The translations under genes were made by a program, and so were the position numbers. A DNA stretch of 64,000 nucleotides from Pedobacter sp. (GTDB taxonomy: Bacteria; Bacteroidota; Bacteroidia; Sphingobacteriales; Sphingobacteriaceae), in the NCBI RefSeq assembly GCF_031119335.1, contig NZ_JAVHXT010000002.1, positions 62,001-126,000 of the forward strand, read 5' to 3'. Of the stretch, positions 1 to 64,000 are shown one piece after another. Under the pieces are notes generated by a model, which saw nothing but the letters and a program-made list of their open reading frames with translations, was not told the DNA's origin and ran no database searches. How positions within the stretch are numbered: position 1 is the stretch's first letter; each line of letters begins with the position of its first letter.

Positions 1-816
1 TTTATTGGCGAAATTCGTTTTAGAAATATGCCTTTTAACTTCTATGGCATTGGCAACAATACTTCGCACATTGATGAAGATAGATTGGTGCAGCGGATGG
101 CTAAAGTGCAATTTGATGCTGAAAAAGCCTTCGTTAAAAATGTTTATACCGGCGTTTCTCTAGGTTTTGAAAACTACAAATTTACCGACAAAGAAGTTGG
201 CGGCATTTTTTCTGTAGGAAATGGCCTGCGTGACAAAGACGGCGGTTCTGTACTTTTTGTAGGGGTATCGCAAAGTTATGATACCCGTAACTCGAACAAT
301 TACCCAACTAAAGGTTTCTTTGGGCGTATCAGTTATCAATACGCACCTCCAATTTTTGGTGGCGAGAACTTCTCTGGAAGCCAGATTAAAGTTAACGTAC
401 GTAATTTTTGGTCGTTGGCGCCAAAGGTTGTTTTAGGTGTGCAGGGAATGTATAATACTATCCAAAGTGCAAATACTTCCTTCTATTTATTACCACAAAT
501 GGGTAACGATGAAATGATGCGTGGTTACTATGGCGGTCGTTATCGCGATGAGAATTTCTTGGCAGCACAGGCGGAAATTAGATATCGTTTTATGGAGCGG
601 TTAGGGATGGTGGTTTTTGGTGGTGCCGGAAAGGTTTTTGCCAACGAAGAAACCCAATTACTTAAAAATTTTAAGCCTAATTATGGCATTGGTGGTCGTT
701 ATTTCTTCGACCCAGCCAAAGGCTTAAGTGTACGTTTAGATTATGGCGTTGGAGAGAAACGTCCAAACGAAAAGCGTCAAAGTGGGTTTTATATCAGCTT
801 TGCGGAAGCTTTTTAA
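1..816 (+). CDS. BamA/TamA-like outer-membrane beta-barrel, C-terminal part
   Basis: The reading frame is open from the first base, so the 5' end lies outside the window and the ATG at 28 is internal. About 270 residues remain. They alternate aromatic and polar residues as in membrane beta-strands, contain an LRG-like MRGYYGGRYRD segment followed by repeated strands, and end in Phe (FAEAF), the usual outer-membrane barrel signature. The pattern fits the surface-antigen/D15 barrel of BamA/TamA relatives. Such proteins insert or export outer-membrane proteins, but with the POTRA region missing the subfamily cannot be fixed. Family moderately sure, function uncertain. Confidence 0.75.
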   Translation, partial: FIGEIRFRNMPFNFYGIGNNTSHIDEDRLVQRMAKVQFDAEKAFVKNVYTGVSLGFENYKFTDKEVGGIFSVGNGLRDKDGGSVLFVGVSQSYDTRNSNNYPTKGFFGRISYQYAPPIFGGENFSGSQIKVNVRNFWSLAPKVVLGVQGMYNTIQSANTSFYLLPQMGNDEMMRGYYGGRYRDENFLAAQAEIRYRFMERLGMVVFGGAGKVFANEETQLLKNFKPNYGIGGRYFFDPAKGLSVRLDYGVGEKRPNEKRQSGFYISFAEAF

Positions 817-822
817 TTCTTT

Positions 823-893
823 GCCACAGATGCACAAATTTTTATTTAATAATTTTTGTCATAAGCACAGATAAAAATCTGTGCATCTGTGGC
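823..893. repeat. Inverted repeat, CACAGATGCACA family
   Basis: Perfect 14-bp arms (823-836 and 880-893) enclose an AT-rich loop. The same word family recurs at 61868-61956 and in fragments near 19.56, 30.65 and 46.72 kb. It follows the barrel gene, so it could fold in RNA as a terminator, but there is no T-run directly after it and its dispersal suggests a mobile palindromic repeat. Confidence 0.75.
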
Positions 894-920
894 TATCTTA
901 GAGAACATTATTTTAAGGAC

Positions 921-3104
921 ATGAAAAATTATTTTCTGTTACTATTCGTCTTCCTTCCTCTTTTCGTATTTGCACAAGAGCCCAGCAATAAAGAAATTGG
1001 CGATTGGGTTAAGCAAGCGCAACGCGTAGAAATTATTAGGGATAAATGGGGCATTGCGCATGTTTATGGTCAGACAGATGCTGATGCTGTTTTTGGGATG
1101 CTTTACGCCCAATGTGAAGATGATTTTAAACGTATCGAACTTAATTACATCGAAAAGCTAGGACGATTATCAGAAATTGAGGGAGAAAGAACGCTATACA
1201 ACGATTTACAAATTCGTTTGCTAATAGATAGTACACAAGCCATTAACGATTATAAAAAAGCCGAGCCTTGGATGAAGAAACTGCTAGAAGCTTATGCAGA
1301 CGGCATCAACTTTTATCTCTACAAAAACCCGAGTGTTAAACCCGCTTTGCTAACCAAATTTAAACCTTGGTACCCTTTCCTTTGGACGGACGGCAGTATT
1401 GGAGCCATTAGTACAGGCAATTTAACCATTACAGAGCTGAAAAAATTCTACACCAACGACCATTCTCCTACCGGATATATTCCTCAAATTCGTGATCAGT
1501 TTAGCGGTTCTAACGGATTTGCTTTTGCGCCAAAAATGAGCAAAACAGGCAATGCGATGTTGTACATTAATCCGCATACCACCTTTTATTTTAGGCCAGA
1601 GATACACATGCAAAGTCAAGAAGGATTGAACACTTACGGTGCTGTAACTTGGGGACAATTCTTCATCTATCAAGGATTTAATGAGTTTTGCGGCTGGATG
1701 CACACTTCGAACAATGTTGATGTGGCTGATATGTACGCCGAAAAAATCACTAAACTGAAGGATACCTATTACTATACTTTCGATAAAAAACTATATCCGA
1801 TAGGAAAGAAAAACATCGAGATTAAATATTTGGAAAACGGCCTTTTAAAGACGAAGAAATTTGAAACCTATTTTACTCACAACGGGCCAATAATGGCTAA
1901 TAGGGATGGCAAGTGGATTAGTTTGAAGCATCAAAATCAAAACCCAGCTAGTTTGGTGCAAAGTTGGGTAAGAACAAAATCTAAAAGCTTCGAAGATTAT
2001 CAAAAAGCAATGGATTTGACAGCCAACGCTTCTAACAATACGGTTTATGCAGATGCAAAGGGCAACATCGCCTATTGGCATGGCAATTTTATACCTAAAC
2101 GAGATACGGCCTACAATTGGAGTGAGCCAGTAGATGCAACCACTTCTGCTACGGCTTGGCAGGGCTTACATCCGGTAAGTGAGAGTGTGCATATTTACAA
2201 TCCAACGAATGGCTGGCTGCAGAACTGTAATTCTACACCATTTACGACCGCTGGGGCAAATAGTCCGAAGAAAGCAGATTACCCTCCCTACATGGCACCA
2301 GATGGCGAAAACTTTAGAGGTGTGGCCGCATTAAGGCTACTGAACAAACCCAATAAGTACGATTTGGATGGTGTAATATCCTTAGGTTACGACACTTATT
2401 TGCCCGCTTTTGAAGTATTATTGCCAGCATTGGTTAAAGCTTACGAGCAATTGCCTGCTGAAAACCCACTAAAAGCTAGCTTAAAAGAGCCTATTGCAGA
2501 ACTGAAAAAGTGGGACTATTATTCTTCTACCACATCTGTAGCGGCAACTTTGGCAATGGAATGGGCACAGCGTGTAAACAGGGACATTCAGAATGTGTAC
2601 ATCAACCAAGGCGAGAAAGACCAAGTAACCAAAACCATCGAATTTGCCAAAACCGCAAAAACAGAAACTTTGTTGCAACCATTAAAATCAACCATCGATG
2701 ATTTGAACAAACGCTTCGGCAAATGGCAAATGCCTTGGGGCGAAGTAAACCGTTTCCAAAGACTAACTGGCGCCATGAACGAAAAATATGACGATGCAGT
2801 ACCTAGTTTTCCGGTAGCATTTGGCTCTGCTTTGTGGGGACAACTTCCATCGTACCGCAGTAACCAATTTGGCACCAACAAACGATACGGCTACAGCGGC
2901 AATAGCTTTGTTTGTGCGGTAGAGTTCGGCACAAAAGTAAAAGCCAAATCTATTTTAGCAGGTGGTAATAGCGGTAATCCTAGCTCGAAGCATTTTAACG
3001 ACCAAGCTGAAATGTACGCCAAAGGCGAGTTTAAAGATGTATTGTTTTACAAGGAAGATGTGATGAATAATATGGAGAAAAGTTATAGACCCGGGGAGTT
3101 GTAA
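921..3104 (+). CDS. Penicillin acylase family hydrolase, secreted
   Basis: 727 residues with an N-terminal signal peptide (about 1-18, ending in FAQ). Penicillin/acyl-homoserine-lactone acylases are Ntn hydrolases that split into two chains by autocleavage and use the new N-terminal Ser as nucleophile. The segment SGSNGFAF places the likely nucleophile at Ser197, followed by Asn-Gly. An early RDKWGIAHVYGQTDADAVFG block matches the family's conserved start, and NxxGNxxYWHGN and a late SNQFGTNKRYGYSGNSF region fit the second chain. The chain upstream of Ser197 is of normal alpha-chain length. The substrate is unknown: beta-lactams, AHLs or N-acyl peptides are all possible. It probably acts in the periplasm. 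Stand-alone gene, convergent with the M56 gene. Confidence 0.88.
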   Translation: MKNYFLLLFVFLPLFVFAQEPSNKEIGDWVKQAQRVEIIRDKWGIAHVYGQTDADAVFGMLYAQCEDDFKRIELNYIEKLGRLSEIEGERTLYNDLQIRLLIDSTQAINDYKKAEPWMKKLLEAYADGINFYLYKNPSVKPALLTKFKPWYPFLWTDGSIGAISTGNLTITELKKFYTNDHSPTGYIPQIRDQFSGSNGFAFAPKMSKTGNAMLYINPHTTFYFRPEIHMQSQEGLNTYGAVTWGQFFIYQGFNEFCGWMHTSNNVDVADMYAEKITKLKDTYYYTFDKKLYPIGKKNIEIKYLENGLLKTKKFETYFTHNGPIMANRDGKWISLKHQNQNPASLVQSWVRTKSKSFEDYQKAMDLTANASNNTVYADAKGNIAYWHGNFIPKRDTAYNWSEPVDATTSATAWQGLHPVSESVHIYNPTNGWLQNCNSTPFTTAGANSPKKADYPPYMAPDGENFRGVAALRLLNKPNKYDLDGVISLGYDTYLPAFEVLLPALVKAYEQLPAENPLKASLKEPIAELKKWDYYSSTTSVAATLAMEWAQRVNRDIQNVYINQGEKDQVTKTIEFAKTAKTETLLQPLKSTIDDLNKRFGKWQMPWGEVNRFQRLTGAMNEKYDDAVPSFPVAFGSALWGQLPSYRSNQFGTNKRYGYSGNSFVCAVEFGTKVKAKSILAGGNSGNPSSKHFNDQAEMYAKGEFKDVLFYKEDVMNNMEKSYRPGEL

Positions 3105-3125
3105 AAAGTCCCTCCATTCGCAAGT

Positions 3126-3254
3126 CGTCATTTCGACGATAGGAGAAATCTAACTACTTACTTGAGCAATTTGGTAGACTTAACTTCACTGATTTTCAAT
3201 TTACTTCGTAGAGCTTCGGTTCTCTGCTCGCTTCGGTGCGGTCGAAATGATGAC
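3126..3254. repeat. Palindromic intergenic element, GTCATTTCGA type
   Basis: CGTCATTTCGAC at 3126-3137 is mirrored by GTCGAAATGATGAC at 3241-3254. It lies between two convergent genes. Related ends occur at 46575-46658 and near 36.04-36.12 kb, so this is a dispersed family rather than a gene-specific terminator. Confidence 0.65.
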
Positions 3255-3298
3255 ATGTTGCTAATAGCATTTTGCGCCATTCTGCCAATTAAATATTT

Positions 3299-5503
3299 TC
3301 AATTCAAATCTTTTATCACACCAAAAACTATGCCTTTAGATTGATTTAAGTCTACAAAAATGGAGTCTGCTTTACGAACCTTATTGGTGCTTTTTTCTAT
3401 CAAGTTAGCATCGTAAACTTTGATTTTTTTAAGTTTTTCGTTGTACGTTATTTTAGATCCTTCATATATAAATTCTTTGGTAGAAAATTTTGCGGCTCCA
3501 TATAAATTAATTGTTTTATTTTTCTTATCGACTATCGTAGAATCTTTGGCGTAATAACTAAAGTTATTTAAGCCATTATCCATATCTAAATACTCGTTAT
3601 TTTTTTTGACTGGCAGCTCATTATGCTTAGCAATTTTAGGCCATCTATCAAACAACAACTTTCCATTCTTCATTAACTTATAGCTTATCAATATCGGCAT
3701 ATCCATTTGTCTCCAATAGTCAGCATTGTAAACCTTAATACTTACGTCATCTCCTATCTTAATCATATTATGAATTTGCGTTGCGAACTTTGCTTCTACG
3801 TTTGCTTTCACTGTCTCCTTAGAAGTTTTAACAATAAAACCATTCATCAACTTGCTTTCATTGTAAGTAACGTCGACAACTTTACCTCCAATAACCTGTC
3901 CGTTATAGGTTTTTGCAGCTTGCCTACTTCTGGTCTTAGCAAAAGACAATTTTGGTTCTTGCCCAAACCAAAACACTACAGCCTCATTTTTATCTTTAAT
4001 CTCAGGAAAATCGAAATCGTTAGCAAAAGAAAAACCTCTATCTGTTGATAATTTAGAAATGAAATTTTTATCGAATTTTAAACTTTCTTGTTCATTGAAC
4101 AGCTTGCCATTTACGTAAGTATAAATTTTTGCAGGCTTATGATTTTGTCCAACAAAAACCATTTTGGCAGAAAGTATTTTACCACTGTAGGTGTTTAATG
4201 TAATTCGTTCCTCTCTATAATCATTTCCTTTTAGTAAGGAAGTTTTCGATATAAATGGTTTTTGTTGATTTTTAAGCTTATATAAGAGTGCCCCATTTGC
4301 AGATTTAATTAAAGAAACAGTGATACAAGGGGCGTCAAGTTCTTTAAGTATATCCCCTTTTGCATCAGAAACCATAATTTGTTGAACTGTTCCTGCAACT
4401 TTCATGGCAAGTTCATCCCCTATTTTAATTTTCCCAACCGCCGGATTGAAAACTCTTATTAAACCTTTATCATATTGAAAATTTAATACCTCACCAACCC
4501 CTGTTAACAAGATGGTTTTTACTTTTCCTTTGATAGTTGTGCCCCATAATTCTTTGCCAGTTTTTTCTGTCAGACGGATTAGTTCATTAGTCTTTTTATC
4601 TTTTGCTTCAACCTCTATCACCTCTACAGTAAATCCCCAAATTAAGCCTAATGCTATAGGCGCAACCAGTAAGTACATTAATTTTTTCATATTTGTTGAT
4701 TTTGAGTTGAATAACATTTTAATACGCTCTTTTATCGGACTTTTCACGAAATTGTGTACCAGTAAAGACCTACTCTGATCTACCGCAAGTTTGAGCAACA
4801 GCGAAGCATATTCCTTTGAGCCGAAATTATTTGAGGTGGCTTCGTCTGCTTCGTATTCGTGCACTTGCTCTAAAGCTTTATCCCACAAATAAACTACGGG
4901 ATTAAACCACACAGTGGCCTTAGCGAGCATCATCACTATTTTATCGATAGAATGAAATTGTTGTGCGTGAACGCTTTCGTGCTGCAATAAAACTTCAAGT
5001 TCATTTTCGCTTAGACTTTTTTCATCAATAAATACGTAGTTGAAAAAAGAGCAATTGGTAAACCCATCAGCTTTGCTTATTAGTTTTAGTCCGTTTATTG
5101 TTATTGTTTTTTGCTTGGTATGTTGAAGCAGCTTTAATATTTTGCGTATACCAAGCGATAAAATAACCAAGGTTACAAGGATGTAAGCATAAGGAATTAA
5201 GGCTAGCCAATCTACTGAAGTTCCTTCTACGGTTGTACTTTCAACAAAATTCGGTATGGTCTCCATAGGTTGGATTTCATTCGCTGGAATTTCGACAACC
5301 TCCTCAGCTACTATTTGTACCTGCTCTACCTCCCTTTCTATAGTAAATTGTAAGGTTGGTATTACAAAGCTCAACAACAAGGTTGCCAGTAAATAAAGCC
5401 TGTTGAACTTGAAGAAAGTAAGCTTGTTGAGCACCAACAGATAGAAGGCAAAAAATAGCACCAAACAGGCACTTACTTTAAGCAGGTAGTAGAACAATTC
5501 CAT
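3299..5503 (-). CDS. M56 (BlaR1-like) membrane metallopeptidase with large C-terminal region
   Basis: 734 residues. Four hydrophobic segments lie near residues 3-25, 37-54, 101-120 and 272-292. The zinc-peptidase motif HESVH is at residues 175-179 in a QHESVHAQQFHSID context typical of M56/BlaR1. In BlaR1 systems such a protease senses an envelope signal and inactivates its BlaI repressor, encoded here just upstream with a 1-bp gap. The roughly 440 residues after the last membrane segment are not a penicillin-binding sensor domain. They contain two similar beta-rich units (about 318-405 and 537-620, both with a KIGD...KV core and an NGxLLxxK-type end) and an OstA-like last stretch (about 655-715). 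The signal sensed is therefore unknown and need not be a beta-lactam. Confidence 0.85.
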   Translation of the reverse strand: MELFYYLLKVSACLVLFFAFYLLVLNKLTFFKFNRLYLLATLLLSFVIPTLQFTIEREVEQVQIVAEEVVEIPANEIQPMETIPNFVESTTVEGTSVDWLALIPYAYILVTLVILSLGIRKILKLLQHTKQKTITINGLKLISKADGFTNCSFFNYVFIDEKSLSENELEVLLQHESVHAQQFHSIDKIVMMLAKATVWFNPVVYLWDKALEQVHEYEADEATSNNFGSKEYASLLLKLAVDQSRSLLVHNFVKSPIKERIKMLFNSKSTNMKKLMYLLVAPIALGLIWGFTVEVIEVEAKDKKTNELIRLTEKTGKELWGTTIKGKVKTILLTGVGEVLNFQYDKGLIRVFNPAVGKIKIGDELAMKVAGTVQQIMVSDAKGDILKELDAPCITVSLIKSANGALLYKLKNQQKPFISKTSLLKGNDYREERITLNTYSGKILSAKMVFVGQNHKPAKIYTYVNGKLFNEQESLKFDKNFISKLSTDRGFSFANDFDFPEIKDKNEAVVFWFGQEPKLSFAKTRSRQAAKTYNGQVIGGKVVDVTYNESKLMNGFIVKTSKETVKANVEAKFATQIHNMIKIGDDVSIKVYNADYWRQMDMPILISYKLMKNGKLLFDRWPKIAKHNELPVKKNNEYLDMDNGLNNFSYYAKDSTIVDKKNKTINLYGAAKFSTKEFIYEGSKITYNEKLKKIKVYDANLIEKSTNKVRKADSIFVDLNQSKGIVFGVIKDLN

Positions 5504-5504
5504 G

Positions 5505-5867
5505 CTAAGCGTTTTTGTTAATTAGTGATTTAAGTTCTTCGATATCGGCTTCGCTTAATTTTTCTTGCTTTACCATAAACGAAAGCAAACTTTTTGCAGA
5601 GTTATCGAAATAACCAGAGAACAATTTAGAGAAACTGGTTTTAGCATATTCCTCTTTGCTGATGGCAGGGAAATATTCGTAGGTTTTACCGTAGGCTTTG
5701 TAACTCACATAACCTTTTTTCTCCAATAACCTCACAATTGATGAAATGGTATTGTAAGGAGGTTTGGGTTCATCTTCTATTTGTTCGATGATATCTTTTA
5801 CGAATGCGTGTTCTAATTTCCATAGAATTTGCATGATGCGTTCTTCGGCTTTGGTTAATTCTTCCAT
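5505..5867 (-). CDS. BlaI/MecI/CopY-family transcriptional repressor
   Basis: 120 residues, normal for the family. The N-terminal winged helix-turn-helix reads LTKAEERIMQILW, then VKDIIEQI and YNTISSIVRLLEKKGYV. The C-terminal helices (about 80-120) should dimerise. Family members repress their own operon and are inactivated when the partner M56 protease is activated. The stop codon is 1 bp before the M56 ATG, so the two genes are co-transcribed. A 20-bp palindrome just upstream is a strong operator candidate. Confidence 0.93.
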   Translation of the reverse strand: MEELTKAEERIMQILWKLEHAFVKDIIEQIEDEPKPPYNTISSIVRLLEKKGYVSYKAYGKTYEYFPAISKEEYAKTSFSKLFSGYFDNSAKSLLSFMVKQEKLSEADIEELKSLINKNA

Positions 5868-5878
5868 AACCTAAAGTT

Positions 5879-5918
5879 ATAACTGATTTTTCAGTTATAC
5901 AACTTAAAAATCAGTTAT
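5879..5918 (-). promoter_or_regulatory. Probable BlaI operator
   Basis: ATAACTGA at 5879-5886 and TCAGTTAT at 5891-5898 form a perfect 8-bp inverted repeat around TTTT, 11 bp upstream of the repressor ATG. A further half-site, TCAGTTAT, lies at 5911-5918, exactly 20 bp on. Position and symmetry fit autorepression by the BlaI-like protein. No clear TAnnTTTG box was seen for this promoter. Confidence 0.7.
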
Positions 5919-6013
5919 TTAATTCAACCAACTGTATATCAGACAAATAATTTAAAAATAGTTTAACAAACGGTTGAAACCATTGGCAGGCATAGTCACT
6001 CTTCCTCCCCCTA

Positions 6014-6029
6014 CCCCCTCCAAAGGGGG
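6014..6029. repeat. Short C-rich/G-rich palindrome
   Basis: CCCCC at 6014-6018 pairs with GGGGG at 6025-6029 inside a C-rich tract. It resembles the CCCCTAAA/AGGGG elements at 18224-18292, 57218-57307 and just downstream of dtd (about 11903-11924). It lies between the methyltransferase end and the blaI-like promoter. Confidence 0.5.
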
Positions 6030-6075
6030 ACACATATTGCATAACCTATGCGCTTTAGAAATTCGATTGCAATAT

Positions 6076-6858
6076 TTAATATTTTAGCTTAAAATGTTCC
6101 TTCGCTTGTCCTTTTTTGAAATATACCAAACCTATCCAGAACAAATCTACAGTTACGGTAACTTGTGGGTGGTTTTTGATTTCTTCCCAAGCTTGCTTCA
6201 TACCTTCGCTCCAATAGATGTCGTCGAAAATGAGTAGCGAGTTTTCTGTGATTTTTGGTAAGCACCAATGAAAATAGTTGAGCGTTGCTTCTTTGGTGTG
6301 GTTACCGTCGATGTAAACAAAATCTAACTGCGTTCTTTCTTCAATAGCTTTTGGCAGTAAATCGTTGAAGTTTCCAACCTGTAGTTCTACGTTCTGTAGG
6401 TTTAGGTCTTGGAAGTTTTGATAAGCAACTTCTGCCGTTTGCGGACAACCTTCGATAGTTAAAACATTAGCACTTGGCTGTGCTTTTGATAAATATGCAG
6501 AAGTAACACCTAAACAAGTGCCTAATTCTATTATGTTAGCTGGTTGATGATTGGCTGATAAACGGTAAATAAGCTGTGCCAATCGTGGTGATTTAAGCGC
6601 ATTTTTGGCAATTTGCGAAACTTTTTTCGTACGGTTTTTGTTGAGATGAGAGCCTGCGCCTAAGTCGGTTACGGTAATTAAACGTTGGTCATTTAAAAGT
6701 TTTTTTCGCTGCGCTTCAATTTCTTTGTATTCATTTTTTATGGAAAAATCGTAAATTACCTCATCTGCTAGCTTGTAGACAAATGGCGAATGTGTGCCAT
6801 GACGGGTTTTAGCTGTAAACTGATGTTTAAGGTAATCGGCGAAGAATTGTAAGACCAT
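6076..6858 (-). CDS. Class I SAM-dependent methyltransferase, O-methyltransferase-like
   Basis: 260 residues. The glycine-rich SAM site IIELGTCLGVTSAYL lies near residues 107-122. An acidic residue follows the next strand (VLTIEG). DFVYIDGNHTKE (about 178-187) and LLIFDDIYWSEGM (about 208-220) match the metal/substrate loop of the methyltransferase_24/O-methyltransferase group. The first 90 residues are an extra helical region with THSPFVYKL, often seen in Bacteroidota members. Substrate unknown. The protein is soluble and transcribed alone. Confidence 0.82.
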   Translation of the reverse strand: MVLQFFADYLKHQFTAKTRHGTHSPFVYKLADEVIYDFSIKNEYKEIEAQRKKLLNDQRLITVTDLGAGSHLNKNRTKKVSQIAKNALKSPRLAQLIYRLSANHQPANIIELGTCLGVTSAYLSKAQPSANVLTIEGCPQTAEVAYQNFQDLNLQNVELQVGNFNDLLPKAIEERTQLDFVYIDGNHTKEATLNYFHWCLPKITENSLLIFDDIYWSEGMKQAWEEIKNHPQVTVTVDLFWIGLVYFKKGQAKEHFKLKY

Positions 6859-6884
6859 GGGGCAAATTAAGGGAAAAAAGGTGA

Positions 6885-6975
6885 AAGATTAAAGTGGAGG
6901 TGGAAGGCTTGAAGACGAAAGCTGAAAGACGAAAGACCAAGGATTTGAAAGCGGAAGGCTGGAAGGTGGAAGGTT
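6885..6975. repeat. Degenerate purine-rich tandem stretch
   Basis: About 90 bp made of imperfect GGAAGGC/GAAAGACGAAAG units on the plus strand, with almost no pyrimidine runs. The same vocabulary (GGTGGAAGG) recurs at 18683-18753. No open frame or RNA gene is visible. It lies upstream of the SirB1-like gene, and a GCGGGACTAGCGGGACC repeat follows at about 7045-7062. Confidence 0.55.
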
Positions 6976-7123
6976 TACAGGCGGATGTAAAATAAACCCG
7001 ATTGAAACGGCGTATCCCGATGTAAAATCGGGAACAAAGTTGAAAGCGGGACTAGCGGGACCGATAAAAAACTAAATTTGCTTTTCGGAAAATTAGCGAA
7101 CAATAAAGAGAGAAAGGTAACAG

Positions 7124-7999
7124 ATGAAAGAGCGTAGCAATGTGGCAGAAATAGATGCTTTGGTAAAGCTGCTGGACGATCCAGATGAGGAGGTTTTTTC
7201 TAGTGTGCAAGAAAAATTGTTGGAATATGGAAACGATGCCATTTCGCACTTGGAGACGGCTTGGGAGAAATCTTTGGATACGATGATGCAGGAGCGCATT
7301 GAGAATATTGTGCACACTATTCAGTTTACGAACGTAAAACAAGATTTGAATTTATGGTATCAAAGTGGTGCTTTTGATCTGTTGCAGGGCGCTTTAATTA
7401 TTAACCGTTACCAGTTTCCAGATTTAGACGAACAAGCAATTATTAACCAAATTGAGGATATTAAGCGTGAGATTTGGGTGGGTTTGCAGTACGAAATGAG
7501 CTCTATCGAGAAGATTAAGCTGATTAATCATATTTTTTATAACCAGTTTGGTTTTGGCGGCAATACTAAAAATCATCACGATCCACAAAACTCTTACTTA
7601 AACCAAGTACTGGAGAGCAAAAAAGGCAACCAAATTTCGTTGGCCATTATTTACTCTACCATTGCCCAGAAATTGGATATTCCAGTTTATGGCGTTAATT
7701 TACCGCAGCATTTTATTTTAGGTTATATTGACGAAAGCAACCCCGATAGAGAGCAGGCCGTGTTGTTTTACATTAATGCTTTTAACAAGGGAGCAATTTT
7801 TGGCAAACACGATGTAGATCAGTTTTTACGTCAGCTGAATTTAGAGCCGCAGCCTGGATTTTATGCGCCGTGTAGCAATGCCGAAATTGTTCGCCGTATC
7901 ATTAGAAATTTGATTTCGGCTTACGAAAATTTGGGCGCCGCAGAAAAGGTGACAGAGTTAAAGCAAATGCAAGATATTTTATCGGAAACGAATAATTAA
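7124..7999 (+). CDS. SirB1-like transglutaminase-like protein
   Basis: 291 residues. From about 95 on it follows the Transglut_core2/SirB1 pattern: helical lead, NSYLNQVLESKKGNQISLAIIYSTIAQKLDIPVYGVNLPQHFILGY, then a late domain that begins after the FGKHDVDQFLRQL segment. The first 60 residues are helical and HEAT-like. No signal peptide, so cytoplasmic. The cellular role of this family is poorly known, and the fold does not prove transglutaminase activity. The end is 29 bp from the convergent 802-residue protein. Confidence 0.8.
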   Translation: MKERSNVAEIDALVKLLDDPDEEVFSSVQEKLLEYGNDAISHLETAWEKSLDTMMQERIENIVHTIQFTNVKQDLNLWYQSGAFDLLQGALIINRYQFPDLDEQAIINQIEDIKREIWVGLQYEMSSIEKIKLINHIFYNQFGFGGNTKNHHDPQNSYLNQVLESKKGNQISLAIIYSTIAQKLDIPVYGVNLPQHFILGYIDESNPDREQAVLFYINAFNKGAIFGKHDVDQFLRQLNLEPQPGFYAPCSNAEIVRRIIRNLISAYENLGAAEKVTELKQMQDILSETNN

Positions 8000-8028
8000 C
8001 GATCGTTTAAAGTGCCAAAAGAAATCTA

Positions 8029-10437
8029 TTACTTCGACGCTATAAAATCACCTAGATAGCTACACTCATTTACTGCTTTTTTGAAATAGGCAGTTTGCCC
8101 ATAACGTTGTTTCAACTCTGCAAAATACTGGTTTTGTCTATTGATACTGGTGAACATATCATGCGTTTCTTTATAGCCAAGGTCGTACCAATTATGCTGA
8201 TTAAATAATTTATTCGACTCGCTTTTTTGCTCACATTTAGCCAACATAAATGTACATTTTGCTTTAAACTCGGCATCGTTACTTAAACTACGTGCTTTTA
8301 AATACCACTGCTTCGCTTTCGCTGCCAGCTTAAAGTCTTGATCAAACACATATCTGGCAGGTTCGTAAATAGAATAAGAACTCCAATTATAGCTAATTAA
8401 CGACCAAGCATTGCCATAATAACCCGTTTGATAAACACCATTAGCCATTTTAAAGTAATGCTGAGCTGCATTTTTCTTATCGCTAACCGTTAGCTTTTGT
8501 AGTCGCAACATTTCTTTGGCAAAAGATTTCTTATTGTACTTTTTAGTGGAGTCGGTATATTTTTTCGGGTAGTCATTTATGGTAGTTTCAAATGGATTAG
8601 CGTAAAGTGTTCTGTCTTCGTACCAATCACTTGGGGTTAAAAACTCATAATTGGGAGGTAACTTTTCGAAACATTTCAAAGCGTTCTCATATTGATGTTC
8701 ACGCAGGTATGCTGTTCCGAAAAGTTCATAAAACCCGGTCTTATCTACTTTGGAAAGGGCTTCGTTCAAAAAAGCGTCGAAATTGCTTTTTGCTTTTCCT
8801 TCAAACCTTCTTTCTAGTTTTCCCAAGGTAGCTGAACTCAAATAATTTCTCCAAAATTCTAGTGTAGTCCAACTCATAGCGTTGGCCAAGCTACCTTGAT
8901 TTGCAGTTTCTGTGTTGTAATCGCCTTTTAACATTAACAATGCCGCGGTTGCCGTATCTCCTAATTTGATATAAGTTGGCGCCAGTAGCTCTTGATAAAA
9001 ATTGCGTGTAGTGGCTAAAAATCTGTTTTCTCTACTCTGAGCAAAATAATCATCTTCTATAGTTGGAACATTTTTCTTACGCTTTTCATCAAGCCATTTT
9101 AGCGTTGGCACCAATTCATCTGGATTGATGTTTCCCTGTTTAATTTTTCTGGCATTTAGCAATAAATTAATGATCTGATATTGATTTTTGTATCGATCTT
9201 TTAATTTAGAAGGATCTAACTTTTGCAATAGAGCCGTTGCTGCCACATCGTCTTTTTTCAACCAATTGAGGTAAGCGGCGCTTATAATCCCCAATTCTGG
9301 CTCTGGATATTTCTTTTCATCCGCCAGTTTTAAAGCAAAGTTATTGGTGAGTTCCAATTGTATTAAGCTAGCGTTGTTTACGGTATCACCTTTAGCATTT
9401 GTATCAAAATAGTTTCTAGAAAAACCTCCAGGCTTGTTAAAATCTTTCTCTAGCTTATTGATTTGCCTTATCAACAATGTTCCGTTCATTAAGCTGTTTG
9501 GCATATAACCATAAACTTTGTTTAGTGCCTCCAGGTCGTAATCTGGGTTACCAAAACTCTTAATGGCGATGATATTTGCTTTTTCCTCATCGCTTTTAGC
9601 AAATGGCAACACATCTTCAACAGCCGTAGAAGTATAATGGAAATTCTTATAGGCCTGCACTTTTCGTTCTGGATTACTACTAAAAACTTTCGAGAATAGA
9701 TACGCAGCTTCCGTTGGATTGCCCGCATAACGAACGGAGCCAGCATACACCGACATTGCCCAACCTTTGGCTAAATCTGTAGAAGAAATTGGCTCAATGT
9801 ACTTCTTGTAAACAGTTTTACAGGCTTCGTAACTTTCTGCATAATGGTACATTCTAACAGCCTGATATGCATAGCGCAGCTTTAAAAAATTATCTTTCTT
9901 TACTTCGGCCAGTAGCTTTATGGCTTCCTCTGCCTTTTCAATCATTTGCGAACTATCCCTAGTAGCGGGGTTCCAGGGATCATAATCAAAAGTGGCTAGC
10001 GGTTCACAACTTTTAGCAAAAGCAAAATATTTTAAGGCATGCTTGTTTTTACCTAAAGCTTCTATGAATGTATTTTGTTGCAAGTGTTGTGGCAACTGTT
10101 TTAAACTCTTCTTGGTCAAACTTGCCAAAAGCACATTGGTTGTGCTATCACTTTCGTACATTATGCTGCGTACGTCTTCTTTTTTTACGTTTAAGTACTT
10201 AGCCCATTCAGCGCTATTCAAATCATATTCATCTACCTTTTCTTCATCATGATAGAGATATTCCCATTCGCTGAAATTGAACTGATCGTAATCTTTTCCC
10301 TGCACATCGTTATGAAAGTACGAGATGTAATAATCGTACGGATCTATTTCTCCGCCACAGGCGATATTGACTACAATTTCACCAAAAAATACAGTTAAAA
10401 AACTAACGCAAAATATGAGCGATTTCTTCCAGTTCAT
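8029..10437 (-). CDS. Uncharacterised exported protein, helical-repeat-like
   Basis: 802 residues, family not recognised. The N-terminus is a signal peptide with a Cys at residue 27 (NIACGGE); as a lipobox this is poor because -3 is Asn, so lipidation is only possible. Right after it comes a Tyr/Asp-rich motif, EIDPYDYYISYFHND. The rest is mainly alpha-helical with repeated aromatic/Ala patterns such as YFKMANGVYQTGYYGNAWSLISY, suggesting TPR-like solenoid repeats. The start overlaps the end of the upstream lipoprotein gene by 35 bp, so translation is probably coupled and the two proteins may form an envelope complex. No catalytic motif seen. Confidence 0.75.
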   Translation of the reverse strand: MNWKKSLIFCVSFLTVFFGEIVVNIACGGEIDPYDYYISYFHNDVQGKDYDQFNFSEWEYLYHDEEKVDEYDLNSAEWAKYLNVKKEDVRSIMYESDSTTNVLLASLTKKSLKQLPQHLQQNTFIEALGKNKHALKYFAFAKSCEPLATFDYDPWNPATRDSSQMIEKAEEAIKLLAEVKKDNFLKLRYAYQAVRMYHYAESYEACKTVYKKYIEPISSTDLAKGWAMSVYAGSVRYAGNPTEAAYLFSKVFSSNPERKVQAYKNFHYTSTAVEDVLPFAKSDEEKANIIAIKSFGNPDYDLEALNKVYGYMPNSLMNGTLLIRQINKLEKDFNKPGGFSRNYFDTNAKGDTVNNASLIQLELTNNFALKLADEKKYPEPELGIISAAYLNWLKKDDVAATALLQKLDPSKLKDRYKNQYQIINLLLNARKIKQGNINPDELVPTLKWLDEKRKKNVPTIEDDYFAQSRENRFLATTRNFYQELLAPTYIKLGDTATAALLMLKGDYNTETANQGSLANAMSWTTLEFWRNYLSSATLGKLERRFEGKAKSNFDAFLNEALSKVDKTGFYELFGTAYLREHQYENALKCFEKLPPNYEFLTPSDWYEDRTLYANPFETTINDYPKKYTDSTKKYNKKSFAKEMLRLQKLTVSDKKNAAQHYFKMANGVYQTGYYGNAWSLISYNWSSYSIYEPARYVFDQDFKLAAKAKQWYLKARSLSNDAEFKAKCTFMLAKCEQKSESNKLFNQHNWYDLGYKETHDMFTSINRQNQYFAELKQRYGQTAYFKKAVNECSYLGDFIASK

Positions 10438-11416
10438 GGGTATTAAAATTTTTCAGTGTAGGTTCGTCTAAATGATAAAACAGCAGATTAAGTGACTTGC
10501 TATTGAAGTATTTAGATAGATAAACCGCACTTTGCTTGATGTCTTCAAATTTACTTTCTTCTAACCGAATTTCATCATTTTTATAAAGACCAAATTGAGG
10601 TAAATCTTCGTTGACTAAATATAAACCATTGGCTTGCATTAAAAACATCGAGCTGTTAGCCAAATCTATATTTTTTAACCGCTTGGAGATACCTGCATAA
10701 CTCCCTTTCCTAAATACAACCGTCCAAGAAAACAATGGCAAAGCAACATCTATTTCCATTGGATAATACCTTAAGTTATCATCCGCATATTTTTCAAGTT
10801 CTTTAATGTCTAAGATGGAGTTTTGCGTACCAAACTTGCGAAGATTTCCCATATTGTAGCACATTAGCACAACCTTATCTACTGGTGGAATGCCACTTTT
10901 TTCTTGATTTTTTAACTGATGTAGGCGTAGCGTAGATGAAATTACTTTGCCATCGATAAACTTTTTGATTTCTTCTAATAACGAAAAATAATTCGCTCTG
11001 GTGGTAGCCGTCCAATCGCAATCTATTTGCAGCTCAGCATAGCTGGATTTCCCTGCTTGTTTTACTTTTCCATCTATAAATTTCACTATGTTTACCGCCA
11101 GTTTTTTGACCTCGCTTGGACTGATTTCCTTTAAAACATCATTAACCACAAAAACTACGGGAACCAATTCTAAATCGGTTGGTATTTTATCCTTAAACTT
11201 GATGGGTGCCACAGGTGCAATTTCTCCGTTAAGGTTCCTATCTACATCTAAAATCCTTACAAATAACTTATTGCTTTTAAAGTGCTGTAAATAGCTTTGC
11301 TCAACCCCATTAGTTTGGTAGACCGTTTTCCAAAAGTAAAAACTGGTTTCTACCGTTCGTTTTTGTTGGCAGCTAATCAATAGAATTACAAAAAACAATA
11401 TATACTTGCAGTTCAT
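10403..11416 (-). CDS. Uncharacterised lipoprotein, possibly TIM-barrel/DUF3142-like
   Basis: 337 residues with a lipobox LLISC (Cys16), so likely a lipoprotein. An opening SFYFWKT block, a LFVRILDVD strand, ELQIDCDWT near residues 127-135, a following YFSLLEEIK helix and SSTLRLHQL give a beta/alpha-barrel-like order. It reminds me of DUF3142, a glycosidase-like family, but I could not confirm this. The acidic residues of IDCDW would be candidates for an active site. It is the first gene of a two-gene unit with the 802-residue protein. Substrate and role unknown. Confidence 0.72.
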   Translation of the reverse strand: MNCKYILFFVILLISCQQKRTVETSFYFWKTVYQTNGVEQSYLQHFKSNKLFVRILDVDRNLNGEIAPVAPIKFKDKIPTDLELVPVVFVVNDVLKEISPSEVKKLAVNIVKFIDGKVKQAGKSSYAELQIDCDWTATTRANYFSLLEEIKKFIDGKVISSTLRLHQLKNQEKSGIPPVDKVVLMCYNMGNLRKFGTQNSILDIKELEKYADDNLRYYPMEIDVALPLFSWTVVFRKGSYAGISKRLKNIDLANSSMFLMQANGLYLVNEDLPQFGLYKNDEIRLEESKFEDIKQSAVYLSKYFNSKSLNLLFYHLDEPTLKNFNTHELEEIAHILR

Positions 11417-11447
11417 AAGGCAAAATTAACATTAACTACGGCATATT

Positions 11448-11900
11448 ATGAGAGCAGTTATACAAAGAGTAACCGAAGCTAGTTGTAAAGTAGATGCAGA
11501 AATTACAGGAGCAATTACAAACGGCTTTTTAGTTTTATTAGGGATTGAGGATGCAGATACGCAGGAAGATTTAGAATGGTTGGCACAGAAAATTGCCAAT
11601 ATGCGGGTGTTTGGCGATGAAAATGGTTTGATGAATAAATCGCTAGCAGATATTGATGGAAATGTTTTGCTGATCAGTCAGTTCACTTTATTTGCATCTA
11701 CCAAAAAAGGCAATAGACCTGGCTTTACCAGAGCTGCCAGACCAGACAAGGCCATCCCTCTTTATGAGGAAATGAAAAAACAACTGAGCCAATTGATAGG
11801 CAAAGAAGTGCAATGTGGCATTTTTGGTGCCGACATGAAAATTAGCTTACTGAACGATGGCCCAGTGACGATTGTGATGGACACGAAGAATAAGGAATAA
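11448..11900 (+). CDS. dtd: D-aminoacyl-tRNA deacylase
   Basis: 150 residues, normal length. It carries both family signatures: SQFTLFA at 77-83 and NDGPVT at 136-141 (the usual N-x-G-P-x-T with the cis Gly-Pro). The enzyme hydrolyses D-aminoacyl-tRNA and mischarged Gly-tRNA(Ala) in the cytoplasm, recycling tRNA. The start MRAVIQRV is the standard Dtd beginning. It is divergent from the uncharacterised lipoprotein gene with a 31-bp gap and ends at a strong hairpin terminator. Confidence 0.97.
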   Translation: MRAVIQRVTEASCKVDAEITGAITNGFLVLLGIEDADTQEDLEWLAQKIANMRVFGDENGLMNKSLADIDGNVLLISQFTLFASTKKGNRPGFTRAARPDKAIPLYEEMKKQLSQLIGKEVQCGIFGADMKISLLNDGPVTIVMDTKNKE

Positions 11901-11934
11901 AAACCCCCAAACCCCTAAAGGGGCTTTTGCTAGC

Positions 11935-11971
11935 AAAAAAAACGTCCCGCATTAACATCGGGACGTTTTTT
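11935..11971. terminator. Bidirectional rho-independent terminator
   Basis: AAACGTCCCG and CGGGACGTTT pair around a 9-nt loop (11950-11958), with A-tract before and T-tract after. This suits both convergent genes, dtd (+) and the DUF4374-like gene (-). A CCCCTAAAGGGG palindrome lies just before it. Confidence 0.9.
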
Positions 11972-12007
11972 ATAAAGCGTTAATTTAGTCTCTTAAGCTT
12001 ATGCGGA

Positions 12008-13423
12008 TTAGTAAGCACCTAAATAGAAACTACCTGATTGATTTTTCAGCTTAGCTCCTTTAGTAACCGCTTTAGTTTTAGAATTGATGATATAAAGGTT
12101 ACCATCAACGCCGTTAGGTGTCATAGGAACATAGAAGTTATCGCCAGCAACTCCAATATTTTGGAATTGACTGAAAGTACCTGTTATTGCTGTAACACCT
12201 GTAGTGGTATTAGCCGAGCGACCAGAAAAACCGATATTAGTTTGATCATCAGTTGTTAATTTTGTAGCTGTTTTTGCATTTAAATCTATAAGTGCAAGAT
12301 AACCACCATCTACACCTGTTTGAGTATAAAGAACAAGACCAATGCCATCTTTGATATATCTCCAAGCTCTAATTGCTACATTGTTACTAGATCCCAATGC
12401 AGTTTTCAAATCAAACAAATAAGTGTTATCGTAAGTATTGGTAGTTTTGTCTAAACGTAAAATATGAGGCTGACCAGTAGTGTTTACCCCCGTTCCTTGA
12501 TAAATATGACCATCGGTGCCAAGATGCTGAATCATGGTACGGTATCCGTTATTTCCAAAGTTACTTTGAGTAGAGTAAATTAATTTTGGATTTGCTAACG
12601 ATGGATAATCTACAACTAACGTAGCGGTTCCCAATGTACTTGTAGCCGAGCTCCAAGTTTGATTACCAGAGCTGTTAACTGTAGATGGCTTGGTAACATC
12701 TGTTCTTGTTAAATTACAGCCAATAAAGAGTTTAGTTTTTGCCGCATTTAATATAGGCATATCTATACGGCCAATTTGATAGCCATCTTTTGTTTGAGCA
12801 TCTGTAAATGGAATAGTAAACTCTGTTTGGCGAGTAACTTGCGGATCATTTAAGTTAATTACAGCTATTTTAGCAGTACTTTTTACATCGATGAAATTTG
12901 CGCCAGCGCCGGCACCAGAAGCTGTAATTGCCGATGATGCATAAACACCAACACCGATACCGTCTCCGGCAACAACCCAACGAGGGGAAGTTCCTAGAAT
13001 TGGCTCAGTATTAACTTCCTCACGAGTATCTACAAAGTTCTTTTGACCTTCAACTTTGTATTTGTTAAAAATACCGCCATCTGTTCCAGTATATTGAATG
13101 TTGTACAGGAAGTTTCCGTTGATAGAGCCTTGTACACGAGCCGTACGTTGAGACCTTAAGCTGTAACCGCCAGTAAATGCGTTAACTTCAAAGTTTGGAT
13201 CTGCAGCTTGGGCAGGTGTAATCGCAAAAGCCATTGTTCCACCATTTCCAGCGGTACCTTCTGCATCTGGAAATGCAGCTGTTAATGTAATATATTTTCT
13301 GTCCCAAACATCTGGACCAGAAACTGGTGCTTCACCATCACCACCACTTTTTTTACAACTCGCTAGTGCAGTTACCGCCAATACAGAACCGAACAGTGCT
13401 GTCTTAATAAAATTAGATTTCAT
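12008..13423 (-). CDS. DUF4374-like lipoprotein of an iron/siderophore locus
   Basis: 471 residues with lipobox LASC (Cys23), so a lipoprotein. The remainder is Thr/Gly/Asn-rich and beta-rich, with repeated blade-like segments (for example TKLFIGCNL, RTMIQHLGTDGHIYQGTG, GNLYIINSKTKAVTKGAKL), consistent with a propeller. It looks like DUF4374, which in Bacteroidota usually sits next to a TonB receptor for siderophores, as here: it starts 4 bp after the receptor stop. It may be a surface-exposed ligand-binding partner. Function inferred from context. Confidence 0.82.
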   Translation of the reverse strand: MKSNFIKTALFGSVLAVTALASCKKSGGDGEAPVSGPDVWDRKYITLTAAFPDAEGTAGNGGTMAFAITPAQAADPNFEVNAFTGGYSLRSQRTARVQGSINGNFLYNIQYTGTDGGIFNKYKVEGQKNFVDTREEVNTEPILGTSPRWVVAGDGIGVGVYASSAITASGAGAGANFIDVKSTAKIAVINLNDPQVTRQTEFTIPFTDAQTKDGYQIGRIDMPILNAAKTKLFIGCNLTRTDVTKPSTVNSSGNQTWSSATSTLGTATLVVDYPSLANPKLIYSTQSNFGNNGYRTMIQHLGTDGHIYQGTGVNTTGQPHILRLDKTTNTYDNTYLFDLKTALGSSNNVAIRAWRYIKDGIGLVLYTQTGVDGGYLALIDLNAKTATKLTTDDQTNIGFSGRSANTTTGVTAITGTFSQFQNIGVAGDNFYVPMTPNGVDGNLYIINSKTKAVTKGAKLKNQSGSFYLGAY

Positions 13424-13427
13424 ATTA

Positions 13428-15878
13428 TTACTTATTAAAATTATTTATGGTATAGTTTAATTTGATATAAAAGGCCTGTCCCGGTTTCTGAACGCCAAAA
13501 TTGTCGTATACTTCAGCATTTAAAATGTTCTTTGCATCGAAGCTGACTACCATTTTTCCGCTGGGGAAACGATAGCTAGCACCTAAATCGTGAGCAAGCT
13601 GGGTTGGTGTGGTAAACCACTCCGATTCCATCCAAATAGTTCTGAACGGGGCAACATAGCCAGCGTTGTAATAAATGTTCAGATCAGATTTTTTCTGGAA
13701 AGCATCTTTAAAACGATACTGTATATTTGTGTTTATAGTAAAAAAGGGCTCGTTAGGTATCTGTAAGTTGTATAGGCTATGTCGGTTTCCGTTTTCATCC
13801 AATGGCACCTTAAACAACGAATTGAACTTAGAAAAATTCAACATTGCGTTCAGTCTGTTGTTATAGATATAGTTTATTTCTGCCTCGAACCCTATAGACT
13901 GTGTTTTAGCAAGGTTTACAAACTGCGTAACCTGTATATCCTCTACTTGATTTTCACGCCCTTCAATTACAGCATCAGTACGAGTTTGTTGGATAATTTT
14001 ATCATAACCATTTCTCCAAAACATATTCCCATATAGATTAAATTTATGTCTTGTAGAAGTTTGGAAACCATACCGAGCACCTAGGTTATAATTGATGGCC
14101 AACTCTGGAAGAATGTCCGGATTTGGCAACAGGTTATTCTCAGGCTCACCATAAATATGACGATCTGTAGGCATGATAAATGATTTCTCTCCTGAAACTA
14201 TCAAGAACCCATTACGAATAGCCTCATAAGAAATTGTGCCCCCAAACCCTTTATTATTTCGCTTGGCAATATTATATTCGTATGCCAATACACCATTTGT
14301 TTCACTTACCGGGATAGTTTGATTGGTTTGGTAAACAGCATATTTACCGAAAAAGTTAGTTTTTATCTTTCCCTTGAAGATTTCCGCCTCATAGTTCATT
14401 GCCCAGATATTAGTGGTCAAATCATTTAAGGTAATCCATTTGCTTCGCTCCGGGATCAATAAATCCTGATCATCTCTACTAGATTTTTCGAATTTGTGAT
14501 TTAGGGATAAACGATGACCAGATATGATAGTATAGGCCAAGTTTGAACGAACGTTAGAAATAGTACGATCAATATTAGTCATTACCGCCTCACCTTGTTG
14601 TCCCATACCTGGCTCATAACCGAAAGTCTCGGGCGGCCCTTCAGAATTTTTGATTTTCAAAGTTCCATCCCAGTTATATTTTAAGCTAACCGTATCTTGT
14701 AAATAAGTACTGCGCCTACTGTGTACAGCATTAACATTTAACGATAAGCCATCTATCAATAGATTATTTTTACTGTAATTTAAACTAACCACATGCGCTT
14801 GGTACTCGTTAAACCGTCCAAAGTAAGGTTTGGTCATAGTTAAACCATGAGGTATCTCCTTATAGGTATCAGAAATATTATAGCCAATAAAAAACTGGTC
14901 GGCCCACTTCACGTTAGAAAACCCTACTTCGAAACGGCCACCAATACTTTCAAATTTATCATTAGGTCTTTTCGTACGATAGTACCTTATTGTTTTAAGT
15001 CCTGGCAAATCATATTTCGAAAATTTGCCCCACATCTCATAATCGTTATCTGAGTGACTATAGAAGCCCGAAGCCCGAACGGTTAGACCATTTTTAGGAT
15101 TACGATATAAACCGCCCAAATCTGCCCTGTAGGTGTTGAAAGAACCGTAAGATGCCGATGCTGTAATGTTGTTGGCAGAGGCATCCTTTTTCATGATTAC
15201 ATTAATGGCTCCACCTATATAATTTCCGCTTAAATGTGACGGCAATACACCTTTATATACCTCAATACGCTCAATCATTGAGGGAGGAATGTTATTTAAA
15301 TTGAAAGAAGATCCGTAGGTAGAAATCTCGATACCATCTAGGAACAAACCAATGGTACTTCCGGACATCCCATTCAGATTATATTCAATTGGAGAACCTT
15401 CGCCCCCATTTTGACGCACACGTACGCCCACCGAGCGGTCAAGAAGTTCATTGGTAGTTAAGTTTCTAAGAGAAGCTTCCTTAGTTTCTATGATACCTAC
15501 CGCAAAGCCACTGGTCTCCATTTTCTTCTTTTCTGTTTTTCCAGTAATGGCAACTTCATTTAAAACTTTACCATCCTTAGCTTTTGTGATAATATTAAAT
15601 GTATTCTCAGGCTTATTTACTATGATTTCAAGCTTTTTAGCAAATATTTCCATTGAGCCAACCTCTAAAGTATAACTCCCGTAAGGAATATTTTTGAAAG
15701 AATAGCCCCCCTTTTCATCCGTAAGGGCTTGCTTATTTATGGATTTGATATTAACTACGGCACCAATCACTGGCTCTTTGTTATCCATCACAATTTTTCC
15801 AGAAATACTGCCTGTTTGTGCGTTAACAATAGAATTGAATGCGAATGCAAACAATAATGATAGTAAAAAATGCTTCAT
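13428..15878 (-). CDS. TonB-dependent outer-membrane receptor, siderophore type
   Basis: 816 residues. Signal peptide about 1-20; carboxypeptidase-regulatory beta-sandwich about 22-100 (GSISGKIV...PVIGAVVNI); plug about 120-235 with LDRSVGVRVRQ and GGAINVIMK; a 22-strand-sized barrel to the C-terminus. It lacks the very long form and SusD partner of polysaccharide receptors, and its length is typical for metal-siderophore uptake. With the DUF4374-like lipoprotein downstream and a PchR-like regulator divergent upstream, iron chelate import is the best guess. Energy would come from TonB-ExbBD encoded elsewhere. A TATATTTG box lies upstream. Confidence 0.93.
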   Translation of the reverse strand: MKHFLLSLLFAFAFNSIVNAQTGSISGKIVMDNKEPVIGAVVNIKSINKQALTDEKGGYSFKNIPYGSYTLEVGSMEIFAKKLEIIVNKPENTFNIITKAKDGKVLNEVAITGKTEKKKMETSGFAVGIIETKEASLRNLTTNELLDRSVGVRVRQNGGEGSPIEYNLNGMSGSTIGLFLDGIEISTYGSSFNLNNIPPSMIERIEVYKGVLPSHLSGNYIGGAINVIMKKDASANNITASASYGSFNTYRADLGGLYRNPKNGLTVRASGFYSHSDNDYEMWGKFSKYDLPGLKTIRYYRTKRPNDKFESIGGRFEVGFSNVKWADQFFIGYNISDTYKEIPHGLTMTKPYFGRFNEYQAHVVSLNYSKNNLLIDGLSLNVNAVHSRRSTYLQDTVSLKYNWDGTLKIKNSEGPPETFGYEPGMGQQGEAVMTNIDRTISNVRSNLAYTIISGHRLSLNHKFEKSSRDDQDLLIPERSKWITLNDLTTNIWAMNYEAEIFKGKIKTNFFGKYAVYQTNQTIPVSETNGVLAYEYNIAKRNNKGFGGTISYEAIRNGFLIVSGEKSFIMPTDRHIYGEPENNLLPNPDILPELAINYNLGARYGFQTSTRHKFNLYGNMFWRNGYDKIIQQTRTDAVIEGRENQVEDIQVTQFVNLAKTQSIGFEAEINYIYNNRLNAMLNFSKFNSLFKVPLDENGNRHSLYNLQIPNEPFFTINTNIQYRFKDAFQKKSDLNIYYNAGYVAPFRTIWMESEWFTTPTQLAHDLGASYRFPSGKMVVSFDAKNILNAEVYDNFGVQKPGQAFYIKLNYTINNFNK

Positions 15879-15935
15879 CTTCCTTAAAATTTCACTTTTT
15901 TATTTAGAAGAAGTCTAAATAAACGTAAATTGCGG

Positions 15936-15943
15936 CAAATATA
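15936..15943 (-). promoter_or_regulatory. -7 box of the TonB receptor operon
   Basis: The minus strand reads TATATTTG, an exact match to the Bacteroidota -7 consensus TAnnTTTG, 57 bp upstream of the receptor ATG. The expected -33 TTG is not clear, and its position would fall in the start of the divergent regulator gene. Positive control by that regulator would explain a weak -33. Confidence 0.6.
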
Positions 15944-15964
15944 GCCGACAGCATTTTTTAAGAT

Positions 15965-16963
15965 ATGACCGCATCCGAAAAATTAGTAACGCAAAAAGAA
16001 AAAGCAGCCCAAGCAAAAGCGACGTTAAGAATAATTGAACATAACCCTCAATCGCAGCAATTGGCTAAGGAACTAACGCTTGATAATTTTTTGGTGAAAG
16101 AATTTTCTGCAACTGAAAACGGCAAAAGCCCTATTACAATTTCTGTAAAACAAGATATCTTATTGCTTCAATATTGTATCCAAGGCAATATAAGTGTCAA
16201 AAATATCAAGAAATCAAAATCAACATTATTTAAACAATCGGAGTATAATATACTGTCGTTAAAGGCTGGCGACTGGTTTGTCACCCTAAACGATGAAGAA
16301 TCAAAGCTAATTCATATCTACCTAAGTGAAGATTTCTTCCATCGGTACACACCAAACGATTACAGTGCGCCTCTTTACAATCTAGTTGCTATAGGTAAAC
16401 TATTTCCAAGAAACCTGTATTTGGCACCTAGATTAAAAAGCATTTTATACGAAATAGACCAATGTGAGTTTAGCAATCATTTAAAGCTACTTTACGTTAA
16501 GGCTAAAATTATAGAACTACTTACGTTACAGTTGGCACAATACGAAGAGGAAAAACTGATCCCATCGGCATTAAAGCCGCAAGAGGTAGAGAAAATGATT
16601 GTCGTTAAAGAGCTAATCGAGAACGACCTCGGCAATTCGCCAACTATTTCGTCTTTAGCGAGGGCCGCGGGAACTAATGAACAATATCTCAAAAAGCACT
16701 TCAAGCTTTTATTTGGAAGTACTGTTTTTGGATATATCACTTCGTGCAAAATGGAGAAAGCAAAAGAACTCTTGCTAAGCGAAAAGTACCGCATCACCGA
16801 AATTTCCGAAATGGTGGGCTACAAACATGCTACTCATTTTACCACTGCGTTTAAGAAATTTTTTGGCTACCTACCACAGTCTCTAAAAGCAAAAATGGTA
16901 TTTGGCAGCTGTTTCTCTTTCGGTGTAGAATTACAAGCCATAGAGATGTTGATGATGGTATAA
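15965..16963 (+). CDS. AraC-family regulator, PchR-like
   Basis: 332 residues. The C-terminal AraC double helix-turn-helix covers about 205-315: PTISSLARAAGTNEQYLKKHFK for the first unit and YRITEISEMVGYKHATHFTTAFKKFFGYLP for the second. The N-terminal 200 residues form a ligand domain without a recognisable cupin signature, like PchR-type siderophore-responsive activators. It is divergent from the TonB receptor gene with 86 bp between, so it most likely activates that receptor when the chelate is present. The first ATG is assumed; a later start is possible. Confidence 0.87.
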   Translation: MTASEKLVTQKEKAAQAKATLRIIEHNPQSQQLAKELTLDNFLVKEFSATENGKSPITISVKQDILLLQYCIQGNISVKNIKKSKSTLFKQSEYNILSLKAGDWFVTLNDEESKLIHIYLSEDFFHRYTPNDYSAPLYNLVAIGKLFPRNLYLAPRLKSILYEIDQCEFSNHLKLLYVKAKIIELLTLQLAQYEEEKLIPSALKPQEVEKMIVVKELIENDLGNSPTISSLARAAGTNEQYLKKHFKLLFGSTVFGYITSCKMEKAKELLLSEKYRITEISEMVGYKHATHFTTAFKKFFGYLPQSLKAKMVFGSCFSFGVELQAIEMLMMV

Positions 16964-16966
16964 AAC

Positions 16967-17097
16967 TGGCTAATTGGTTAAATTGTTTCAATTGTTCTAT
17001 TGCTAAATTGTTGTATTGCTGGTTAAACTGTTTAACTGAAAACTGCCTACTGAGAACTGTAAACTGAGAACTGCAAACTATTTACCCGTTCAATCAT
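16967..17097. repeat. Degenerate tandem AACTG/AATTG stretch
   Basis: Roughly 130 bp built from imperfect units such as GCTAAATTGTT and ACTGTAAACTGAGA. A second stretch with the same vocabulary is at 54783-54893, and a weaker one at about 30020-30080. No gene or stable hairpin was seen. Confidence 0.6.
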
Positions 17098-17109
17098 TAT
17101 CTTTACCTC

Positions 17110-17439
17110 ATGACCATTACCGAAGCACAAGAAACTATAGATCGTTGGATCAATACTACAGGCATCCGTTATTTTAACGAACTAACCAATACTGCCATTC
17201 TAATGGAGGAAGTGGGCGAAGTTGCCCGCATTATGGCCCGTAAATACGGAGAGCAATCTTTTAAAAAAAGTGATGAAGAAGTAAATTTAGCCGACGAAAT
17301 GGCCGATGTGCTTTTTGTATTGATGTGCCTCGCCAACCAAACAGGCATCAATTTAGACGAGGCATTGGTAAAAAACTTGGAGAAAAAATCCATCCGCGAT
17401 GCGGAAAGGCATAAGAATAACAGTAAGCTTAACCCATAG
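17110..17439 (+). CDS. MazG-like nucleotide pyrophosphohydrolase
   Basis: 109 residues. The helical MazG core shows EEVGEVARIMARK and, after a gap, EMADVLFVLMCLA, the E-x-x-E and E-x-x-D metal ligands of the all-alpha NTP-PPase superfamily. These enzymes hydrolyse (d)NTPs to the monophosphate, often as house-cleaning. It is the short single-domain form, cytoplasmic. The toxin gene starts 118 bp downstream with its own promoter. Confidence 0.9.
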   Translation: MTITEAQETIDRWINTTGIRYFNELTNTAILMEEVGEVARIMARKYGEQSFKKSDEEVNLADEMADVLFVLMCLANQTGINLDEALVKNLEKKSIRDAERHKNNSKLNP

Positions 17440-17503
17440 AGGTAGAGCTGACTTTTTCCTGTGTTTACAGCTATCCAAATTTTCAAAATATTTTAAAAAA
17501 CAG

Positions 17504-17541
17504 AATAACATTCCAAATAACAGAACAAACAGCTATATTTG
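17504..17541 (+). promoter_or_regulatory. higBA promoter with direct repeats
   Basis: TATATTTG at 17534-17541 is an exact -7 box, 16 bp before the toxin ATG at 17558. Upstream, AATAACA occurs at 17504-17510 and again at 17516-17522, a 12-bp period placing both copies on one face of the helix. They are candidate operator half-sites for HigA autoregulation. Confidence 0.65.
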
Positions 17542-17557
17542 CATATCTGCCACAATT

Positions 17558-17854
17558 ATGAGAATAGTAACGTTTGCCAGGATAAGTGATTTTACAAAAT
17601 CGCATCAAGATGCTGATATCGCATTAAGAGATTGGTATAAAAAAACTGAGCGTAGCAATTGGTCGTGCTTTGCAGATATAAAAAATACGTTTGGCAGCGT
17701 AGATAGCGTAGGGAACAATAGGTATGTATTTAATATAAGAGGTAACGAGTATCGTTTAATTGCGATAATTATTTTCGCATCTAAAAAAGTTTATATCAGA
17801 TTTATCGGAACGCACACGCAGTACGACAAAATAAAAGACTGTTCAAAAATTTGA
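17558..17854 (+). CDS. higB: HigB-family mRNA interferase toxin
   Basis: 98 residues from MRIVTFARISDF. This start is preferred to the upstream in-frame ATG at 17399 because it lies just after a -7 box and gives the normal RelE/HigB length. The order is DADIALRDWYKKTERSNWSCFADIKNTFGSVD, then RYVFNIRGNEYRLIAII and VYIRFIGTHTQYDKI, the typical HigB core with its basic and aromatic active-site positions. It should cleave mRNA on the ribosome when free of antitoxin. Toxin-first order with the HTH protein 3 bp downstream is the hig arrangement. Confidence 0.92.
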   Translation: MRIVTFARISDFTKSHQDADIALRDWYKKTERSNWSCFADIKNTFGSVDSVGNNRYVFNIRGNEYRLIAIIIFASKKVYIRFIGTHTQYDKIKDCSKI

Positions 17855-17857
17855 GAT

Positions 17858-18226
17858 ATGAGAAAAGGAATTCAGACAGAAAAGCAATATAGGGCTACTT
17901 GTGAGAGAATTGAAGAGCTTTTACAAACAGTAGGAAACGATACGCCAGAAGATGATAAAAACTTCATTGAGCTAGACTTACTATCAGATTTGGTTTACGA
18001 GTACGAACAGGTTCACTATGAGGTAAAACAACCAACGCTTGCAGAAGTAATTAACCTGAGAATGTTCGAAATGGGGCTTACACAAGATAAGTTGTCCAAA
18101 TTATTGAATATTAGCCCATCTAGGGTAAGCGAATATTTATCTGGAAAAAGTGAGCCTACGTTAAAGAAAGCTAGAGAAATAAGCAAAAAGCTAAATATCG
18201 ATGCAAATATCGTGTTGGGAGTTTAA
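17858..18226 (+). CDS. higA: HigA-family antitoxin, XRE-type
   Basis: 122 residues. The C-terminal half (about 60-120) is an XRE helix-turn-helix: GLTQDKLSKLLNISPSRVSEYL. The N-terminal half is acidic and helical (EELLQTVGNDTPEDDKNF), suited to wrapping the toxin. It starts 3 bp after the toxin stop. It should neutralise HigB and repress the operon. Its TAA stop lies in the left arm of a palindromic repeat that runs to 18292. Confidence 0.92.
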   Translation: MRKGIQTEKQYRATCERIEELLQTVGNDTPEDDKNFIELDLLSDLVYEYEQVHYEVKQPTLAEVINLRMFEMGLTQDKLSKLLNISPSRVSEYLSGKSEPTLKKAREISKKLNIDANIVLGV

Positions 18227-18292
18227 CCCCTAAATCCCCTACAGGGGACCCACCAGCCTAGCCTCCATACATATTCCCACTTTAGGGGGTTA
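18224..18292. repeat. Palindromic element covering two stop codons
   Basis: TAACCCCTAAA at 18224-18234 is mirrored by TTTAGGGGGTTA at 18281-18292. The left arm begins with the higA stop, and the right arm encodes the last residues and stop of the convergent HIT gene. It belongs to the CCCCTAAA family also seen at about 11.90, 6.01 and 57.22 kb. Confidence 0.75.
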
Positions 18293-18680
18293 GCTCTACT
18301 TTAATTTTCGCAGCAACTTCTACTAGTTCTTCTTGGCTCAGCTTCAGTTTCGGGTTAGAAAAGTTCATATCGTTCATAGTATTAATCGGGATCAAATGCA
18401 CATGCGCATGCGGCACTTCCAAACCAATCACGGCAATACCTACCCTATCACACGGGTAAGCCTTCTTAATACCTGCAGCTACTTTTTTAGCAAATAACAT
18501 CAAGCCTTGGTACAACTCATCTTCGATGTCAAAAATATAGTCGATCTCCTTTTTCGGGATCACCAAAACGTGTCCGTAAACCAACGGACTGATATCCAGA
18601 AACGCTAGAAAGTCATCCGTTTCGGCTACTTTATGAGCTGGTATATCACCTGCTACTATTTTAGAGAAAATGCTTGCCAT
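18282..18680 (-). CDS. HIT-family nucleotide hydrolase/transferase
   Basis: 132 residues, normal length. The histidine triad HAHVH is at 91-95 (His91, His93, His95), preceded by VPH and followed by LIPI. N-terminal IFSKIVAGDIPAHKV and VLVIPKKEIDY are standard for the Hint/bacterial HIT branch, which acts on AMP conjugates. It follows greA in the same direction with about 80 bp between, filled by a GGTGGAAGG hairpin. The final residues LTP are encoded in a repeat arm. Confidence 0.95.
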   Translation of the reverse strand: MASIFSKIVAGDIPAHKVAETDDFLAFLDISPLVYGHVLVIPKKEIDYIFDIEDELYQGLMLFAKKVAAGIKKAYPCDRVGIAVIGLEVPHAHVHLIPINTMNDMNFSNPKLKLSQEELVEVAAKIKVELTP

Positions 18681-18682
18681 AT

Positions 18683-18753
18683 AAGGTGGAAGGTAAAAGG
18701 GTAAAAGGTGGAAGGCTCAAGGCCTAGAACCTCCAGCCTTCTACCTTCCACCT
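18683..18753. repeat. GGTGGAAGG hairpin between greA and the HIT gene
   Basis: AGGTGGAAGGTA-type units at 18684-18713 pair with TACCTTCCACCT at 18742-18753. Strong purine/pyrimidine strand bias as at 6885-6975. It could end greA transcription, but it lacks a T-run. Confidence 0.6.
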
Positions 18754-18761
18754 CAAAAAAA

Positions 18762-19235
18762 CTATCTAGAAATTTCCAGAATTTCGAATTCGATTTTGCC
18801 TGCAGGCACCTGTATTTCAGTTTTATCACCTACCGATTTACCTAACAAACCTTGTGCAATTGGTGATTTTACAGAGATTTTGCCCGATTTTAAATCAGCC
18901 TCACTTTCTGCCACCAACTGATAGGTCATGGTAGCACCGTTCTTCACATTTTTAATTTTCACGATAGACAGTGCCAAAACTTTCGATAAATCCAATTTCG
19001 ACTCATCTAACAACCTAGAATTAGCCAAAACCGTCTCCAACTTTGCAATTTTTGCCTCATGTAAACCTTGTGCCTCTTTTGCTGCATCATATTCTGCATT
19101 CTCCGATAAATCGCCTTTATCACGAGCTTCTGCAATTGCTTTTGCTATCGAAGACCTACCTTCAGTCTTCAACTGATGTAATTCTTCTTTTAATTTATCT
19201 AATCCTTCTTTAGTGTAATAGGTAATTTCTGCCAT
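18762..19235 (-). CDS. greA: Transcript cleavage factor GreA
   Basis: 157 residues from MAEITYYTKEGLDKL, the usual GreA start; a further upstream in-frame Met (19271) would add an atypical 12-residue tail. The N-terminal coiled coil (about 1-75) carries the acidic tip ARDKGDLSENAEYDAAKEAQ whose Asp/Glu reach into RNA polymerase, and the C-terminal FKBP-like domain includes SPIAQGLLGKSVGD. It rescues backtracked polymerase by stimulating RNA cleavage. Confidence 0.97.
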   Translation of the reverse strand: MAEITYYTKEGLDKLKEELHQLKTEGRSSIAKAIAEARDKGDLSENAEYDAAKEAQGLHEAKIAKLETVLANSRLLDESKLDLSKVLALSIVKIKNVKNGATMTYQLVAESEADLKSGKISVKSPIAQGLLGKSVGDKTEIQVPAGKIEFEILEISR

Positions 19236-19663
19236 AGCGCTATTTCTTTTCTTTAATCCTATAAAAAACAAACAAGACTACATAGGTAATTACCCTACAT
19301 AGTCTTGCTTTGTGTAAAAACGAAGATATAAGCCTTAAACCAAAAAAGCAAATAATTGCATCAAAATTTAGTTCAAATTGGCAAGGCTGTGACCAAAATC
19401 ATTAGCCCATTTTTTTTGAAAAGCAAAGCCTGCGTTTCATCGGTTCCGATAGTCCTGCTTTCCGCTTTACTCCGTTTGGCAAACACATAGGTTTGCCACT
19501 ACGTGTTCGCTCCAATCAGGTTTAGGAAACCAAGTTCAACTGACGCATATAAAAAATCAACCAGCAGATTACACAGATTTAACCGCAGATCAAAAAAGAT
19601 ACAAATCAGCGAAGATCAGCGGGAATTATCTGCACAAGTCAGCGGGAAAAGTCAAAGTAAATA
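19236..19663. other. Non-coding gap with repeats
   Basis: No convincing gene. It contains an 8-bp perfect hairpin, TGGCAAAC/GTTTGCCA (19477-19498), inside a TCCGCTTTACTCCG-type stretch, and then imperfect copies of CACAGATTTAACCGCAGATC / ATCAGCGAAGATCAGCGGG (about 19565-19650), wording shared with other intergenic repeats here. Confidence 0.5.
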
Positions 19664-20140
19664 CTAGCCACCAATTGCTGTACAAACCGCCTTATGTTTC
19701 ACCGGAAAATTCAACGAACTTGCTATGAAACACATCCTATTAGCTTCTGCATGTAAAGAGTTTGCCCAAGAAATATCTTCAGGTTTAGAAATTACCACTT
19801 CCGGACGTAAAAGTATCTCCGTAAACTTACCGCTTCCATCAGGATTTTCGGTCATAGTACCTTTAGCTCTGTCTTTATATTCAATCACTACAATTCCATT
19901 TTTAGAGCACAAATGCAAATACCATAACATGTGGCAAGACGATACAGAACTCAACATCATATCTTCTGGATTGTACTTCGATTTATCTCCCAAAAAAATA
20001 GAATCCGATGAACCTGAAAGGGCTTCCTTTCCATCAATCTCTACCGTAAAATCTCTATCGTAAGAACGGTAATCCATCGTACCCGAACCTTTGTTACCGG
20101 TCCAAACCAAATTAGTTTCGTAAATATGTTGCTTAGCCAT
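19664..20140 (-). CDS. OsmC/Ohr-family peroxide-detoxifying protein
   Basis: 158 residues. The two redox cysteines are Cys69 (SSCHMLWY) and Cys137 (RMCFIAS), with the NPEDMMLSSVSSCH core typical of the OsmC-like branch. Such proteins reduce organic hydroperoxides with thiols; in a bacillithiol-making cell that thiol could be relevant. Cytoplasmic, transcribed alone, with 96 bp to the dehydrogenase stop upstream. Confidence 0.92.
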   Translation of the reverse strand: MAKQHIYETNLVWTGNKGSGTMDYRSYDRDFTVEIDGKEALSGSSDSIFLGDKSKYNPEDMMLSSVSSCHMLWYLHLCSKNGIVVIEYKDRAKGTMTENPDGSGKFTEILLRPEVVISKPEDISWANSLHAEANRMCFIASSLNFPVKHKAVCTAIGG

Positions 20141-20236
20141 AATAATAGATATGCGTATTGAGATATGAGATTTGAGACAGGCTCATATTCACATCTCTTG
20201 CCTTAATTGTTTTGTTTATAGCAGCAATTTAGAAAA

Positions 20237-21166
20237 TTATCTGCTGATTTCAGCCAGCTTCTCCGCTAAAACCTCAGAAATTTTACGGTACGAATCGAAA
20301 GTCCATCCCGCCACGTGCGGAGTTAAAATTACTTTCTCATTGATTTTCAACGCATCATACCAATCTTGTTCCGCCACAGTTGGAAATTTTTCCTTCTCCA
20401 AAACATCTAGTCCAGCACCCAATATTTTACCGTTAGCAATATTATTCAGCACTGCTTTCACATTTACAATCTCACCACGTGCAGTATTGATGAAGAAAAT
20501 AGGTTTCTTAAAATGAAAGAAGTACTCATCATCAACCATTTGCTTGGTTTCTTTAGTTAGCGGAATATGCAAGCTCAACACATCACTATGTTTTACAATT
20601 TCTTCCATACTTACTTCCTTAGCAAATTCATCGCTAAAACCAGTTTTATATTTATCGTAGGCAATAACGTTAACGCCAAAACCAGAAAGTTTACGAGCAA
20701 AACTTTGACCCATAAAACCATAACCAATAATACCTACCGTTTTGCCTTTCAACTCGTAACCGCGGTTACCTTCTCTATCCCAAATGCCATTTCTAATTTC
20801 TACATCCGCTTTGCGAAAATTGTTCATTAATGATAGTAACATGCCAACCGCATGTTCGCCAACTGCATCCATATTGCCTTCGTTAGCAGCTAAAAGTGTA
20901 ATGCCTTTTTCTTTCGCAATCTCAATATCAATATTATCTAAACCTGCCCCAGCCCTGGCTACAAACTTTAATTCAGGCGCTACATCAAAAACTTCTTTGT
21001 CTATCCTAAACTTGGTGCGCACCGCAATACCCTCGTAATCCTTGACTGAGGCTAAAGTTTCTGCTCTAGTTATTTCAGGTCTATCGTCTACGTGATAACC
21101 TAAAGCTTCGGCTCTTTCCTTAAAAATTGGGTGTAAATCGTCTACTATCAGTATCTTTTTGCTCAT
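20237..21166 (-). CDS. D-2-hydroxyacid dehydrogenase (SerA-like)
   Basis: 309 residues, the short form without an ACT domain. The NAD site is GIIGYGFMGQSFARKL. The catalytic set is Arg230 (NTARGEIV), the Glu after GLDVLEKE and His284 (LTPHVAGWT). The early ARAGAGLDNID and GEHAVGML blocks are like phosphoglycerate dehydrogenase, so oxidation of 3-phosphoglycerate in serine synthesis is plausible, but the substrate cannot be settled without neighbours such as serC. It starts 3 bp after the S41 gene's end in the opposite reading sense of the operon, both on the minus strand. Confidence 0.9.
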   Translation of the reverse strand: MSKKILIVDDLHPIFKERAEALGYHVDDRPEITRAETLASVKDYEGIAVRTKFRIDKEVFDVAPELKFVARAGAGLDNIDIEIAKEKGITLLAANEGNMDAVGEHAVGMLLSLMNNFRKADVEIRNGIWDREGNRGYELKGKTVGIIGYGFMGQSFARKLSGFGVNVIAYDKYKTGFSDEFAKEVSMEEIVKHSDVLSLHIPLTKETKQMVDDEYFFHFKKPIFFINTARGEIVNVKAVLNNIANGKILGAGLDVLEKEKFPTVAEQDWYDALKINEKVILTPHVAGWTFDSYRKISEVLAEKLAEISR

Positions 21167-21169
21167 ACG

Positions 21170-22336
21170 TTAAGGTCTCTTTTTGATATACTCTAAGGTC
21201 TGCATAATCCAATCGCTTTTAAAAAAATCTAGTGCTACATCTGGATTAACCCCCTTACTTTCGTATGCCAATTCCCTATCTATGCCATTCATGTCTGTAG
21301 GAGAAAAAGTAAAGCGACCACTTGGCAACACCACTTTTTTGCCATAATTACTACCAAAAGTAATCATGCCTTTGGTTTGCTCTCCCAAAGTGGTTACATT
21401 TTTTAAAGGTTTTAAGGCCAAAATGAACTGCTCCGCGTTGCTAACTGTGGCAGCGTTTTGCAGTATGAAAATTTCACCATTATATTTTTTAAGCATATTG
21501 ATGAATTTCTGGGACACTTTGTAAGCACCACCGCCATTGTTTCTCAAATCAACAATTAAATGCCTTACCGTCAACTTTCCTTGAATGGTTTTATAAAACT
21601 CTTCCGATTTTTTGATATTGTCATTATCTGCATTAAAGCTGCTTAACCTTAGATATCCAACTTGGTCTTCAAGGTTTCTAAACTCATAGTTTTCATTGCC
21701 TTTGTCGAGTATCGAAAATTTCTTCTCTTTATATTTTGTAAACGGCACTCCTAACAGGGTTCCATTAACCAGTCTGGTATTTTTTATTAGGTTATAGGGA
21801 GTGGGCTTACCAGAATATAACAGTAAATCATAACCACCATAAGGAGTATGAAAAATTTCTGCCATTAAAACCCCATTAGCTAAACTCACAATTTGATGAG
21901 CATCGCCATTGGCATACAATCCAAATTCATGATTGCCAACATAGTAAATACCCTCTAAGCTATTTTTAGCTTTTTGTTGCAGTTGCTTTTTTAATGAATC
22001 GGTATTTATTGGTAAAGAAATGTATACGGTTTTTATTGTACTATCCGGAGTACGATAAAAGCCCAAATGATTATCGTTGATGGCAGAAACCAATCTACTT
22101 AATTGTCTAAAAGTCTGCTTTTCGTCTGTATCTACTATTTTTTGTTTTACATCCTCATACAATTGCTGATAAGTTTTATCGCCCTTTAGTATTTTTTTAT
22201 AGGAAGGTGTTTTTTGGATGGCAGCATAAAGCGCCTCTAAATCTATTTGGTTTAAATTTTCTTGGGCAAAAAGTATATAAACACTAAAAATATTTAATCC
22301 GAATAGTAAAATTAAAAATTGAGCTAGTCTTTTCAT
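21170..22336 (-). CDS. S41-family (C-terminal processing) peptidase, exported
   Basis: 388 residues, signal peptide about 1-25. The tail-specific-protease core has LIVDLRNNGGGAYKVSQ and the nucleophile Ser299 in ATVSNAEQF, then KGMITFGSN. No PDZ domain is visible; the N-terminal half is a Bacteroidota-type helper region. It probably degrades or trims proteins in the periplasm. The dehydrogenase follows 3 bp downstream, suggesting an operon. Confidence 0.87.
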   Translation of the reverse strand: MKRLAQFLILLFGLNIFSVYILFAQENLNQIDLEALYAAIQKTPSYKKILKGDKTYQQLYEDVKQKIVDTDEKQTFRQLSRLVSAINDNHLGFYRTPDSTIKTVYISLPINTDSLKKQLQQKAKNSLEGIYYVGNHEFGLYANGDAHQIVSLANGVLMAEIFHTPYGGYDLLLYSGKPTPYNLIKNTRLVNGTLLGVPFTKYKEKKFSILDKGNENYEFRNLEDQVGYLRLSSFNADNDNIKKSEEFYKTIQGKLTVRHLIVDLRNNGGGAYKVSQKFINMLKKYNGEIFILQNAATVSNAEQFILALKPLKNVTTLGEQTKGMITFGSNYGKKVVLPSGRFTFSPTDMNGIDRELAYESKGVNPDVALDFFKSDWIMQTLEYIKKRP

Positions 22337-22370
22337 ACCAATTAAGAGATTTGTTTAGTATTATTTTGCA

Positions 22371-23147
22371 TTACCTTGTTGCTAAAAAATTGGTCAACTC
22401 CACAAAATCTTGCACACTTAAAGTCTCTGCTCTTTTCTCATAAAATAGATGTTCGCCCAATCTATCTTTTGGTACTACTGCAGAAAGTGCATTTCGCAAG
22501 GTTTTTCTACGTTGATTGAAACCCGCTTTAACCACCCTCCAAAATAGCTTTTCATCGCAATCTAATTCTTCAACTTCGTTTCTGGTTAGGCGAATTACAC
22601 CGGAATTAACTTTTGGTGGCGGATTAAAAGTTCCAGGCTTTACAGTAAACAAATACTCGATGTGATAGTAGGCCTGAATAAAGACACTCAAAATTCCGTA
22701 TTCCTTGGTACCGGGTTTAGAGGCGCAACGCTCTGCAACTTCCTTCTGAAACATACCAACCATTTCTACCACATTTTGGCGGTTTTCCAAAATCTTGAAT
22801 AAAATCTGTGATGAAATATTGTAAGGGAAATTACCAATTACAGCGAACTTTCCAGGAAAGATATCCGCAAAGTTTAGCTTTAAAAAGTCGCCATTAATTA
22901 ACCTATCGCCCAGTTGGGGATACTTTTCTTTCAAAAAGTTGAATGATTCTACATCAATATCAATAAGAAAAGTCTGCAAATCTTCTCGCTGCAGCAAAAT
23001 ATCAGACAAAATCCCCATACCAGGGCCAACCTCTAAAACTTGGTTGTACTTATCGGTGTGGATTAAACCATCCACAATTCTTTGCGCAATGTTTTTATCC
23101 GTTAGAAAATGTTGCCCTAAATGTTTTTTTGCCTTAACTAAACTCAT
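22371..23147 (-). CDS. rsmA: 16S rRNA dimethyladenosine transferase
   Basis: 258 residues from MSLVKAKKHLGQHFLTD. The in-frame codon 12 bp earlier is TTG, and GGAGAG sits just before this ATG, so this start is chosen. SAM site LEVGPGMGILSDIL; catalytic NFPYNISSQIL (the N-L/F-P-Y motif of adenine-N6 methylases); FNPPPKVNSGVI near the end. The enzyme dimethylates two adjacent adenosines in the 3' end of 16S rRNA during 30S assembly. Divergent from pdxA, a frequent partner of rsmA. Confidence 0.97.
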   Translation of the reverse strand: MSLVKAKKHLGQHFLTDKNIAQRIVDGLIHTDKYNQVLEVGPGMGILSDILLQREDLQTFLIDIDVESFNFLKEKYPQLGDRLINGDFLKLNFADIFPGKFAVIGNFPYNISSQILFKILENRQNVVEMVGMFQKEVAERCASKPGTKEYGILSVFIQAYYHIEYLFTVKPGTFNPPPKVNSGVIRLTRNEVEELDCDEKLFWRVVKAGFNQRRKTLRNALSAVVPKDRLGEHLFYEKRAETLSVQDFVELTNFLATR

Positions 23148-23392
23148 ATAACTCTCCAATCCCGATACATCGGGACTTTAAAAATTTGAAATTCAAAGGT
23201 AAGTATTTTAGACTGATACTTCTTGATAGTCGATACTCACATCTTTATACTGGTCAACATCTCACATCTCTACACAAATTACGATTGCAGATAAAAGGCA
23301 AGCCTCACTATCAAAATAAATACTTTGTGCTCTTCGTGCCTTTGCGGTTAAACTTAATAATCGCTATTTTGCGCTAAATTTTAAACATCGAC

Positions 23393-24472
23393 ATGAGCAA
23401 CAAAGTTAAGATAGGCATTAGTATAGGTGACGTTAACGGTATTGGTTTAGAGGTAATTTTAAAAACACTTGCCGAAAGCAAGATTTTAGATTACTGTACG
23501 CCAATTGTTTACGGACACACTAAAGTTGCTTCTTTTCATCGCAAGGCTTTACACCTTAGCGATTTCATGTTCAATGTAATTCCGAATGCAGAAGCTGCGG
23601 CGGCACATAAGCCAAATATGATTAACTGCTGGGAAGAAGATGTTAAAATTGAATTAGGCGAGGCGAACGAAACGGGAGGAAAATATGCGTTCCTATCACT
23701 GCAAAAAGCTACCGACGATTTAGTTCGTGGAGCTATTGATGCTTTGGTGACGGCTCCAATCAACAAAAACAATATCCAGTCAGAAGATTTTAAGTTCCCT
23801 GGACATACAGAATATCTACAAGAAAGAAGCGGCAGCAATGATGTGTTAATGTTCTTGGTAAGCGATACTTTACGTGTTGGCGTAGTAACTGGACATATTC
23901 CGGTAACCGAAGTGGCAAAGAGTATTACCAAGGAAAAAATCGTTAAAAAACTACAGCTGATTAACGAGAGCTTGAAAAAAGATTTCTGGATTGAGAAACC
24001 AAAAATTGCTGTATTGGGCTTAAATCCACATGCTAGCGATAATGGTTTGTTAGGAAGTGAAGAAGCTGAGATTATCTCTCCAGCAATACAAGAAGCTTTT
24101 GACAAGGGTATCATTAGCTTTGGTCCATATTCTGCTGATGGCTTTTTTGGCAACGGCACCTACAAACAGTTTGATGCTGTTTTGGCCATGTACCACGATC
24201 AAGGCTTAATCCCGTTTAAAACCATTGCCTTTGAAACTGGCGTTAACTATACTGCAGGCTTGAAATTTGTGCGTACTTCTCCAGATCATGGTACAGGTTA
24301 TGGCATTGCGGGCAAAGGTGAAGCAGATCCAACTTCTTTTATGGAAGCACTTTTCTCGGCCATCCACATTGTGAAAAACCGCAGGGAACAAGAAAGTTTG
24401 TTACGCAATCAGCTAAGAAGTGGTGGCAAAATCGTCGAAACTGCTGGTGACATTAAGGATGACGCGAATTAA
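23393..24472 (+). CDS. pdxA: 4-hydroxythreonine-4-phosphate dehydrogenase
   Basis: 359 residues, slightly longer than the usual 330. It shows GISIGDVNGIGLEVI at the start, VTAPINK, FPGHTEYL and the metal-binding late segment MYHDQGLIPFK with DHGTGYGIAG. It oxidises 4-phosphohydroxy-L-threonine in the DXP-dependent pyridoxal phosphate pathway. The cell therefore makes vitamin B6 by the PdxA/PdxJ route. A near-match -7 box (CTATTTTG) lies about 25 bp upstream. Confidence 0.97.
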   Translation: MSNKVKIGISIGDVNGIGLEVILKTLAESKILDYCTPIVYGHTKVASFHRKALHLSDFMFNVIPNAEAAAAHKPNMINCWEEDVKIELGEANETGGKYAFLSLQKATDDLVRGAIDALVTAPINKNNIQSEDFKFPGHTEYLQERSGSNDVLMFLVSDTLRVGVVTGHIPVTEVAKSITKEKIVKKLQLINESLKKDFWIEKPKIAVLGLNPHASDNGLLGSEEAEIISPAIQEAFDKGIISFGPYSADGFFGNGTYKQFDAVLAMYHDQGLIPFKTIAFETGVNYTAGLKFVRTSPDHGTGYGIAGKGEADPTSFMEALFSAIHIVKNRREQESLLRNQLRSGGKIVETAGDIKDDAN

Positions 24473-24483
24473 AGCAACAAAGA

Positions 24484-25257
24484 ATGGCAAGCAGATTAAC
24501 AAACATCTTCTTCATTGCTTTCTTTCTCACAAGCTTTTCAACTTTTGCTCAACAGAAGAGTTTTACGCCAACGAGAGGCGAAATAGTATTTTCATCTTCA
24601 GCTATAATTCTAGACACCGCATACTTCACCAATTCTCTAAAAGAGAACAACAAACGATTAATCAAACATTTAATTAAGGAGTTAGCCATAGACACATCGG
24701 AAAAGATAGACACAATCAATCTTCTATCATTGGTAAACGGAAACATTACCCCAAAATCATTTTCCGAAAATTCTGATTTTCGTTTTCTATACAAAGATGC
24801 GATCATTGAAAGCCATAAAATTCTAAATAACAAACGTTCTAACTCGTTTTCCATTATAGACACCAAACATACTAACTATTCTGATGTAACGGTTCTTGGC
24901 GACGACACCAATGCTGTAGACCCAATAGACTTTCGGTACCTAAAAATGAAAGACAAAAACATTAGAGAGTTTAGAAATGAAAAAAGACTTATAAATGGCT
25001 ACGAGTGCTTTAAAGTTACCTTTAACTATAAAGTAGCCTTTAGTGAAGACGAGGGCTTTCTTGCGATGATATCAAACAACGAGCAATGCTCAGCTACTTA
25101 TTGGGTAACAGAAAAAATAAAATCACTATTTCATCCAATTAGTAAGGAAAAAGAAATTCTAGAAAAATATTATCCTTTAGAAATCACCTATGAAAACCCT
25201 CTACATAAAGGACTGATATTACAATATAAGTTAAAATCAATCAACCTTTCAGACTAA
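24484..25257 (+). CDS. Uncharacterised secreted protein, GLPGLI-like
   Basis: 257 residues, signal peptide about 1-22. The body is beta-rich; the order INGYECFKVTF, WVTEKIKSLFHP, YYPLEITYENPLHKGLILQYKL resembles the GLPGLI family of Bacteroidota (a C-terminal block of G-x-P-x-x-I-L type), but the name motif itself is absent, so the assignment is weak. It starts 11 bp after pdxA, so probably co-transcribed, though the functions look unrelated. Confidence 0.65.
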   Translation: MASRLTNIFFIAFFLTSFSTFAQQKSFTPTRGEIVFSSSAIILDTAYFTNSLKENNKRLIKHLIKELAIDTSEKIDTINLLSLVNGNITPKSFSENSDFRFLYKDAIIESHKILNNKRSNSFSIIDTKHTNYSDVTVLGDDTNAVDPIDFRYLKMKDKNIREFRNEKRLINGYECFKVTFNYKVAFSEDEGFLAMISNNEQCSATYWVTEKIKSLFHPISKEKEILEKYYPLEITYENPLHKGLILQYKLKSINLSD

Positions 25258-25280
25258 TTTACTTAATTATCCTTTCCTAT

Positions 25281-25300
25281 GGTTGGTGTTATCACCAACC
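25281..25300. terminator. Hairpin after the pdxA unit
   Basis: GGTTGGTG and CACCAACC form a perfect 8-bp stem with a TTAT loop. The T-run is missing, so it is only terminator-like. It sits between the secreted-protein gene and the rhodanese gene. Confidence 0.55.
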
Positions 25301-25361
25301 AATTATTCATAAACACTTTAAGAGTTGATGATAACCAATTATAAAAGAAACCTCAACAAAA

Positions 25362-26213
25362 ATGAGTAAAATTTCACCAATCATACAACCCGAAGAGCTA
25401 CTCAAACTAAAAGTTCAAAATAAAGATTTCATACTTATTGATGCAGATGGAGGGGGAAAAGAGCGCTACCTAGCTAATCATTTGGATGGGGCATACTTTG
25501 TAGATTTAGAAACTGATTTATCGGCTGCTGTGAAAGATGCGGCAAATGGAGGCCGACATCCTTTACCTTCTACTACCGCTTTTGCTGAAACTATCAGTAA
25601 GTTAGGCATAGGTCCAAAAAGTCATGTTGTTATTTACGATGATAAAAACGGATCAAATGCAGCAGCTAGATTTTGGTGGATGCTTACTGCTATTGGTTAT
25701 GAAAATGTTCAGGTTTTAAGCGGTGGCTTTAAAGCAGCTATGAATGTTGGCTTTCCCAGTAATGCTGATTTAGCAATACCGAAACCAACTCAAATAGATG
25801 TTTTGGTTTCTGATTGGAAATTACCTTTGGCAACTATTAATGATGTAGCAATTGCTAGTAAAACCAACAAGAAAATTATTGTAGATGTGAGGGCCAAAAA
25901 CAGATATGATGGGCTAGTTGAGCCATTAGATTTAGTTGCGGGTCATATACCAAATGCCATCAATATCCCCCTTACCGATAACCTTGACGAATTGGGTTCA
26001 TTTAAGACGCCTAACATCTTAAATAAAAAATATAGTGAAGCTTTTAAGAACATCTCACCAGAAAATTTAATTGTTCATTGTGGCTCTGGTGTTACCGCTT
26101 GCCACACTTTATTAGCCTTTGCTTATGCTGGTTTACCCATTCCTAGTTTGTATGTCGGTTCTTGGAGCGAATGGTCTAGGAGTGGAAACGAAATGGTTTT
26201 AAAAAACGGGTAA
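25362..26213 (+). CDS. Two-domain sulfurtransferase (rhodanese)
   Basis: 283 residues, two tandem rhodanese domains. The active Cys240 lies in the loop CGSGVTA of the second domain, the mercaptopyruvate-type CGSGVTA loop rather than thiosulfate-type CRKGVTA. The first domain (about 1-140) lacks Cys and is structural. It moves sulfane sulfur from 3-mercaptopyruvate or thiosulfate to thiols or cyanide. No signal peptide. Only 5 bp separate its end from the convergent next gene. Confidence 0.93.
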   Translation: MSKISPIIQPEELLKLKVQNKDFILIDADGGGKERYLANHLDGAYFVDLETDLSAAVKDAANGGRHPLPSTTAFAETISKLGIGPKSHVVIYDDKNGSNAAARFWWMLTAIGYENVQVLSGGFKAAMNVGFPSNADLAIPKPTQIDVLVSDWKLPLATINDVAIASKTNKKIIVDVRAKNRYDGLVEPLDLVAGHIPNAINIPLTDNLDELGSFKTPNILNKKYSEAFKNISPENLIVHCGSGVTACHTLLAFAYAGLPIPSLYVGSWSEWSRSGNEMVLKNG

Positions 26214-26218
26214 ACCTA

Positions 26219-26800
26219 TTATTTACACTTCTCTTTCTGATAAGCTACATATTCAGCGTACAAAGGTTCATTCACCATTCGTTTTAACGCTCTTACATGC
26301 GGATCGCTAGTCTCATTGCTTTGGCTGCGTAGCAACATAAAATGCAAACCAGTTTTTAATGGCGCACAATCTTTATTTACAGCCATTTCTTTAGTCTTAA
26401 GCAGAGAATATTCAAATGCGGCTTTCTCACTTTCTTCTGGCGTCCATTTAGCTCTCGGCGTATTATTGTAATAATGCAAATGACCAACTTCGTGGTACAG
26501 TATCACAATAAGTCTATCGTCGTTAAAGCGAGGTTTTTTATTGATGAAATAATCTAAATCTAGGGTAACTGTTCCACTTGGATTGGCAAAGCCTGGTCCC
26601 TTACCTTTTTTGTTGATGAAATTAACCTGTTTAAGCAAGGGCTCATTCTCTAATAACTGATGAAATAGTTTATAAAACTTTGGGAACGCCTGCTTATTTT
26701 CTTCAATAATACGATAACCTGCAGTATCTGGTACTTTGACATGTTGGGCTTTGGCAGTAAAACTTATCAATAAAATAGCAACGAAGAATAGTTTTTGCAT
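26219..26800 (-). CDS. Small secreted protein with HExxH zinc motif
   Basis: 193 residues, signal peptide about 1-18 (ending KAQ). HEVGH at 103-107 in LYHEVGHLHYYNN suggests a zincin-type metallopeptidase site. The third ligand is not obvious. Four cysteines could form disulfides or be random. No known family recognised. Transcribed alone, possibly periplasmic. Confidence 0.7.
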   Translation of the reverse strand: MQKLFFVAILLISFTAKAQHVKVPDTAGYRIIEENKQAFPKFYKLFHQLLENEPLLKQVNFINKKGKGPGFANPSGTVTLDLDYFINKKPRFNDDRLIVILYHEVGHLHYYNNTPRAKWTPEESEKAAFEYSLLKTKEMAVNKDCAPLKTGLHFMLLRSQSNETSDPHVRALKRMVNEPLYAEYVAYQKEKCK

Positions 26801-27191
26801 TTTTTGGCTGGTTGTTTTATGCCTGTTCTGACAGCTTAAATGTCACTTGGTTTAATGGCGATATAAAATAAGCTTTAGGTCAATATCATTAAGCAAAAAA
26901 AATTAACTAGTTAGCAGGGACGCCAACGTCCGCAAAATCAAGTATTGGAGTCTTCGCCAACGCTTAACTTAATGACATTTAGCTTTAGGCAGGGCTAATT
27001 TTGCAAAGCAAAGATGGCTTTGTTAATTAAACCTTATTGTAGCGAGCACGTAGCGAAGTGCAACAAGCGAAGTAAAGCGAAAAGAAGGACTGGTTTTGCC
27101 AAGATTCACCGACATTGTTTTTCAAACGATGTGATGTAAAAAATCCATTCCTCATTTTTCTAAAAACATTTTCAATTCAAAAAATAATTCA
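26801..27191. other. Non-coding gap before the fatty-acid cluster
   Basis: No gene seen. It holds a repeat element (26882-26979), followed by a stretch of GTAGCGAGCACGTAGCGAAG-type words around 27030-27080. The promoter box of the downstream operon is at its right edge. Confidence 0.5.
26882..26979. repeat. Diverged relative of the 17-bp-TIR element
   Basis: The right end CTTAACTTAATGACATT (26963-26979) is identical to the right terminal repeat of the element at 34691-34852. The left end AATATCATTAAG (26882-26893) matches its left terminal repeat with one change but is truncated. Inside is GGACG/CGTCC around CCAA (26918-26931) and a second CGCCAACG at 26955-26962. Confidence 0.7.
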
Positions 27192-27199
27192 TACCTTTG
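27192..27199 (+). promoter_or_regulatory. -7 box of the fatty-acid/L32 operon
   Basis: TACCTTTG is an exact TAnnTTTG match, 29 bp before the yceD-like ATG, giving a leader of about 25 nt. The -33 element is not clear. Confidence 0.65.
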
Positions 27200-27228
27200 C
27201 AGGCTAAAATTTAGTTACAATTGACACC

Positions 27229-27759
27229 ATGAAAGCGTTGAAACAATTTTCTATCCCCTTTACAGGTTTAAAATTGGGAAAACACAATTTCGATTTTGAA
27301 ATCGATAAAAGCTTTTTTGATGCATTTGAGCATTCGTTGGTAAAAGACGGTGCGCTTAAAGCTACGGTTGAGCTAGATAAACAAGAAACCATGTTGATTT
27401 TAGGTTTCCACGTTGAGGGAACCATAAAGTTAAACTGCGACACATGTTTATCTGATTTTGAGCAACCAATTGAACTGAACGAGAGGCAGATTGTGAAATT
27501 TGCTGAAGAGGTAGATGAAGATGAACCTGAAGATCTGGAAATCATCGTTTTGCCTAGAAAGGAAACCGCAATTGACGTTTCTGAATTGATTTACGAATTC
27601 ATTACCGTTGCAGTACCTTTTATTAACAAATGTGAGCAAGCCGGACAAGCTTGCGACGAGCAAATGCTTAACACGTTAGAAAAGTTGTCGACAGGCAGCG
27701 AAGAACAAGAAGAACAAAATAGCGACCCACGCTGGGAAGCGCTAAAAAAATTAAAATAG
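27229..27759 (+). CDS. YceD-family protein (DUF177)
   Basis: 176 residues. The central NCDTCLSDF and later CEQAGQACDEQ place two cysteine pairs as in the YceD/DUF177 family, with the acidic EVDEDEPEDLE insert between. YceD is linked to 23S rRNA accumulation and is almost always encoded next to rpmF, as here (19 bp upstream). First gene of the rpmF-plsX-fabH-acc group. Confidence 0.92.
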   Translation: MKALKQFSIPFTGLKLGKHNFDFEIDKSFFDAFEHSLVKDGALKATVELDKQETMLILGFHVEGTIKLNCDTCLSDFEQPIELNERQIVKFAEEVDEDEPEDLEIIVLPRKETAIDVSELIYEFITVAVPFINKCEQAGQACDEQMLNTLEKLSTGSEEQEEQNSDPRWEALKKLK

Positions 27760-27778
27760 TAATTAAAAAAATCAAGCA

Positions 27779-27970
27779 ATGGCACATCCAAAACGCAAGG
27801 TTTCTAAACAAAGAAGAGATAAAAGAAGAACGCACTACAAAGCTGTAGCTCCTTCATTAACTACTTGCCAAACTACTGGTGCGGTACACCAACCCCACAC
27901 AGCTTACAACGTTGATGGTAATCTTTACTACAACGGTAAATTAGTAATAGAAAACACTTCGATAGGTTAA
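27779..27970 (+). CDS. rpmF: 50S ribosomal protein L32
   Basis: 63 residues, normal. The start MAHPKRKVSKQRRDKRRTHY is diagnostic. Of the cysteines that bind zinc in some lineages only one remains (TCQTTG), as usual for zinc-free forms. Structural protein of the large subunit. Confidence 0.98.
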   Translation: MAHPKRKVSKQRRDKRRTHYKAVAPSLTTCQTTGAVHQPHTAYNVDGNLYYNGKLVIENTSIG

Positions 27971-28065
27971 TTTTCTGAAAAATTTTTGTGTTTTCCATTA
28001 GTTTAAGATTAACTTAGCCTAATAGAAATAAAGGCCTTTGGCTTTAACACAAAAGATTTTTTACT

Positions 28066-29007
28066 ATGAAAATAGGTCTCGATATTATGGGTGGAGACTA
28101 TGCTCCCAAAGCTATTGTTTTGGGAGCAATAGCTGCCCATCAATCACTGTCTGCTAATGAGCAATTGGTGCTAATTGGCGATACACAGCAGATTAAACCT
28201 CTTCTTTCTGAGCAAGGATTCAACCCGGATCACTTCGAATATGTACATACCGAAGAAGTTATTGGTATGGGCGAACATGCTACGAAAGCAATTCTTCAAA
28301 AACCCAATTCTAGCATTTCTGTAGGCTTCCAATTATTAAAGGAAGGCAAGATAGATTCATTTGCAAGCGCAGGTAATTCTGGTGCTATGTTGGTTGGTGC
28401 TGTTTTCAGCGTAAAACCAATTGCAGGTATCTCTAGGCCTTGTTTATGTACTATTGTACCTAAATTAAAGGGCGGCGTTGGCTTGCTTTTAGATGTAGGT
28501 GCCAATGCAGATTGTAAACCAGATAACCTTTTGGAATTTGGCGTTTTGGGCAGTTTGTATGCAGAACATATCATGCAAATTGAAAACCCTAAGGTGGCTT
28601 TGATGAACATTGGCGAAGAAGACGAAAAAGGTAATATGCTTACCTTAGCCAGTCATCGTTTAATGAAAGAAAAGGCAACTTTCAACTTTGTGGGCAACGT
28701 AGAAGGTAGAGATTTGTTTAACGACAAAGCTGATGTGATTGTTTGCGATGGTTTTACCGGAAATATCATGCTGAAATTGGCAGAATCGTTCTACGTACTT
28801 ACCATTAAAAAAGGATTGAAAGACGAGTTTTTTGACCGTTTCAATTACGAAAACTATGGTGGCAGCCCTGTTTTAGGAGTAAATGCACCAGTTTTAATTG
28901 GACATGGCATATCGAGCCCAGAAGCTGTGAAGAACATGATCTTCCAATCTAGGGATATGATTAATACTGGATTGGTTGGCAAAATACAAGCCGCATTCCA
29001 ACAATAA
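28066..29007 (+). CDS. plsX: Phosphate acyltransferase PlsX
   Basis: 313 residues. Start [18 protein letters not shown] and the blocks [31 protein letters not shown] and [12 protein letters not shown] are characteristic. It converts acyl-ACP to acyl-phosphate for phospholipid synthesis at the membrane. It continues the rpmF operon; fabH starts 13 bp after. Confidence 0.98.
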
Positions 29008-29020
29008 ACTAACAAAGAAA

Positions 29021-30016
29021 ATGAGTAAAATTCACGCTGCTATTACCGCAGTTAATGGTTACGTTCCTGATTATGTTTTAACTAACAAGGAGCTAGAAAC
29101 AATCGTTGATACTAATGACGAATGGATAACTACCAGAACGGGTATTAAAGAGCGCAGAATATTAAAAGGCGAAGGTTTGGGTACTTCGGATATGGCTGTG
29201 CCTGCCGTAAACGGTCTTTTGAAAAAAAGAGGTATCGATGCTACAGAAATTGACCTTATCATTTTTTGCACCACTACTCCAGATTTTACTTTCCCGGCAA
29301 CAGCAAATGTACTTGCCGACAAAATTGGTGCGGTAAATGCTTGGGGCTACGACCTACAGGCTGCCTGCTCTGGTTTTGTGTTCGGTTTAACTACAGGTGC
29401 TCAATTCATCGAATCGGGCAAGCACAAAAAAGTATTGGTAGTTGGTGGCGATAAAATGTCTTCAATTATCAATTACGAAGACCGTGCCACTTGTATCATT
29501 TTTGGTGATGGCTGCGGTTGCGCATTATTAGAACCAAACGAAGAAGGTTTAGGTGTACAGGATTCGATTTTAAGAAGTGATGGTTCTGGCGGTAAATACT
29601 TAGGCATGAAAGCGGGTGGTTCTGTTAAACCTGCTACTCACGAAAGCATTGATGCCAAAGAACACTTTGCTTATCAAGAAGGGCAAACCGTATTTAAATT
29701 TGCTGTAACAAATATGGCAGATGTGGCTGCAGAAATCATGGAAAGAAATAGTCTTTCTGCTGATGATGTAGCTTGGCTAGTTCCTCATCAAGCTAATAAA
29801 CGTATTATAGATGCTACTGCTTCTAGAATGGGCGTTAGCAGCGAAAAAGTAATGGTAAACATTGAGCGTTACGGAAATACCACTAATGGCACCATTCCAC
29901 TTTGTTTATGGGAATGGGAAAAAGATCTCAAAAAAGGCGACAACATTATTATTGCTGCTTTTGGCGGAGGCTTTACTTGGGGTTCGGTTTATCTTAAATG
30001 GGCTTATAACAGTTAA
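29021..30016 (+). CDS. fabH: Beta-ketoacyl-ACP synthase III
   Basis: 331 residues from [20 protein letters not shown]; an upstream in-frame TTG at 28976 inside plsX is rejected. Catalytic triad Cys116 (AACSGF), His256 (VPHQAN) and Asn286 ([10 protein letters not shown]) is complete. It starts fatty-acid synthesis by condensing acetyl- or branched-acyl-CoA with malonyl-ACP. Confidence 0.98.
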
Positions 30017-30149
30017 TTTTTTTTAGCTGATGGTTAGATAGTTGATAGACTATAGACTATTAGCCATTAACTATGAACAGAAAATAAAAAATCCTTACCT
30101 TCGCTAATTCAAACAAGACACAACAATTATTTAACATAACCAAAAGAGA

Positions 30150-30635
30150 ATGGATATTAAACAAATTCAGGAACTTATAAAATTTGTTTCTCGGTCGGGA
30201 GTAAATGAAGTTTCTTTAGAGCAAGAAAACTTCAAAATTACCATTAAAACTAACCAAAATCCAGTTTATGTAAATGCGGCAGTACCGTCAGCTTCAACAC
30301 AAGTTGTAATGGCGCCACCTGCTCCAGTTGCAGCGCCTGCTCAAGCGGCACCTGCAGCAGCGGCAACAGCTCCAGCTACAGAAGACACATCTAAATACAT
30401 TACGATAAAATCTCCAATGATTGGTACTTTTTACCGCTCTGCCAGCCCTGAAAAACCTTCGTTTGTAAACGTTGGTGACGAAATTGGCACAGGCAAAGTA
30501 GTATGTATCATCGAAGCAATGAAATTATTCAACGAAATTGAAAGCGAAGTTTCTGGGCGTATCGTTAAAATATTGGTAGACAATGCGTCGCCAGTTGAGT
30601 ACGACCAACCGTTATTCTTAGTTGAACCCATGTAA
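30150..30635 (+). CDS. accB: Biotin carboxyl carrier protein of acetyl-CoA carboxylase
   Basis: 161 residues. Helical N-terminal part (1-40), an Ala/Pro-rich flexible linker (about 48-82), then the biotinyl domain with the biotinylated Lys125 in EAMKLFNEI. It carries CO2 between AccC and the transferase subunits. A degenerate -7 box, TACCTTCG, sits near 30096. Confidence 0.97.
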   Translation: MDIKQIQELIKFVSRSGVNEVSLEQENFKITIKTNQNPVYVNAAVPSASTQVVMAPPAPVAAPAQAAPAAAATAPATEDTSKYITIKSPMIGTFYRSASPEKPSFVNVGDEIGTGKVVCIIEAMKLFNEIESEVSGRIVKILVDNASPVEYDQPLFLVEPM

Positions 30636-30732
30636 GAAGTGATTTCACAGATTAAAGGATTACACAGATTTAGGCTATGTTTAAGCATCAGTGTAATCAC
30701 TAAATCGGTGTTATCATTTTAAAATCGAAGCT

Positions 30733-32073
30733 ATGTTTAAAAAAATATTAATTGCCAACAGGGGCGAAATCGCTTTGCGTATTATCCGTACCTGTAAGGA
30801 AATGGGCATTAAAACCGTAGCAGTTTACTCTACAGCTGATAGAGAAAGCTTACACGTTCGTTTTGCCGATGAGGCTGTTTGTATTGGTCCACCACCAAGC
30901 AAAGACTCTTATTTAAGTATCCCAAACATCATATCTGCAGCAGAATTAACTAATGCAGATGCCATACACCCAGGTTACGGTTTCTTGTCTGAGAATGCGA
31001 AGTTCTCATCAGTTTGCCGCGATTACGGAATTAAATTTATCGGAGCTACGCCGGAGCAAATCAACGATATGGGTGATAAATCATCGGCCAAAGAAACGAT
31101 GAAAAAAGCTGGTGTTCCAACCATCCCTGGATCTGAGGGCTTATTGGAAAGCGTAAAAGAAGGCATTAAGTTAGCCAACGAAATGGGCTATCCGGTAATC
31201 TTGAAAGCTACTGCTGGTGGTGGTGGCCGTGGTATGCGTGTAGTTTGGAAAGATGAAGAATTCGAAAACGCTTGGGACAGTGCACGTCAAGAATCTGGTG
31301 CAGCTTTTGGTAATGATGGTCTTTATCTAGAAAAATACATCGAAGATCCTCGCCACATCGAAATCCAAGTAATTGGAGATCAATTCGGTAAAGCTTGCCA
31401 CTTGTCAGAAAGAGATTGTTCTATCCAACGTCGCCACCAAAAATTGGTAGAAGAAGCTCCTTCTCCTTTTATGACCGACGAATTGCGTGAAAAAATGGGT
31501 GAAGCGGCCATTAAAGGTGCTTTAGCTGTACAATATGAAGGTGCTGGAACTATCGAGTTCTTGGTAGACAAACACCGTAATTTCTACTTTATGGAGATGA
31601 ATACGCGTATCCAAGTAGAGCATCCGGTTACGGAAGAGGTAATTAACTTCGATTTGATTAAAGAGCAGATTAAAGTAGCGGCAGGTATTCCAATTTCTGG
31701 CAAAAATTATATGCCAGATATGCACGCTATCGAATGTCGTATCAATGCGGAAGATCCTTTTAACAACTTCCGCCCGTCACCAGGAAAAATTACTAATTTC
31801 CACTCGCCAGGTGGTCATGGTGTGCGTGTAGATACACACGTTTATGCAGGTTATCAAATTCCGCCTAACTACGATTCGATGATTGCTAAGCTAATTTGTG
31901 TTGCTCAAACTAGAGAAGAAGCAATATGTACCATGGAGCGTGCTTTAAGTGAGTTCGTAATTGAAGGCATTAAAACTACCATTCCATTCCATTTGAAATT
32001 GATGAAAGACCCTAACTTTAGAGCCGGTAACTTTACCACTAAGTTTATGGAAACTTTCGATCTATCGGAATAA
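30733..32073 (+). CDS. accC: Biotin carboxylase subunit
   Basis: 446 residues, full length. ATP-grasp enzyme with [16 protein letters not shown] at the start, [13 protein letters not shown], the glycine loop [34 protein letters not shown] and [13 protein letters not shown]. It carboxylates the biotin of AccB. Last gene of the cluster; a hairpin terminator follows. Confidence 0.98.
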
Positions 32074-32094
32074 GAAATACTAAAACTTTAGAAG

Positions 32095-32129
32095 ATGCCT
32101 CGACAAATTGTTGGGGCATTTTCGTTTTT
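32095..32129 (+). terminator. accC terminator
   Basis: ATGCCTCGACAA (32095-32106) pairs with TTGTTGGGGCAT (32108-32119), partly with G-T pairs, followed by TTTTCGTTTTT. A partial second copy of the right arm with T-run (AAATTGTCGGGGCATTTC) lies near 32236-32260. Confidence 0.75.
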
Positions 32130-32183
32130 AAAATAAATCACCTTAGACACCTAAGAAAATCTAAGTTTTTAAAATGCTTTAGA

Positions 32184-32221
32184 CTTAAGTGTGCTAAGGT
32201 GCCTTAGGTGGTAAAATAAAT
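32184..32221. repeat. 38-bp direct repeat, copy 1
   Basis: Starts CTTAAGTGTGCTAAGG and ends GGTGGTAAAATAAAT. Copy 2 at 32468-32505 differs at two positions. An inverted partial copy (ACCTTAGACACCTAAG, about 32141-32156) lies before it. Confidence 0.8.
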
Positions 32222-32467
32222 ACTGAGCATAGTTAAGCAAATTGTCGGGGCATTTCTTTTTTTGCCCTCCGAATTATCGGAGCAAGCTCTCTCTGCCTTC
32301 GGCATCTATTAATAGTTGTTAATTTCTATTTTGATATTAATGAGCTCGCTACGCATCGGTTCTCCCCGAAAGAGAGAGAAAATAAAATAGCTTATGACAG
32401 TGCAAATTGCATAAGCACCTAGTATCTCCCTTTGGAGGGATAATTAAAGAGGGAGGAAAATTTTATT

Positions 32468-32505
32468 CTTAAGTGCGCTAAGGTGTCTTAGGTGGTAAAA
32501 TAAAT
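32468..32505. repeat. 38-bp direct repeat, copy 2
   Basis: 36 of 38 positions match copy 1 at 32184-32221. It ends 44 bp before the rsgA ATG, so it may carry part of the rsgA promoter region. The gap between copies contains a palindromic CTCCCTTTGGAGGGA-type repeat near 32427-32440 and no gene. Confidence 0.8.
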
Positions 32506-32549
32506 TATTGAGTAGGTTGAGCGTTAACTTTCGTAACTTTACGCAAAAT

Positions 32550-33470
32550 ATGCAGGGATTAGTCATTAAATCTACAGGAAGTTGGTATCAAGTATTTGCC
32601 GAAGATGGCAACACCTATTCATGCCGAATTAAAGGAAAGTTTAGGATCAAAGGTATCCAAACCACCAACCCTATTGCCGTTGGCGACCAAGTAGATTTTG
32701 AACTTGAACCTAATGCAGACACCGGCGTAATTGATAAATTGCACGATCGTAAAAACTACATCATCCGTAAGTCTATTAACTTAAGCAAGCAATCACAAAT
32801 TATTGCTGCAAACTTAGACCAAGCTTTTTTGATTGTTACATTAGCTTCTCCCCGCACCTCTTTAGGTTTTATCGACAGATTTTTGGTTGTTGCCGAGGCT
32901 TATGATATCCCAACCTCCCTAGTATTTAACAAGCTCGATTTATATAGCGAAGACGGTTTGGAAATATTAGCTGATTACAAATCGATTTATGAAAACATTG
33001 GCTATCCATGCTACGAAGTTTCGGCTTTGGAAGGCACCAATATCCCTCAAATTGAAGCATTGCTGAAAGATAAAACTACTTTGTTCTCTGGCCACTCGGG
33101 TGTTGGAAAATCGAGTTTAATCAATGCGATCCTACCTGATTTTGAATTAAAAACTGGAGAAGTTAGTGAATGGAGTGATAAAGGTCAGCATACGACAACT
33201 TTTGCCGAAATGCACAACCTGCCTTTTGGCGGCTATTTGGTAGATACGCCAGGAATTAGAGAATTGGGCATTGTAGACATCGAAAAAGAAGAACTGAGCC
33301 ACTTTTTCGTGGAGATGAGAGAAAGACTTAACCAATGCCGATTTAATAACTGCAGGCATATTAACGAGCCTGGTTGCGCCGTTGTCAAAGCTGTAGAAGA
33401 AGGAGAAATTGAACCTTCTCGCTACGATAGCTACCAAAGCATCTATTTCGGCAACGATACGAGAGCTTAG
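32550..33470 (+). CDS. rsgA: Ribosome small-subunit-dependent GTPase A
   Basis: 306 residues from MQGLVIKSTGSWYQV; the earlier in-frame codon at 32508 is TTG and adds nothing family-like. Order is OB fold (about 1-65), then a circularly permuted GTPase with NKLD before GHSGVGKSSL and DTPGIRE, and a C-terminal zinc knuckle (CRFNNCRHINEPGC). It helps 30S maturation near the decoding centre. Confidence 0.97.
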   Translation: MQGLVIKSTGSWYQVFAEDGNTYSCRIKGKFRIKGIQTTNPIAVGDQVDFELEPNADTGVIDKLHDRKNYIIRKSINLSKQSQIIAANLDQAFLIVTLASPRTSLGFIDRFLVVAEAYDIPTSLVFNKLDLYSEDGLEILADYKSIYENIGYPCYEVSALEGTNIPQIEALLKDKTTLFSGHSGVGKSSLINAILPDFELKTGEVSEWSDKGQHTTTFAEMHNLPFGGYLVDTPGIRELGIVDIEKEELSHFFVEMRERLNQCRFNNCRHINEPGCAVVKAVEEGEIEPSRYDSYQSIYFGNDTRA

Positions 33471-33535
33471 GCAGTGGCTAGGATTTAGTATTAGCAGTTC
33501 GTATAAACATCAAGTACTTTATACAAACCGATTAA

Positions 33536-34012
33536 CTATTTTATCAGTTGAGCTTTTGCATCAAATCTTGGCATTACCATAGCATACTCTTTAATTACTT
33601 TCACGACACCTTCTGTGCCGTCTGCAAAGTTTGTATCATTATCATCAGCTAAAAATATTTTGCCTTTTTCAAAAAACAACGAGTAATAAGGGTAACTTCG
33701 TTCTTCCGGGTCATTGAAAGGCACAAGAACTCTAACATTATTTAAGTCTGAAAATATTTTACCTATATATATTTGTCTTTGTTCATAATCTTCATTTGGT
33801 GTCCTATAAATACAAATTTGAAACCTTAGCTCAAATTTTTCTTCAGAATATAAAGAATTAAAAAATATATGTTTCGGATTATTAAAGTCTAAATCAACAG
33901 GAGGGTCCTCATTAAAGTCATAGTAAAAAACTGTCAAGTCGGGAAAAATTTGCTTCAAGCTATTTAGTATGTCTTTAACATCCATTATTTCATCTAAATA
34001 TATATCTTCCAT
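33536..34012 (-). CDS. Uncharacterised acidic protein
   Basis: 158 residues, not recognised. Rich in Asp, Asn, Phe and Tyr, no signal peptide or membrane segment. The predicted pattern alternates strands (LTVFYYDF, HIFFNSLY, RFQICIYR, IYIGKIF, VRVLVPF) and ends with a helix. This compact alpha/beta shape resembles small immunity-type or SUKH-like proteins, but no motif supports this and no toxin gene is nearby. Codon use looks AT-richer than neighbours. Convergent with rsgA. Confidence 0.6.
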   Translation of the reverse strand: MEDIYLDEIMDVKDILNSLKQIFPDLTVFYYDFNEDPPVDLDFNNPKHIFFNSLYSEEKFELRFQICIYRTPNEDYEQRQIYIGKIFSDLNNVRVLVPFNDPEERSYPYYSLFFEKGKIFLADDNDTNFADGTEGVVKVIKEYAMVMPRFDAKAQLIK

Positions 34013-34060
34013 AAGTCTTTGATTAATGCTTTATAAATGTGAACACCAAGTCTTTGCTCT

Positions 34061-34591
34061 TTATTCCTTGTTCCTTAATCTAATTTCAAACAAATTCAAA
34101 GTAATACCTTCATAATGCTTAGGCAAACCGCTGTTTGGAGCTATTTTAATTTCGCCAACATGGTTAAAACCGCAGCTAGTGTAATATTTCAACAAACGCT
34201 CATTATCTGCCCAAGTATCCATACGTATGTAATCTAATGGCTTGGTTTTACTGTATCCCTTTACCCAATCGATAATGACCTTCACAAAACCATAACCACG
34301 ATATTCGGGATGCGTTACAATACGATGAATGTATACCGCACCCTCATCGTCTTTACCTAACCAAATCTGCGGATCGCTGTAAGTTACGGCAAAAATGCCA
34401 GCCACCTTTCCATCTACCAAAATTTTATACTGCCTACCATCAGCAATTTCCTCCTTCACCAATTCCCTATCGAAACCTTGCCATTGCTTAGATGAAACCT
34501 TTTTTTGATGCTCAATGGCCAAATCGTAAAACTCGAAAATGGTATCGATATCATTTGGCGTACTGTTAAGTACCTGATTGGAATTTTGCAT
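34061..34591 (-). CDS. GNAT-family N-acetyltransferase
   Basis: 176 residues from MQNSNQVLNSTPND. A longer form starting at 34672 has a Cys-rich tail that is not family-like, and a TATTTTTG box overlaps its coding region, so the short start is preferred. The GNAT acetyl-CoA loop is VYIHRIVTHPEYRGYGFVKVIIDW (R/Q-x-x-G-x-G/A as RGYGF). The acceptor substrate is unknown. Confidence 0.87.
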   Translation of the reverse strand: MQNSNQVLNSTPNDIDTIFEFYDLAIEHQKKVSSKQWQGFDRELVKEEIADGRQYKILVDGKVAGIFAVTYSDPQIWLGKDDEGAVYIHRIVTHPEYRGYGFVKVIIDWVKGYSKTKPLDYIRMDTWADNERLLKYYTSCGFNHVGEIKIAPNSGLPKHYEGITLNLFEIRLRNKE

Positions 34592-34594
34592 GGT

Positions 34595-34602
34595 CAAAAA
34601 TA
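34595..34602 (-). promoter_or_regulatory. -7 box next to the GNAT start codon
   Basis: The minus strand reads TATTTTTG, an exact consensus match, ending 3 bp before the ATG at 34591. Transcription would begin at or next to the A of the ATG, implying a leaderless mRNA. Poly-T makes a chance match easier than elsewhere. Confidence 0.5.
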
Positions 34603-34690
34603 GTAAAGATTTTTTTGAAGCGCAGTTACAGTACAAATATTTACATCTGTCCTTCTTTTCGCTATATTTCAAACTCGCTATTGCTCGTTC

Positions 34691-34852
34691 AATGTCATTA
34701 AGTTAAGGAATTAAAAGACCTCGAAGAGGTCAAATATTTATAGAAATAATAAGTAAAATGCCATTCGACCCCGATGGGGTCGAACAAAAACGCTAGCAAT
34801 TCATGCGCTATAAACATTAGAATCCTACGGATTCTCTTAACTTAATGACATT
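34691..34852. mobile_element. Miniature TIR element with three triloop hairpins
   Basis: Perfect 17-bp terminal inverted repeats: AATGTCATTAAGTTAAG (34691-34707) and CTTAACTTAATGACATT (34836-34852). Inside are three perfect hairpins with 3-nt loops: GACCTC/GAGGTC (34717-34731), TTCGACCCC/GGGGTCGAA (34764-34784) and AGAATCC/GGATTCT (34819-34835). No coding capacity, so it would need a transposase in trans. GCTCGTT occurs 1 bp outside the left end (34683-34689) and 4 bp outside the right end (34857-34863), a possible target duplication. Confidence 0.75.
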
Positions 34853-34965
34853 GATCGCTCGTTTGAAGATGCCGCTACAATAAGGGCTATGAACCTGGGT
34901 CTGTACAAAGCAAACCCCCTCATCATGCCTCGCAATGAATGAGAACTTAACCCTCTATACGACAA
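34853..34965. other. Non-coding remainder before psd terminator
   Basis: About 110 bp between the miniature element and the psd terminator. I see no gene and no clear repeat in it. Confidence 0.4.
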
Positions 34966-34999
34966 TAAAAAAGCCTTGCAAGTATCAACTCACAAGGCT
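34966..34999 (-). terminator. psd terminator
   Basis: On the minus strand AGCCTTG (34993-34999) pairs with CAAGGCT (34972-34978) around a 14-nt loop, followed by a run of six T. It begins 24 bp after the psd stop. Confidence 0.88.
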
Positions 35000-35023
35000 C
35001 TCGAATATCTATTTAAGCAGAAA

Positions 35024-35683
35024 CTAGCTCAATTCACCCAACACTGTAATTCCACCTTTAACAACTTGGTTAAGTTCTAAATTAATTTTAGTACCTAATG
35101 GCAAGAAAAGATCTACCCTAGAGCCAAATTTAATAAAACCGAATTGCTCGTTTTGTGTAACCTGATCGCCTTCTTTCACATACCAAACAATACGACGGGC
35201 CAATGCACCAGCAATTTGACGGTACAACACCGGCGCACCGTTTTGATGTTCTACAACAACTGTTGTACGTTCGTTCTCAGTACTCGATTTAGGGTTCCAA
35301 GCAGCTAAATATTTACCTGGATGGTATTTGAAGAACTTAACCACTCCAGAAATTGGGTTACGGTTAATATGCACATTTACTGGCGACATAAAGATAGAAA
35401 CCTGTAAACGTCTGTCTTTAAAATACTCGCCTTCTTCAGTCTCTTCAATTACTACCACTTTACCGTCTGCAGGGCAAATAATCAAATTATCGCCATTGGT
35501 AAAAGTACGCTTCGGATTTCTAAAGAACTGCAGTACCGTAACAAACAATGCGAAAGAAAGGATGTAAACAAACCATCTTAGCACAAACATATCAGCAAAT
35601 CTATATTCTACTACGGCATTGATGATAAATATAAAAAGTACGGTCAGGGCAATTGAGGTATATCCTTCTTTATGTATGGTCAT
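35024..35683 (-). CDS. psd: Phosphatidylserine decarboxylase (short, archaeal-type)
   Basis: 219 residues. Two membrane segments (about 9-26 and 34-53), then the beta-rich core with ICPADGKV and SPVNVHINR. The self-cleavage site is Gly187-Ser188 in IKFGSRVD; Ser188 becomes the pyruvoyl group. It makes phosphatidylethanolamine at the inner membrane. The length fits the type II/archaeal-like Psd without the long N-terminus of E. coli. Confidence 0.95.
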   Translation of the reverse strand: MTIHKEGYTSIALTVLFIFIINAVVEYRFADMFVLRWFVYILSFALFVTVLQFFRNPKRTFTNGDNLIICPADGKVVVIEETEEGEYFKDRRLQVSIFMSPVNVHINRNPISGVVKFFKYHPGKYLAAWNPKSSTENERTTVVVEHQNGAPVLYRQIAGALARRIVWYVKEGDQVTQNEQFGFIKFGSRVDLFLPLGTKINLELNQVVKGGITVLGELS

Positions 35684-36121
35684 TTGATTTACGAATTACG
35701 ATTTTAACTATCCCGAGTGCTACACACAGGAATGATTTCATCTGGTTTTTAGTTACCTGCAAAACTCGTAAAAATTTATCACTTTTTGTAGGGCTTTTTG
35801 AGCTACAGGCATAGGTTTTTATTTATCAAACCGCCCGATAGCTATCCCATCGTGTGGACACAAGTCCGGCCATCTAGCGTCATTCCCGTGAAAACGGGAA
35901 TCTTAAAGCGGCTAATGGGCTTGCTAATTGCATTACGATTCCCGCCTACGCGGGAATGACGACCTTTTCAATGGAAGTACAAAAGATGTGTCGACACGAT
36001 AGGATAGCTATGGGGAGAAGTGGAAATACTTTTTGGCACGTCACAAACGCATGTGAGAAATCTCCAGACCAAACACTTCTATGCAACAGATTTCTCATAT
36101 GCGTTCGAAATGACGAAAGCC
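35684..36121. other. Repeat-rich gap between hpt and psd
   Basis: No gene seen. It contains the palindromic element at 35878-35961 and, at about 36037-36118, another pair of ends (CACGTCACAAACGCATGTGAGAAATC and a mirrored GATTTCTCATATGCG...GAAATGACG) of the GTCATTTCGA type. A partial GATAGCTATCCCATCG/CGATAGGATAGCTATGG inverted pair (about 35837-35852 and 35998-36013) encloses the first element, so elements appear nested. Confidence 0.55.
35878..35961. repeat. ATTCCCG-type palindromic element
   Basis: CGTCATTCCCG (35878-35888) is mirrored exactly by CGGGAATGACG (35951-35961). Each end also folds locally: ATTCCCG-TGAAAA-CGGGAAT and ATTCCCGC-CTAC-GCGGGAAT. This is a common dispersed form in Bacteroidota. 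A relic is near 45.1 kb. Confidence 0.8.
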
Positions 36122-36661
36122 TTAAATAGCCCTATAGATATGGTTCAAGTTTCTACCCAAACCATCGTAATCTAAACCATAACCAACAACAAACTCATTC
36201 GGGATTTCGAAACCGATGTAACTCAAATTCTCTACCTCTTCTTTCAAAGCATCTGGCTTAAAAAGCAAGGTACAAATTGCAACAGATGCAGGTTCTTGTT
36301 CGTGGATTTTAGAAAGAATGTACTTCATCGTTAAACCGCTATCTATAATGTCTTCTACAATGATAATATCGCGGTCTTTGAGATTCTGCGGCATTCCAAA
36401 CGCATCTTTTACCGCACCGGTGCTTGTGGCGCCATGGTAAGAAGCAACTTTGACAAACTCAGTTTCGCAAGCTAAATCAATTTCTTTCATCAGCTCTGCG
36501 ATAAAAAGAAAACTGCCATTTAGCACGCCAATAAAAACTGGATTTCTATTTTCGTAATCAACATTGAGCTGGATTGCCATTAAACGAATGCGCTTAGCAA
36601 TTGCCTCTTCTTCTAGCAACAACTCAAATTCCTTATCATGAACAGTTACGTTAGTTTCCAT
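36122..36661 (-). CDS. hpt: Hypoxanthine phosphoribosyltransferase
   Basis: 179 residues. The PRPP loop is IIIVEDIIDSGLTMKYIL; FIGVLNGSFLF and VKVASYHGATSTG are the flanking signatures. It salvages hypoxanthine/guanine to IMP/GMP. Its start overlaps the GT51 gene's end by 11 bp, suggesting one transcript with the upstream cell-wall gene. Confidence 0.96.
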   Translation of the reverse strand: METNVTVHDKEFELLLEEEAIAKRIRLMAIQLNVDYENRNPVFIGVLNGSFLFIAELMKEIDLACETEFVKVASYHGATSTGAVKDAFGMPQNLKDRDIIIVEDIIDSGLTMKYILSKIHEQEPASVAICTLLFKPDALKEEVENLSYIGFEIPNEFVVGYGLDYDGLGRNLNHIYRAI

Positions 36662-38810
36662 TTTTCTCCTCTTCTTTTTGTCGCCTGCGCTCCTCTCTTC
36701 GGTCTTGCCTTAACTGCTTTTTGGTTTTTGCAGTATCGGTACCGGGCTGTACTTTAACGGTATCTTTCTTTGCAGCACCTCCAAACAAACGGTCAAAAAG
36801 GTTCTTCGATTTATCTTGCATACCTTCTGGAGTCATCATGTCATCTTCACCAATATCAACTGCATTAGTGTCTATGGTGGTAGAGTCTGGCAGTAAATAT
36901 TGACGTAAACCTTCACGTAAACGCACATCGTAAAAACCATAACCAGTACTGTCTGCAGGCGCCAAACCACGGCGGGCCATGATATTTCCGATATATCTAA
37001 AGTATGGCAGCAAATAACCTTTTAAACTACCATTACTCATAAACTTGTATAGTGCAACCTTAGGCTTGGGAACTATATTCGCCAAGAAAATGCCTTCACC
37101 TAAACTTAATTGCGACGGCGTTTTACCAAAATAATGCCTAGAAGCTTCTCCAATTCCGTACACATTATTACCCATTTCAATAATATTGAAATAAACTTCG
37201 AGCATACGAGATTTACTCACCAAACGATTATTCTCGATGAGCCAAACAATCAGAATTTCCTCCGCTTTGCGAACCAAGGTTTTCTTCCTGCTAAGGAAAA
37301 CATTTTTAACCAACTGCATGGAAATGGTACTTCCGCCTCGTTTAAATTTCTTCTCTTTAAAGTTTACGGCGATAGATTTTCGGATAGATTCTTCTACAAA
37401 GCCCTTGTGCCTAAAAAACGATGGATCTTCTGCAGTTAACAACGCATTTTTAAAATTTGGAGAAATATCATCCAACCTAGTAAAGTTAGGATTTGATGGG
37501 CCAATGGTGATATTTCGCATTGGCTTGCCGTACTCGTAGGGCGTATAAACAAAATCTGAGTTGATTTTGGTAAGGTCTGTTTTACCAAATTGCAGCACCT
37601 TAAAGTCGGTTGGAGTTAATGTAGAACTAAATCTTACACTATCTGGCGTTTTGGTGTCCAAATGGAAATCTAAGCTGTATTTCAGTTTACCCTGCACTTT
37701 AATACCATCTAACGATTCGAACAAACCTACCGGAAAAGAATTGAAAATAGCTTGCGCATCTTGCTCTGGTGCATTCAATTTCATCTCATAGATTTTGTTC
37801 GGCGAAAGTGTGTATTTCAAGTAAGGATGGATAGAAGCATCACGCAGATGAACTGTTGAGGTGCTATCTAAACACACAAAATTTTCCCCAATTAACATAT
37901 CTGCTTCTACTCTAGCATCGGGAACAATGATGTCTTCTGCCGAGATACGAGGTTGGTTAATCAATAAATTTTTGATAGCCCAAGACCCGGAAATTTTATA
38001 ATCTCCACCGCTAAAGCGAGCATCTTTCATTTGGGTTCTTACCGTATCAAACTTGATTTTGGTGTGCAGCTTATTTTCTAGATAAGGGAGTTCTACCTTC
38101 TTGCCATCGGCAAATAATATCACATCTAATTGCTTATCTCCAGGATCTAATTCGCCATTAACATGCCAAACCGCAGCGGTATCATTTACCTTAATAGTCG
38201 ATTTTAATTCGCCACCATCAATGGTTGCTGTGGTAGTTAGAAATTTCACGAAGGCAGTATCGTTATCGTTTAACTGCATCATAAAATTATTGATTTCCAT
38301 ATCATCAGGTATCTTATAAAAAACCTGATTTAGCAAATTGCTAGCTATCTCACTTAAATCTACCTTGCTTTTAGTAGTGGTGCTGTCTTTTTTCTTTCTT
38401 TTAAGGATAAAATCGATGTTGGTTAGCGTATCACGCATTACTACATTTAATTTACCATCCTTCAAAGTCACTTCAGAAAGCTTTACATCGCCAAATAGTA
38501 ATGGAAAAATCTTTACACCAACGGTGATATCGTTAATAGTGGTTAAGGTATCTCTATCCTTGGGCACCACAGACACTTGGTTCATGTGTACGCTACTTAG
38601 CCCTTTAAAGCCGTATTCGCCAATTTTAACCGTTAAACCGTAGTCTTTTTCAGCTTTGCTGATGGCCTTAGCCACCATTTTATTGAGCAACGCTTCTCTT
38701 TTAGAGTAGGCTATTGCCCCACCAGCAACTAATATTAATGCAAATACGCCCAACACCCAAGCGCCAATTTTCAAATATTTTTTAGGGATCTTAATTTTCG
38801 GTATTTGCAT
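36651..38810 (-). CDS. GT51 glycosyltransferase with AsmA-like N-terminal region
   Basis: 719 residues. One membrane helix near 14-34. A beta-rich region of about 400 residues (about 40-430) looks like AsmA/DUF748 (for example AEDIIVPDARVEADMLIGENFVCLD). Then the peptidoglycan glycosyltransferase: catalytic Glu461 in LTAEDPSFFRHKG, RGGSTISMQLVKNVFL, and second Glu545 in NIIEMGNNVYGIGEA. No transpeptidase domain follows; the tail (about 690-719) is Lys/Arg/Glu-rich. It polymerises lipid II, or is a related lipid-carried polymerase, outside the inner membrane. Confidence 0.87.
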   Translation of the reverse strand: MQIPKIKIPKKYLKIGAWVLGVFALILVAGGAIAYSKREALLNKMVAKAISKAEKDYGLTVKIGEYGFKGLSSVHMNQVSVVPKDRDTLTTINDITVGVKIFPLLFGDVKLSEVTLKDGKLNVVMRDTLTNIDFILKRKKKDSTTTKSKVDLSEIASNLLNQVFYKIPDDMEINNFMMQLNDNDTAFVKFLTTTATIDGGELKSTIKVNDTAAVWHVNGELDPGDKQLDVILFADGKKVELPYLENKLHTKIKFDTVRTQMKDARFSGGDYKISGSWAIKNLLINQPRISAEDIIVPDARVEADMLIGENFVCLDSTSTVHLRDASIHPYLKYTLSPNKIYEMKLNAPEQDAQAIFNSFPVGLFESLDGIKVQGKLKYSLDFHLDTKTPDSVRFSSTLTPTDFKVLQFGKTDLTKINSDFVYTPYEYGKPMRNITIGPSNPNFTRLDDISPNFKNALLTAEDPSFFRHKGFVEESIRKSIAVNFKEKKFKRGGSTISMQLVKNVFLSRKKTLVRKAEEILIVWLIENNRLVSKSRMLEVYFNIIEMGNNVYGIGEASRHYFGKTPSQLSLGEGIFLANIVPKPKVALYKFMSNGSLKGYLLPYFRYIGNIMARRGLAPADSTGYGFYDVRLREGLRQYLLPDSTTIDTNAVDIGEDDMMTPEGMQDKSKNLFDRLFGGAAKKDTVKVQPGTDTAKTKKQLRQDRREERRRQKEEEKNGN

Positions 38811-38988
38811 ATATCTATATAGAAATCATTATTTTAACAAACGCATAAAGCAAATGTTTAGTTCACGTTTTTTCAATGGAATTTACCAATTATAACCACT
38901 TTCACAAAATGGGTGTCAACGGCGGCTCATTTTGTGCTAAAAATACAACAAAAAGCTAGATACAAAATTATTTGTAGCTTATGTTTAG

Positions 38989-38996
38989 TAATTTTG
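38989..38996 (+). promoter_or_regulatory. -7 box next to the mrp start codon
   Basis: TAATTTTG matches TAnnTTTG exactly and ends 4 bp before the ATG at 39001. Transcription from about 4-5 bp downstream of the box would start on the ATG itself, giving a leaderless mRNA. No ribosome-binding site lies between. Confidence 0.65.
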
Positions 38997-39000
38997 CGGC

Positions 39001-40080
39001 ATGATAATTACCGAAGAAAAAGTTTTAGCTGCACTTAGTCATGTAGAAGACCCAGACTTGAAAAAAGACCTGGTTACTTTGAAGATGATTAAGGATGTTA
39101 AAATTGAAGATAAAAAAGTTTCTTTTACGCTTGAATTGACAACTCCTGCCTGCCCTATGAAAGAGATGTTGAAGAATGCCTGTACCAATGCCGTAAAGCA
39201 TTTTGTAGACGCAGCAGCAGAAATCGACATCAATATTACCTCTAGGGTAACTAAGCCAGTTGATACTAGTCAGCTGAAAGCAATTAAAAACATTATCTTA
39301 ATTTCTTCGGGCAAAGGTGGTGTTGGAAAATCTACAGTATCGAGCAACTTAGCCGTTACATTAGCAGCAGACGGTGCTAAAGTTGGTTTAATAGATGCAG
39401 ACATTTATGGGCCATCGGTACCAATTATGTTCGATTTAGTTGGTGCTAAACCTAGTGCCAAAGAAACTTCAGATGGCAAAACCTTAATTCTTCCGATAGA
39501 GAAATATGGCATTAAGCTACTTTCTCTTGGTTTCTTCTCAGATCCAGATCAGCCTGTGCCATGGCGTGGACCAATGGCTTCTAATGCTATCAAACAACTA
39601 TTTAATGATGCCGATTGGGGAGAATTAGATTATTTACTAATTGATTTGCCTCCTGGCACGGGAGATATCCATATCACAATTTGTCAGAGTTTCCCTATTG
39701 CCGGAGCGGTAATAGTAACTACGCCACAACAAGTTGCCCTTGCCGATACAACAAAAGGGTTAAAGATGTTCAGTATGCCAGGAATTAACATTCCAGTTTT
39801 AGGTGTAGTAGAGAACATGGCTTATTTTACCCCAGAAGAGTTGCCAGAAAACAAATACTATATTTTTGGCAAAGATGGTGGTAAAGAGCTAGCACAACGT
39901 TTTGAAGTGCCATTTTTAGGCGAAATCCCATTAGTGCAGGGCATTACCGAAGCAGGAGATAAAGGCGCTCCGATTTCTTTGCAAAAAGATCATCCGCAAG
40001 CAGCTTCATTTAAAGAAATTGCTGGAAAAATTGCACAACAGATTTCCATACACAATGCACAGCAAATGGCTAATTGCTAA
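39001..40080 (+). CDS. mrp: Mrp/ApbC-type Fe-S cluster carrier P-loop ATPase
   Basis: 359 residues. N-terminal MIP18-like domain (about 1-85), then the deviant Walker A GKGGVGKST at 104-112, DADIYGPSVP and DLPPGTGD. The usual C-terminal CPxC that bridges the cluster in ApbC is missing; the place after ENMAYF reads TPEELPENKYYIFG instead. Related Bacteroidota proteins have this from memory. The role in Fe-S assembly is inferred and may need a partner such as the NifU-domain protein encoded 35 bp downstream. Confidence 0.92.
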   Translation: MIITEEKVLAALSHVEDPDLKKDLVTLKMIKDVKIEDKKVSFTLELTTPACPMKEMLKNACTNAVKHFVDAAAEIDINITSRVTKPVDTSQLKAIKNIILISSGKGGVGKSTVSSNLAVTLAADGAKVGLIDADIYGPSVPIMFDLVGAKPSAKETSDGKTLILPIEKYGIKLLSLGFFSDPDQPVPWRGPMASNAIKQLFNDADWGELDYLLIDLPPGTGDIHITICQSFPIAGAVIVTTPQQVALADTTKGLKMFSMPGINIPVLGVVENMAYFTPEELPENKYYIFGKDGGKELAQRFEVPFLGEIPLVQGITEAGDKGAPISLQKDHPQAASFKEIAGKIAQQISIHNAQQMANC

Positions 40081-40115
40081 ATTTTTATTACTTTTATCTT
40101 TTTAAAATTAACAAC

Positions 40116-40361
40116 ATGGATTTAACAGCACGAGTAGAGCAAGCTTTAGAAAGTATCAGACCATATCTGATAGCCGATGGGGGAAATGTAGCTATTGAAG
40201 AAATTACATCAGATAACATTGTAAAAGTTAAATTGTTGGGCAACTGTGGTTCTTGTAAAATGAGCTTTATGACTATGAAAGCAGGAATTGAGCAAGCTAT
40301 CATGAAGGATGTGCCCGAAATTAAAGGTGTACAAGCAGTTGATTTAGCCGAACAAGCGTAA
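40116..40361 (+). CDS. NifU C-terminal-domain Fe-S scaffold protein
   Basis: 81 residues from MDLTARVEQALES; the longer in-frame start at 40074 overlaps mrp and adds an AT-rich tail. The cluster site is Cys44-x-x-Cys47 in LGNCGSCKMS, the Nfu motif. It probably holds and passes a 4Fe-4S cluster. It lies directly behind mrp, which supports a joint Fe-S role. Confidence 0.93.
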   Translation: MDLTARVEQALESIRPYLIADGGNVAIEEITSDNIVKVKLLGNCGSCKMSFMTMKAGIEQAIMKDVPEIKGVQAVDLAEQA

Positions 40362-40449
40362 GAGAGCGTAAAGAGCGTAACACTTTTAACACAATTTAAC
40401 CAAATAGAAACTCCATAGCATATACATTTGTTATATTATTGTATTACAG

Positions 40450-41091
40450 ATGAGATATTCCTTAGCCATCATATTATTATTTTTTGTAAGCTCGGTTTTT
40501 GCACAAGATAAAACCCAGCCAAACAAACTGATTCAGTTCTCTGGTATTGTTACCGATGCTGATAGCAATATGGTTGTACCCTATGTTACCATCACCAACT
40601 TGAGCAATAAGGGACAAAAGTACGCTGCAAATTATCAAGGTTTTTTTTCGTTTGTAGTAAATCCGGGAGATACGGTGATGTTCTCGGCAGTAGGTTTCAC
40701 TAGCAAAACATTGGTTTTACCTAGAATTGTAGCCGATAACAAGTACACGGCAATGGTTCAAATCAAATCAGAAATCGTTTATCTTAAAACAGTAAGGGTT
40801 AATCCTTGGGCTACGGTAGAAGAATTTAACAAAGATTTTTTGGCACTAAAAGTAGCTGATGACGATATGGCTATTGCGAAAAAGAATCTCTCTCGTCAGA
40901 GCATTAACGGCATGAAATTAACGCTGCCGAGAGATGGTGGCGAGATTGCAAACTCCAACTATCGTTACAATTTTGATAGGATGATGAACGTGAATATGCG
41001 TCAAACCAATCCATTGTTGAACCCATTTGCTTGGGGCAAATTAATGCAGGAGATTTTTAATGGCGATAAAGCCAGAAGTTCGGAACAATAA
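40450..41091 (+). CDS. Secreted protein with carboxypeptidase-regulatory-like domain
   Basis: 213 residues, signal peptide about 1-19. Residues about 28-105 form the beta-sandwich typical of TonB receptor N-termini (FSGIVTDADSNMVVPYVTI, then GFFSFVVNPGDTVMFSAVGF). The C-terminal 100 residues are Asn/Met-rich with MMNVNMRQTNPLLNPFAWGKLM. No barrel follows, so it is a stand-alone periplasmic or surface protein. Role unknown. The lipoprotein gene starts 2 bp later. Confidence 0.8.
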   Translation: MRYSLAIILLFFVSSVFAQDKTQPNKLIQFSGIVTDADSNMVVPYVTITNLSNKGQKYAANYQGFFSFVVNPGDTVMFSAVGFTSKTLVLPRIVADNKYTAMVQIKSEIVYLKTVRVNPWATVEEFNKDFLALKVADDDMAIAKKNLSRQSINGMKLTLPRDGGEIANSNYRYNFDRMMNVNMRQTNPLLNPFAWGKLMQEIFNGDKARSSEQ

Positions 41092-41093
41092 AC

Positions 41094-41663
41094 ATGAATA
41101 AAAAACGCTTACTCTACATTTTACCTTTCTTTATTGTTATTTTAAGTTTTTACGGTTGTAAAAAAGAGAATTCAAAACCTACCACATTAATTGGAAGCTG
41201 GGAATTAAAAGAAATCTATCTTTCTGAAACGAACAAAACATATCCGTTAGATTCATTTAGAAACATCAATTCCGCTAGCATAACATTCAATTCGGATTCA
41301 TCTTTTGCTAAAACAGATAATTTTGGCCGGGTTCAAATAGCACCACTTTCAAATAGTACAACTTCCCTAATTGAGTTGTATGATAAGCCTCGACACGCCA
41401 AAGCTAGATTTGTAATCTACAATGGATACGAAGAACTGCCAATTACTTCTTCAAAATTTAGCGTTAAAGGAAATATCATCAACTTCGAAACAGCATATAA
41501 AGACGCTAATACCACAAGATCTAATAAATTTTTCAATCAATTTGAGCTCAAAAATAATTCGGAGCTGGAAATCTACAACGAAAACTCAATGATCTACAAC
41601 CAGCAGAGCAATTCGTTTTTCAGCAGTAAAATGAAGTTTATATATAAAAGAAAGAACTTTTAA
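41094..41663 (+). CDS. Lipoprotein, lipocalin-like
   Basis: 189 residues with a Cys22 after a hydrophobic stretch (SFYGC, an acceptable Bacteroidota lipobox). Starts its mature part with LIGSWELKEIYL, the usual opening of lipocalin-like domains, and has repeated beta-strands (ASITFNSDSSFAKTDN, NIINFETAY, NNSELEIYNE). Co-transcribed with the preceding secreted protein. Ligand unknown. Confidence 0.75.
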   Translation: MNKKRLLYILPFFIVILSFYGCKKENSKPTTLIGSWELKEIYLSETNKTYPLDSFRNINSASITFNSDSSFAKTDNFGRVQIAPLSNSTTSLIELYDKPRHAKARFVIYNGYEELPITSSKFSVKGNIINFETAYKDANTTRSNKFFNQFELKNNSELEIYNENSMIYNQQSNSFFSSKMKFIYKRKNF

Positions 41664-41784
41664 AAGCTACTCTGCTTACCTTCCAAAAATTAATTTAGAT
41701 TTTTTTACTTTTCTCGTGCAACAAAACTTCTGCTTTGCCGACTAGATTATAACGTTTTAACCTAACAGACATAATCCACCAAGC

Positions 41785-42396
41785 ATGAAAAATTTAATTC
41801 TAATAGTTCTTCTATTCATTTTAGGAAGTTCCAGTTACGCTCAAACAACTGCAACAATAACAAGTAAACGAGGTCTAAATTTCAAAGATTTACAACACAT
41901 CCTGTATTTTGAAGGAATTAGTCTAGAAAAATTCAATATCAAATCCGCAGACTTAAAAGGGAAAAATTTCCAAATCATTATTAAAGAATACATAAAAGGT
42001 ACGCTAACAAAAATAGATACAGTATTCAACTCCAGAGAAGACGAATACTTTAGAATTAAATCAGACAGTTTAAATTTTGCCGTGTTAACAAAGATGACCG
42101 ATAAAAATTACTTTAAAATACATTTTCAATTCGACGGCTTTTCTTCTGCAAGAAAATATCATGTTACCCCTGAAACAGCCGAAAAATTCACTTTAAAAAA
42201 CTTTTTTGGAGCGAAGCCTCAACTACCAATTGTATTTAGTAAGCTGAATTACGTATTGGCCTATATGACGCCCTACGTTAGACCCGACAAGAGTGAAGCC
42301 TATTGCGAGGTAGCCCAATCCGAAATAAATCCCGAAAAATTACATGAAAAATATAAGCTTCCACACTATTTTTTAATCGGAATAAATATAGAGTAG
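41785..42396 (+). CDS. Uncharacterised secreted protein
   Basis: 203 residues, signal peptide about 1-20 (SSYAQ). Not recognised. The body alternates strands (FQIIIKEYIKG, KNYFKIHFQFDGF) and ends with LPHYFLIGINIE. No catalytic motif. It is AT-rich like the preceding lipoprotein and may belong to the same group of small envelope proteins. Confidence 0.6.
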   Translation: MKNLILIVLLFILGSSSYAQTTATITSKRGLNFKDLQHILYFEGISLEKFNIKSADLKGKNFQIIIKEYIKGTLTKIDTVFNSREDEYFRIKSDSLNFAVLTKMTDKNYFKIHFQFDGFSSARKYHVTPETAEKFTLKNFFGAKPQLPIVFSKLNYVLAYMTPYVRPDKSEAYCEVAQSEINPEKLHEKYKLPHYFLIGINIE

Positions 42397-42537
42397 GATT
42401 GCTTTAAAAAAAATCAAAAATTTATGCAACAAATCGTGAGCCCGTGCGACTATCATATAGTTAGCAACAAAAAGCTCCGTGAATTAAGTTTATTAATTCG
42501 CAGAATTTAAGAAATTAGTAGAAATAAGTTTAACACC

Positions 42538-43101
42538 TTGCATCTGAGTATCTCTATAAACGAACAAGAATTGGTACAGCAATGTGTAGCCGGCGAAGAA
42601 AAAGGCTATGCCATGCTATACAATAAGTACGCAAAACGTATTTACCATGCAGTTTTTAGGGTAATGGGCAATAGTGCCGAAAGCGAAGATATTGTTCAGG
42701 AAGCTTTTTGTACGGCTTTTGAGCAGATTGATAGGTTAAAAAACCAAAGCAATTTCGAAGGTTGGGTGAAACGGATTGCTATTAATCAGGCAATATCTGC
42801 TTTGAGAAAAAAGAAAATGGTTTTTGCTGACGATAGTCAATTGGAAGCAGTTGCGGATGAAGATGTGGATTTAGACGAAGAGTTTTTGTTTCAATGTCAG
42901 GTAGACGATGTGAAGCGAGCGATACAAGAACTGCCTGATGGCTACAGAACTATTGTTTCATTACATCTATTTGAGGATATGGGACAGGAAGAGATTGGTC
43001 GAATGCTCGGTATTAACCATACAACAGTACGAAGTCAGTACCACAGAGCGAAGAAAAAGATTTTTACAGCATTAAAAGATAAAGCATACTATGGAACGTG
43101 A
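42538..43101 (+). CDS. ECF RNA polymerase sigma factor
   Basis: 187 residues if started at the TTG of 42538; between the upstream stop (42508) and region 2 there is no ATG, so a TTG start is likely. Region 2 shows YAMLYNKYAKRIYHAVFRVMGNSAESEDIVQEAF; region 4 shows LPDGYRTIVSLHLFEDMGQEEIGRMLGINHTTVRSQYHRAKKK. It directs polymerase to an extracytoplasmic regulon, probably including this operon. Overlaps the anti-sigma gene by 11 bp. Confidence 0.94.
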   Translation: MHLSISINEQELVQQCVAGEEKGYAMLYNKYAKRIYHAVFRVMGNSAESEDIVQEAFCTAFEQIDRLKNQSNFEGWVKRIAINQAISALRKKKMVFADDSQLEAVADEDVDLDEEFLFQCQVDDVKRAIQELPDGYRTIVSLHLFEDMGQEEIGRMLGINHTTVRSQYHRAKKKIFTALKDKAYYGT

Positions 43102-43882
43102 TTTTTTTAAGCGATATGTAGAAGAGCATAGAGATGCCTTCGAAAATGAAGCTTTGCCTCCAAACATGCTGGGCAATATTTTAAACAAGTTAGAAGAACG
43201 CAAATCTGTTGAAGCTAACCTAAAACTTGAGGCTGCGCCAAAGAGCCGTAAACTCACCTATACATGGTTGGCCGTAGCGTGCTCGTTATTTATAGTAGCT
43301 GGTGCTTATTTGTTTCTTTCGCAAGAAAAGAACGAGTTAACTGCAACGCCGACACAAATTGTTTCAACCAATAATAACAATGTTGAACCAGCTCCATTCT
43401 CAATTTTAGAAGAAGTAGAACCTGCTGTTAAGTCTACTAATGCAGTGAAAAAACAGCGAATTTTAGTCGCTCATCAACCCAAAGTAGATGCCCACAAAGA
43501 AATTTATACCGGCTTGTCAGACAGTTCATCGGTTGCCAATAGAATGGATGCCATTATTAAAGCCAGCGCTTTGGTTGTGCTGAATGAAAAGATGAAAACG
43601 GAACTTTGCAAAACTTTTAGCGACGACAACAATGATAATGTGAGATTAGCAGCCTTAGAGGTTTTATCGAAATTCTCGAACGACAAATATATCCATGAAC
43701 AGTTAATGGCTGGATTAAGTAAACAAAAAGACCCAATTGTACAATTAGAATTGGTAAAGATAATGGGAAGTAACAGCAACCCAGAAACTACAGATAAATT
43801 GATTGCGATGGCCAACAATCCATTTACTGTAGACGCTGTGAAAGAGCAAGTGCACTATGCTCTATTAACAAACAATAATTAA
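43091..43882 (+). CDS. Probable anti-sigma factor with HEAT-like periplasmic domain
   Basis: 263 residues. Cytoplasmic N-terminus (about 1-54), one membrane helix (about 55-76, WLAVACSLFIVAGAYLFL), a linker and a C-terminal helical repeat domain (about 145-260; NDNVRLAALEVLSKFSNDKYIHEQLMAGL and DPIVQLELVKIM are HEAT-like). It overlaps the sigma gene, so it most likely holds that sigma at the membrane. The zinc anti-sigma HxxxCxxC motif is absent. Confidence 0.82.
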   Translation: MERDFFKRYVEEHRDAFENEALPPNMLGNILNKLEERKSVEANLKLEAAPKSRKLTYTWLAVACSLFIVAGAYLFLSQEKNELTATPTQIVSTNNNNVEPAPFSILEEVEPAVKSTNAVKKQRILVAHQPKVDAHKEIYTGLSDSSSVANRMDAIIKASALVVLNEKMKTELCKTFSDDNNDNVRLAALEVLSKFSNDKYIHEQLMAGLSKQKDPIVQLELVKIMGSNSNPETTDKLIAMANNPFTVDAVKEQVHYALLTNNN

Positions 43883-43950
43883 ACACACACAGATGAAACC
43901 ATGATGGTTAAAACACAAGGACCTTCATCAAATTAAAACAAATTATACAG

Positions 43951-44976
43951 ATGAAAAAAATAACGTTAATAGCTTCGGCACTACTTTTAACGGTGGTACA
44001 AGCATTTGCCCAAAAAGAATTTAAGCTAGCAAAAAGTAGTGGAAAATTAGTGATTAACAATATCCCTAACTTAAAAGTAGAAGGCTACGACGGAAAGGAA
44101 ATCATTTTTTCGGCAGCAACCAAAAAAAATGGAAAAACCGAAGACCCGAGAGCGGCTGGCCTAAGCGCTTTGAGCAGCTCTGGTTTTGATAACACGGGTA
44201 TTGGTATCAGCGTAACAGAAAAAGAAAGTGTTGCTATCGTTTCGCCAGTTGAAAGAGATGTAAAGTTAACGGTGAAACTTCCTCAAGGCGTAGCATTATC
44301 TATCAAAACCTCGGGATTTGCACACGGAGATTCAACGGTAATTGTATTGAATAACCTAAAAAGTGAAATTGATGCTTCTACACAGTACGAAAATTTCAAT
44401 TTAACTAATGTTACCGGTCCTATTAGTTTAAAAAGCCTTTATGGCAATATAGAGGGTAAATTAACACCATCGTTTAAAGGTCCAATTTCTTTGGTTTCGG
44501 TATATGGTTTTATAGATGTTACAGTACCAGATCAAGCAAAAGCCAATTTGACGATTAGTTCGCAGTACGAAAACCTTTATGCTGCTAAAGATCTTAAATT
44601 GGTGATGGATGAAAACCCTGTACGTGTAAGTGCAGAAGGGCAAAATGTGCAAGTTTACACGGTAGATGGATTTAGCACTAGCACGTCTACGAGTACCACT
44701 ACCTCAGCTAAATCTAAAAGCAAAACTACTACAACAACGAGCGAAAGTTCTGCAGCACCTTTAGCTGCTACAGTGCCTACACCACCAAACCCAGAAAAAC
44801 CTGCTGCCCCTAGAAAAACAACCACCATTGTTGGCGATGGAGTATTCAATTTTGCTGCCAGTCCATCTGTTTTTTCTTACGCATTTGGTGGAAGCACCGT
44901 AAATGGAAAGTTAAATGGTGGTGGAGAAAAGATTGTTCTTAAATCTACGTATGGTAAAATCTATTTGCGAAAATAA
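43951..44976 (+). CDS. DUF4097-like beta-helix envelope protein
   Basis: 341 residues, signal peptide about 1-20. Repeating strands such as GPISLKSLYGNIEGKL, GPISLVSVYGFIDVTV and TISSQYENLYA give the right-handed beta-helix pattern of DUF4097. A low-complexity Ser/Thr/Lys region (about 245-270) and Pro/Ala linker interrupt it before the last strands (KIVLKSTYGKIYLRK). The ECF/anti-sigma/DUF4097 order is typical in this phylum; it may be an effector or sensor of the stress circuit. Confidence 0.82.
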   Translation: MKKITLIASALLLTVVQAFAQKEFKLAKSSGKLVINNIPNLKVEGYDGKEIIFSAATKKNGKTEDPRAAGLSALSSSGFDNTGIGISVTEKESVAIVSPVERDVKLTVKLPQGVALSIKTSGFAHGDSTVIVLNNLKSEIDASTQYENFNLTNVTGPISLKSLYGNIEGKLTPSFKGPISLVSVYGFIDVTVPDQAKANLTISSQYENLYAAKDLKLVMDENPVRVSAEGQNVQVYTVDGFSTSTSTSTTTSAKSKSKTTTTTSESSAAPLAATVPTPPNPEKPAAPRKTTTIVGDGVFNFAASPSVFSYAFGGSTVNGKLNGGGEKIVLKSTYGKIYLRK

Positions 44977-44993
44977 AATCACACAACTATAAC

Positions 44994-45027
44994 AAAAAGC
45001 TAGCATCGAGAGATCGCTAGCTTTTTT
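44994..45027 (+). terminator. Terminator after the ECF operon
   Basis: AAAAAGCTAGC pairs with GCTAGCTTTTT around an ATCGAGAGATC loop, ending in a six-T run. It starts 18 bp after the DUF4097-like stop. Confidence 0.88.
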
Positions 45028-45175
45028 ATTAGAACCGATCTGCAGCAGATTTGAGAGATTTATAAGTATACTAATAGGCAGCAATGCTATCTGAAAGCGG
45101 AACTTTAGGGTTCCGCCTATGCGTGAATGATGACAAGGATAGCAGATTCCCCTTATCATAGGAATGACAAAGTAA
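45028..45175. other. Non-coding gap with relic palindromes
   Basis: Degenerate pieces of the ATTCCCG/GGAATGAC repeat type (for example GGGTTCCGCCTATGCGTGAATGATGAC near 45108-45135). No gene. Confidence 0.45.
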
Positions 45176-46225
45176 TTACTCCCAAGTTATCGTAGTTTCA
45201 TTTTCGGTTGGCCGACCAGTGCAAACCAACACTCTTCCTCTAGCAATTTCATCGTCGGTAAGCACTTCATTATAATCCATACGCACACCGCCCGAAATGC
45301 AAGTAGCTGTACAAGTGCTACAAACTCCACCACTACAGCTATAAGGTATCTTGATTTTGTTTTCGAGCGCTATATCTAATATCCTTTTAGGCCAAGGAAC
45401 TTGTAAGTGATGAGTTTCTCCTTGAAATATTAGGTTAACCGAGTAAGTGGTTTTATCCACTATTTTTTCTGTAGCATCGTCTTCATCTATTTCGTCTTCT
45501 GGCAATACAAAGGTTTCGCGTTTTATTTGATGCGGCTTGTAACCAGCACCTAAAATTGAAATACGACAAACATCCATATAATCAACAGGGCCACAAGTAT
45601 AAAAAAGGGCATCCTCTTTAACAAAAGGCAACTGTTCTCTGATCAGTTCACTAATAAGAAAACCATTTAACCTTGCCCGCATTAAGTTTTTTGAGTTACT
45701 AAACAGATTAATCAGTTTAAACCTATCGGGATAAATGTGCTGCCATTGCTTTAGCTCCTCTAAAAATAAAGTTTCTTCTTCCGAGCGACTACTATAAATC
45801 AGCACCATTTTCGATTTACTTTCACCTACCAAAGCAGTTTTCAAAATCGAATATAGAGGTGTAATCCCTACTCCTGCTCCAAATAAGAAAACTGTCCGTT
45901 CTTTATCGTCAGGTTCATAAAAGAACATCCCGTTAGGCTCGGTTACTTCTACTACATCACCCTCCCGCAACGAATGATGTAAAAACCGCGAAATCTCGCC
46001 ATTCTCTACCAACTTAACCGCAATTGCTAAAGGCTCATCTACTAAGGGCGAACTGTAAGCGGAATATGATCTTCGCAATTCTTTCTCACCCACTTTGAAG
46101 GATAAAGTTAAAAACTGCCCGGCTTTGTAAATCGGCTTTTCACCGCCATTAGGCTGCAAAGTAATTGTGATTACTTCATTAACTTCCTGCTGAACTTGGG
46201 TAACTTTTAACTGCTGCAATGCCAT
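45176..46225 (-). CDS. Ferredoxin-NADP reductase with plant-type 2Fe-2S domain
   Basis: 349 residues. FAD-binding barrel with RRSYSAYSSP (the R-x-Y-S motif), NAD(P) domain with FGAGVGITPLYSIL, and C-terminal ferredoxin with CSGGVCSTC and a final Cys in VLVCTGRP. The order matches PaaE-type reductases (for example of phenylacetyl-CoA epoxidase or other oxygenases). No paa genes are near, so its electron acceptor is unknown. Confidence 0.92.
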   Translation of the reverse strand: MALQQLKVTQVQQEVNEVITITLQPNGGEKPIYKAGQFLTLSFKVGEKELRRSYSAYSSPLVDEPLAIAVKLVENGEISRFLHHSLREGDVVEVTEPNGMFFYEPDDKERTVFLFGAGVGITPLYSILKTALVGESKSKMVLIYSSRSEEETLFLEELKQWQHIYPDRFKLINLFSNSKNLMRARLNGFLISELIREQLPFVKEDALFYTCGPVDYMDVCRISILGAGYKPHQIKRETFVLPEDEIDEDDATEKIVDKTTYSVNLIFQGETHHLQVPWPKRILDIALENKIKIPYSCSGGVCSTCTATCISGGVRMDYNEVLTDDEIARGRVLVCTGRPTENETTITWE

Positions 46226-46412
46226 ATCTTCTTCAAAAGTAGAAAGTAAAAAATTTAATTAGGGTTAATTTAACTATATATTTCCTTATACACTATTGGT
46301 ATTTGCTATCAACATTTCATTTGTCAATAAAATTGACAAGTTGAAACCGTTAAGACTTTATCTATAAACCTGATTCGATTATTAAATATGTCAAAACAAG
46401 CCGTTAAAACTG

Positions 46413-46476
46413 ATGCTGAAATAAATTCAGCATGACGGAGTGCCAATATACCGTCACCCTGAATTTATTTCAGGGT
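46413..46476. repeat. Twin hairpins, GCTGAA and CCCTGAA
   Basis: ATGCTGAA/TTCAGCAT (46413-46433, loop ATAAA) and ACCCTGAA/TTCAGGGT (46456-46476, loop TTTAT) stand 22 bp apart with near-identical loops on opposite strands. This is a common dispersed palindrome of the phylum, here as a head-to-head pair. Confidence 0.75.
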
Positions 46477-46574
46477 CGGTTAGAATAAAACACACAATAT
46501 AAAGTGTAAATCAGTCAAATAATTATCGAACTGAGGTTACAAGCTTTCATTGAATTTTCTAATACAAGCAACTT

Positions 46575-46658
46575 CGTCATTTCGAATGCTAGAACGAAAT
46601 TTAGCAATTAGTACAACATCGTATTAGATTTCTCTTCGTTGCACTCATCGAAATGACG
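46575..46658. repeat. GTCATTTCGA palindromic element
   Basis: CGTCATTTCGA at 46575-46585 is mirrored exactly by TCGAAATGACG at 46648-46658. Same ends as the element at 3126-3254. Confidence 0.8.
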
Positions 46659-46751
46659 TGCACTAGACAGTTGGCCAAGTAAGATTTAATATTGGAACAT
46701 CAAATAATGTATACCACCAAATATCCGTGTATCTGTGGCTAATATAAAAAG

Positions 46752-46787
46752 AAAAGGCTGCCTCCACTATTCGGGAAACAGCCTTTT
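46752..46787 (-). terminator. Terminator of the lytic transglycosylase gene
   Basis: AAAAGGCTG (46752-46760) and CAGCCTTTT (46779-46787) form a 9-bp stem; on the minus strand a T-rich tract follows. It lies 34 bp after the stop at 46821. Confidence 0.85.
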
Positions 46788-46820
46788 AAAATGCTTATAA
46801 AAAAGCTATACCAATATTTT

Positions 46821-47603
46821 TTATTCTACAGTAGTGGCACTTACCTCCTCTACCGGCTTGTAGGCAATTAACGCCTCTTGATTTTTGTAGCCATTACGCT
46901 TCGGATTTTCCAAAATTTCCTTTACCGAAATCAGTTTGTACACGTATGCACCTGTTTCTCGGTTCAGCTTCATTTTGAAATAATTATCCTGCTTTTGACG
47001 GTTAATCTGTCTTTTCATATGACCGTCGCCTACGTTGTACGCAGCGGCAACCAATGTCCAGCTATCAAAAACGCCATACAGTTCCTTTAGATACTTTGCA
47101 GCTGCAATGCTAGATTTTTTCAGATTGTAGCGTTCATCTACCTTCTTATTTACCTTTAAGCCATACATACGAGCAGTTCCTGGCATAAATTGCCAATAAC
47201 CAGCCGCACCTTTAGGAGATACCCCACCTCTTAAGCCCGACTCAACAAGTGCGATGTACTTAAAATCATTAGGAATACCATATGCCTCCAAAATTGGCTC
47301 TATCACAGGAAACCATTCAGCTGCTTTTTTATGCAAACGAGTAGTCTGCAAATTTCCATAAGAAAATGAAGCCAAAGTCCTCTTCATTTTGCTGTTCACC
47401 TTAGTATCGCCAATTGGCAATGTTTCTTCGGCAAACTCTAGTTGAGCTATTGAAAATACCGGCTCTTCGGTTTTTATTGTACTCTTGGTATAGTTATCTT
47501 TCTTAAGATTTTCTACTTTGGTTGGTAGCTTATAAGCAAACACATTTGCCATCACCAATAGTCCTAAAACTACTGTTAATGGGATGAGGTGTTTCTTTAA
47601 CAT
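46821..47603 (-). CDS. Lytic murein transglycosylase (SLT domain)
   Basis: 260 residues, signal/anchor segment about 4-24. The goose-lysozyme-like core has catalytic Glu121 in ALVESGLRGG, SPKGAAGYWQFMPGTARMYGL and VAAAYNVGDGHMKR. It resembles the MltD catalytic domain but lacks LysM repeats. It should cleave murein to anhydromuropeptides in the periplasm. Confidence 0.94.
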   Translation of the reverse strand: MLKKHLIPLTVVLGLLVMANVFAYKLPTKVENLKKDNYTKSTIKTEEPVFSIAQLEFAEETLPIGDTKVNSKMKRTLASFSYGNLQTTRLHKKAAEWFPVIEPILEAYGIPNDFKYIALVESGLRGGVSPKGAAGYWQFMPGTARMYGLKVNKKVDERYNLKKSSIAAAKYLKELYGVFDSWTLVAAAYNVGDGHMKRQINRQKQDNYFKMKLNRETGAYVYKLISVKEILENPKRNGYKNQEALIAYKPVEEVSATTVE

Positions 47604-47768
47604 CTTCCTCCTTTTTTAGTTAACACTTAATACTTGGTGCGCAAAGGTACAATTTATTAGTTTAATTATCAAGCACTTACAAATATAAGCTCTAAAATAA
47701 GGGTTTAAAATACCGTGAGGCTATATTTTACCGCATACATTTTTACTTAAAACGAGTATATTTCCAAA

Positions 47769-47798
47769 TTGTTTATCCATACAAATTTGTTAACTTTG
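47769..47798 (+). promoter_or_regulatory. Promoter of the pseudouridine synthase gene
   Basis: TTG at 47769-47771, 19 bp, then TAACTTTG at 47791-47798: the full Bacteroidota -33/-7 arrangement with consensus spacing. It gives a leader of about 30 nt. Confidence 0.75.
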
Positions 47799-47833
47799 CA
47801 GCCGCATTATTTTATGCGATTAAAAGCGTATCA

Positions 47834-49168
47834 ATGACAAATAGTAACAAAGGGAAAAGTCGGGATGACAAGTCCAAACCAGGCAGAAGCACTACCGGAA
47901 GAAGAACCGAGAAGACAGACAGTGACAAGCCAAAAAGATTTAGTGCAAAAGACGACGGCAACCGCAGAAGTTTTGGCACCGAAGACAAAAGAGATTTTAA
48001 AGGCGGTAAAACCAGAGGCGCAGATTCTCCATCTCGCTCTAGCAGACCTAGAACAGATTCTAGTGAAACATCGGGTTTCAAAAAATCATTCGATAAAAAA
48101 GACAGTAAACCTTGGGAAAAATCTGACAGACCTTTTTCTGCTAGAGGCAAACGTGACGAAGGTTCATCAGACAGAAGAGACAATAAACCGTGGGAAAAAA
48201 GAGACAAACCTTTTGCCACTAGGGGAAACAGTAGCCGCGAAGAAAGCAATAACGGCAAAAGAAGCTACGCGAAAAAAGACAGCTACGCAAAAGATGGCGC
48301 CGCTTCTAAATTTTCGGATAGAAAAGGCGACAAATATGGCGACAACCGACCGTTCAGAAAGCGTGAAGAAGGTGGCTATAAAGGTAAAAAAGAAGATAAA
48401 GGAGAAAGAGTTGCCCCTACTTTAAGAAGTAGAAAAACCAAAGAAGAAGAAGACTTAATACGCTTGAACCGCTATATTGCTAATGCAGGTATTTGTTCTC
48501 GCCGTAAAGCTGATGAATTGATTGAAGCGGGAGTAGTGAGTGTAAACGGCAAAGTTGTTACCGAGTTAGGCCACAAAGTAGATCCTTATAAAGACGAGGT
48601 AAGATACAATGGTGAGCTTTTAAAACGCGAAAAGAAAGTTTACGTGCTTTTAAACAAACCAAAAGATTATATCACCACTACTGATGATCCACAAGAGCGA
48701 AAAACGGTGATGCACTTGGTTGACAAAGCCAGCAAAGAGCGTATTTATCCAGTTGGTCGTTTAGATAGAAATACCACAGGATTGATATTAATGACTAATG
48801 ATGGTGATTTGGCCGATAGATTGTCTCATCCACGTAATGGCATTACTAAAATCTATCAGGTAGAGCTTAATAAAAACCTTGTGCAAGGCGATTTTAATAA
48901 AATTCAATTTGGTTTAGAATTAGAAGATGGTTTCATTAAGCCAGACAGTATCTCTTATGTAGCTGGTGGAAGCAAAAAAGAAATTGGTATCCAAATTCAT
49001 AGTGGCAAAAATAGAATTGTACGTCGTATTTTCGAACATTTAGGCTATGACGTAGTTAAACTTGACCGTGTAGTTTACGGCAATTTGACCAAAAAAGATT
49101 TGCCACGAGGCAGATGGAGATACCTAGACGAGCACGAGCTTATCCAGATTAAACACTTAATTAAGTAA
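47834..49168 (+). CDS. RsuA/RluB-family pseudouridine synthase with long charged N-terminal tail
   Basis: 444 residues. The first about 205 are low-complexity Lys/Arg/Asp/Ser/Gly (repeated KPWEKSDRPFSARGKRD and KPWEKRDKPFATRG units), likely disordered and RNA-binding. Then an S4 domain (about 208-270: LNRYIANAGICSRRKADELI) and the synthase with catalytic Asp311 in GRLDRNTTGLILMTNDGDL. RluB/RsuA relatives modify one uridine in 23S or 16S rRNA; the exact target is not fixed by sequence alone. Confidence 0.93.
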   Translation: MTNSNKGKSRDDKSKPGRSTTGRRTEKTDSDKPKRFSAKDDGNRRSFGTEDKRDFKGGKTRGADSPSRSSRPRTDSSETSGFKKSFDKKDSKPWEKSDRPFSARGKRDEGSSDRRDNKPWEKRDKPFATRGNSSREESNNGKRSYAKKDSYAKDGAASKFSDRKGDKYGDNRPFRKREEGGYKGKKEDKGERVAPTLRSRKTKEEEDLIRLNRYIANAGICSRRKADELIEAGVVSVNGKVVTELGHKVDPYKDEVRYNGELLKREKKVYVLLNKPKDYITTTDDPQERKTVMHLVDKASKERIYPVGRLDRNTTGLILMTNDGDLADRLSHPRNGITKIYQVELNKNLVQGDFNKIQFGLELEDGFIKPDSISYVAGGSKKEIGIQIHSGKNRIVRRIFEHLGYDVVKLDRVVYGNLTKKDLPRGRWRYLDEHELIQIKHLIK

Positions 49169-49179
49169 ACCTAAATAGC

Positions 49180-49213
49180 ATGCGCAGAATTAACACTTTG
49201 CGCATTTTTTATT
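49180..49213 (+). terminator. Terminator after the pseudouridine synthase gene
   Basis: ATGCGCA (49180-49186) pairs with TGCGCAT (49199-49205), followed by TTTTTATTT. It sits 12 bp after the stop and 27 bp before the lactonase start. Confidence 0.85.
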
Positions 49214-49239
49214 TATCTTTCACTCTTAATTTGAATAAA

Positions 49240-50340
49240 ATGCGTAAATCTTTCTTGCTTGTTCTATCGTTCTGTGTTTCTACGTTAATAGCCAATGCAC
49301 AAAATTTTAAGTTAATTATTGGCACTTACACCAACAAGGGCAATAGTGAAGGTATTTATATCTACAATTTTGACAGTAAAACAGCTAATACTAAACAGCT
49401 AAATGTTATCAGAAATGTTTCGAATCCGAGTTATCTTACGCTAAGCAAAAACAAAGATTTTTTATACAGCGTTTACGAAGACGGCACCAATAGTGCAGCC
49501 AGCGCTTTCAAGTTTAATCAGCAAACAAGCGAAGCTTCATTCCTAAACAAGGAAGCAACCAAAGGGACTAACCCTTGTTTTATCTTAACCGATGGCAAAA
49601 ACGTGTTGACGGCGAATTACAGCGGCGGAAGTATCAGTGTTTTTGGTGTAAAAGCTGATGGCTCACTTTCTGCACTCAAGCAGAACATACAGCACACAGG
49701 CAGTGGTCCAGACAAACGTCAGGCTAGCGCACACGTGCACCAGGTATTGTTTTCTCCTGATGGAAAATATGTAGTGGCTACAGATTTGGGAGAAGACAGA
49801 GTTTACATCTATCATTACGATGCTGCGGCAGCCCAACCATTGAAGTTAAAAACGAGTATTAAAACCAATTCAGGCTCTGGACCACGTCATTTAGCATTTA
49901 GCCCTAACGGGAAATATGCCTACCTAGCGCACGAGTTTAATGGGAAAATTAGCGCTTTTAGTTATAGTGATGGCAACTTGATATTGCTACAAGAAGTAGA
50001 AACCGTAGCCAAAGATTTTAATGGCAAGATAGATGCTGCCGATATACACCTTTCTAGCGATGGAAAGTTTTTATACGAAAGTAACCGAGGTGATGCCAAC
50101 ACCATCAACGTTTTTGCCGTACAAAAAAACGGAAAGCTAAATTTTGTAGAAACAGTGAACACGCTGGGAAAAGGACCTCGTAACTTTAACATTGATCCTA
50201 CGGGAAAGTACCTATTGGTAGCCCACCAATATACCAATGATGTGGTAATTTTTAATCGCAATGCTAAAACCGGGAAATTAACAGATAGCGGCAAACGCAT
50301 TAATGTAGGTACACCAGTTTGTTTAATTTTTGACAAGTAG
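49240..50340 (+). CDS. Lactonase-type seven-bladed beta-propeller (YbhE/Pgl-like), exported
   Basis: 366 residues from MRKSFLLVLSFCVSTLI, a signal peptide; the in-frame ATG at 49180 lies in the terminator hairpin and is rejected. Repeated blades carry FSPDGKYVVATDLGEDRVYIY, GPRHLAFSPNGKYAYLAHE and GPRNFNIDPTGKYLLVAHQ, matching 6-phosphogluconolactonase/muconate cycloisomerase-like propellers. The signal peptide argues against a cytoplasmic pentose-phosphate role; a periplasmic sugar lactone may be the substrate. Confidence 0.88.
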   Translation: MRKSFLLVLSFCVSTLIANAQNFKLIIGTYTNKGNSEGIYIYNFDSKTANTKQLNVIRNVSNPSYLTLSKNKDFLYSVYEDGTNSAASAFKFNQQTSEASFLNKEATKGTNPCFILTDGKNVLTANYSGGSISVFGVKADGSLSALKQNIQHTGSGPDKRQASAHVHQVLFSPDGKYVVATDLGEDRVYIYHYDAAAAQPLKLKTSIKTNSGSGPRHLAFSPNGKYAYLAHEFNGKISAFSYSDGNLILLQEVETVAKDFNGKIDAADIHLSSDGKFLYESNRGDANTINVFAVQKNGKLNFVETVNTLGKGPRNFNIDPTGKYLLVAHQYTNDVVIFNRNAKTGKLTDSGKRINVGTPVCLIFDK

Positions 50341-50504
50341 TTTATTTTTAATATTTTGCGTCAAATTTAAATTAACCTCAGATGAAAAAGCTACGTTTAT
50401 TACCTGCTGATATATTTTTTAGAAACAAAAATCAAATAATCTCAAATTACGTACTCCCATCTCTTTTAGAAGGAGGAAATAGACTACCTTTATACTCAAA
50501 AATA

Positions 50505-51011
50505 ATGAAAAAGCTCATCTACTTACTCATTTCGGCAAGCATTTTATTAAACTCTTGTGCAAAAGACACTTATTATATACCCGCACCAGATATAAACGAA
50601 ACGGGTGGCGGTGCAAGCTCCAAAGCATTGGAAAACACCAAGTGGAAATTAACTGCAGAAACCTCACTTATTGAGGGAGATGGCCCAAATTATACTAGAA
50701 ATGATTTTTTGGAATATGATGAATGTGAATTAGACGATATCGTTATCTATAAACCGAACAGCATAGTGGCGATGGATCAAGGTGCGGAAAAGTGCTTTTC
50801 TTCAGACCCGCAGCTGGCTGATGTTGGCACTTGGACTTTATCTGCAGATCAAAAAACATTAACAATAAAAGGAACGGACGGTAATGTTTTTGATTTAACC
50901 TTCAAGGCTACTGTATTACAATTAGATGCCACAACATTAAAATATCAGTATTTCTATATCATCAACAATGTTAAAACTACCACTACTTCTACATATACAA
51001 AAGTTAATTAG
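50505..51011 (+). CDS. Lipoprotein, lipocalin-like
   Basis: 168 residues from MKKLIYLLISASILLNSC with lipobox Cys18. The upstream in-frame ATG at 50382 would bury the signal peptide 41 residues inside and is rejected; interestingly that ATG starts with the same 11 bases ATGAAAAAGCT. Mature part: ALENTKWKLTAE opens a lipocalin-like barrel, later GTWTLSADQKTLTIKG. Function unknown. Confidence 0.78.
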   Translation: MKKLIYLLISASILLNSCAKDTYYIPAPDINETGGGASSKALENTKWKLTAETSLIEGDGPNYTRNDFLEYDECELDDIVIYKPNSIVAMDQGAEKCFSSDPQLADVGTWTLSADQKTLTIKGTDGNVFDLTFKATVLQLDATTLKYQYFYIINNVKTTTTSTYTKVN

Positions 51012-51047
51012 CGCATAAGCTAAATATTCGAGCCAAAACATTAAGCG

Positions 51048-52178
51048 TTATTTATTTCCGGCTATTACTTCTTCATAGTATGAAATGTACTGTGGCAATA
51101 TTTTTTTAAGGTCGAAATCTTTTGCCCTTGTTAGCGCATTTTCCTTAAAGTAGTCTAAGGTTTTTTGGTCGCTTAAAATAGTGATGGCTTTATTTGCCAT
51201 ATCATCAACATCGCCTACGTTGCACATATAGCCGCAGAAATCGTCGATATTTAACTCTGGCAAACCGCCGGCATTAGATGAAATTACAGGAACTTTGCAA
51301 GCCATTGCCTCTAGTGCCGCCAAACCAAAGCTTTCGTTTTCTGAAGGAATTATAAACAAATCGGAGACCGACAATATTTCCTCTACAGCATCTTGTTTAC
51401 CCAAAAACCTTACATTATCGCCAATACCTAATTCTCTACACAGTTGCTCATTAGCAGAACGTTCTGGACCATCTCCTACCATCAATAATTTTGAAGGAAT
51501 TTTTTGCTGTACCTTTTCGAACATCCTTATCACATCTTCGGTTCGTTTTACTTTTCTAAAATTAGAAGTATGAATAAGAATACGCTCATTATTGGGTGCA
51601 ATAGCTTTTTTGAAATGATCTTTTGGTTGTAAGCTAAAACGGTTAAAATCAATAAAATTAGGGATTACCTTAATTTCTTTCTTAATATCGAAATGACCAT
51701 AGGTATCTTCCTTTAAATCTTCCGAAACTGTAGTTACGCCATCACTTTGATTAATGGAAAACGTTACCACAGGCTTATAGGTTGCATCTTTTCCTACTAG
51801 AGTGATATCGGTGCCGTGCAATGTAGTTACAAATGGGATATTAATACCGTAAGTAGCTAATATCTGTTTGGCCATAAAAGCTGCCGAAGCATGCGGAATA
51901 GCGTAATGAACATGTAGAATATCAAGCTGTTCAAAACGAACCACATCAACCAATTTGCTAGCTAATGCCGATTCGTAAGGAGCATAGTCAAAAAGAGGAT
52001 AATCTCTTACCGAAACTTCATGATAGAACAAGTTAGCAGAGAAGAAATCTAACCTAGCCGGCTGGCTATAAGTAATAAAATGAACCTGATGTCCTTGATT
52101 AGCCAATGCCTTGCCTAACTCGGTAGCTACTACGCCGCTACCTCCAAAGGTAGGGTAACAAACTATTCCTATTTTCAT
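51048..52178 (-). CDS. bshA: N-acetyl-alpha-D-glucosaminyl L-malate synthase
   Basis: 376 residues. Start MKIGIVCYPTFGGSGVVATELGKAL is the BshA form of GT4 enzymes; HVHYAIPHASAAFMAKQIL, TLHGTDITLVG and the C-terminal PSENESFGLAALEAMACKVPVI (E-x7-E) complete it. It makes GlcNAc-malate, the first step of bacillithiol, so the cell probably uses this low-molecular-weight thiol. No bshB/bshC in the window. Confidence 0.96.
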   Translation of the reverse strand: MKIGIVCYPTFGGSGVVATELGKALANQGHQVHFITYSQPARLDFFSANLFYHEVSVRDYPLFDYAPYESALASKLVDVVRFEQLDILHVHYAIPHASAAFMAKQILATYGINIPFVTTLHGTDITLVGKDATYKPVVTFSINQSDGVTTVSEDLKEDTYGHFDIKKEIKVIPNFIDFNRFSLQPKDHFKKAIAPNNERILIHTSNFRKVKRTEDVIRMFEKVQQKIPSKLLMVGDGPERSANEQLCRELGIGDNVRFLGKQDAVEEILSVSDLFIIPSENESFGLAALEAMACKVPVISSNAGGLPELNIDDFCGYMCNVGDVDDMANKAITILSDQKTLDYFKENALTRAKDFDLKKILPQYISYYEEVIAGNK

Positions 52179-52282
52179 GTGGTTGTTATGTAATTCTATT
52201 AAAGATTACGAAGGCAAATGTAAATCATATCTTATTTAAACATTGTTATCTGTGGGTAATAAAATTGATAAAAGACAGATAC

Positions 52283-52307
52283 AAAAAAAGGTGCCAATGG
52301 CACCTTT
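52283..52307 (-). terminator. Terminator of the coiled-coil protein gene
   Basis: AAAGGTGCC (52287-52295) and GGCACCTTT (52299-52307) form a 9-bp stem with a 3-nt loop, followed on the minus strand by seven T. Confidence 0.88.
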
Positions 52308-52315
52308 ATGATTAG

Positions 52316-52783
52316 TTACTGATAACTGAATACGATTGTAGGCTTTTTGTAACCTGCCTTTCTTTCTTCGGCTTGTATTTGCGACCTCACCTTTTCTACA
52401 GCACTTATCTGCTTATTAAATCGCTCTAAAGCTTTTTGAGAGTCGAGCATGTCGCTTTTAGCTTTCTTTGCTAGCTTTTCGGTTTCTTTAATGTTAACAT
52501 TGCTAGTTCCAGTACCTGCAATATTGCTGCTGCTTTTAGCTGCCGATTCCTTTGCCCTATCATTGGCATCTAAAAGTTTTACCCTTAACTTTTCAACTTC
52601 AGCCTCCTCTTTAGCCTCTTCAATTTTTAGCTCTTGTATTTTTTGGCTAATCTTTAGAGCCTCGAGCCTGTTGGTTAAAACCCCTACTGAGTCTTTAGAT
52701 ACTTTAGCTGTATAGGTTTGTGCTTTAGCAACAGAAATCCCAAGCGCAAATGGCGCAAGAAATAGATAGATGTACTTTTTCAT
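52316..52783 (-). CDS. Exported coiled-coil protein
   Basis: 155 residues, signal peptide about 1-21 (ending AKAQ). About 30-140 is strongly helical with heptad-like charge pattern (LTNRLEALKISQKIQELKIEEAKEEAEVEKL), a likely coiled coil with a short Ser/Gly break (about 82-95). The last residues return to hydrophobic strands (PTIVFSYQ). No named family. Periplasmic structural or adaptor role is possible. Confidence 0.72.
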   Translation of the reverse strand: MKKYIYLFLAPFALGISVAKAQTYTAKVSKDSVGVLTNRLEALKISQKIQELKIEEAKEEAEVEKLRVKLLDANDRAKESAAKSSSNIAGTGTSNVNIKETEKLAKKAKSDMLDSQKALERFNKQISAVEKVRSQIQAEERKAGYKKPTIVFSYQ

Positions 52784-52953
52784 GGTTATGTGTTTTTCTA
52801 CAGCTATTGCAATTTTAATGCCTTTAGCTCCATAAATGCTGAAAATACCAAAAACAAAGCTTACGAAGGCAAACCGGCAAAAAATAGAGGGAAATTTGGG
52901 GAATGTGCTTCACAACTTAGAAGTGTTAAGAGCAGTATAACACATTAATAAGC

Positions 52954-53436
52954 TTAAGCCTTCATTTCATTTTGCAACACCAAGTACATTTCGTTAGGTC
53001 TTTGGGTACCTATGTAATACTTTAAGCCATCTCTATCCGTTAGCACCACAGCATCTCTTCCCGACGAGAAAAAGCGTACTGTACCATTTTTATGGAGATT
53101 ATAAACTGGGTTATTAAAGAAATACCTGCTATAGGTTTCTTTACGGATATCAACAACGTTATTTAAGTCTATCACTACTTTTTTGGTTGTCCATAAGCCA
53201 TCTATCACTACCCTTTTGTTTTCTATTACAGTTTTATACTGCACCAGAAACAATAAGGCAATAGAAACGCCAATGATACCAAAACCCACTACCAGAAATA
53301 GATCTACAGTATTGTCGCGGTCTCTCTCGTACACATAAACTGCGAAACAGAATGCCGCCATAATTAAGCGTATACAAATACGGATATAATCGCGACCGAT
53401 GTATTGTTTTTCGATATAGGTGTATCTGCCGTCCAT
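52954..53436 (-). CDS. Membrane protein with PH-like domain
   Basis: 160 residues. Two membrane helices (about 20-37 and 44-66), then a beta-rich C-terminus (TVIENKRVVIDGLWTTKKVVIDLNNVVDIRK...DAVVLTDRDGLKYYIGTQRP), the layout of bacterial PH-domain proteins. It starts at the base after the tilS stop (TAA ATG), so translation is coupled. Role unknown. Confidence 0.72.
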   Translation of the reverse strand: MDGRYTYIEKQYIGRDYIRICIRLIMAAFCFAVYVYERDRDNTVDLFLVVGFGIIGVSIALLFLVQYKTVIENKRVVIDGLWTTKKVVIDLNNVVDIRKETYSRYFFNNPVYNLHKNGTVRFFSSGRDAVVLTDRDGLKYYIGTQRPNEMYLVLQNEMKA

Positions 53437-54771
53437 TTATGATTTTGATAATTCGAATATAGCAACTTTTTTTGTTGTTGTAGCTACTTTGTACCTTTCG
53501 TCTTGTCGCATACCTACAACCCAAATGACTTCACCATTACCGTTGATTAACAGGGGCACCTTATTTTTCTGAGGCAAAGGCACTTTCTCATCGATAAAAA
53601 AATCGCTGAGCTTTTTAAAAGACTTCATGCCAAGCGGTTTAAATCTATCTCCGTCTTCCTTAAATCTCAATATCAACGGAAAAATGAGTGAATTAGCATC
53701 TACATAAGCATAATTCTTATCTGAAATAAAATTAATGCTTTCCGAAAACCTCAAAGACAAAGTTTGGATATCATCTATCGCCAAACTTCCCTCTCCATGT
53801 AAATACTTCAGCTCATTTTTTGAAGGTTTGTTTACATCAGAAATCAACAACCGATCCCTATTTATAGTAGCTCGATGGGTAGTGCTGTAAAAAGAAATGC
53901 CACTTTGTTTATCTAGCGAAAGCAAAATTTCATCAACTAATTTATCAGTGAAACTGAAAGGTTTTAACAATTCGTAAAGCAATAATTTTTGCGGATTTAA
54001 GGCATTAATATCCGCTAGCTCTAAAGCCACAAATCCATTTTCTTGCTTAACCATTCTTTCTCTGGTTTGCGCTACCACTTGTTGCACCAAAGTTTCGGTT
54101 TCCGCAAAGCGAAGCATGTTCTGCGAAAAAGTATCTTCCAAATTCGGGTTAATTTCCCGCAGGTGCGGCACCACGTTTAAACGGATGTTGTTACGGGCAT
54201 ATTTACTGCTCAAATTTGAGCTATCCTCTACAAATGGCAGGTTATTTTCTGCTATCAGATCATCTATTTGCTGACGCGATAAAAAAAGCAACGGTCTAAT
54301 GATACTGCCTCTTTTGGGTAAAATACCATGCAAACCGCTAATTCCTGTACCACGAACCAAATTGAGCAATACAGTTTCTATCGCATCGTTTTGATGTTGT
54401 GCTACGGCAATAGCCTGATAGTTGTGTTGCGAACGAATTTCCTCGAACCACTCATAACGTAACTGCCGAGCCGCCATTTGTGTAGAAACTCCGTGTTCTT
54501 TAGCAAAGGCTTTGGTGTCAAAGTGAACTACATGAAAAGGCACTTCCATTTCTTCGGCCAATAACTTCACGAAAGCTTGGTCACGCATTGCTTCATCAGC
54601 TCTTAAATTAAAGTTGCAATGTGCTATACTAAAATGAAAACCAGCGAGTTTAAATAGCTGTGCCATCAACACCGAGTCCTTACCGCCACTTACTGCTAGC
54701 AAAATATGGTCAGTCTCTGTAAAAAGCTGATACTTGGAAATGTAGTCGGTAAATTGCTGTAGTGGTAACAT
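53437..54771 (-). CDS. tilS: tRNA(Ile)-lysidine synthase
   Basis: 444 residues. PP-loop ATP site LLAVSGGKDSVLMAQLF near 25-41, AHCNFNLRADEA and GTGISGLHGI; C-terminal TilS domains follow (RFKEDGDRFKPLG, KKLSDFFIDEKVP). It changes C34 of tRNA(Ile2) to lysidine so that AUA is read correctly; essential. It is followed without a gap by the PH-like membrane protein. Confidence 0.97.
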   Translation of the reverse strand: MLPLQQFTDYISKYQLFTETDHILLAVSGGKDSVLMAQLFKLAGFHFSIAHCNFNLRADEAMRDQAFVKLLAEEMEVPFHVVHFDTKAFAKEHGVSTQMAARQLRYEWFEEIRSQHNYQAIAVAQHQNDAIETVLLNLVRGTGISGLHGILPKRGSIIRPLLFLSRQQIDDLIAENNLPFVEDSSNLSSKYARNNIRLNVVPHLREINPNLEDTFSQNMLRFAETETLVQQVVAQTRERMVKQENGFVALELADINALNPQKLLLYELLKPFSFTDKLVDEILLSLDKQSGISFYSTTHRATINRDRLLISDVNKPSKNELKYLHGEGSLAIDDIQTLSLRFSESINFISDKNYAYVDANSLIFPLILRFKEDGDRFKPLGMKSFKKLSDFFIDEKVPLPQKNKVPLLINGNGEVIWVVGMRQDERYKVATTTKKVAIFELSKS

Positions 54772-54782
54772 TATTCAAAAAT

Positions 54783-54893
54783 AGGAAGTAATTGTTGAAT
54801 TGCTAAATTGTTTGATTGTTCTGCGACTAACAACTACTAACTGTAAACTGCTAATTGAATACTATAAACTGCCAACTGTAAACTGAATCAAAA
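54783..54893. repeat. Degenerate tandem AATTG/AACTG stretch
   Basis: Same vocabulary as 16967-17097 (TTGAATTGCTAAATTGTTTG then ACTGTAAACTG units). It separates tilS from the OstA-like gene and ends just before that gene's promoter box. Confidence 0.6.
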
Positions 54894-54897
54894 ATTG

Positions 54898-54905
54898 TAA
54901 ATTTG
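54898..54905 (+). promoter_or_regulatory. -7 box next to the OstA-like start codon
   Basis: TAAATTTG matches TAnnTTTG exactly and ends 4 bp before the GTG at 54910. As with mrp, the transcript would begin at the start codon, with no room for a ribosome-binding site. Confidence 0.6.
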
Positions 54906-54909
54906 TACT

Positions 54910-57141
54910 GTGCAAAAGTTACGCCTTTTATTTCTTCTTTTAATCTGTCCATTCGCATTGCTTGCGCAGAACCGTACCCAAATAAAATTGGAGAGTGCAG
55001 ACAAAGCGGATATCGACGCTAAAAAATCTATTTCTTACCTAAGAAGACCTGTATTTAGCCATGAGGGCGCTATACTTAGATGCGATAGTGCGGTGCTATA
55101 TGTTGATAGAAATTATTTTGAAGCTTTTAGAAACGTACACATTAACCAAGGTGATACACTGAACATTTATTCAGATTTCTTGAACTACGATGGTAATGCC
55201 AAAAAAGCGCATTTAGATAAAAATGTGCGCTTGCTAGATAGAGAAAATACACTCACTACTAACGTTCTAGACTACGACATGGTAGCCAAAATTGGCACTT
55301 ATACTACTGGCGGGAAGCTTGTGAATAAAGATGCAACTATCACAAGTAAAGAAGGTTTTTACTTTTCGAATACCCGAGATGCTTACTTCAAAGTTAATGT
55401 TAATGTGGTAACTGCTGAAAAGACCACTATAACTTCGGAAGAAACTCTACGCTATAATACGGGCACCAATTGGACTTATTTTTACGGACCAACTCACATC
55501 AAAAACAAAGAAGATAAACTTTACACAGAGAATGGCACGTACAACACGAAAAGTGAAAATGCCATGTTCGGAAAAAAAAACCTATATACCAACGGCAGTA
55601 GGTCGTTAAAGGGAGATAGTTTGTATTACTATGGCAAAAGAGGTTATGGCAAAGCAGTTAAAAACATCCTTTTTAAGGACACCAAAGACCAAACCAACAT
55701 TTGGGGGCAACTTGGCGAGTACTACCGAGACGAAGAACGTATTGTAGTAACTCAAAAAGCCTACGTAGCCATTGGTACCAAAGACACCATTACCGTTAAC
55801 GAAAAAAGAATACCCGATACACTTTGGCTCGGTGCAGATACTTTGGAAAGCCAACGTTCTTTAGTAAAAGACCTGAGTTTGCTGAGCAGACCAGAAGTTA
55901 AAAAAGACAATGAAATTGGTGTAGAAGACGAGAAAGAGAAGGCAGAGAAGGAGAAGGAAAAAGCAGAAGCGAGAAAATTATTTCAGCAACAAAGTGAGGA
56001 ACTGAAAAACAAAAAGGTGCCAACCACAGCCCCAGATAGAAAACTAAGCAGAAAAGAGCGTAGAGAGCGTGAAGAATTGGAAAAAAATGGAGGAAAGCCA
56101 AAGGTAGAACCTCCGCCTACACTACCAGATAGCTTAACTCTCACTAAAAATAAACTACAGCAAGATAGCTTGTTAGCCGATAGCTTGTTAAAAACTGCCA
56201 CTGTTGTTGCCGATTCTACAAAGAAAACTGTAGACAAATCTACTAAAGCTATAGTAGCAAAAGCTAAGCAAAACACAAAATCAACTGCTGCAACTACAAC
56301 TGCTGCTAAAAATGCGGCAAGCACAGCGATAAAAACTTTAGCTAAAGATACAGTAGTTACCAACCCCGCTGATACGGTAAGAGCTCGTGTAATTAAAGCT
56401 TTTCATAATGTGAGGGTGTACAAAGCCAATATGCAGGCAAAAGCAGATTCGCTGTTTTATACCTCTGCAGACTCAACCTTGCGCTGGTACAATAACCCCA
56501 TTCTTTGGTCTAACGGCACACAACAAACTGGTGATACCATTAACGTTTTCTTCAAAAACAGTAAAATCCACAATTTCCAAGTGTTACAGAACGGATTTTT
56601 GGTGAACGTAGAAGGCGATTCTACCAAGTTTAACCAAGTGAAGGGAAAAGTCATCACTGGCTTTTTTGTAGAAGGAGAACTCCGTAATATGTATGTTGAT
56701 GGTAATGCAGAAAGTATTTACTACAGTAAAAACAACAAAGGCGAGTACGATAACGTAAACCAAACGGTAAGCAGTAGGCTACGTTTTAAGTTTGCCGACA
56801 AGGAACTTACCCACATTGTAACTGTACGTGAAGTAGAAGGCGCTGTAGATCCTTTGGATAAACTTACCAAAGAAGCATTGTTAACGGGCTTTATTTGGAA
56901 GCCAGAACTACGCCCAACCAGCAAAGCTGATATCATTAAAGGTGTACCTATAAAACCGAAGCCTAAAGCCACTGCAGCTAAGCCAACGGCAAAAAATAAT
57001 ATCAAAGCAAAAACAACCAACACTGCTAAAACGCCAATTAAGCCTGCCGTAAAAGAAGTTGTAATACCTTTGCCTAAACCCGAAGAACTTCCAAAGTTAA
57101 TACCAAAAGTTGCAATTGATAGCCTAATTAAAAAGCAATAA
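54910..57141 (+). CDS. OstA/LptA-like LPS-transport protein, exported
   Basis: 743 residues, GTG start, signal peptide about 1-20. OstA-type beta repeats in the first part (ISYLRRPVFSHEGAILRCDSAVLY, LNIYSDFLNYDGNAKKAHLDKNVRL, about 35-330), then a Lys/Glu- and Ala/Thr-rich linker (about 330-490), more OstA-like strands (about 490-660) and a Lys/Pro tail. No barrel follows, so it is a periplasmic bridge-like protein rather than LptD. It probably helps move lipopolysaccharide to the outer membrane. Confidence 0.85.
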   Translation: MQKLRLLFLLLICPFALLAQNRTQIKLESADKADIDAKKSISYLRRPVFSHEGAILRCDSAVLYVDRNYFEAFRNVHINQGDTLNIYSDFLNYDGNAKKAHLDKNVRLLDRENTLTTNVLDYDMVAKIGTYTTGGKLVNKDATITSKEGFYFSNTRDAYFKVNVNVVTAEKTTITSEETLRYNTGTNWTYFYGPTHIKNKEDKLYTENGTYNTKSENAMFGKKNLYTNGSRSLKGDSLYYYGKRGYGKAVKNILFKDTKDQTNIWGQLGEYYRDEERIVVTQKAYVAIGTKDTITVNEKRIPDTLWLGADTLESQRSLVKDLSLLSRPEVKKDNEIGVEDEKEKAEKEKEKAEARKLFQQQSEELKNKKVPTTAPDRKLSRKERREREELEKNGGKPKVEPPPTLPDSLTLTKNKLQQDSLLADSLLKTATVVADSTKKTVDKSTKAIVAKAKQNTKSTAATTTAAKNAASTAIKTLAKDTVVTNPADTVRARVIKAFHNVRVYKANMQAKADSLFYTSADSTLRWYNNPILWSNGTQQTGDTINVFFKNSKIHNFQVLQNGFLVNVEGDSTKFNQVKGKVITGFFVEGELRNMYVDGNAESIYYSKNNKGEYDNVNQTVSSRLRFKFADKELTHIVTVREVEGAVDPLDKLTKEALLTGFIWKPELRPTSKADIIKGVPIKPKPKATAAKPTAKNNIKAKTTNTAKTPIKPAVKEVVIPLPKPEELPKLIPKVAIDSLIKKQ

Positions 57142-57180
57142 AACACAAAAGCTCCGATCTACAATCGAAGCTTTTGTGTT
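57142..57180. terminator. Terminator-like hairpin after the OstA-like gene
   Basis: AACACAAAAGCT (57142-57153) pairs exactly with AGCTTTTGTGTT (57169-57180); the inner part pairs further. No T-run follows, so strength is uncertain. Confidence 0.75.
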
Positions 57181-57217
57181 AAAATCATTCGAATAAACTC
57201 AGTTTAATGTACGTTTA

Positions 57218-57307
57218 AACACCCCGCCCGTTGGGCACCCCTCTGAAAGAGGGGAAAACAAGTCGCCATTCCGCTCTTTTAGAGGGGTGGTCGAAGACCG
57301 GGGTGTT
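57218..57307. repeat. CCCC/GGGG palindromic element
   Basis: AACACCCCG (57218-57226) is mirrored by CGGGGTGTT (57299-57307). Inside, CCCCTCTGAAAGAGGGG and CTCTTTTAGAGGGG fold further. It lies between the convergent OstA-like and oxygenase genes. Confidence 0.75.
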
Positions 57308-57348
57308 AATTGCTGTAAAAACAACTAATAATCGACCTCAAGCTAAAA

Positions 57349-58311
57349 CTACATCTTCAACCCAATCTCTCTCAAACGCTCATCTAAATATTCTCCCGCA
57401 GTCATATCAGTATAAGCTTTTGGATGCGCTGCATCGATACAAGAATCCAGACTAGCTAAACTCATATTGCTACGCGGATGCAAGAAAAAAGGCACCGAAA
57501 AACGCGAAGTCTTCATCAATTCTCGAGGCGGATTTACTACTCTGTGCGTAGTAGAACGCAGTTTATTGTTAGTTAAACGTTGCAACATATCACCCACGTT
57601 TACCACAATATCAGTATGATGTGCTTTAATTGGCAACCACTCATTGCTGCGGGTTAAAACTTCTAAACCATCGGCACTAGCACCAATCAACAAGGTAATT
57701 AAGTTAATATCTTCATGCGCACCCGCACGTACCGCATCAGGCGCAATAGAGTCTGGATCCTCAATTGGGAAGTAGTGGATACCTCTCAAGATTGAGTTTC
57801 CGTTATGTACATGTTCGTCAAAATAATCAATTGGAAGTTCTAAATACGTGGCAATAGCCCTCAATAAATGCTTACCATTCTCTTCTAATTTCTGGTAAAT
57901 CTCTCTAGTTACCGTATTAAACTCTGGCAACTCTTCTACCACCTCATTTTCCGGATATTCATTTTTAATCGAATCTCCATCAGTAACCGTCTGCCCAATT
58001 TGCCAAAACTCCTTCAAATCGGCAGTTTTTGCACCCTTAGCAGTTTCCTTACCAGCACTCGTATAGCCACGCTGTCCAGCCAATTCAACTTTTTCGTACT
58101 TACGTTTAGTTTCAACTGGCAACGCAAATAAGTCTTTAATGTTTTTATAGAGTTTATCTATCAGCTCCTGACTAACGCCATGATTAGTAATCGTTACAAA
58201 ACCCGAATCGTTAAAAGCTTTACCCAACTCATCAGAAAATTTCTTACGTTGCTCTTCAGTTCCGTTCACGTAGGTGTTTAAGTCTAAACACGGAATATAA
58301 GGTGTTGACAT
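57349..58311 (-). CDS. 2-oxoglutarate/Fe(II)-dependent oxygenase, IPNS-like
   Basis: 320 residues from MSTPYIPCLDLNTY (the in-frame codon at 58332 is TTG). N-terminal DIOX_N region with FNDSGFVTITNHGVS. Iron ligands His199 and Asp201 (GAHEDIN) and His256 (TTHRVVNPP); 2-oxoglutarate Arg270 and Ser272 (SRFSVPFF). The length and order match isopenicillin N synthase-like and ethylene-forming-type oxygenases. Substrate unknown; no pathway genes near. Confidence 0.93.
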   Translation of the reverse strand: MSTPYIPCLDLNTYVNGTEEQRKKFSDELGKAFNDSGFVTITNHGVSQELIDKLYKNIKDLFALPVETKRKYEKVELAGQRGYTSAGKETAKGAKTADLKEFWQIGQTVTDGDSIKNEYPENEVVEELPEFNTVTREIYQKLEENGKHLLRAIATYLELPIDYFDEHVHNGNSILRGIHYFPIEDPDSIAPDAVRAGAHEDINLITLLIGASADGLEVLTRSNEWLPIKAHHTDIVVNVGDMLQRLTNNKLRSTTHRVVNPPRELMKTSRFSVPFFLHPRSNMSLASLDSCIDAAHPKAYTDMTAGEYLDERLREIGLKM

Positions 58312-58874
58312 ATCGTTTATTTTAATGTTCAAGTTAAATTTAGAAAAGATATGTTAACAAACCTCATTTACCTTAAAAATATCATCATAAAAAATTAAAA
58401 ATCAATTATTTAAGTTATTAACACATCGAAACAAACATTAAATTATGTGGATAACGGATGGTGTTTAAAATTTGAAGCGCAATTGCAGTGACGATATTTT
58501 CCGCTAGTCCCGCTTTCAGTTCAATCTTTTTTGTAGCGCTGTCATGCTGAGCCTGTCGAAGGATAATTATGGCAAAAATGCTTCGACAGGCTCAGCATGA
58601 CAGCGAACGGATGGAGGCGCTCCAAAAAAGTATTTCCCTTCAATCGGGGGCTATAGCACAAAAAACAGTGCATGGCACAACCATTATTAAGCCGCATGTC
58701 ATTTTATCACTAGCTAAAACTATTGCAATGGCTTTTACGTATCTTTATTAGCGAGTAAAACCAGCTCGTTATTGCGAGGCACGAAGCAATCTTAAAGCAA
58801 ATTTCATTTATAACCATACTGGAGATTGTTTCATGCCTTCAATGAGGGTAAACTGTATAAAATAACACTATAAA
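58312..58874. other. Divergent intergenic gap with repeats
   Basis: About 560 bp between divergent genes. Holds a CTAGTCCCGCTTTCAGTTC word (58504-58522, cf. 7045-7062 and 63403-63418), the perfect 25-bp hairpin at 58537-58605, and a degenerate inverted pair GCGAGGCACGAAGCAATC / GATTGTTTCATGCC (about 58774-58836). No gene is supported; a 60-codon frame at 58569 overlaps the hairpin and is not credible. Confidence 0.55.
58537..58605. repeat. Perfect 25-bp hairpin, GTCATGCTGAG family
   Basis: The arms at 58537-58561 and 58581-58605 are exact reverse complements with a 19-nt loop. The core words are TGTCATGCTGAGCCTGTCG and its mirror. It stands between divergent genes, so it is not a terminator. 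A diverged copy is at 60721-60775. Confidence 0.9.
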
Positions 58875-59474
58875 ATGAAAAGGTTAATTATGACATCCTT
58901 AATTCTCTTCTCTATACTTGGCGCCGATGCGCAAAAACCTAAACTCGAAAAAGCAACTTTTGGTATGGGCTGCTTTTGGTGCACCGAAGCTGTTTTTCAA
59001 CGTTTAAATGGCGTGAGCAATGTACGCTCAGGCTACGAAGGTGGGCATTTGCCCAACCCAACCTACGAAGATATTTGCACCGGAACGACCAACCACGCAG
59101 AGGTAATTGAAATGCAGTACGATCCAACAAAAATTAGCTACGAAGAATTGCTAGAAATTTTCTGGAAACTGCATGACCCAACTACGCTGAACAGACAAGG
59201 TGCCGATGTTGGTACACAATATCGTTCGGTAATTTTTTACCACAACGAGCAACAAAAAGCTACTGCAGAGAAATATAAAGCCTTGCTTAACAAAGAAAAT
59301 GCTTTTGGCAAACCTGTAGTAACGGCTATCGATAAGGCTCAAACTTTCTACGTAGCAGAAAGTTACCATCAAGATTACTACATCAAAAACGGACAAGCAC
59401 CTTACTGCAGAGCGGTTATACTCCCTAAAATGGACAAGCTAGAGAAACTGTTCAAATCGAAGATAAAGAACTAG
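58875..59474 (+). CDS. msrA: Peptide methionine-(S)-S-oxide reductase, exported
   Basis: 199 residues with a signal peptide (about 1-19). Catalytic Cys33 in GMGCFWC, with Cys36; the family blocks GGHLPNPTYEDICTGTTNHAEVI and LHDPTTLNRQGADVGTQYRS follow. A later Cys in APYCRAV may be the resolving one. It repairs oxidised methionine, here in the periplasm. AraC gene starts 9 bp later. Confidence 0.96.
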   Translation: MKRLIMTSLILFSILGADAQKPKLEKATFGMGCFWCTEAVFQRLNGVSNVRSGYEGGHLPNPTYEDICTGTTNHAEVIEMQYDPTKISYEELLEIFWKLHDPTTLNRQGADVGTQYRSVIFYHNEQQKATAEKYKALLNKENAFGKPVVTAIDKAQTFYVAESYHQDYYIKNGQAPYCRAVILPKMDKLEKLFKSKIKN

Positions 59475-59483
59475 TTTAAGCAA

Positions 59484-60245
59484 ATGCGCTTTGAAAAGAT
59501 TGCCCCTACCGAACGGTTAAAACCGTATGTTAAGTATTTTGCCATCTCAGAAAATGTAGAAGCTAATACTTACAAGGTGTTGCCATCAACAGGTTTAGTG
59601 ATAGGTTTTCAGTATCAGGGGCAACTTTCTACCATTACTAATTCGGGAGAAACAATATTAGCAAACGCTGGTATTAGCGGTGTTGCCGATACGTTCAAGA
59701 TTTTCAAAAACTCTGCTAACATCGGCACCATTCTCGTTTATTTTACCGAGGTTGGCTTGGCTTCATTTAGTACCTGCCCAGCAAATGAGCTATTTAACGA
59801 GAGTATCTCTCTTCATGAAATTTTCGACAAACACAAGATCAGTGAAACTGAAGAGAAACTCTATTTAGCCACTACAGATTACGGTCGCATTAAGGTGGTA
59901 GAGCAATTTATACTTTCGCAGTTAAAGGAAATAGTGCAAGACCAACTCATCGTTAATGCTGTAAAACTAATTTACCAGCACAAAGGCAATATCAAAATCA
60001 AAGAAATTAACGAACAGCTCTCCATTAGCCAAAGCCCGTTCGAAAAAAGGTTTAGGAAATTAGTGGGCGTTTCAGCAAAGAAGTTTTCATCCATTGTTAG
60101 GTTTAACAACGTACTTAGCGAATTAAATACCCAGAAATCTCTGGCACAAATTTGCTATGACAACAACTTTTTTGATCAATCTCATTTCATCAAAGATTTT
60201 AAACAACACACCGGAGATACTCCAGAAAGTTTTAAGCTTTTTTAG
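59484..60245 (+). CDS. AraC-family transcriptional regulator
   Basis: 253 residues. N-terminal part (about 1-150) like the DUF6597 cupin-like domain (FEKIAPTERLKPYVKYFAISE), C-terminal helix-turn-helix (about 165-250): KIKEINEQLSISQSPFEKRFRKLVGVSAKKF and NNFFDQSHFIKDFKQHTGDTPESF. It is 9 bp behind msrA and 74 bp before a DUF1398 gene that it may control. Confidence 0.9.
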   Translation: MRFEKIAPTERLKPYVKYFAISENVEANTYKVLPSTGLVIGFQYQGQLSTITNSGETILANAGISGVADTFKIFKNSANIGTILVYFTEVGLASFSTCPANELFNESISLHEIFDKHKISETEEKLYLATTDYGRIKVVEQFILSQLKEIVQDQLIVNAVKLIYQHKGNIKIKEINEQLSISQSPFEKRFRKLVGVSAKKFSSIVRFNNVLSELNTQKSLAQICYDNNFFDQSHFIKDFKQHTGDTPESFKLF

Positions 60246-60319
60246 AGAAAAACGATTTTTTACAATTACAAGTTCGCAATTCGTTCCATCTTTGCATTAA
60301 CAATTTAAAGCAAAGAAAA

Positions 60320-60709
60320 ATGTTTACAGTAGCACAAATAGAGCAAGCGCACGAGAAAGTAAAGTCTGGCGCAGATTTCCCAAAATACATTCAAGAAATT
60401 AAAGCGATGGGCGTTTTAGGTTTCGAAACTTGGGTAAAAGACAGCCACACCGAATATTTTGGCGCAGATGGTTACAAAACTTCGTCAGAACCGCAATACG
60501 AAAACCTTCCAATTGCAGATGAAGTAAACAAAGATGAGTTTGTAAAACAACTTAAAGCACACCAACAAGGGCAAACGGACTACTACACATTTTGTAAAGA
60601 TTGTGCGGTAAACGGCATAGAGAAATGGATAGTTGATTTAGACAAGATGACCTGCATTTATTATGATAAGGCAGACAACGAGTTAGTGGTGGAGCAAATT
60701 CCTGCTTAA
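60320..60709 (+). CDS. DUF1398 (YbcV-like) family protein
   Basis: 129 residues. Contains IKAMGVLGFETWVKDSHTEYFGADGYKTSSEPQYE in pieces typical of DUF1398, later VNGIEKWIVDLDKMTCIYYDKADNELV. Function unknown; often encoded beside AraC regulators. A near-consensus CATCTTTG lies about 26 bp upstream of the ATG, so it likely has its own promoter. Confidence 0.87.
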   Translation: MFTVAQIEQAHEKVKSGADFPKYIQEIKAMGVLGFETWVKDSHTEYFGADGYKTSSEPQYENLPIADEVNKDEFVKQLKAHQQGQTDYYTFCKDCAVNGIEKWIVDLDKMTCIYYDKADNELVVEQIPA

Positions 60710-60720
60710 CAGCAAACTTT

Positions 60721-60775
60721 GTCAGTGAGCTTGTCGAAGTCCAACTATCAAATATTTCGACAAGCTCAATATGAC
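60721..60775. repeat. GAGCTTGTCGAA hairpin repeat
   Basis: GTCAGTGAGCTTGTCGAA (60721-60738) is mirrored by TTCGACAAGCTCAATATGAC (60756-60775) with small differences. Diverged relative of the perfect hairpin at 58537-58605. Here it sits between convergent genes and could double as a terminator. Confidence 0.75.
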
Positions 60776-60787
60776 ACTACAATGTTA

Positions 60788-61744
60788 CTAAAATGCCAAT
60801 TTCAATCCTACGTTCATACCTAAACCACCAATGTTGATGTAAGATCTTAAATCATCACCCCTTCGGTTTTCATCGTAGTTCGCATTACCCGGCACATTCG
60901 AATTTCTGTCGATTTTTCTATGATAATCGGTATAACGTTGCGCTGTTGGCACATCATTTATCGTAATTGGCACTTGCGTTCCTAAAATTGTAGTTCCAGT
61001 ACCTTCAAATCTCCTAATTTCCTTTTCCTTACTACTTACCGATACGTTACGATACTCGATCTCACTGAAGAAACTTACTTTTGAGCCAATTGGAACACTG
61101 AAACCTGCAGCACCTAAAAAGCCAATGGTTGGCCTAGGCTCCACACGTTCTTCTCTAGTTAATTGTACCGCCCTTAACCCTGGGTCAATTTCGCTGGCTA
61201 TGGCTCCTGTTTGGTCATTAACAGTTGTTGTAATATCTAAATATCCGTAAACTGGCAATACCGCACCCACTTTTAAGTATGGTCTAAAGTTTTTAGAAGT
61301 AGGCACATGAAAAACCAAAGTTGGCGTTAAATCAATTGCCTTTACCTGCCCCTGCGAATGGATGGACAGTAGTGTAGCACCATTATTTTGGTTATATCCA
61401 GTTTGTCGAGCCATGGTTTGCTTATCGCTCTGGAAATAATTCACTCCCATCTCAAGTGCCACCACCGGACTAAATCTAAATCCGCCAGTTACACCAGCTC
61501 TCCAACCTTGCCCAAAAGATCCCGTAATCGCTTCCTCAGATACAAAAGTTTGATTACCATTCAGCGGATTGATATTAAATACCCTGTCTCTCGGTTGTAA
61601 TTCGCCCACATTTGGGAACTCAACCGGCATAACTTTTAAGAAATAACTTCCTGTAGGTTTCAAATAAAAACCCCTCACCTCTTGCGCCATCGCTCCTGCA
61701 ACCGCAGCAACCACCAAAACGGCAGATAATATTAATTTTTTCAT
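60788..61744 (-). CDS. Outer-membrane beta-barrel protein
   Basis: 318 residues from MKKLILSAVLVVAAV, a clear signal peptide ending in AMAQ; the longer start at 61771 adds a charged tail and is rejected. Alternating strands with aromatic girdle residues (WRAGVTGGFRFSPVVALEMGVNYF, RPYLKVGAVLPVYGYLDI, VSFFSEIEYRNVSVS) and a C-terminal LGMNVGLKLAF fit an OmpA-like/OmpW-size barrel. Function unknown. Confidence 0.88.
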   Translation of the reverse strand: MKKLILSAVLVVAAVAGAMAQEVRGFYLKPTGSYFLKVMPVEFPNVGELQPRDRVFNINPLNGNQTFVSEEAITGSFGQGWRAGVTGGFRFSPVVALEMGVNYFQSDKQTMARQTGYNQNNGATLLSIHSQGQVKAIDLTPTLVFHVPTSKNFRPYLKVGAVLPVYGYLDITTTVNDQTGAIASEIDPGLRAVQLTREERVEPRPTIGFLGAAGFSVPIGSKVSFFSEIEYRNVSVSSKEKEIRRFEGTGTTILGTQVPITINDVPTAQRYTDYHRKIDRNSNVPGNANYDENRRGDDLRSYINIGGLGMNVGLKLAF

Positions 61745-61867
61745 CGTCTCTAATTTTAATCTCATACTCATTGCTATTTCGCAAACACAACAAAAAGCTA
61801 TGCTCGCATAAAAACAACCTCATTTTATGCCAAATTGTTTGTCAGCTCATTTTATTTAGCTTTTTTA

Positions 61868-61956
61868 GCCACAGATACACAGATTTTTTTCAGCTTCATA
61901 TAACCGTTAAAAGAAAAATATACTATTCAATTATTCTACATCTGTGCATCTGTGGC
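61868..61956. repeat. CACAGATACACAGA inverted repeat
   Basis: The 16-bp arms at 61868-61883 and 61941-61956 pair with one mismatch. Same family as 823-893. It lies between the divergent barrel and TetR genes. Confidence 0.75.
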
Positions 61957-62003
61957 AAAACCACTCTATCATTTTTCAGTCAAAAACAACTAAAATATTT
62001 TTA

Positions 62004-62043
62004 GCTAACACTGTTAACTTATACTTTTGCTAACAGTGTTAAC
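62004..62043 (+). promoter_or_regulatory. TetR promoter with two operators
   Basis: GCTAACACTGTTAAC (62004-62018) and GCTAACAGTGTTAAC (62029-62043) differ at one base; each holds the palindrome TAACA-N-TGTTA. The -7 box TACTTTTG (62022-62029) lies between them, 22 bp before the ATG at 62052. Binding would block the polymerase, fitting autorepression by the TetR protein. Centre-to-centre spacing is 25 bp. Confidence 0.82.
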
Positions 62044-62051
62044 TTATTTAG

Positions 62052-62648
62052 ATGTTAGTTAAAAACGATAGACAAAAACAAAAGGAGCTAACCAAAAATG
62101 CAATCCTTAAAGTGGCAGAAGAAATTGTGTTACAAGAGGGTTGGCAGGCGGTTTCTATCAGAAAAATTGCGGAAGCCATTGGTTACAGCTTACCTGTAGT
62201 GTACAACCATTTTGAAAGCAAAGACGCCATACAAGAAGAGTTTGTGAAGAACGGCTTTAATATGCTTGCTACTGCTATGCAAAGCACTAAAGAGAAATAT
62301 GCAGCACCAGAGCAACAGCTTACACAAATGGCAGTAACCTATTTTGATTTTGCTTTCCAAAACTCTGCTTATTATAAAATGATGTTTGGCTTAGGCATTC
62401 CTAGCTGCCAAAAAGCGAGAGAAATTGAAGAAATAGGCAATTTCAGCAGCATCGTTATCGCAACCATTAGCAACTTGATGGTTCAAGACGACGAACAGCG
62501 AAAACTACTGAAATTTCATACACTTTGGTCTATCCTACACGGACTAACATCTATCAGTATGGTTAACCTAACCGCAGCTCCCGACGAAATGCAACAGCAC
62601 ATTCTTCTGGATGCCGTACAAGGATTTATAAAAAATATCAATCGTTAA
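62052..62648 (+). CDS. TetR/AcrR-family regulator
   Basis: 198 residues. N-terminal helix-turn-helix (about 12-58): AILKVAEEIVLQEGWQAVSIRKIAEAIGYSLPVVYNHFESKDAI. The C-terminal ligand domain (about 80-195) resembles TetR_C WHG/TetR_C_13-type members. It likely represses itself and the nitroreductase 7 bp downstream, through the twin palindromes upstream. Confidence 0.93.
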   Translation: MLVKNDRQKQKELTKNAILKVAEEIVLQEGWQAVSIRKIAEAIGYSLPVVYNHFESKDAIQEEFVKNGFNMLATAMQSTKEKYAAPEQQLTQMAVTYFDFAFQNSAYYKMMFGLGIPSCQKAREIEEIGNFSSIVIATISNLMVQDDEQRKLLKFHTLWSILHGLTSISMVNLTAAPDEMQQHILLDAVQGFIKNINR

Positions 62649-62655
62649 AAAGATC

Positions 62656-63285
62656 ATGAGCTTAATTGAAGCATTAAACTGGCGTTATGCCACTAAAAAA
62701 ATGAACGGAGAACCCGTTCCACAAGAAAAAGTAGATCAAATTTTAGAAGCTGCCCGTTTGGCCCCTTCTTCGTCTGGCCTGCAACCTTTCAAGGTCATCG
62801 TAGTTACCGATCCTGCCTTAAAACAGGAATTGTTACCACATTCATTCAGCCAATCGCAAATTGTAGACGCTTCACACGTGTTGGTTTTTGCCGCTTGGGA
62901 CAACTATACCGAAGAACGTATCGACGAGGTTTTCAACCGCACCAACGCAGAACGTGGCGTGCCTAACGAAGCTACGGCAGATTATGTAACTCGCTTAAAA
63001 AGTTTGTACTTACCTCGCGAAGCTCAGGTTAATTTTGAGCACGCTGCCCGTCAGGCTTATATTGCCTTCGGTATGGCCATTGCCGAAGCTGCTTTGTTAA
63101 AAGTAGATGCCACGCCAATGGAAGGTTTCGATAATGCGAAGTACGATGAAATTTTGAAACTGAACGAACAAGGCTTAAAAAGCGTAACTGTTTTGCCTTT
63201 GGGCTACCGTGACGAAGCCAACGATTGGTTGGCTGGTTTGAAAAAAGTGCGTCAATCAAAGGAAAGTTTCCTTATTGAGAAATAA
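62656..63285 (+). CDS. NAD(P)H-dependent nitroreductase-family flavoprotein
   Basis: 209 residues. FMN-binding start MSLIEALNWRYATKKMNGEP, APSSSGLQPFKVIVVTDP and late TVLPLGYRDEANDWL match NfsB-type oxidoreductases. It may reduce nitroaromatics, quinones or enones. It forms an operon with the TetR gene, so its expression is probably induced by a compound bound by that regulator. Confidence 0.94.
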   Translation: MSLIEALNWRYATKKMNGEPVPQEKVDQILEAARLAPSSSGLQPFKVIVVTDPALKQELLPHSFSQSQIVDASHVLVFAAWDNYTEERIDEVFNRTNAERGVPNEATADYVTRLKSLYLPREAQVNFEHAARQAYIAFGMAIAEAALLKVDATPMEGFDNAKYDEILKLNEQGLKSVTVLPLGYRDEANDWLAGLKKVRQSKESFLIEK

Positions 63286-63745
63286 CTTTTTTATCGCAGA
63301 TTTCTCTGATAAAACTCGCAGATTTTCATAGATTAATTTTGTGTAAATCTGCGAGTTTATTTTTTTAAAACATCAGGTACAATACTACTATCATAGGCTA
63401 GTCCCGCTGTTCATTCCAACTCCTCCCCTCGTTACACTCGGGCTGCGGGGTTTCCATTTCCATCGGGTGTATCATACAAACCTCGCTACTATTGGCAAAA
63501 ATCTACTTGCCAAGCCTCTTCCGCCAGCTAAAACTTAATGGTATCTAAATGCTACCATAAAACACTAATGCTCCTAAAATAGCACTCCACAACACATTTA
63601 GGCTTACTTTGTCAATCTTAGGGTCGTTACATTTTGTAGGTTTACAATTCTCAAACTGTAAACATCAAAAGTTTATCTACTATAAATCAAGCAAGTAGCA
63701 TATTTCAGATACAAAATATCAAATCTAAATAACTACTTTTAACCC
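63286..63745. other. Non-coding gap at the right end
   Basis: Contains the nitroreductase terminator, a TAGTCCCGCTGTTCATTCC...CTCGGGCTGCGGGG repeat (about 63402-63452) related to words at 7.05 and 58.50 kb, and then about 280 bp in which I see no gene and no clear promoter. Confidence 0.5.
63312..63367 (+). terminator. Terminator after the nitroreductase gene
   Basis: AAACTCGCAGATTT (63312-63325) pairs exactly with AAATCTGCGAGTTT (63345-63358), followed by ATTTTTTTT. The word TCGCAGATTT occurs once more just before (63295-63304). Confidence 0.85.
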
Positions 63746-64000
63746 ATGACCACAACTAACAGCTCTAGAATACAAACCATTGATCAAATTAGGGGAATTG
63801 CTTTACTCGGCATCCTTATCTTCAATGTCCAAACCTACACTTTCTACGCCTTTCTTCGTCCAGAACAGGTTTACAGTTTAGGTTTAGACCAACCAGAAAC
63901 CTACGGACCAGCACAGTTTTTAATTAGCTTATTGGTTAAAGGTCAGTTCTATACTATCTACAGCTTTTTGTTCGGTTTGGGTTTTTACCTTATGTGGCAA
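63746..64000 (+). CDS. DUF418-like membrane protein, N-terminal part
   Basis: 85 residues before the window ends, open at the 3' side. [24 protein letters not shown] is the characteristic opening of DUF418 (YeiB-like) proteins: a short start, then the first membrane helix. A second hydrophobic segment, [17 protein letters not shown], follows. These are multi-spanning inner-membrane proteins, probably acyltransferase-related, with unclear function. Confidence 0.85.

Follow-up and report, generated by a model that had tools for sequence, protein, structure and literature searches.

The 164-bp element at 34690-34853 of the window, by which we mean the whole 64,000-nt stretch of DNA analysed, is best explained as a chimera in which a repeat unit linked to Y1 transposases is the only cargo between DDE-type ends of the IS4 subgroup; we put the probability of this reading at roughly 0.85. 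At the level of sequence it rests on the terminal repeats, the target duplication, an autonomous insertion sequence with matching ends, copies of the repeat unit free of ends, the conserved structure of that unit and its linkage to Y1 genes. Each half of the chimera is of a known kind, and two mobile systems would be joined here in one small element.

The element is non-autonomous. Its termini are perfect inverted repeats of 18 bp, CAATGTCATTAAGTTAAG, with the left end at 34690-34707 (plus strand) and its exact inverted copy, the right end, at 34836-34853 (minus strand). A sequence-only reading of this DNA had described exact 17-bp inverted repeats at 34691-34707 and 34836-34852; these are present, and C34690 is complementary to G34853, so that the element extends one base further at both ends than first described. 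The same reading had taken the word GCTCGTT just outside both ends for a possible target-site duplication. The duplication is real and its length was underestimated: the word is part of a 10-bp duplication whose left copy, ATTGCTCGTT (34680-34689), is identical in 9/10 positions to its right copy, ATCGCTCGTT (34854-34863). Between the ends lie three perfect hairpins with 3-nt loops and arms of 6 bp (34717-34731), 9 bp (34764-34784) and 7 bp (34819-34835), just as they had been described, the third of which abuts the right end. The first hairpin is followed by an A/T box, AATATTTATAG (34733-34743, plus strand), that pairs with a second box, CTATAAACATT (34808-34818, plus strand), inverted relative to the first. 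Triloop hairpins (stem of at least 6 bp, 3-nt loop) number 16 in the window, and three occur within 130 nt at this element only. Dinucleotide shuffling of the interior (5000 shuffles) gave at least one such hairpin in 166 shuffles, at least two in 3 and three in none. Compared with its own shuffles, the element folds with a z-score of -7.8 as plus-strand DNA and of -9.1 as minus-strand RNA.

The element sits between two minus-strand ORFs, 34061-34672 and 35024-35683, which putatively encode an acetyltransferase and a phosphatidylserine decarboxylase, respectively. Coding sequence was ruled out, as no ORF of at least 60 aa overlaps 34690-34853, and so was a known RNA family, as Rfam 15 gave no match at gathering score inside the element. 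The sole Rfam match was sub-threshold and outside the element (ctRNA_pGA1, 34957-35035, minus strand, 25.4 bits, cut-off 45); this hairpin-like stretch, which follows the ORF at 35024, is perhaps a terminator. A tblastn search of 29 relatives' loci found the ORF 34061-34672 beside the gene 35024-35683 in none of them, and no empty site was found.

The sequence-only reading had proposed a mobile family moved by a transposase supplied from elsewhere, and had held that ends found nowhere else with a similar interior, or orthologous loci that all carry the element with coding-like conservation, would speak against it. Neither was encountered. In the source genome the 17-bp end occurs at 29 places with up to two mismatches, 19 of them exact and many of them arranged as facing pairs, compared with 2 places for the reversed pattern, and at five further places a similar three-hairpin interior lies between two ends. 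The 18-bp end (up to one mismatch) was found in 16 of 41 genomes, the source genome counted. Table 1 of PMC2266710 gives, for subgroup IS4, a length of 1400-1650 bp, ends of the form -AATR--------WTW---- and direct repeats of 10-13 bp; CAATGTCATTAAGTTAAG matches every named position of that signature, and the duplication of 10 bp (9/10 in the focal copy) lies within the range tabulated there. IS231, considered as the relative, gave way to subgroup IS4. A second element with the same ends is present in the window at 26881-26980 (minus strand; locus L008, 1419-1518); it is decayed, has GTTGGCG palindromes as cargo and shows a 9/10 duplication.

Across 27 end pairs, all of which were kept even though a small number are nested, mis-registered or doubtful (L004, L006, L032, L037), the two 10-bp flanks agreed on average at 5.96/10 positions, as against 3.01/10 when the left flank of one element was crossed with the right flank of another. 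Agreement reached at least 8/10 in 12 pairs and at least 9/10 in 9, a level attained by none of the crossed pairs, and of the duplication lengths from 8 to 12 tried over the 27 pairs only 10 stood out. Eight of the 27 pairs agree at 3/10 or fewer, which counts against the chimeric reading. Taken together, these flanks suggest that IS4-ended elements move or once moved. Several insertions (L006, L017, L278, L325, L330, L342) are found inside or next to short palindromes with the pattern CCC-N-GGG, and the transposase may for this reason favour palindromic targets.

A transposase with matching ends, which the first reading had suggested looking for, was found in the congener G005 (locus L048), where two such ends bound an IS that is flanked by GGTTGAAACC as a perfect 10-bp duplication and whose 1,447 bp fall within the length range tabulated for subgroup IS4. 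This IS encodes a transposase of 444 aa that is assigned to the IS4 (DDE) family by NCBIfam (NF033592, 3.3e-36, over the cut-off), has no match in Pfam and PDB searches, and carries YRLKWAIETSYSHQK, the YREK motif with K replacing R. Remnants of transposases of this type abut the end in three more genomes (G006, G015, G035). The source genome, a draft of 95% completeness, gave no matching IS4 transposase at E 1e-10 and no NF033592 match at 1e-5; such a gene is no defining feature of a non-autonomous element, yet its absence bears on present mobility. Among the matches listed from named records, five end pairs lie 1.4-1.7 kb apart with perfect 10-bp duplications (three in Allobaculum, one in Aquimarina, one in Clostridium), and a sixth, in Paenibacillus, is without one flank. 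Judged by motif letters rather than family assignment, the longest ORF carries the YREK motif in four of these six listed pairs (L292, L322, L324, L347); in the other two, the longest ORF is 165 aa (L343) or the motif letters are doubtful (L294).

The ends and the interior of the focal element are separable, as the distribution of their copies shows, a point that lay beyond the first, sequence-only reading. We built a covariance model of the interior (R1) from nine module copies of the source genome aligned without ends, two of which (L066, L070) have no ends in that genome. R1 matches 36 of 247 genomes of the class and 29 of 135 genera. Among copies found by R1, which lean towards its structure, the order hairpin, TTTATAG box, hairpin, CTATAAA box, hairpin is kept, stem sequences vary, and the middle hairpin is doubled or missing at some loci; in a tree of the module copies, 12 of 13 inner branches are open. 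Besides the places with two ends, the source genome has one more three-hairpin place with a single end and two others that are cut short or interrupted. At L004 (G000:C10:331172-331361), an element of the GTTGGCG type with the same ends interrupts a three-hairpin element that is missing its right part. Contigs C3, C8, C16 and C20 of the source genome end within or beside three-hairpin elements, so copy number is probably undercounted.

The module is linked to Y1 (HUH) transposase genes. Among the matches listed, a cluster of R1 matches lies within 2 kb of a Y1 (PF01797) gene in 9 of 23 genomes, compared with 0.35 expected under uniform placement (P 3.7e-13), the 23 being those of the 36 R1-positive genomes in which module coordinates and Y1 genes could be compared. 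The test is not circular, since none of the nine source copies behind R1 is near a Y1 gene. In the same 23 genomes, most module clusters among the matches listed (55 of 64) have no listed Y1 gene nearby, and the focal copy itself is not beside one. Elsewhere in the source genome, a module at C10:480888-481013 has its first hairpin 83 nt past a Y1 gene of 153-156 aa, whose protein NCBIfam classes as IS200/IS605-like with the REP-associated model below cut-off; in G005, seven module matches, one of them short, come after a Y1 gene. Near-regular tandem arrays of the module stand beside Y1 genes at L129, L116, L114, L118 and L263, with steps of about 165 bp in G200 and 260 bp in G109, and at L114 an ORF of 283 aa runs through the array. 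IS200/RAYT and DDE transposases had at first been named as alternatives; the evidence indicates both kinds, in that the ends point to a DDE enzyme of subgroup IS4 and the interior to a Y1 enzyme resembling those of IS200/RAYT.

The Y1 proteins examined at module-bearing genes have the motifs DHIH (NHIH in L116) and Y---Q--HH, the latter being given in the parts of PMC6006769 consulted as the signature of TnpA-Y1 subclass 1.2. When 30 Y1 loci were sampled independently of R1, model R2 (E 1e-4) matched 5 of 22 Q--HH loci, or 4 of 21 once L175, itself a row of the R2 alignment, is left out, compared with 0 of 7 loci without HH and 0 of 1 unassigned. In the set of Y1 loci chosen by R1, R2 matched 8 of 22 Q--HH loci, six of the eight being rows of its alignment, 0 of 3 loci with an NP motif (two YIHQNP) and 0 of 5 unassigned; R1 alone, which derives from source-genome copies away from Y1 genes, matched 7 of the 22 at E 1e-6. 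Of 32 control loci, R2 matched two, each of which is an IS4-bounded copy in G029. Subclass-1.2 loci lacking a match to the module models make up 17 of 22 in the independent sample and 14 of 22 in the R1-chosen set, and many of these have other palindromes. Overall, 42 Q--HH genes are flanked by 78 GC-rich hairpins, where shuffles yield 5.3 and the far ends of 37 of the loci contain 14, and the same hairpin stands on both sides of the gene in 7 of the 42 loci versus 0. At other Y1 loci there were 5 flanking hairpins in 6 loci without HH and 7 in 2 NP (class-2) loci. Some Q--HH genes have no three-hairpin module (L113, L120, L132, L133, L158, L172) and often have a palindrome of their own on both sides, which suggests one repeat per enzyme. 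As judged from this linkage, the interior of the focal element is probably a single-strand-DNA substrate of a subclass-1.2 Y1 enzyme.

The most serious competitor is an ordinary MITE, that is, an internally deleted element of subgroup IS4 whose interior became palindromic by chance or selection, so that its likeness to a Y1 repeat has no bearing on its origin. In favour of such an origin, ends, duplications and an autonomous IS account for mobility without the interior, and the same ends serve many unrelated cargoes. We nevertheless regard it as improbable because the module recurs in unchanged order but free of ends, both in the source genome and across 36 of 247 genomes, and adjoins Y1 genes far more often than chance would allow. 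An interior that had arisen by chance would bear no match to a repeat family that exists independently of it.

Still less probable, in our judgement, is that the ends are incidental and that a Y1 enzyme moved the focal copy, in the manner of a REP, into an older IS4-type MITE. Y1-linked modules are indeed widespread and full-length Y1 genes are present in the source genome, but the duplication (9/10) lies outside the 18-bp ends, and the same module is found with ends at other places. Transposition of the IS200/IS605 Y1 type is not known to leave a target duplication, and a duplication outside the ends therefore implies that the last move was made by the ends. The first entry of the module into a MITE may possibly have been by Y1 action.

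The structure of the module is conserved. Of the cells in 24 diverse copies, 93.6% are paired, and 18 of 28 pairs show two-sided changes, a number reached by 0 of 500 shuffles; the count uses copies found by R1 and so leans towards the structure of R1. Changes in the stems are mostly two-sided (69 two-sided cells against 8 one-sided), which fits DNA hairpins, or correction of one arm by the other, better than RNA. That the element is a structured RNA or transcription signal acting in place between two genes of the same strand, with the repeats as copies of a regulator, is accordingly very unlikely, for although the strong minus-strand RNA fold, the conserved structure and the position between two minus-strand ORFs would suit it, Rfam has no match within the element, the stem changes are of the kind expected more for DNA, and the copies are scattered over unrelated sites, many of them flanked by target duplications.

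The chimera of Y1-linked module and IS4-subgroup ends recurs beyond the source genome. The congener G381 also carries it, in a copy whose right end is exact and whose left end has decayed. At E 1e-6 the focal element finds matches in 4 of 201 genomes of the family, the source counted, of which G005 and G386 match parts of the module only. In G029, which belongs to another family, a multi-hairpin unit of similar design (R2, E 2.7e-5) is enclosed by exact ends, outside which stands a perfect 10-bp duplication. Quite different palindromes are found between the same ends in other genomes. Scanning of named genomes gave the exact 18-bp end in at least 118 stretches, 80 of which were examined in detail; about 7 are expected in such a collection from base counts alone, and single matches may therefore be due to chance. 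Among the matches listed, end pairs with good duplications come from Bacteroidota, Bacillota (L311, L312, L319) and one record of Pseudomonadota (L297). We pooled 66 elements, in which some places are counted repeatedly, and scored one representative of each cargo cluster: the interior is strongly structured (z of -3 or below) in 17 of 27 unrelated clusters, compared with 4 of 54 flanks (P 8e-8). The cargo of L297, with a z of -2.9, falls just short of that threshold. The remaining 10 of 27 clusters lack strong structure; palindromic cargo is thus frequent but not universal.

In the mechanism that we propose, an IS4-subgroup transposase made elsewhere would bind the 18-bp ends, cut the element out and paste it in with a 10-bp stagger, as the ends and duplications suggest. 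The module inside would be a target or substrate on single strands for a subclass-1.2 Y1 protein, a role to which its linkage and structure point. Presumably the module was taken in between ends that were already in circulation, perhaps by Y1-driven insertion into an older MITE; alternatively, the ends may have formed around a resident module. As a guess, the palindromic interior might draw the two ends together and so aid movement. More tentatively, and as a proposal that we think considerably more likely to be wrong than right, small elements of the IS4 subgroup that keep an almost invariant 18-bp end could serve generally to carry REP-like palindromes from genome to genome and even across phyla, with the DDE enzyme importing a palindrome and the palindrome's own enzyme (for example a subclass-1.2 Y1), if any, multiplying it locally. 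If this were true, palindromic repeats without a transposase of their own would gain a way to spread.

A search of the literature, with most subscription papers and supplements outside its scope, gave no report of a subclass-1.2 repeat and none of such repeats between IS4-subgroup ends; searches on repeat strings of the module and on repeats of these bacteria returned nothing on point. For subclass 1.2, the parts of PMC6006769 consulted have a table entry of 'no' for repeats and a text statement that typical terminal IS200 structures are generally lacking. A Y1/HUH subclass described there without an associated repeat thus appears to have one. Its architecture of three triloop hairpins and two A/T boxes is directly testable with purified protein and single-stranded DNA, and the enclosure of many unrelated palindromes by the mobile ends of one DDE subgroup is a testable route for the spread of palindromes that lack a transposase.

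Several known systems resemble one or the other half of the element. One cargo between the same ends (L055) is a CGTCATTGCGAGG...GAAGCAATC palindrome, which we read, from its tag alone, as a repeat of the CGTC type described in PMC3733652, where, in the portion consulted, such repeats are without a reported dedicated transposase. A palindrome of this type, CGTCATTGCGAGGNACGAAGCAATC, has 148 copies in the source genome and 129 in G017 (up to three mismatches), many as close inverted pairs. In contrast to the element described here, the CGTC-type repeat spreads without IS4 ends: G017 has none of them (up to one mismatch), and we therefore reject the ends as a general multiplier of that repeat. 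The nearest named relative in the plasmid collection is ISPa1635, with which the transposases are about 30% identical; one copy of it has ends that start CAATGTCATCAAC on both sides, although a duplication is not visible at the copy examined. With subgroup IS4, as tabulated in PMC2266710, the element shares the end signature, the 10-bp duplication and, through its 1,447-bp partner, an IS4-family transposase, but it is 164 bp long and geneless, and what it carries is one whole unit belonging to a different repeat family.

The module is most like the REP/REPIN sequences and their RAYT (TnpA-REP) enzymes, in that short DNA hairpins, dispersed or in arrays, adjoin a gene for a Y1/HUH transposase. 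A GTAG-type REP was ruled out, since none of the three hairpins has GTAG or GTGG at its foot on the given strand, and so were class-2 TnpA-REP systems (Y---NP, including subclass 2.6 of Bacteroidetes), since 0 of 3 NP loci carry the module. Whereas REPs have one or two hairpins and a GT[AG]G foot, the module has three hairpins and two A/T boxes; the gene linked to it, unlike those of RAYT systems, is of subclass 1.2 (Y---Q--HH), for which the table in PMC6006769 lists no REP; and the focal unit, unlike any of these, lies between DDE-type ends.
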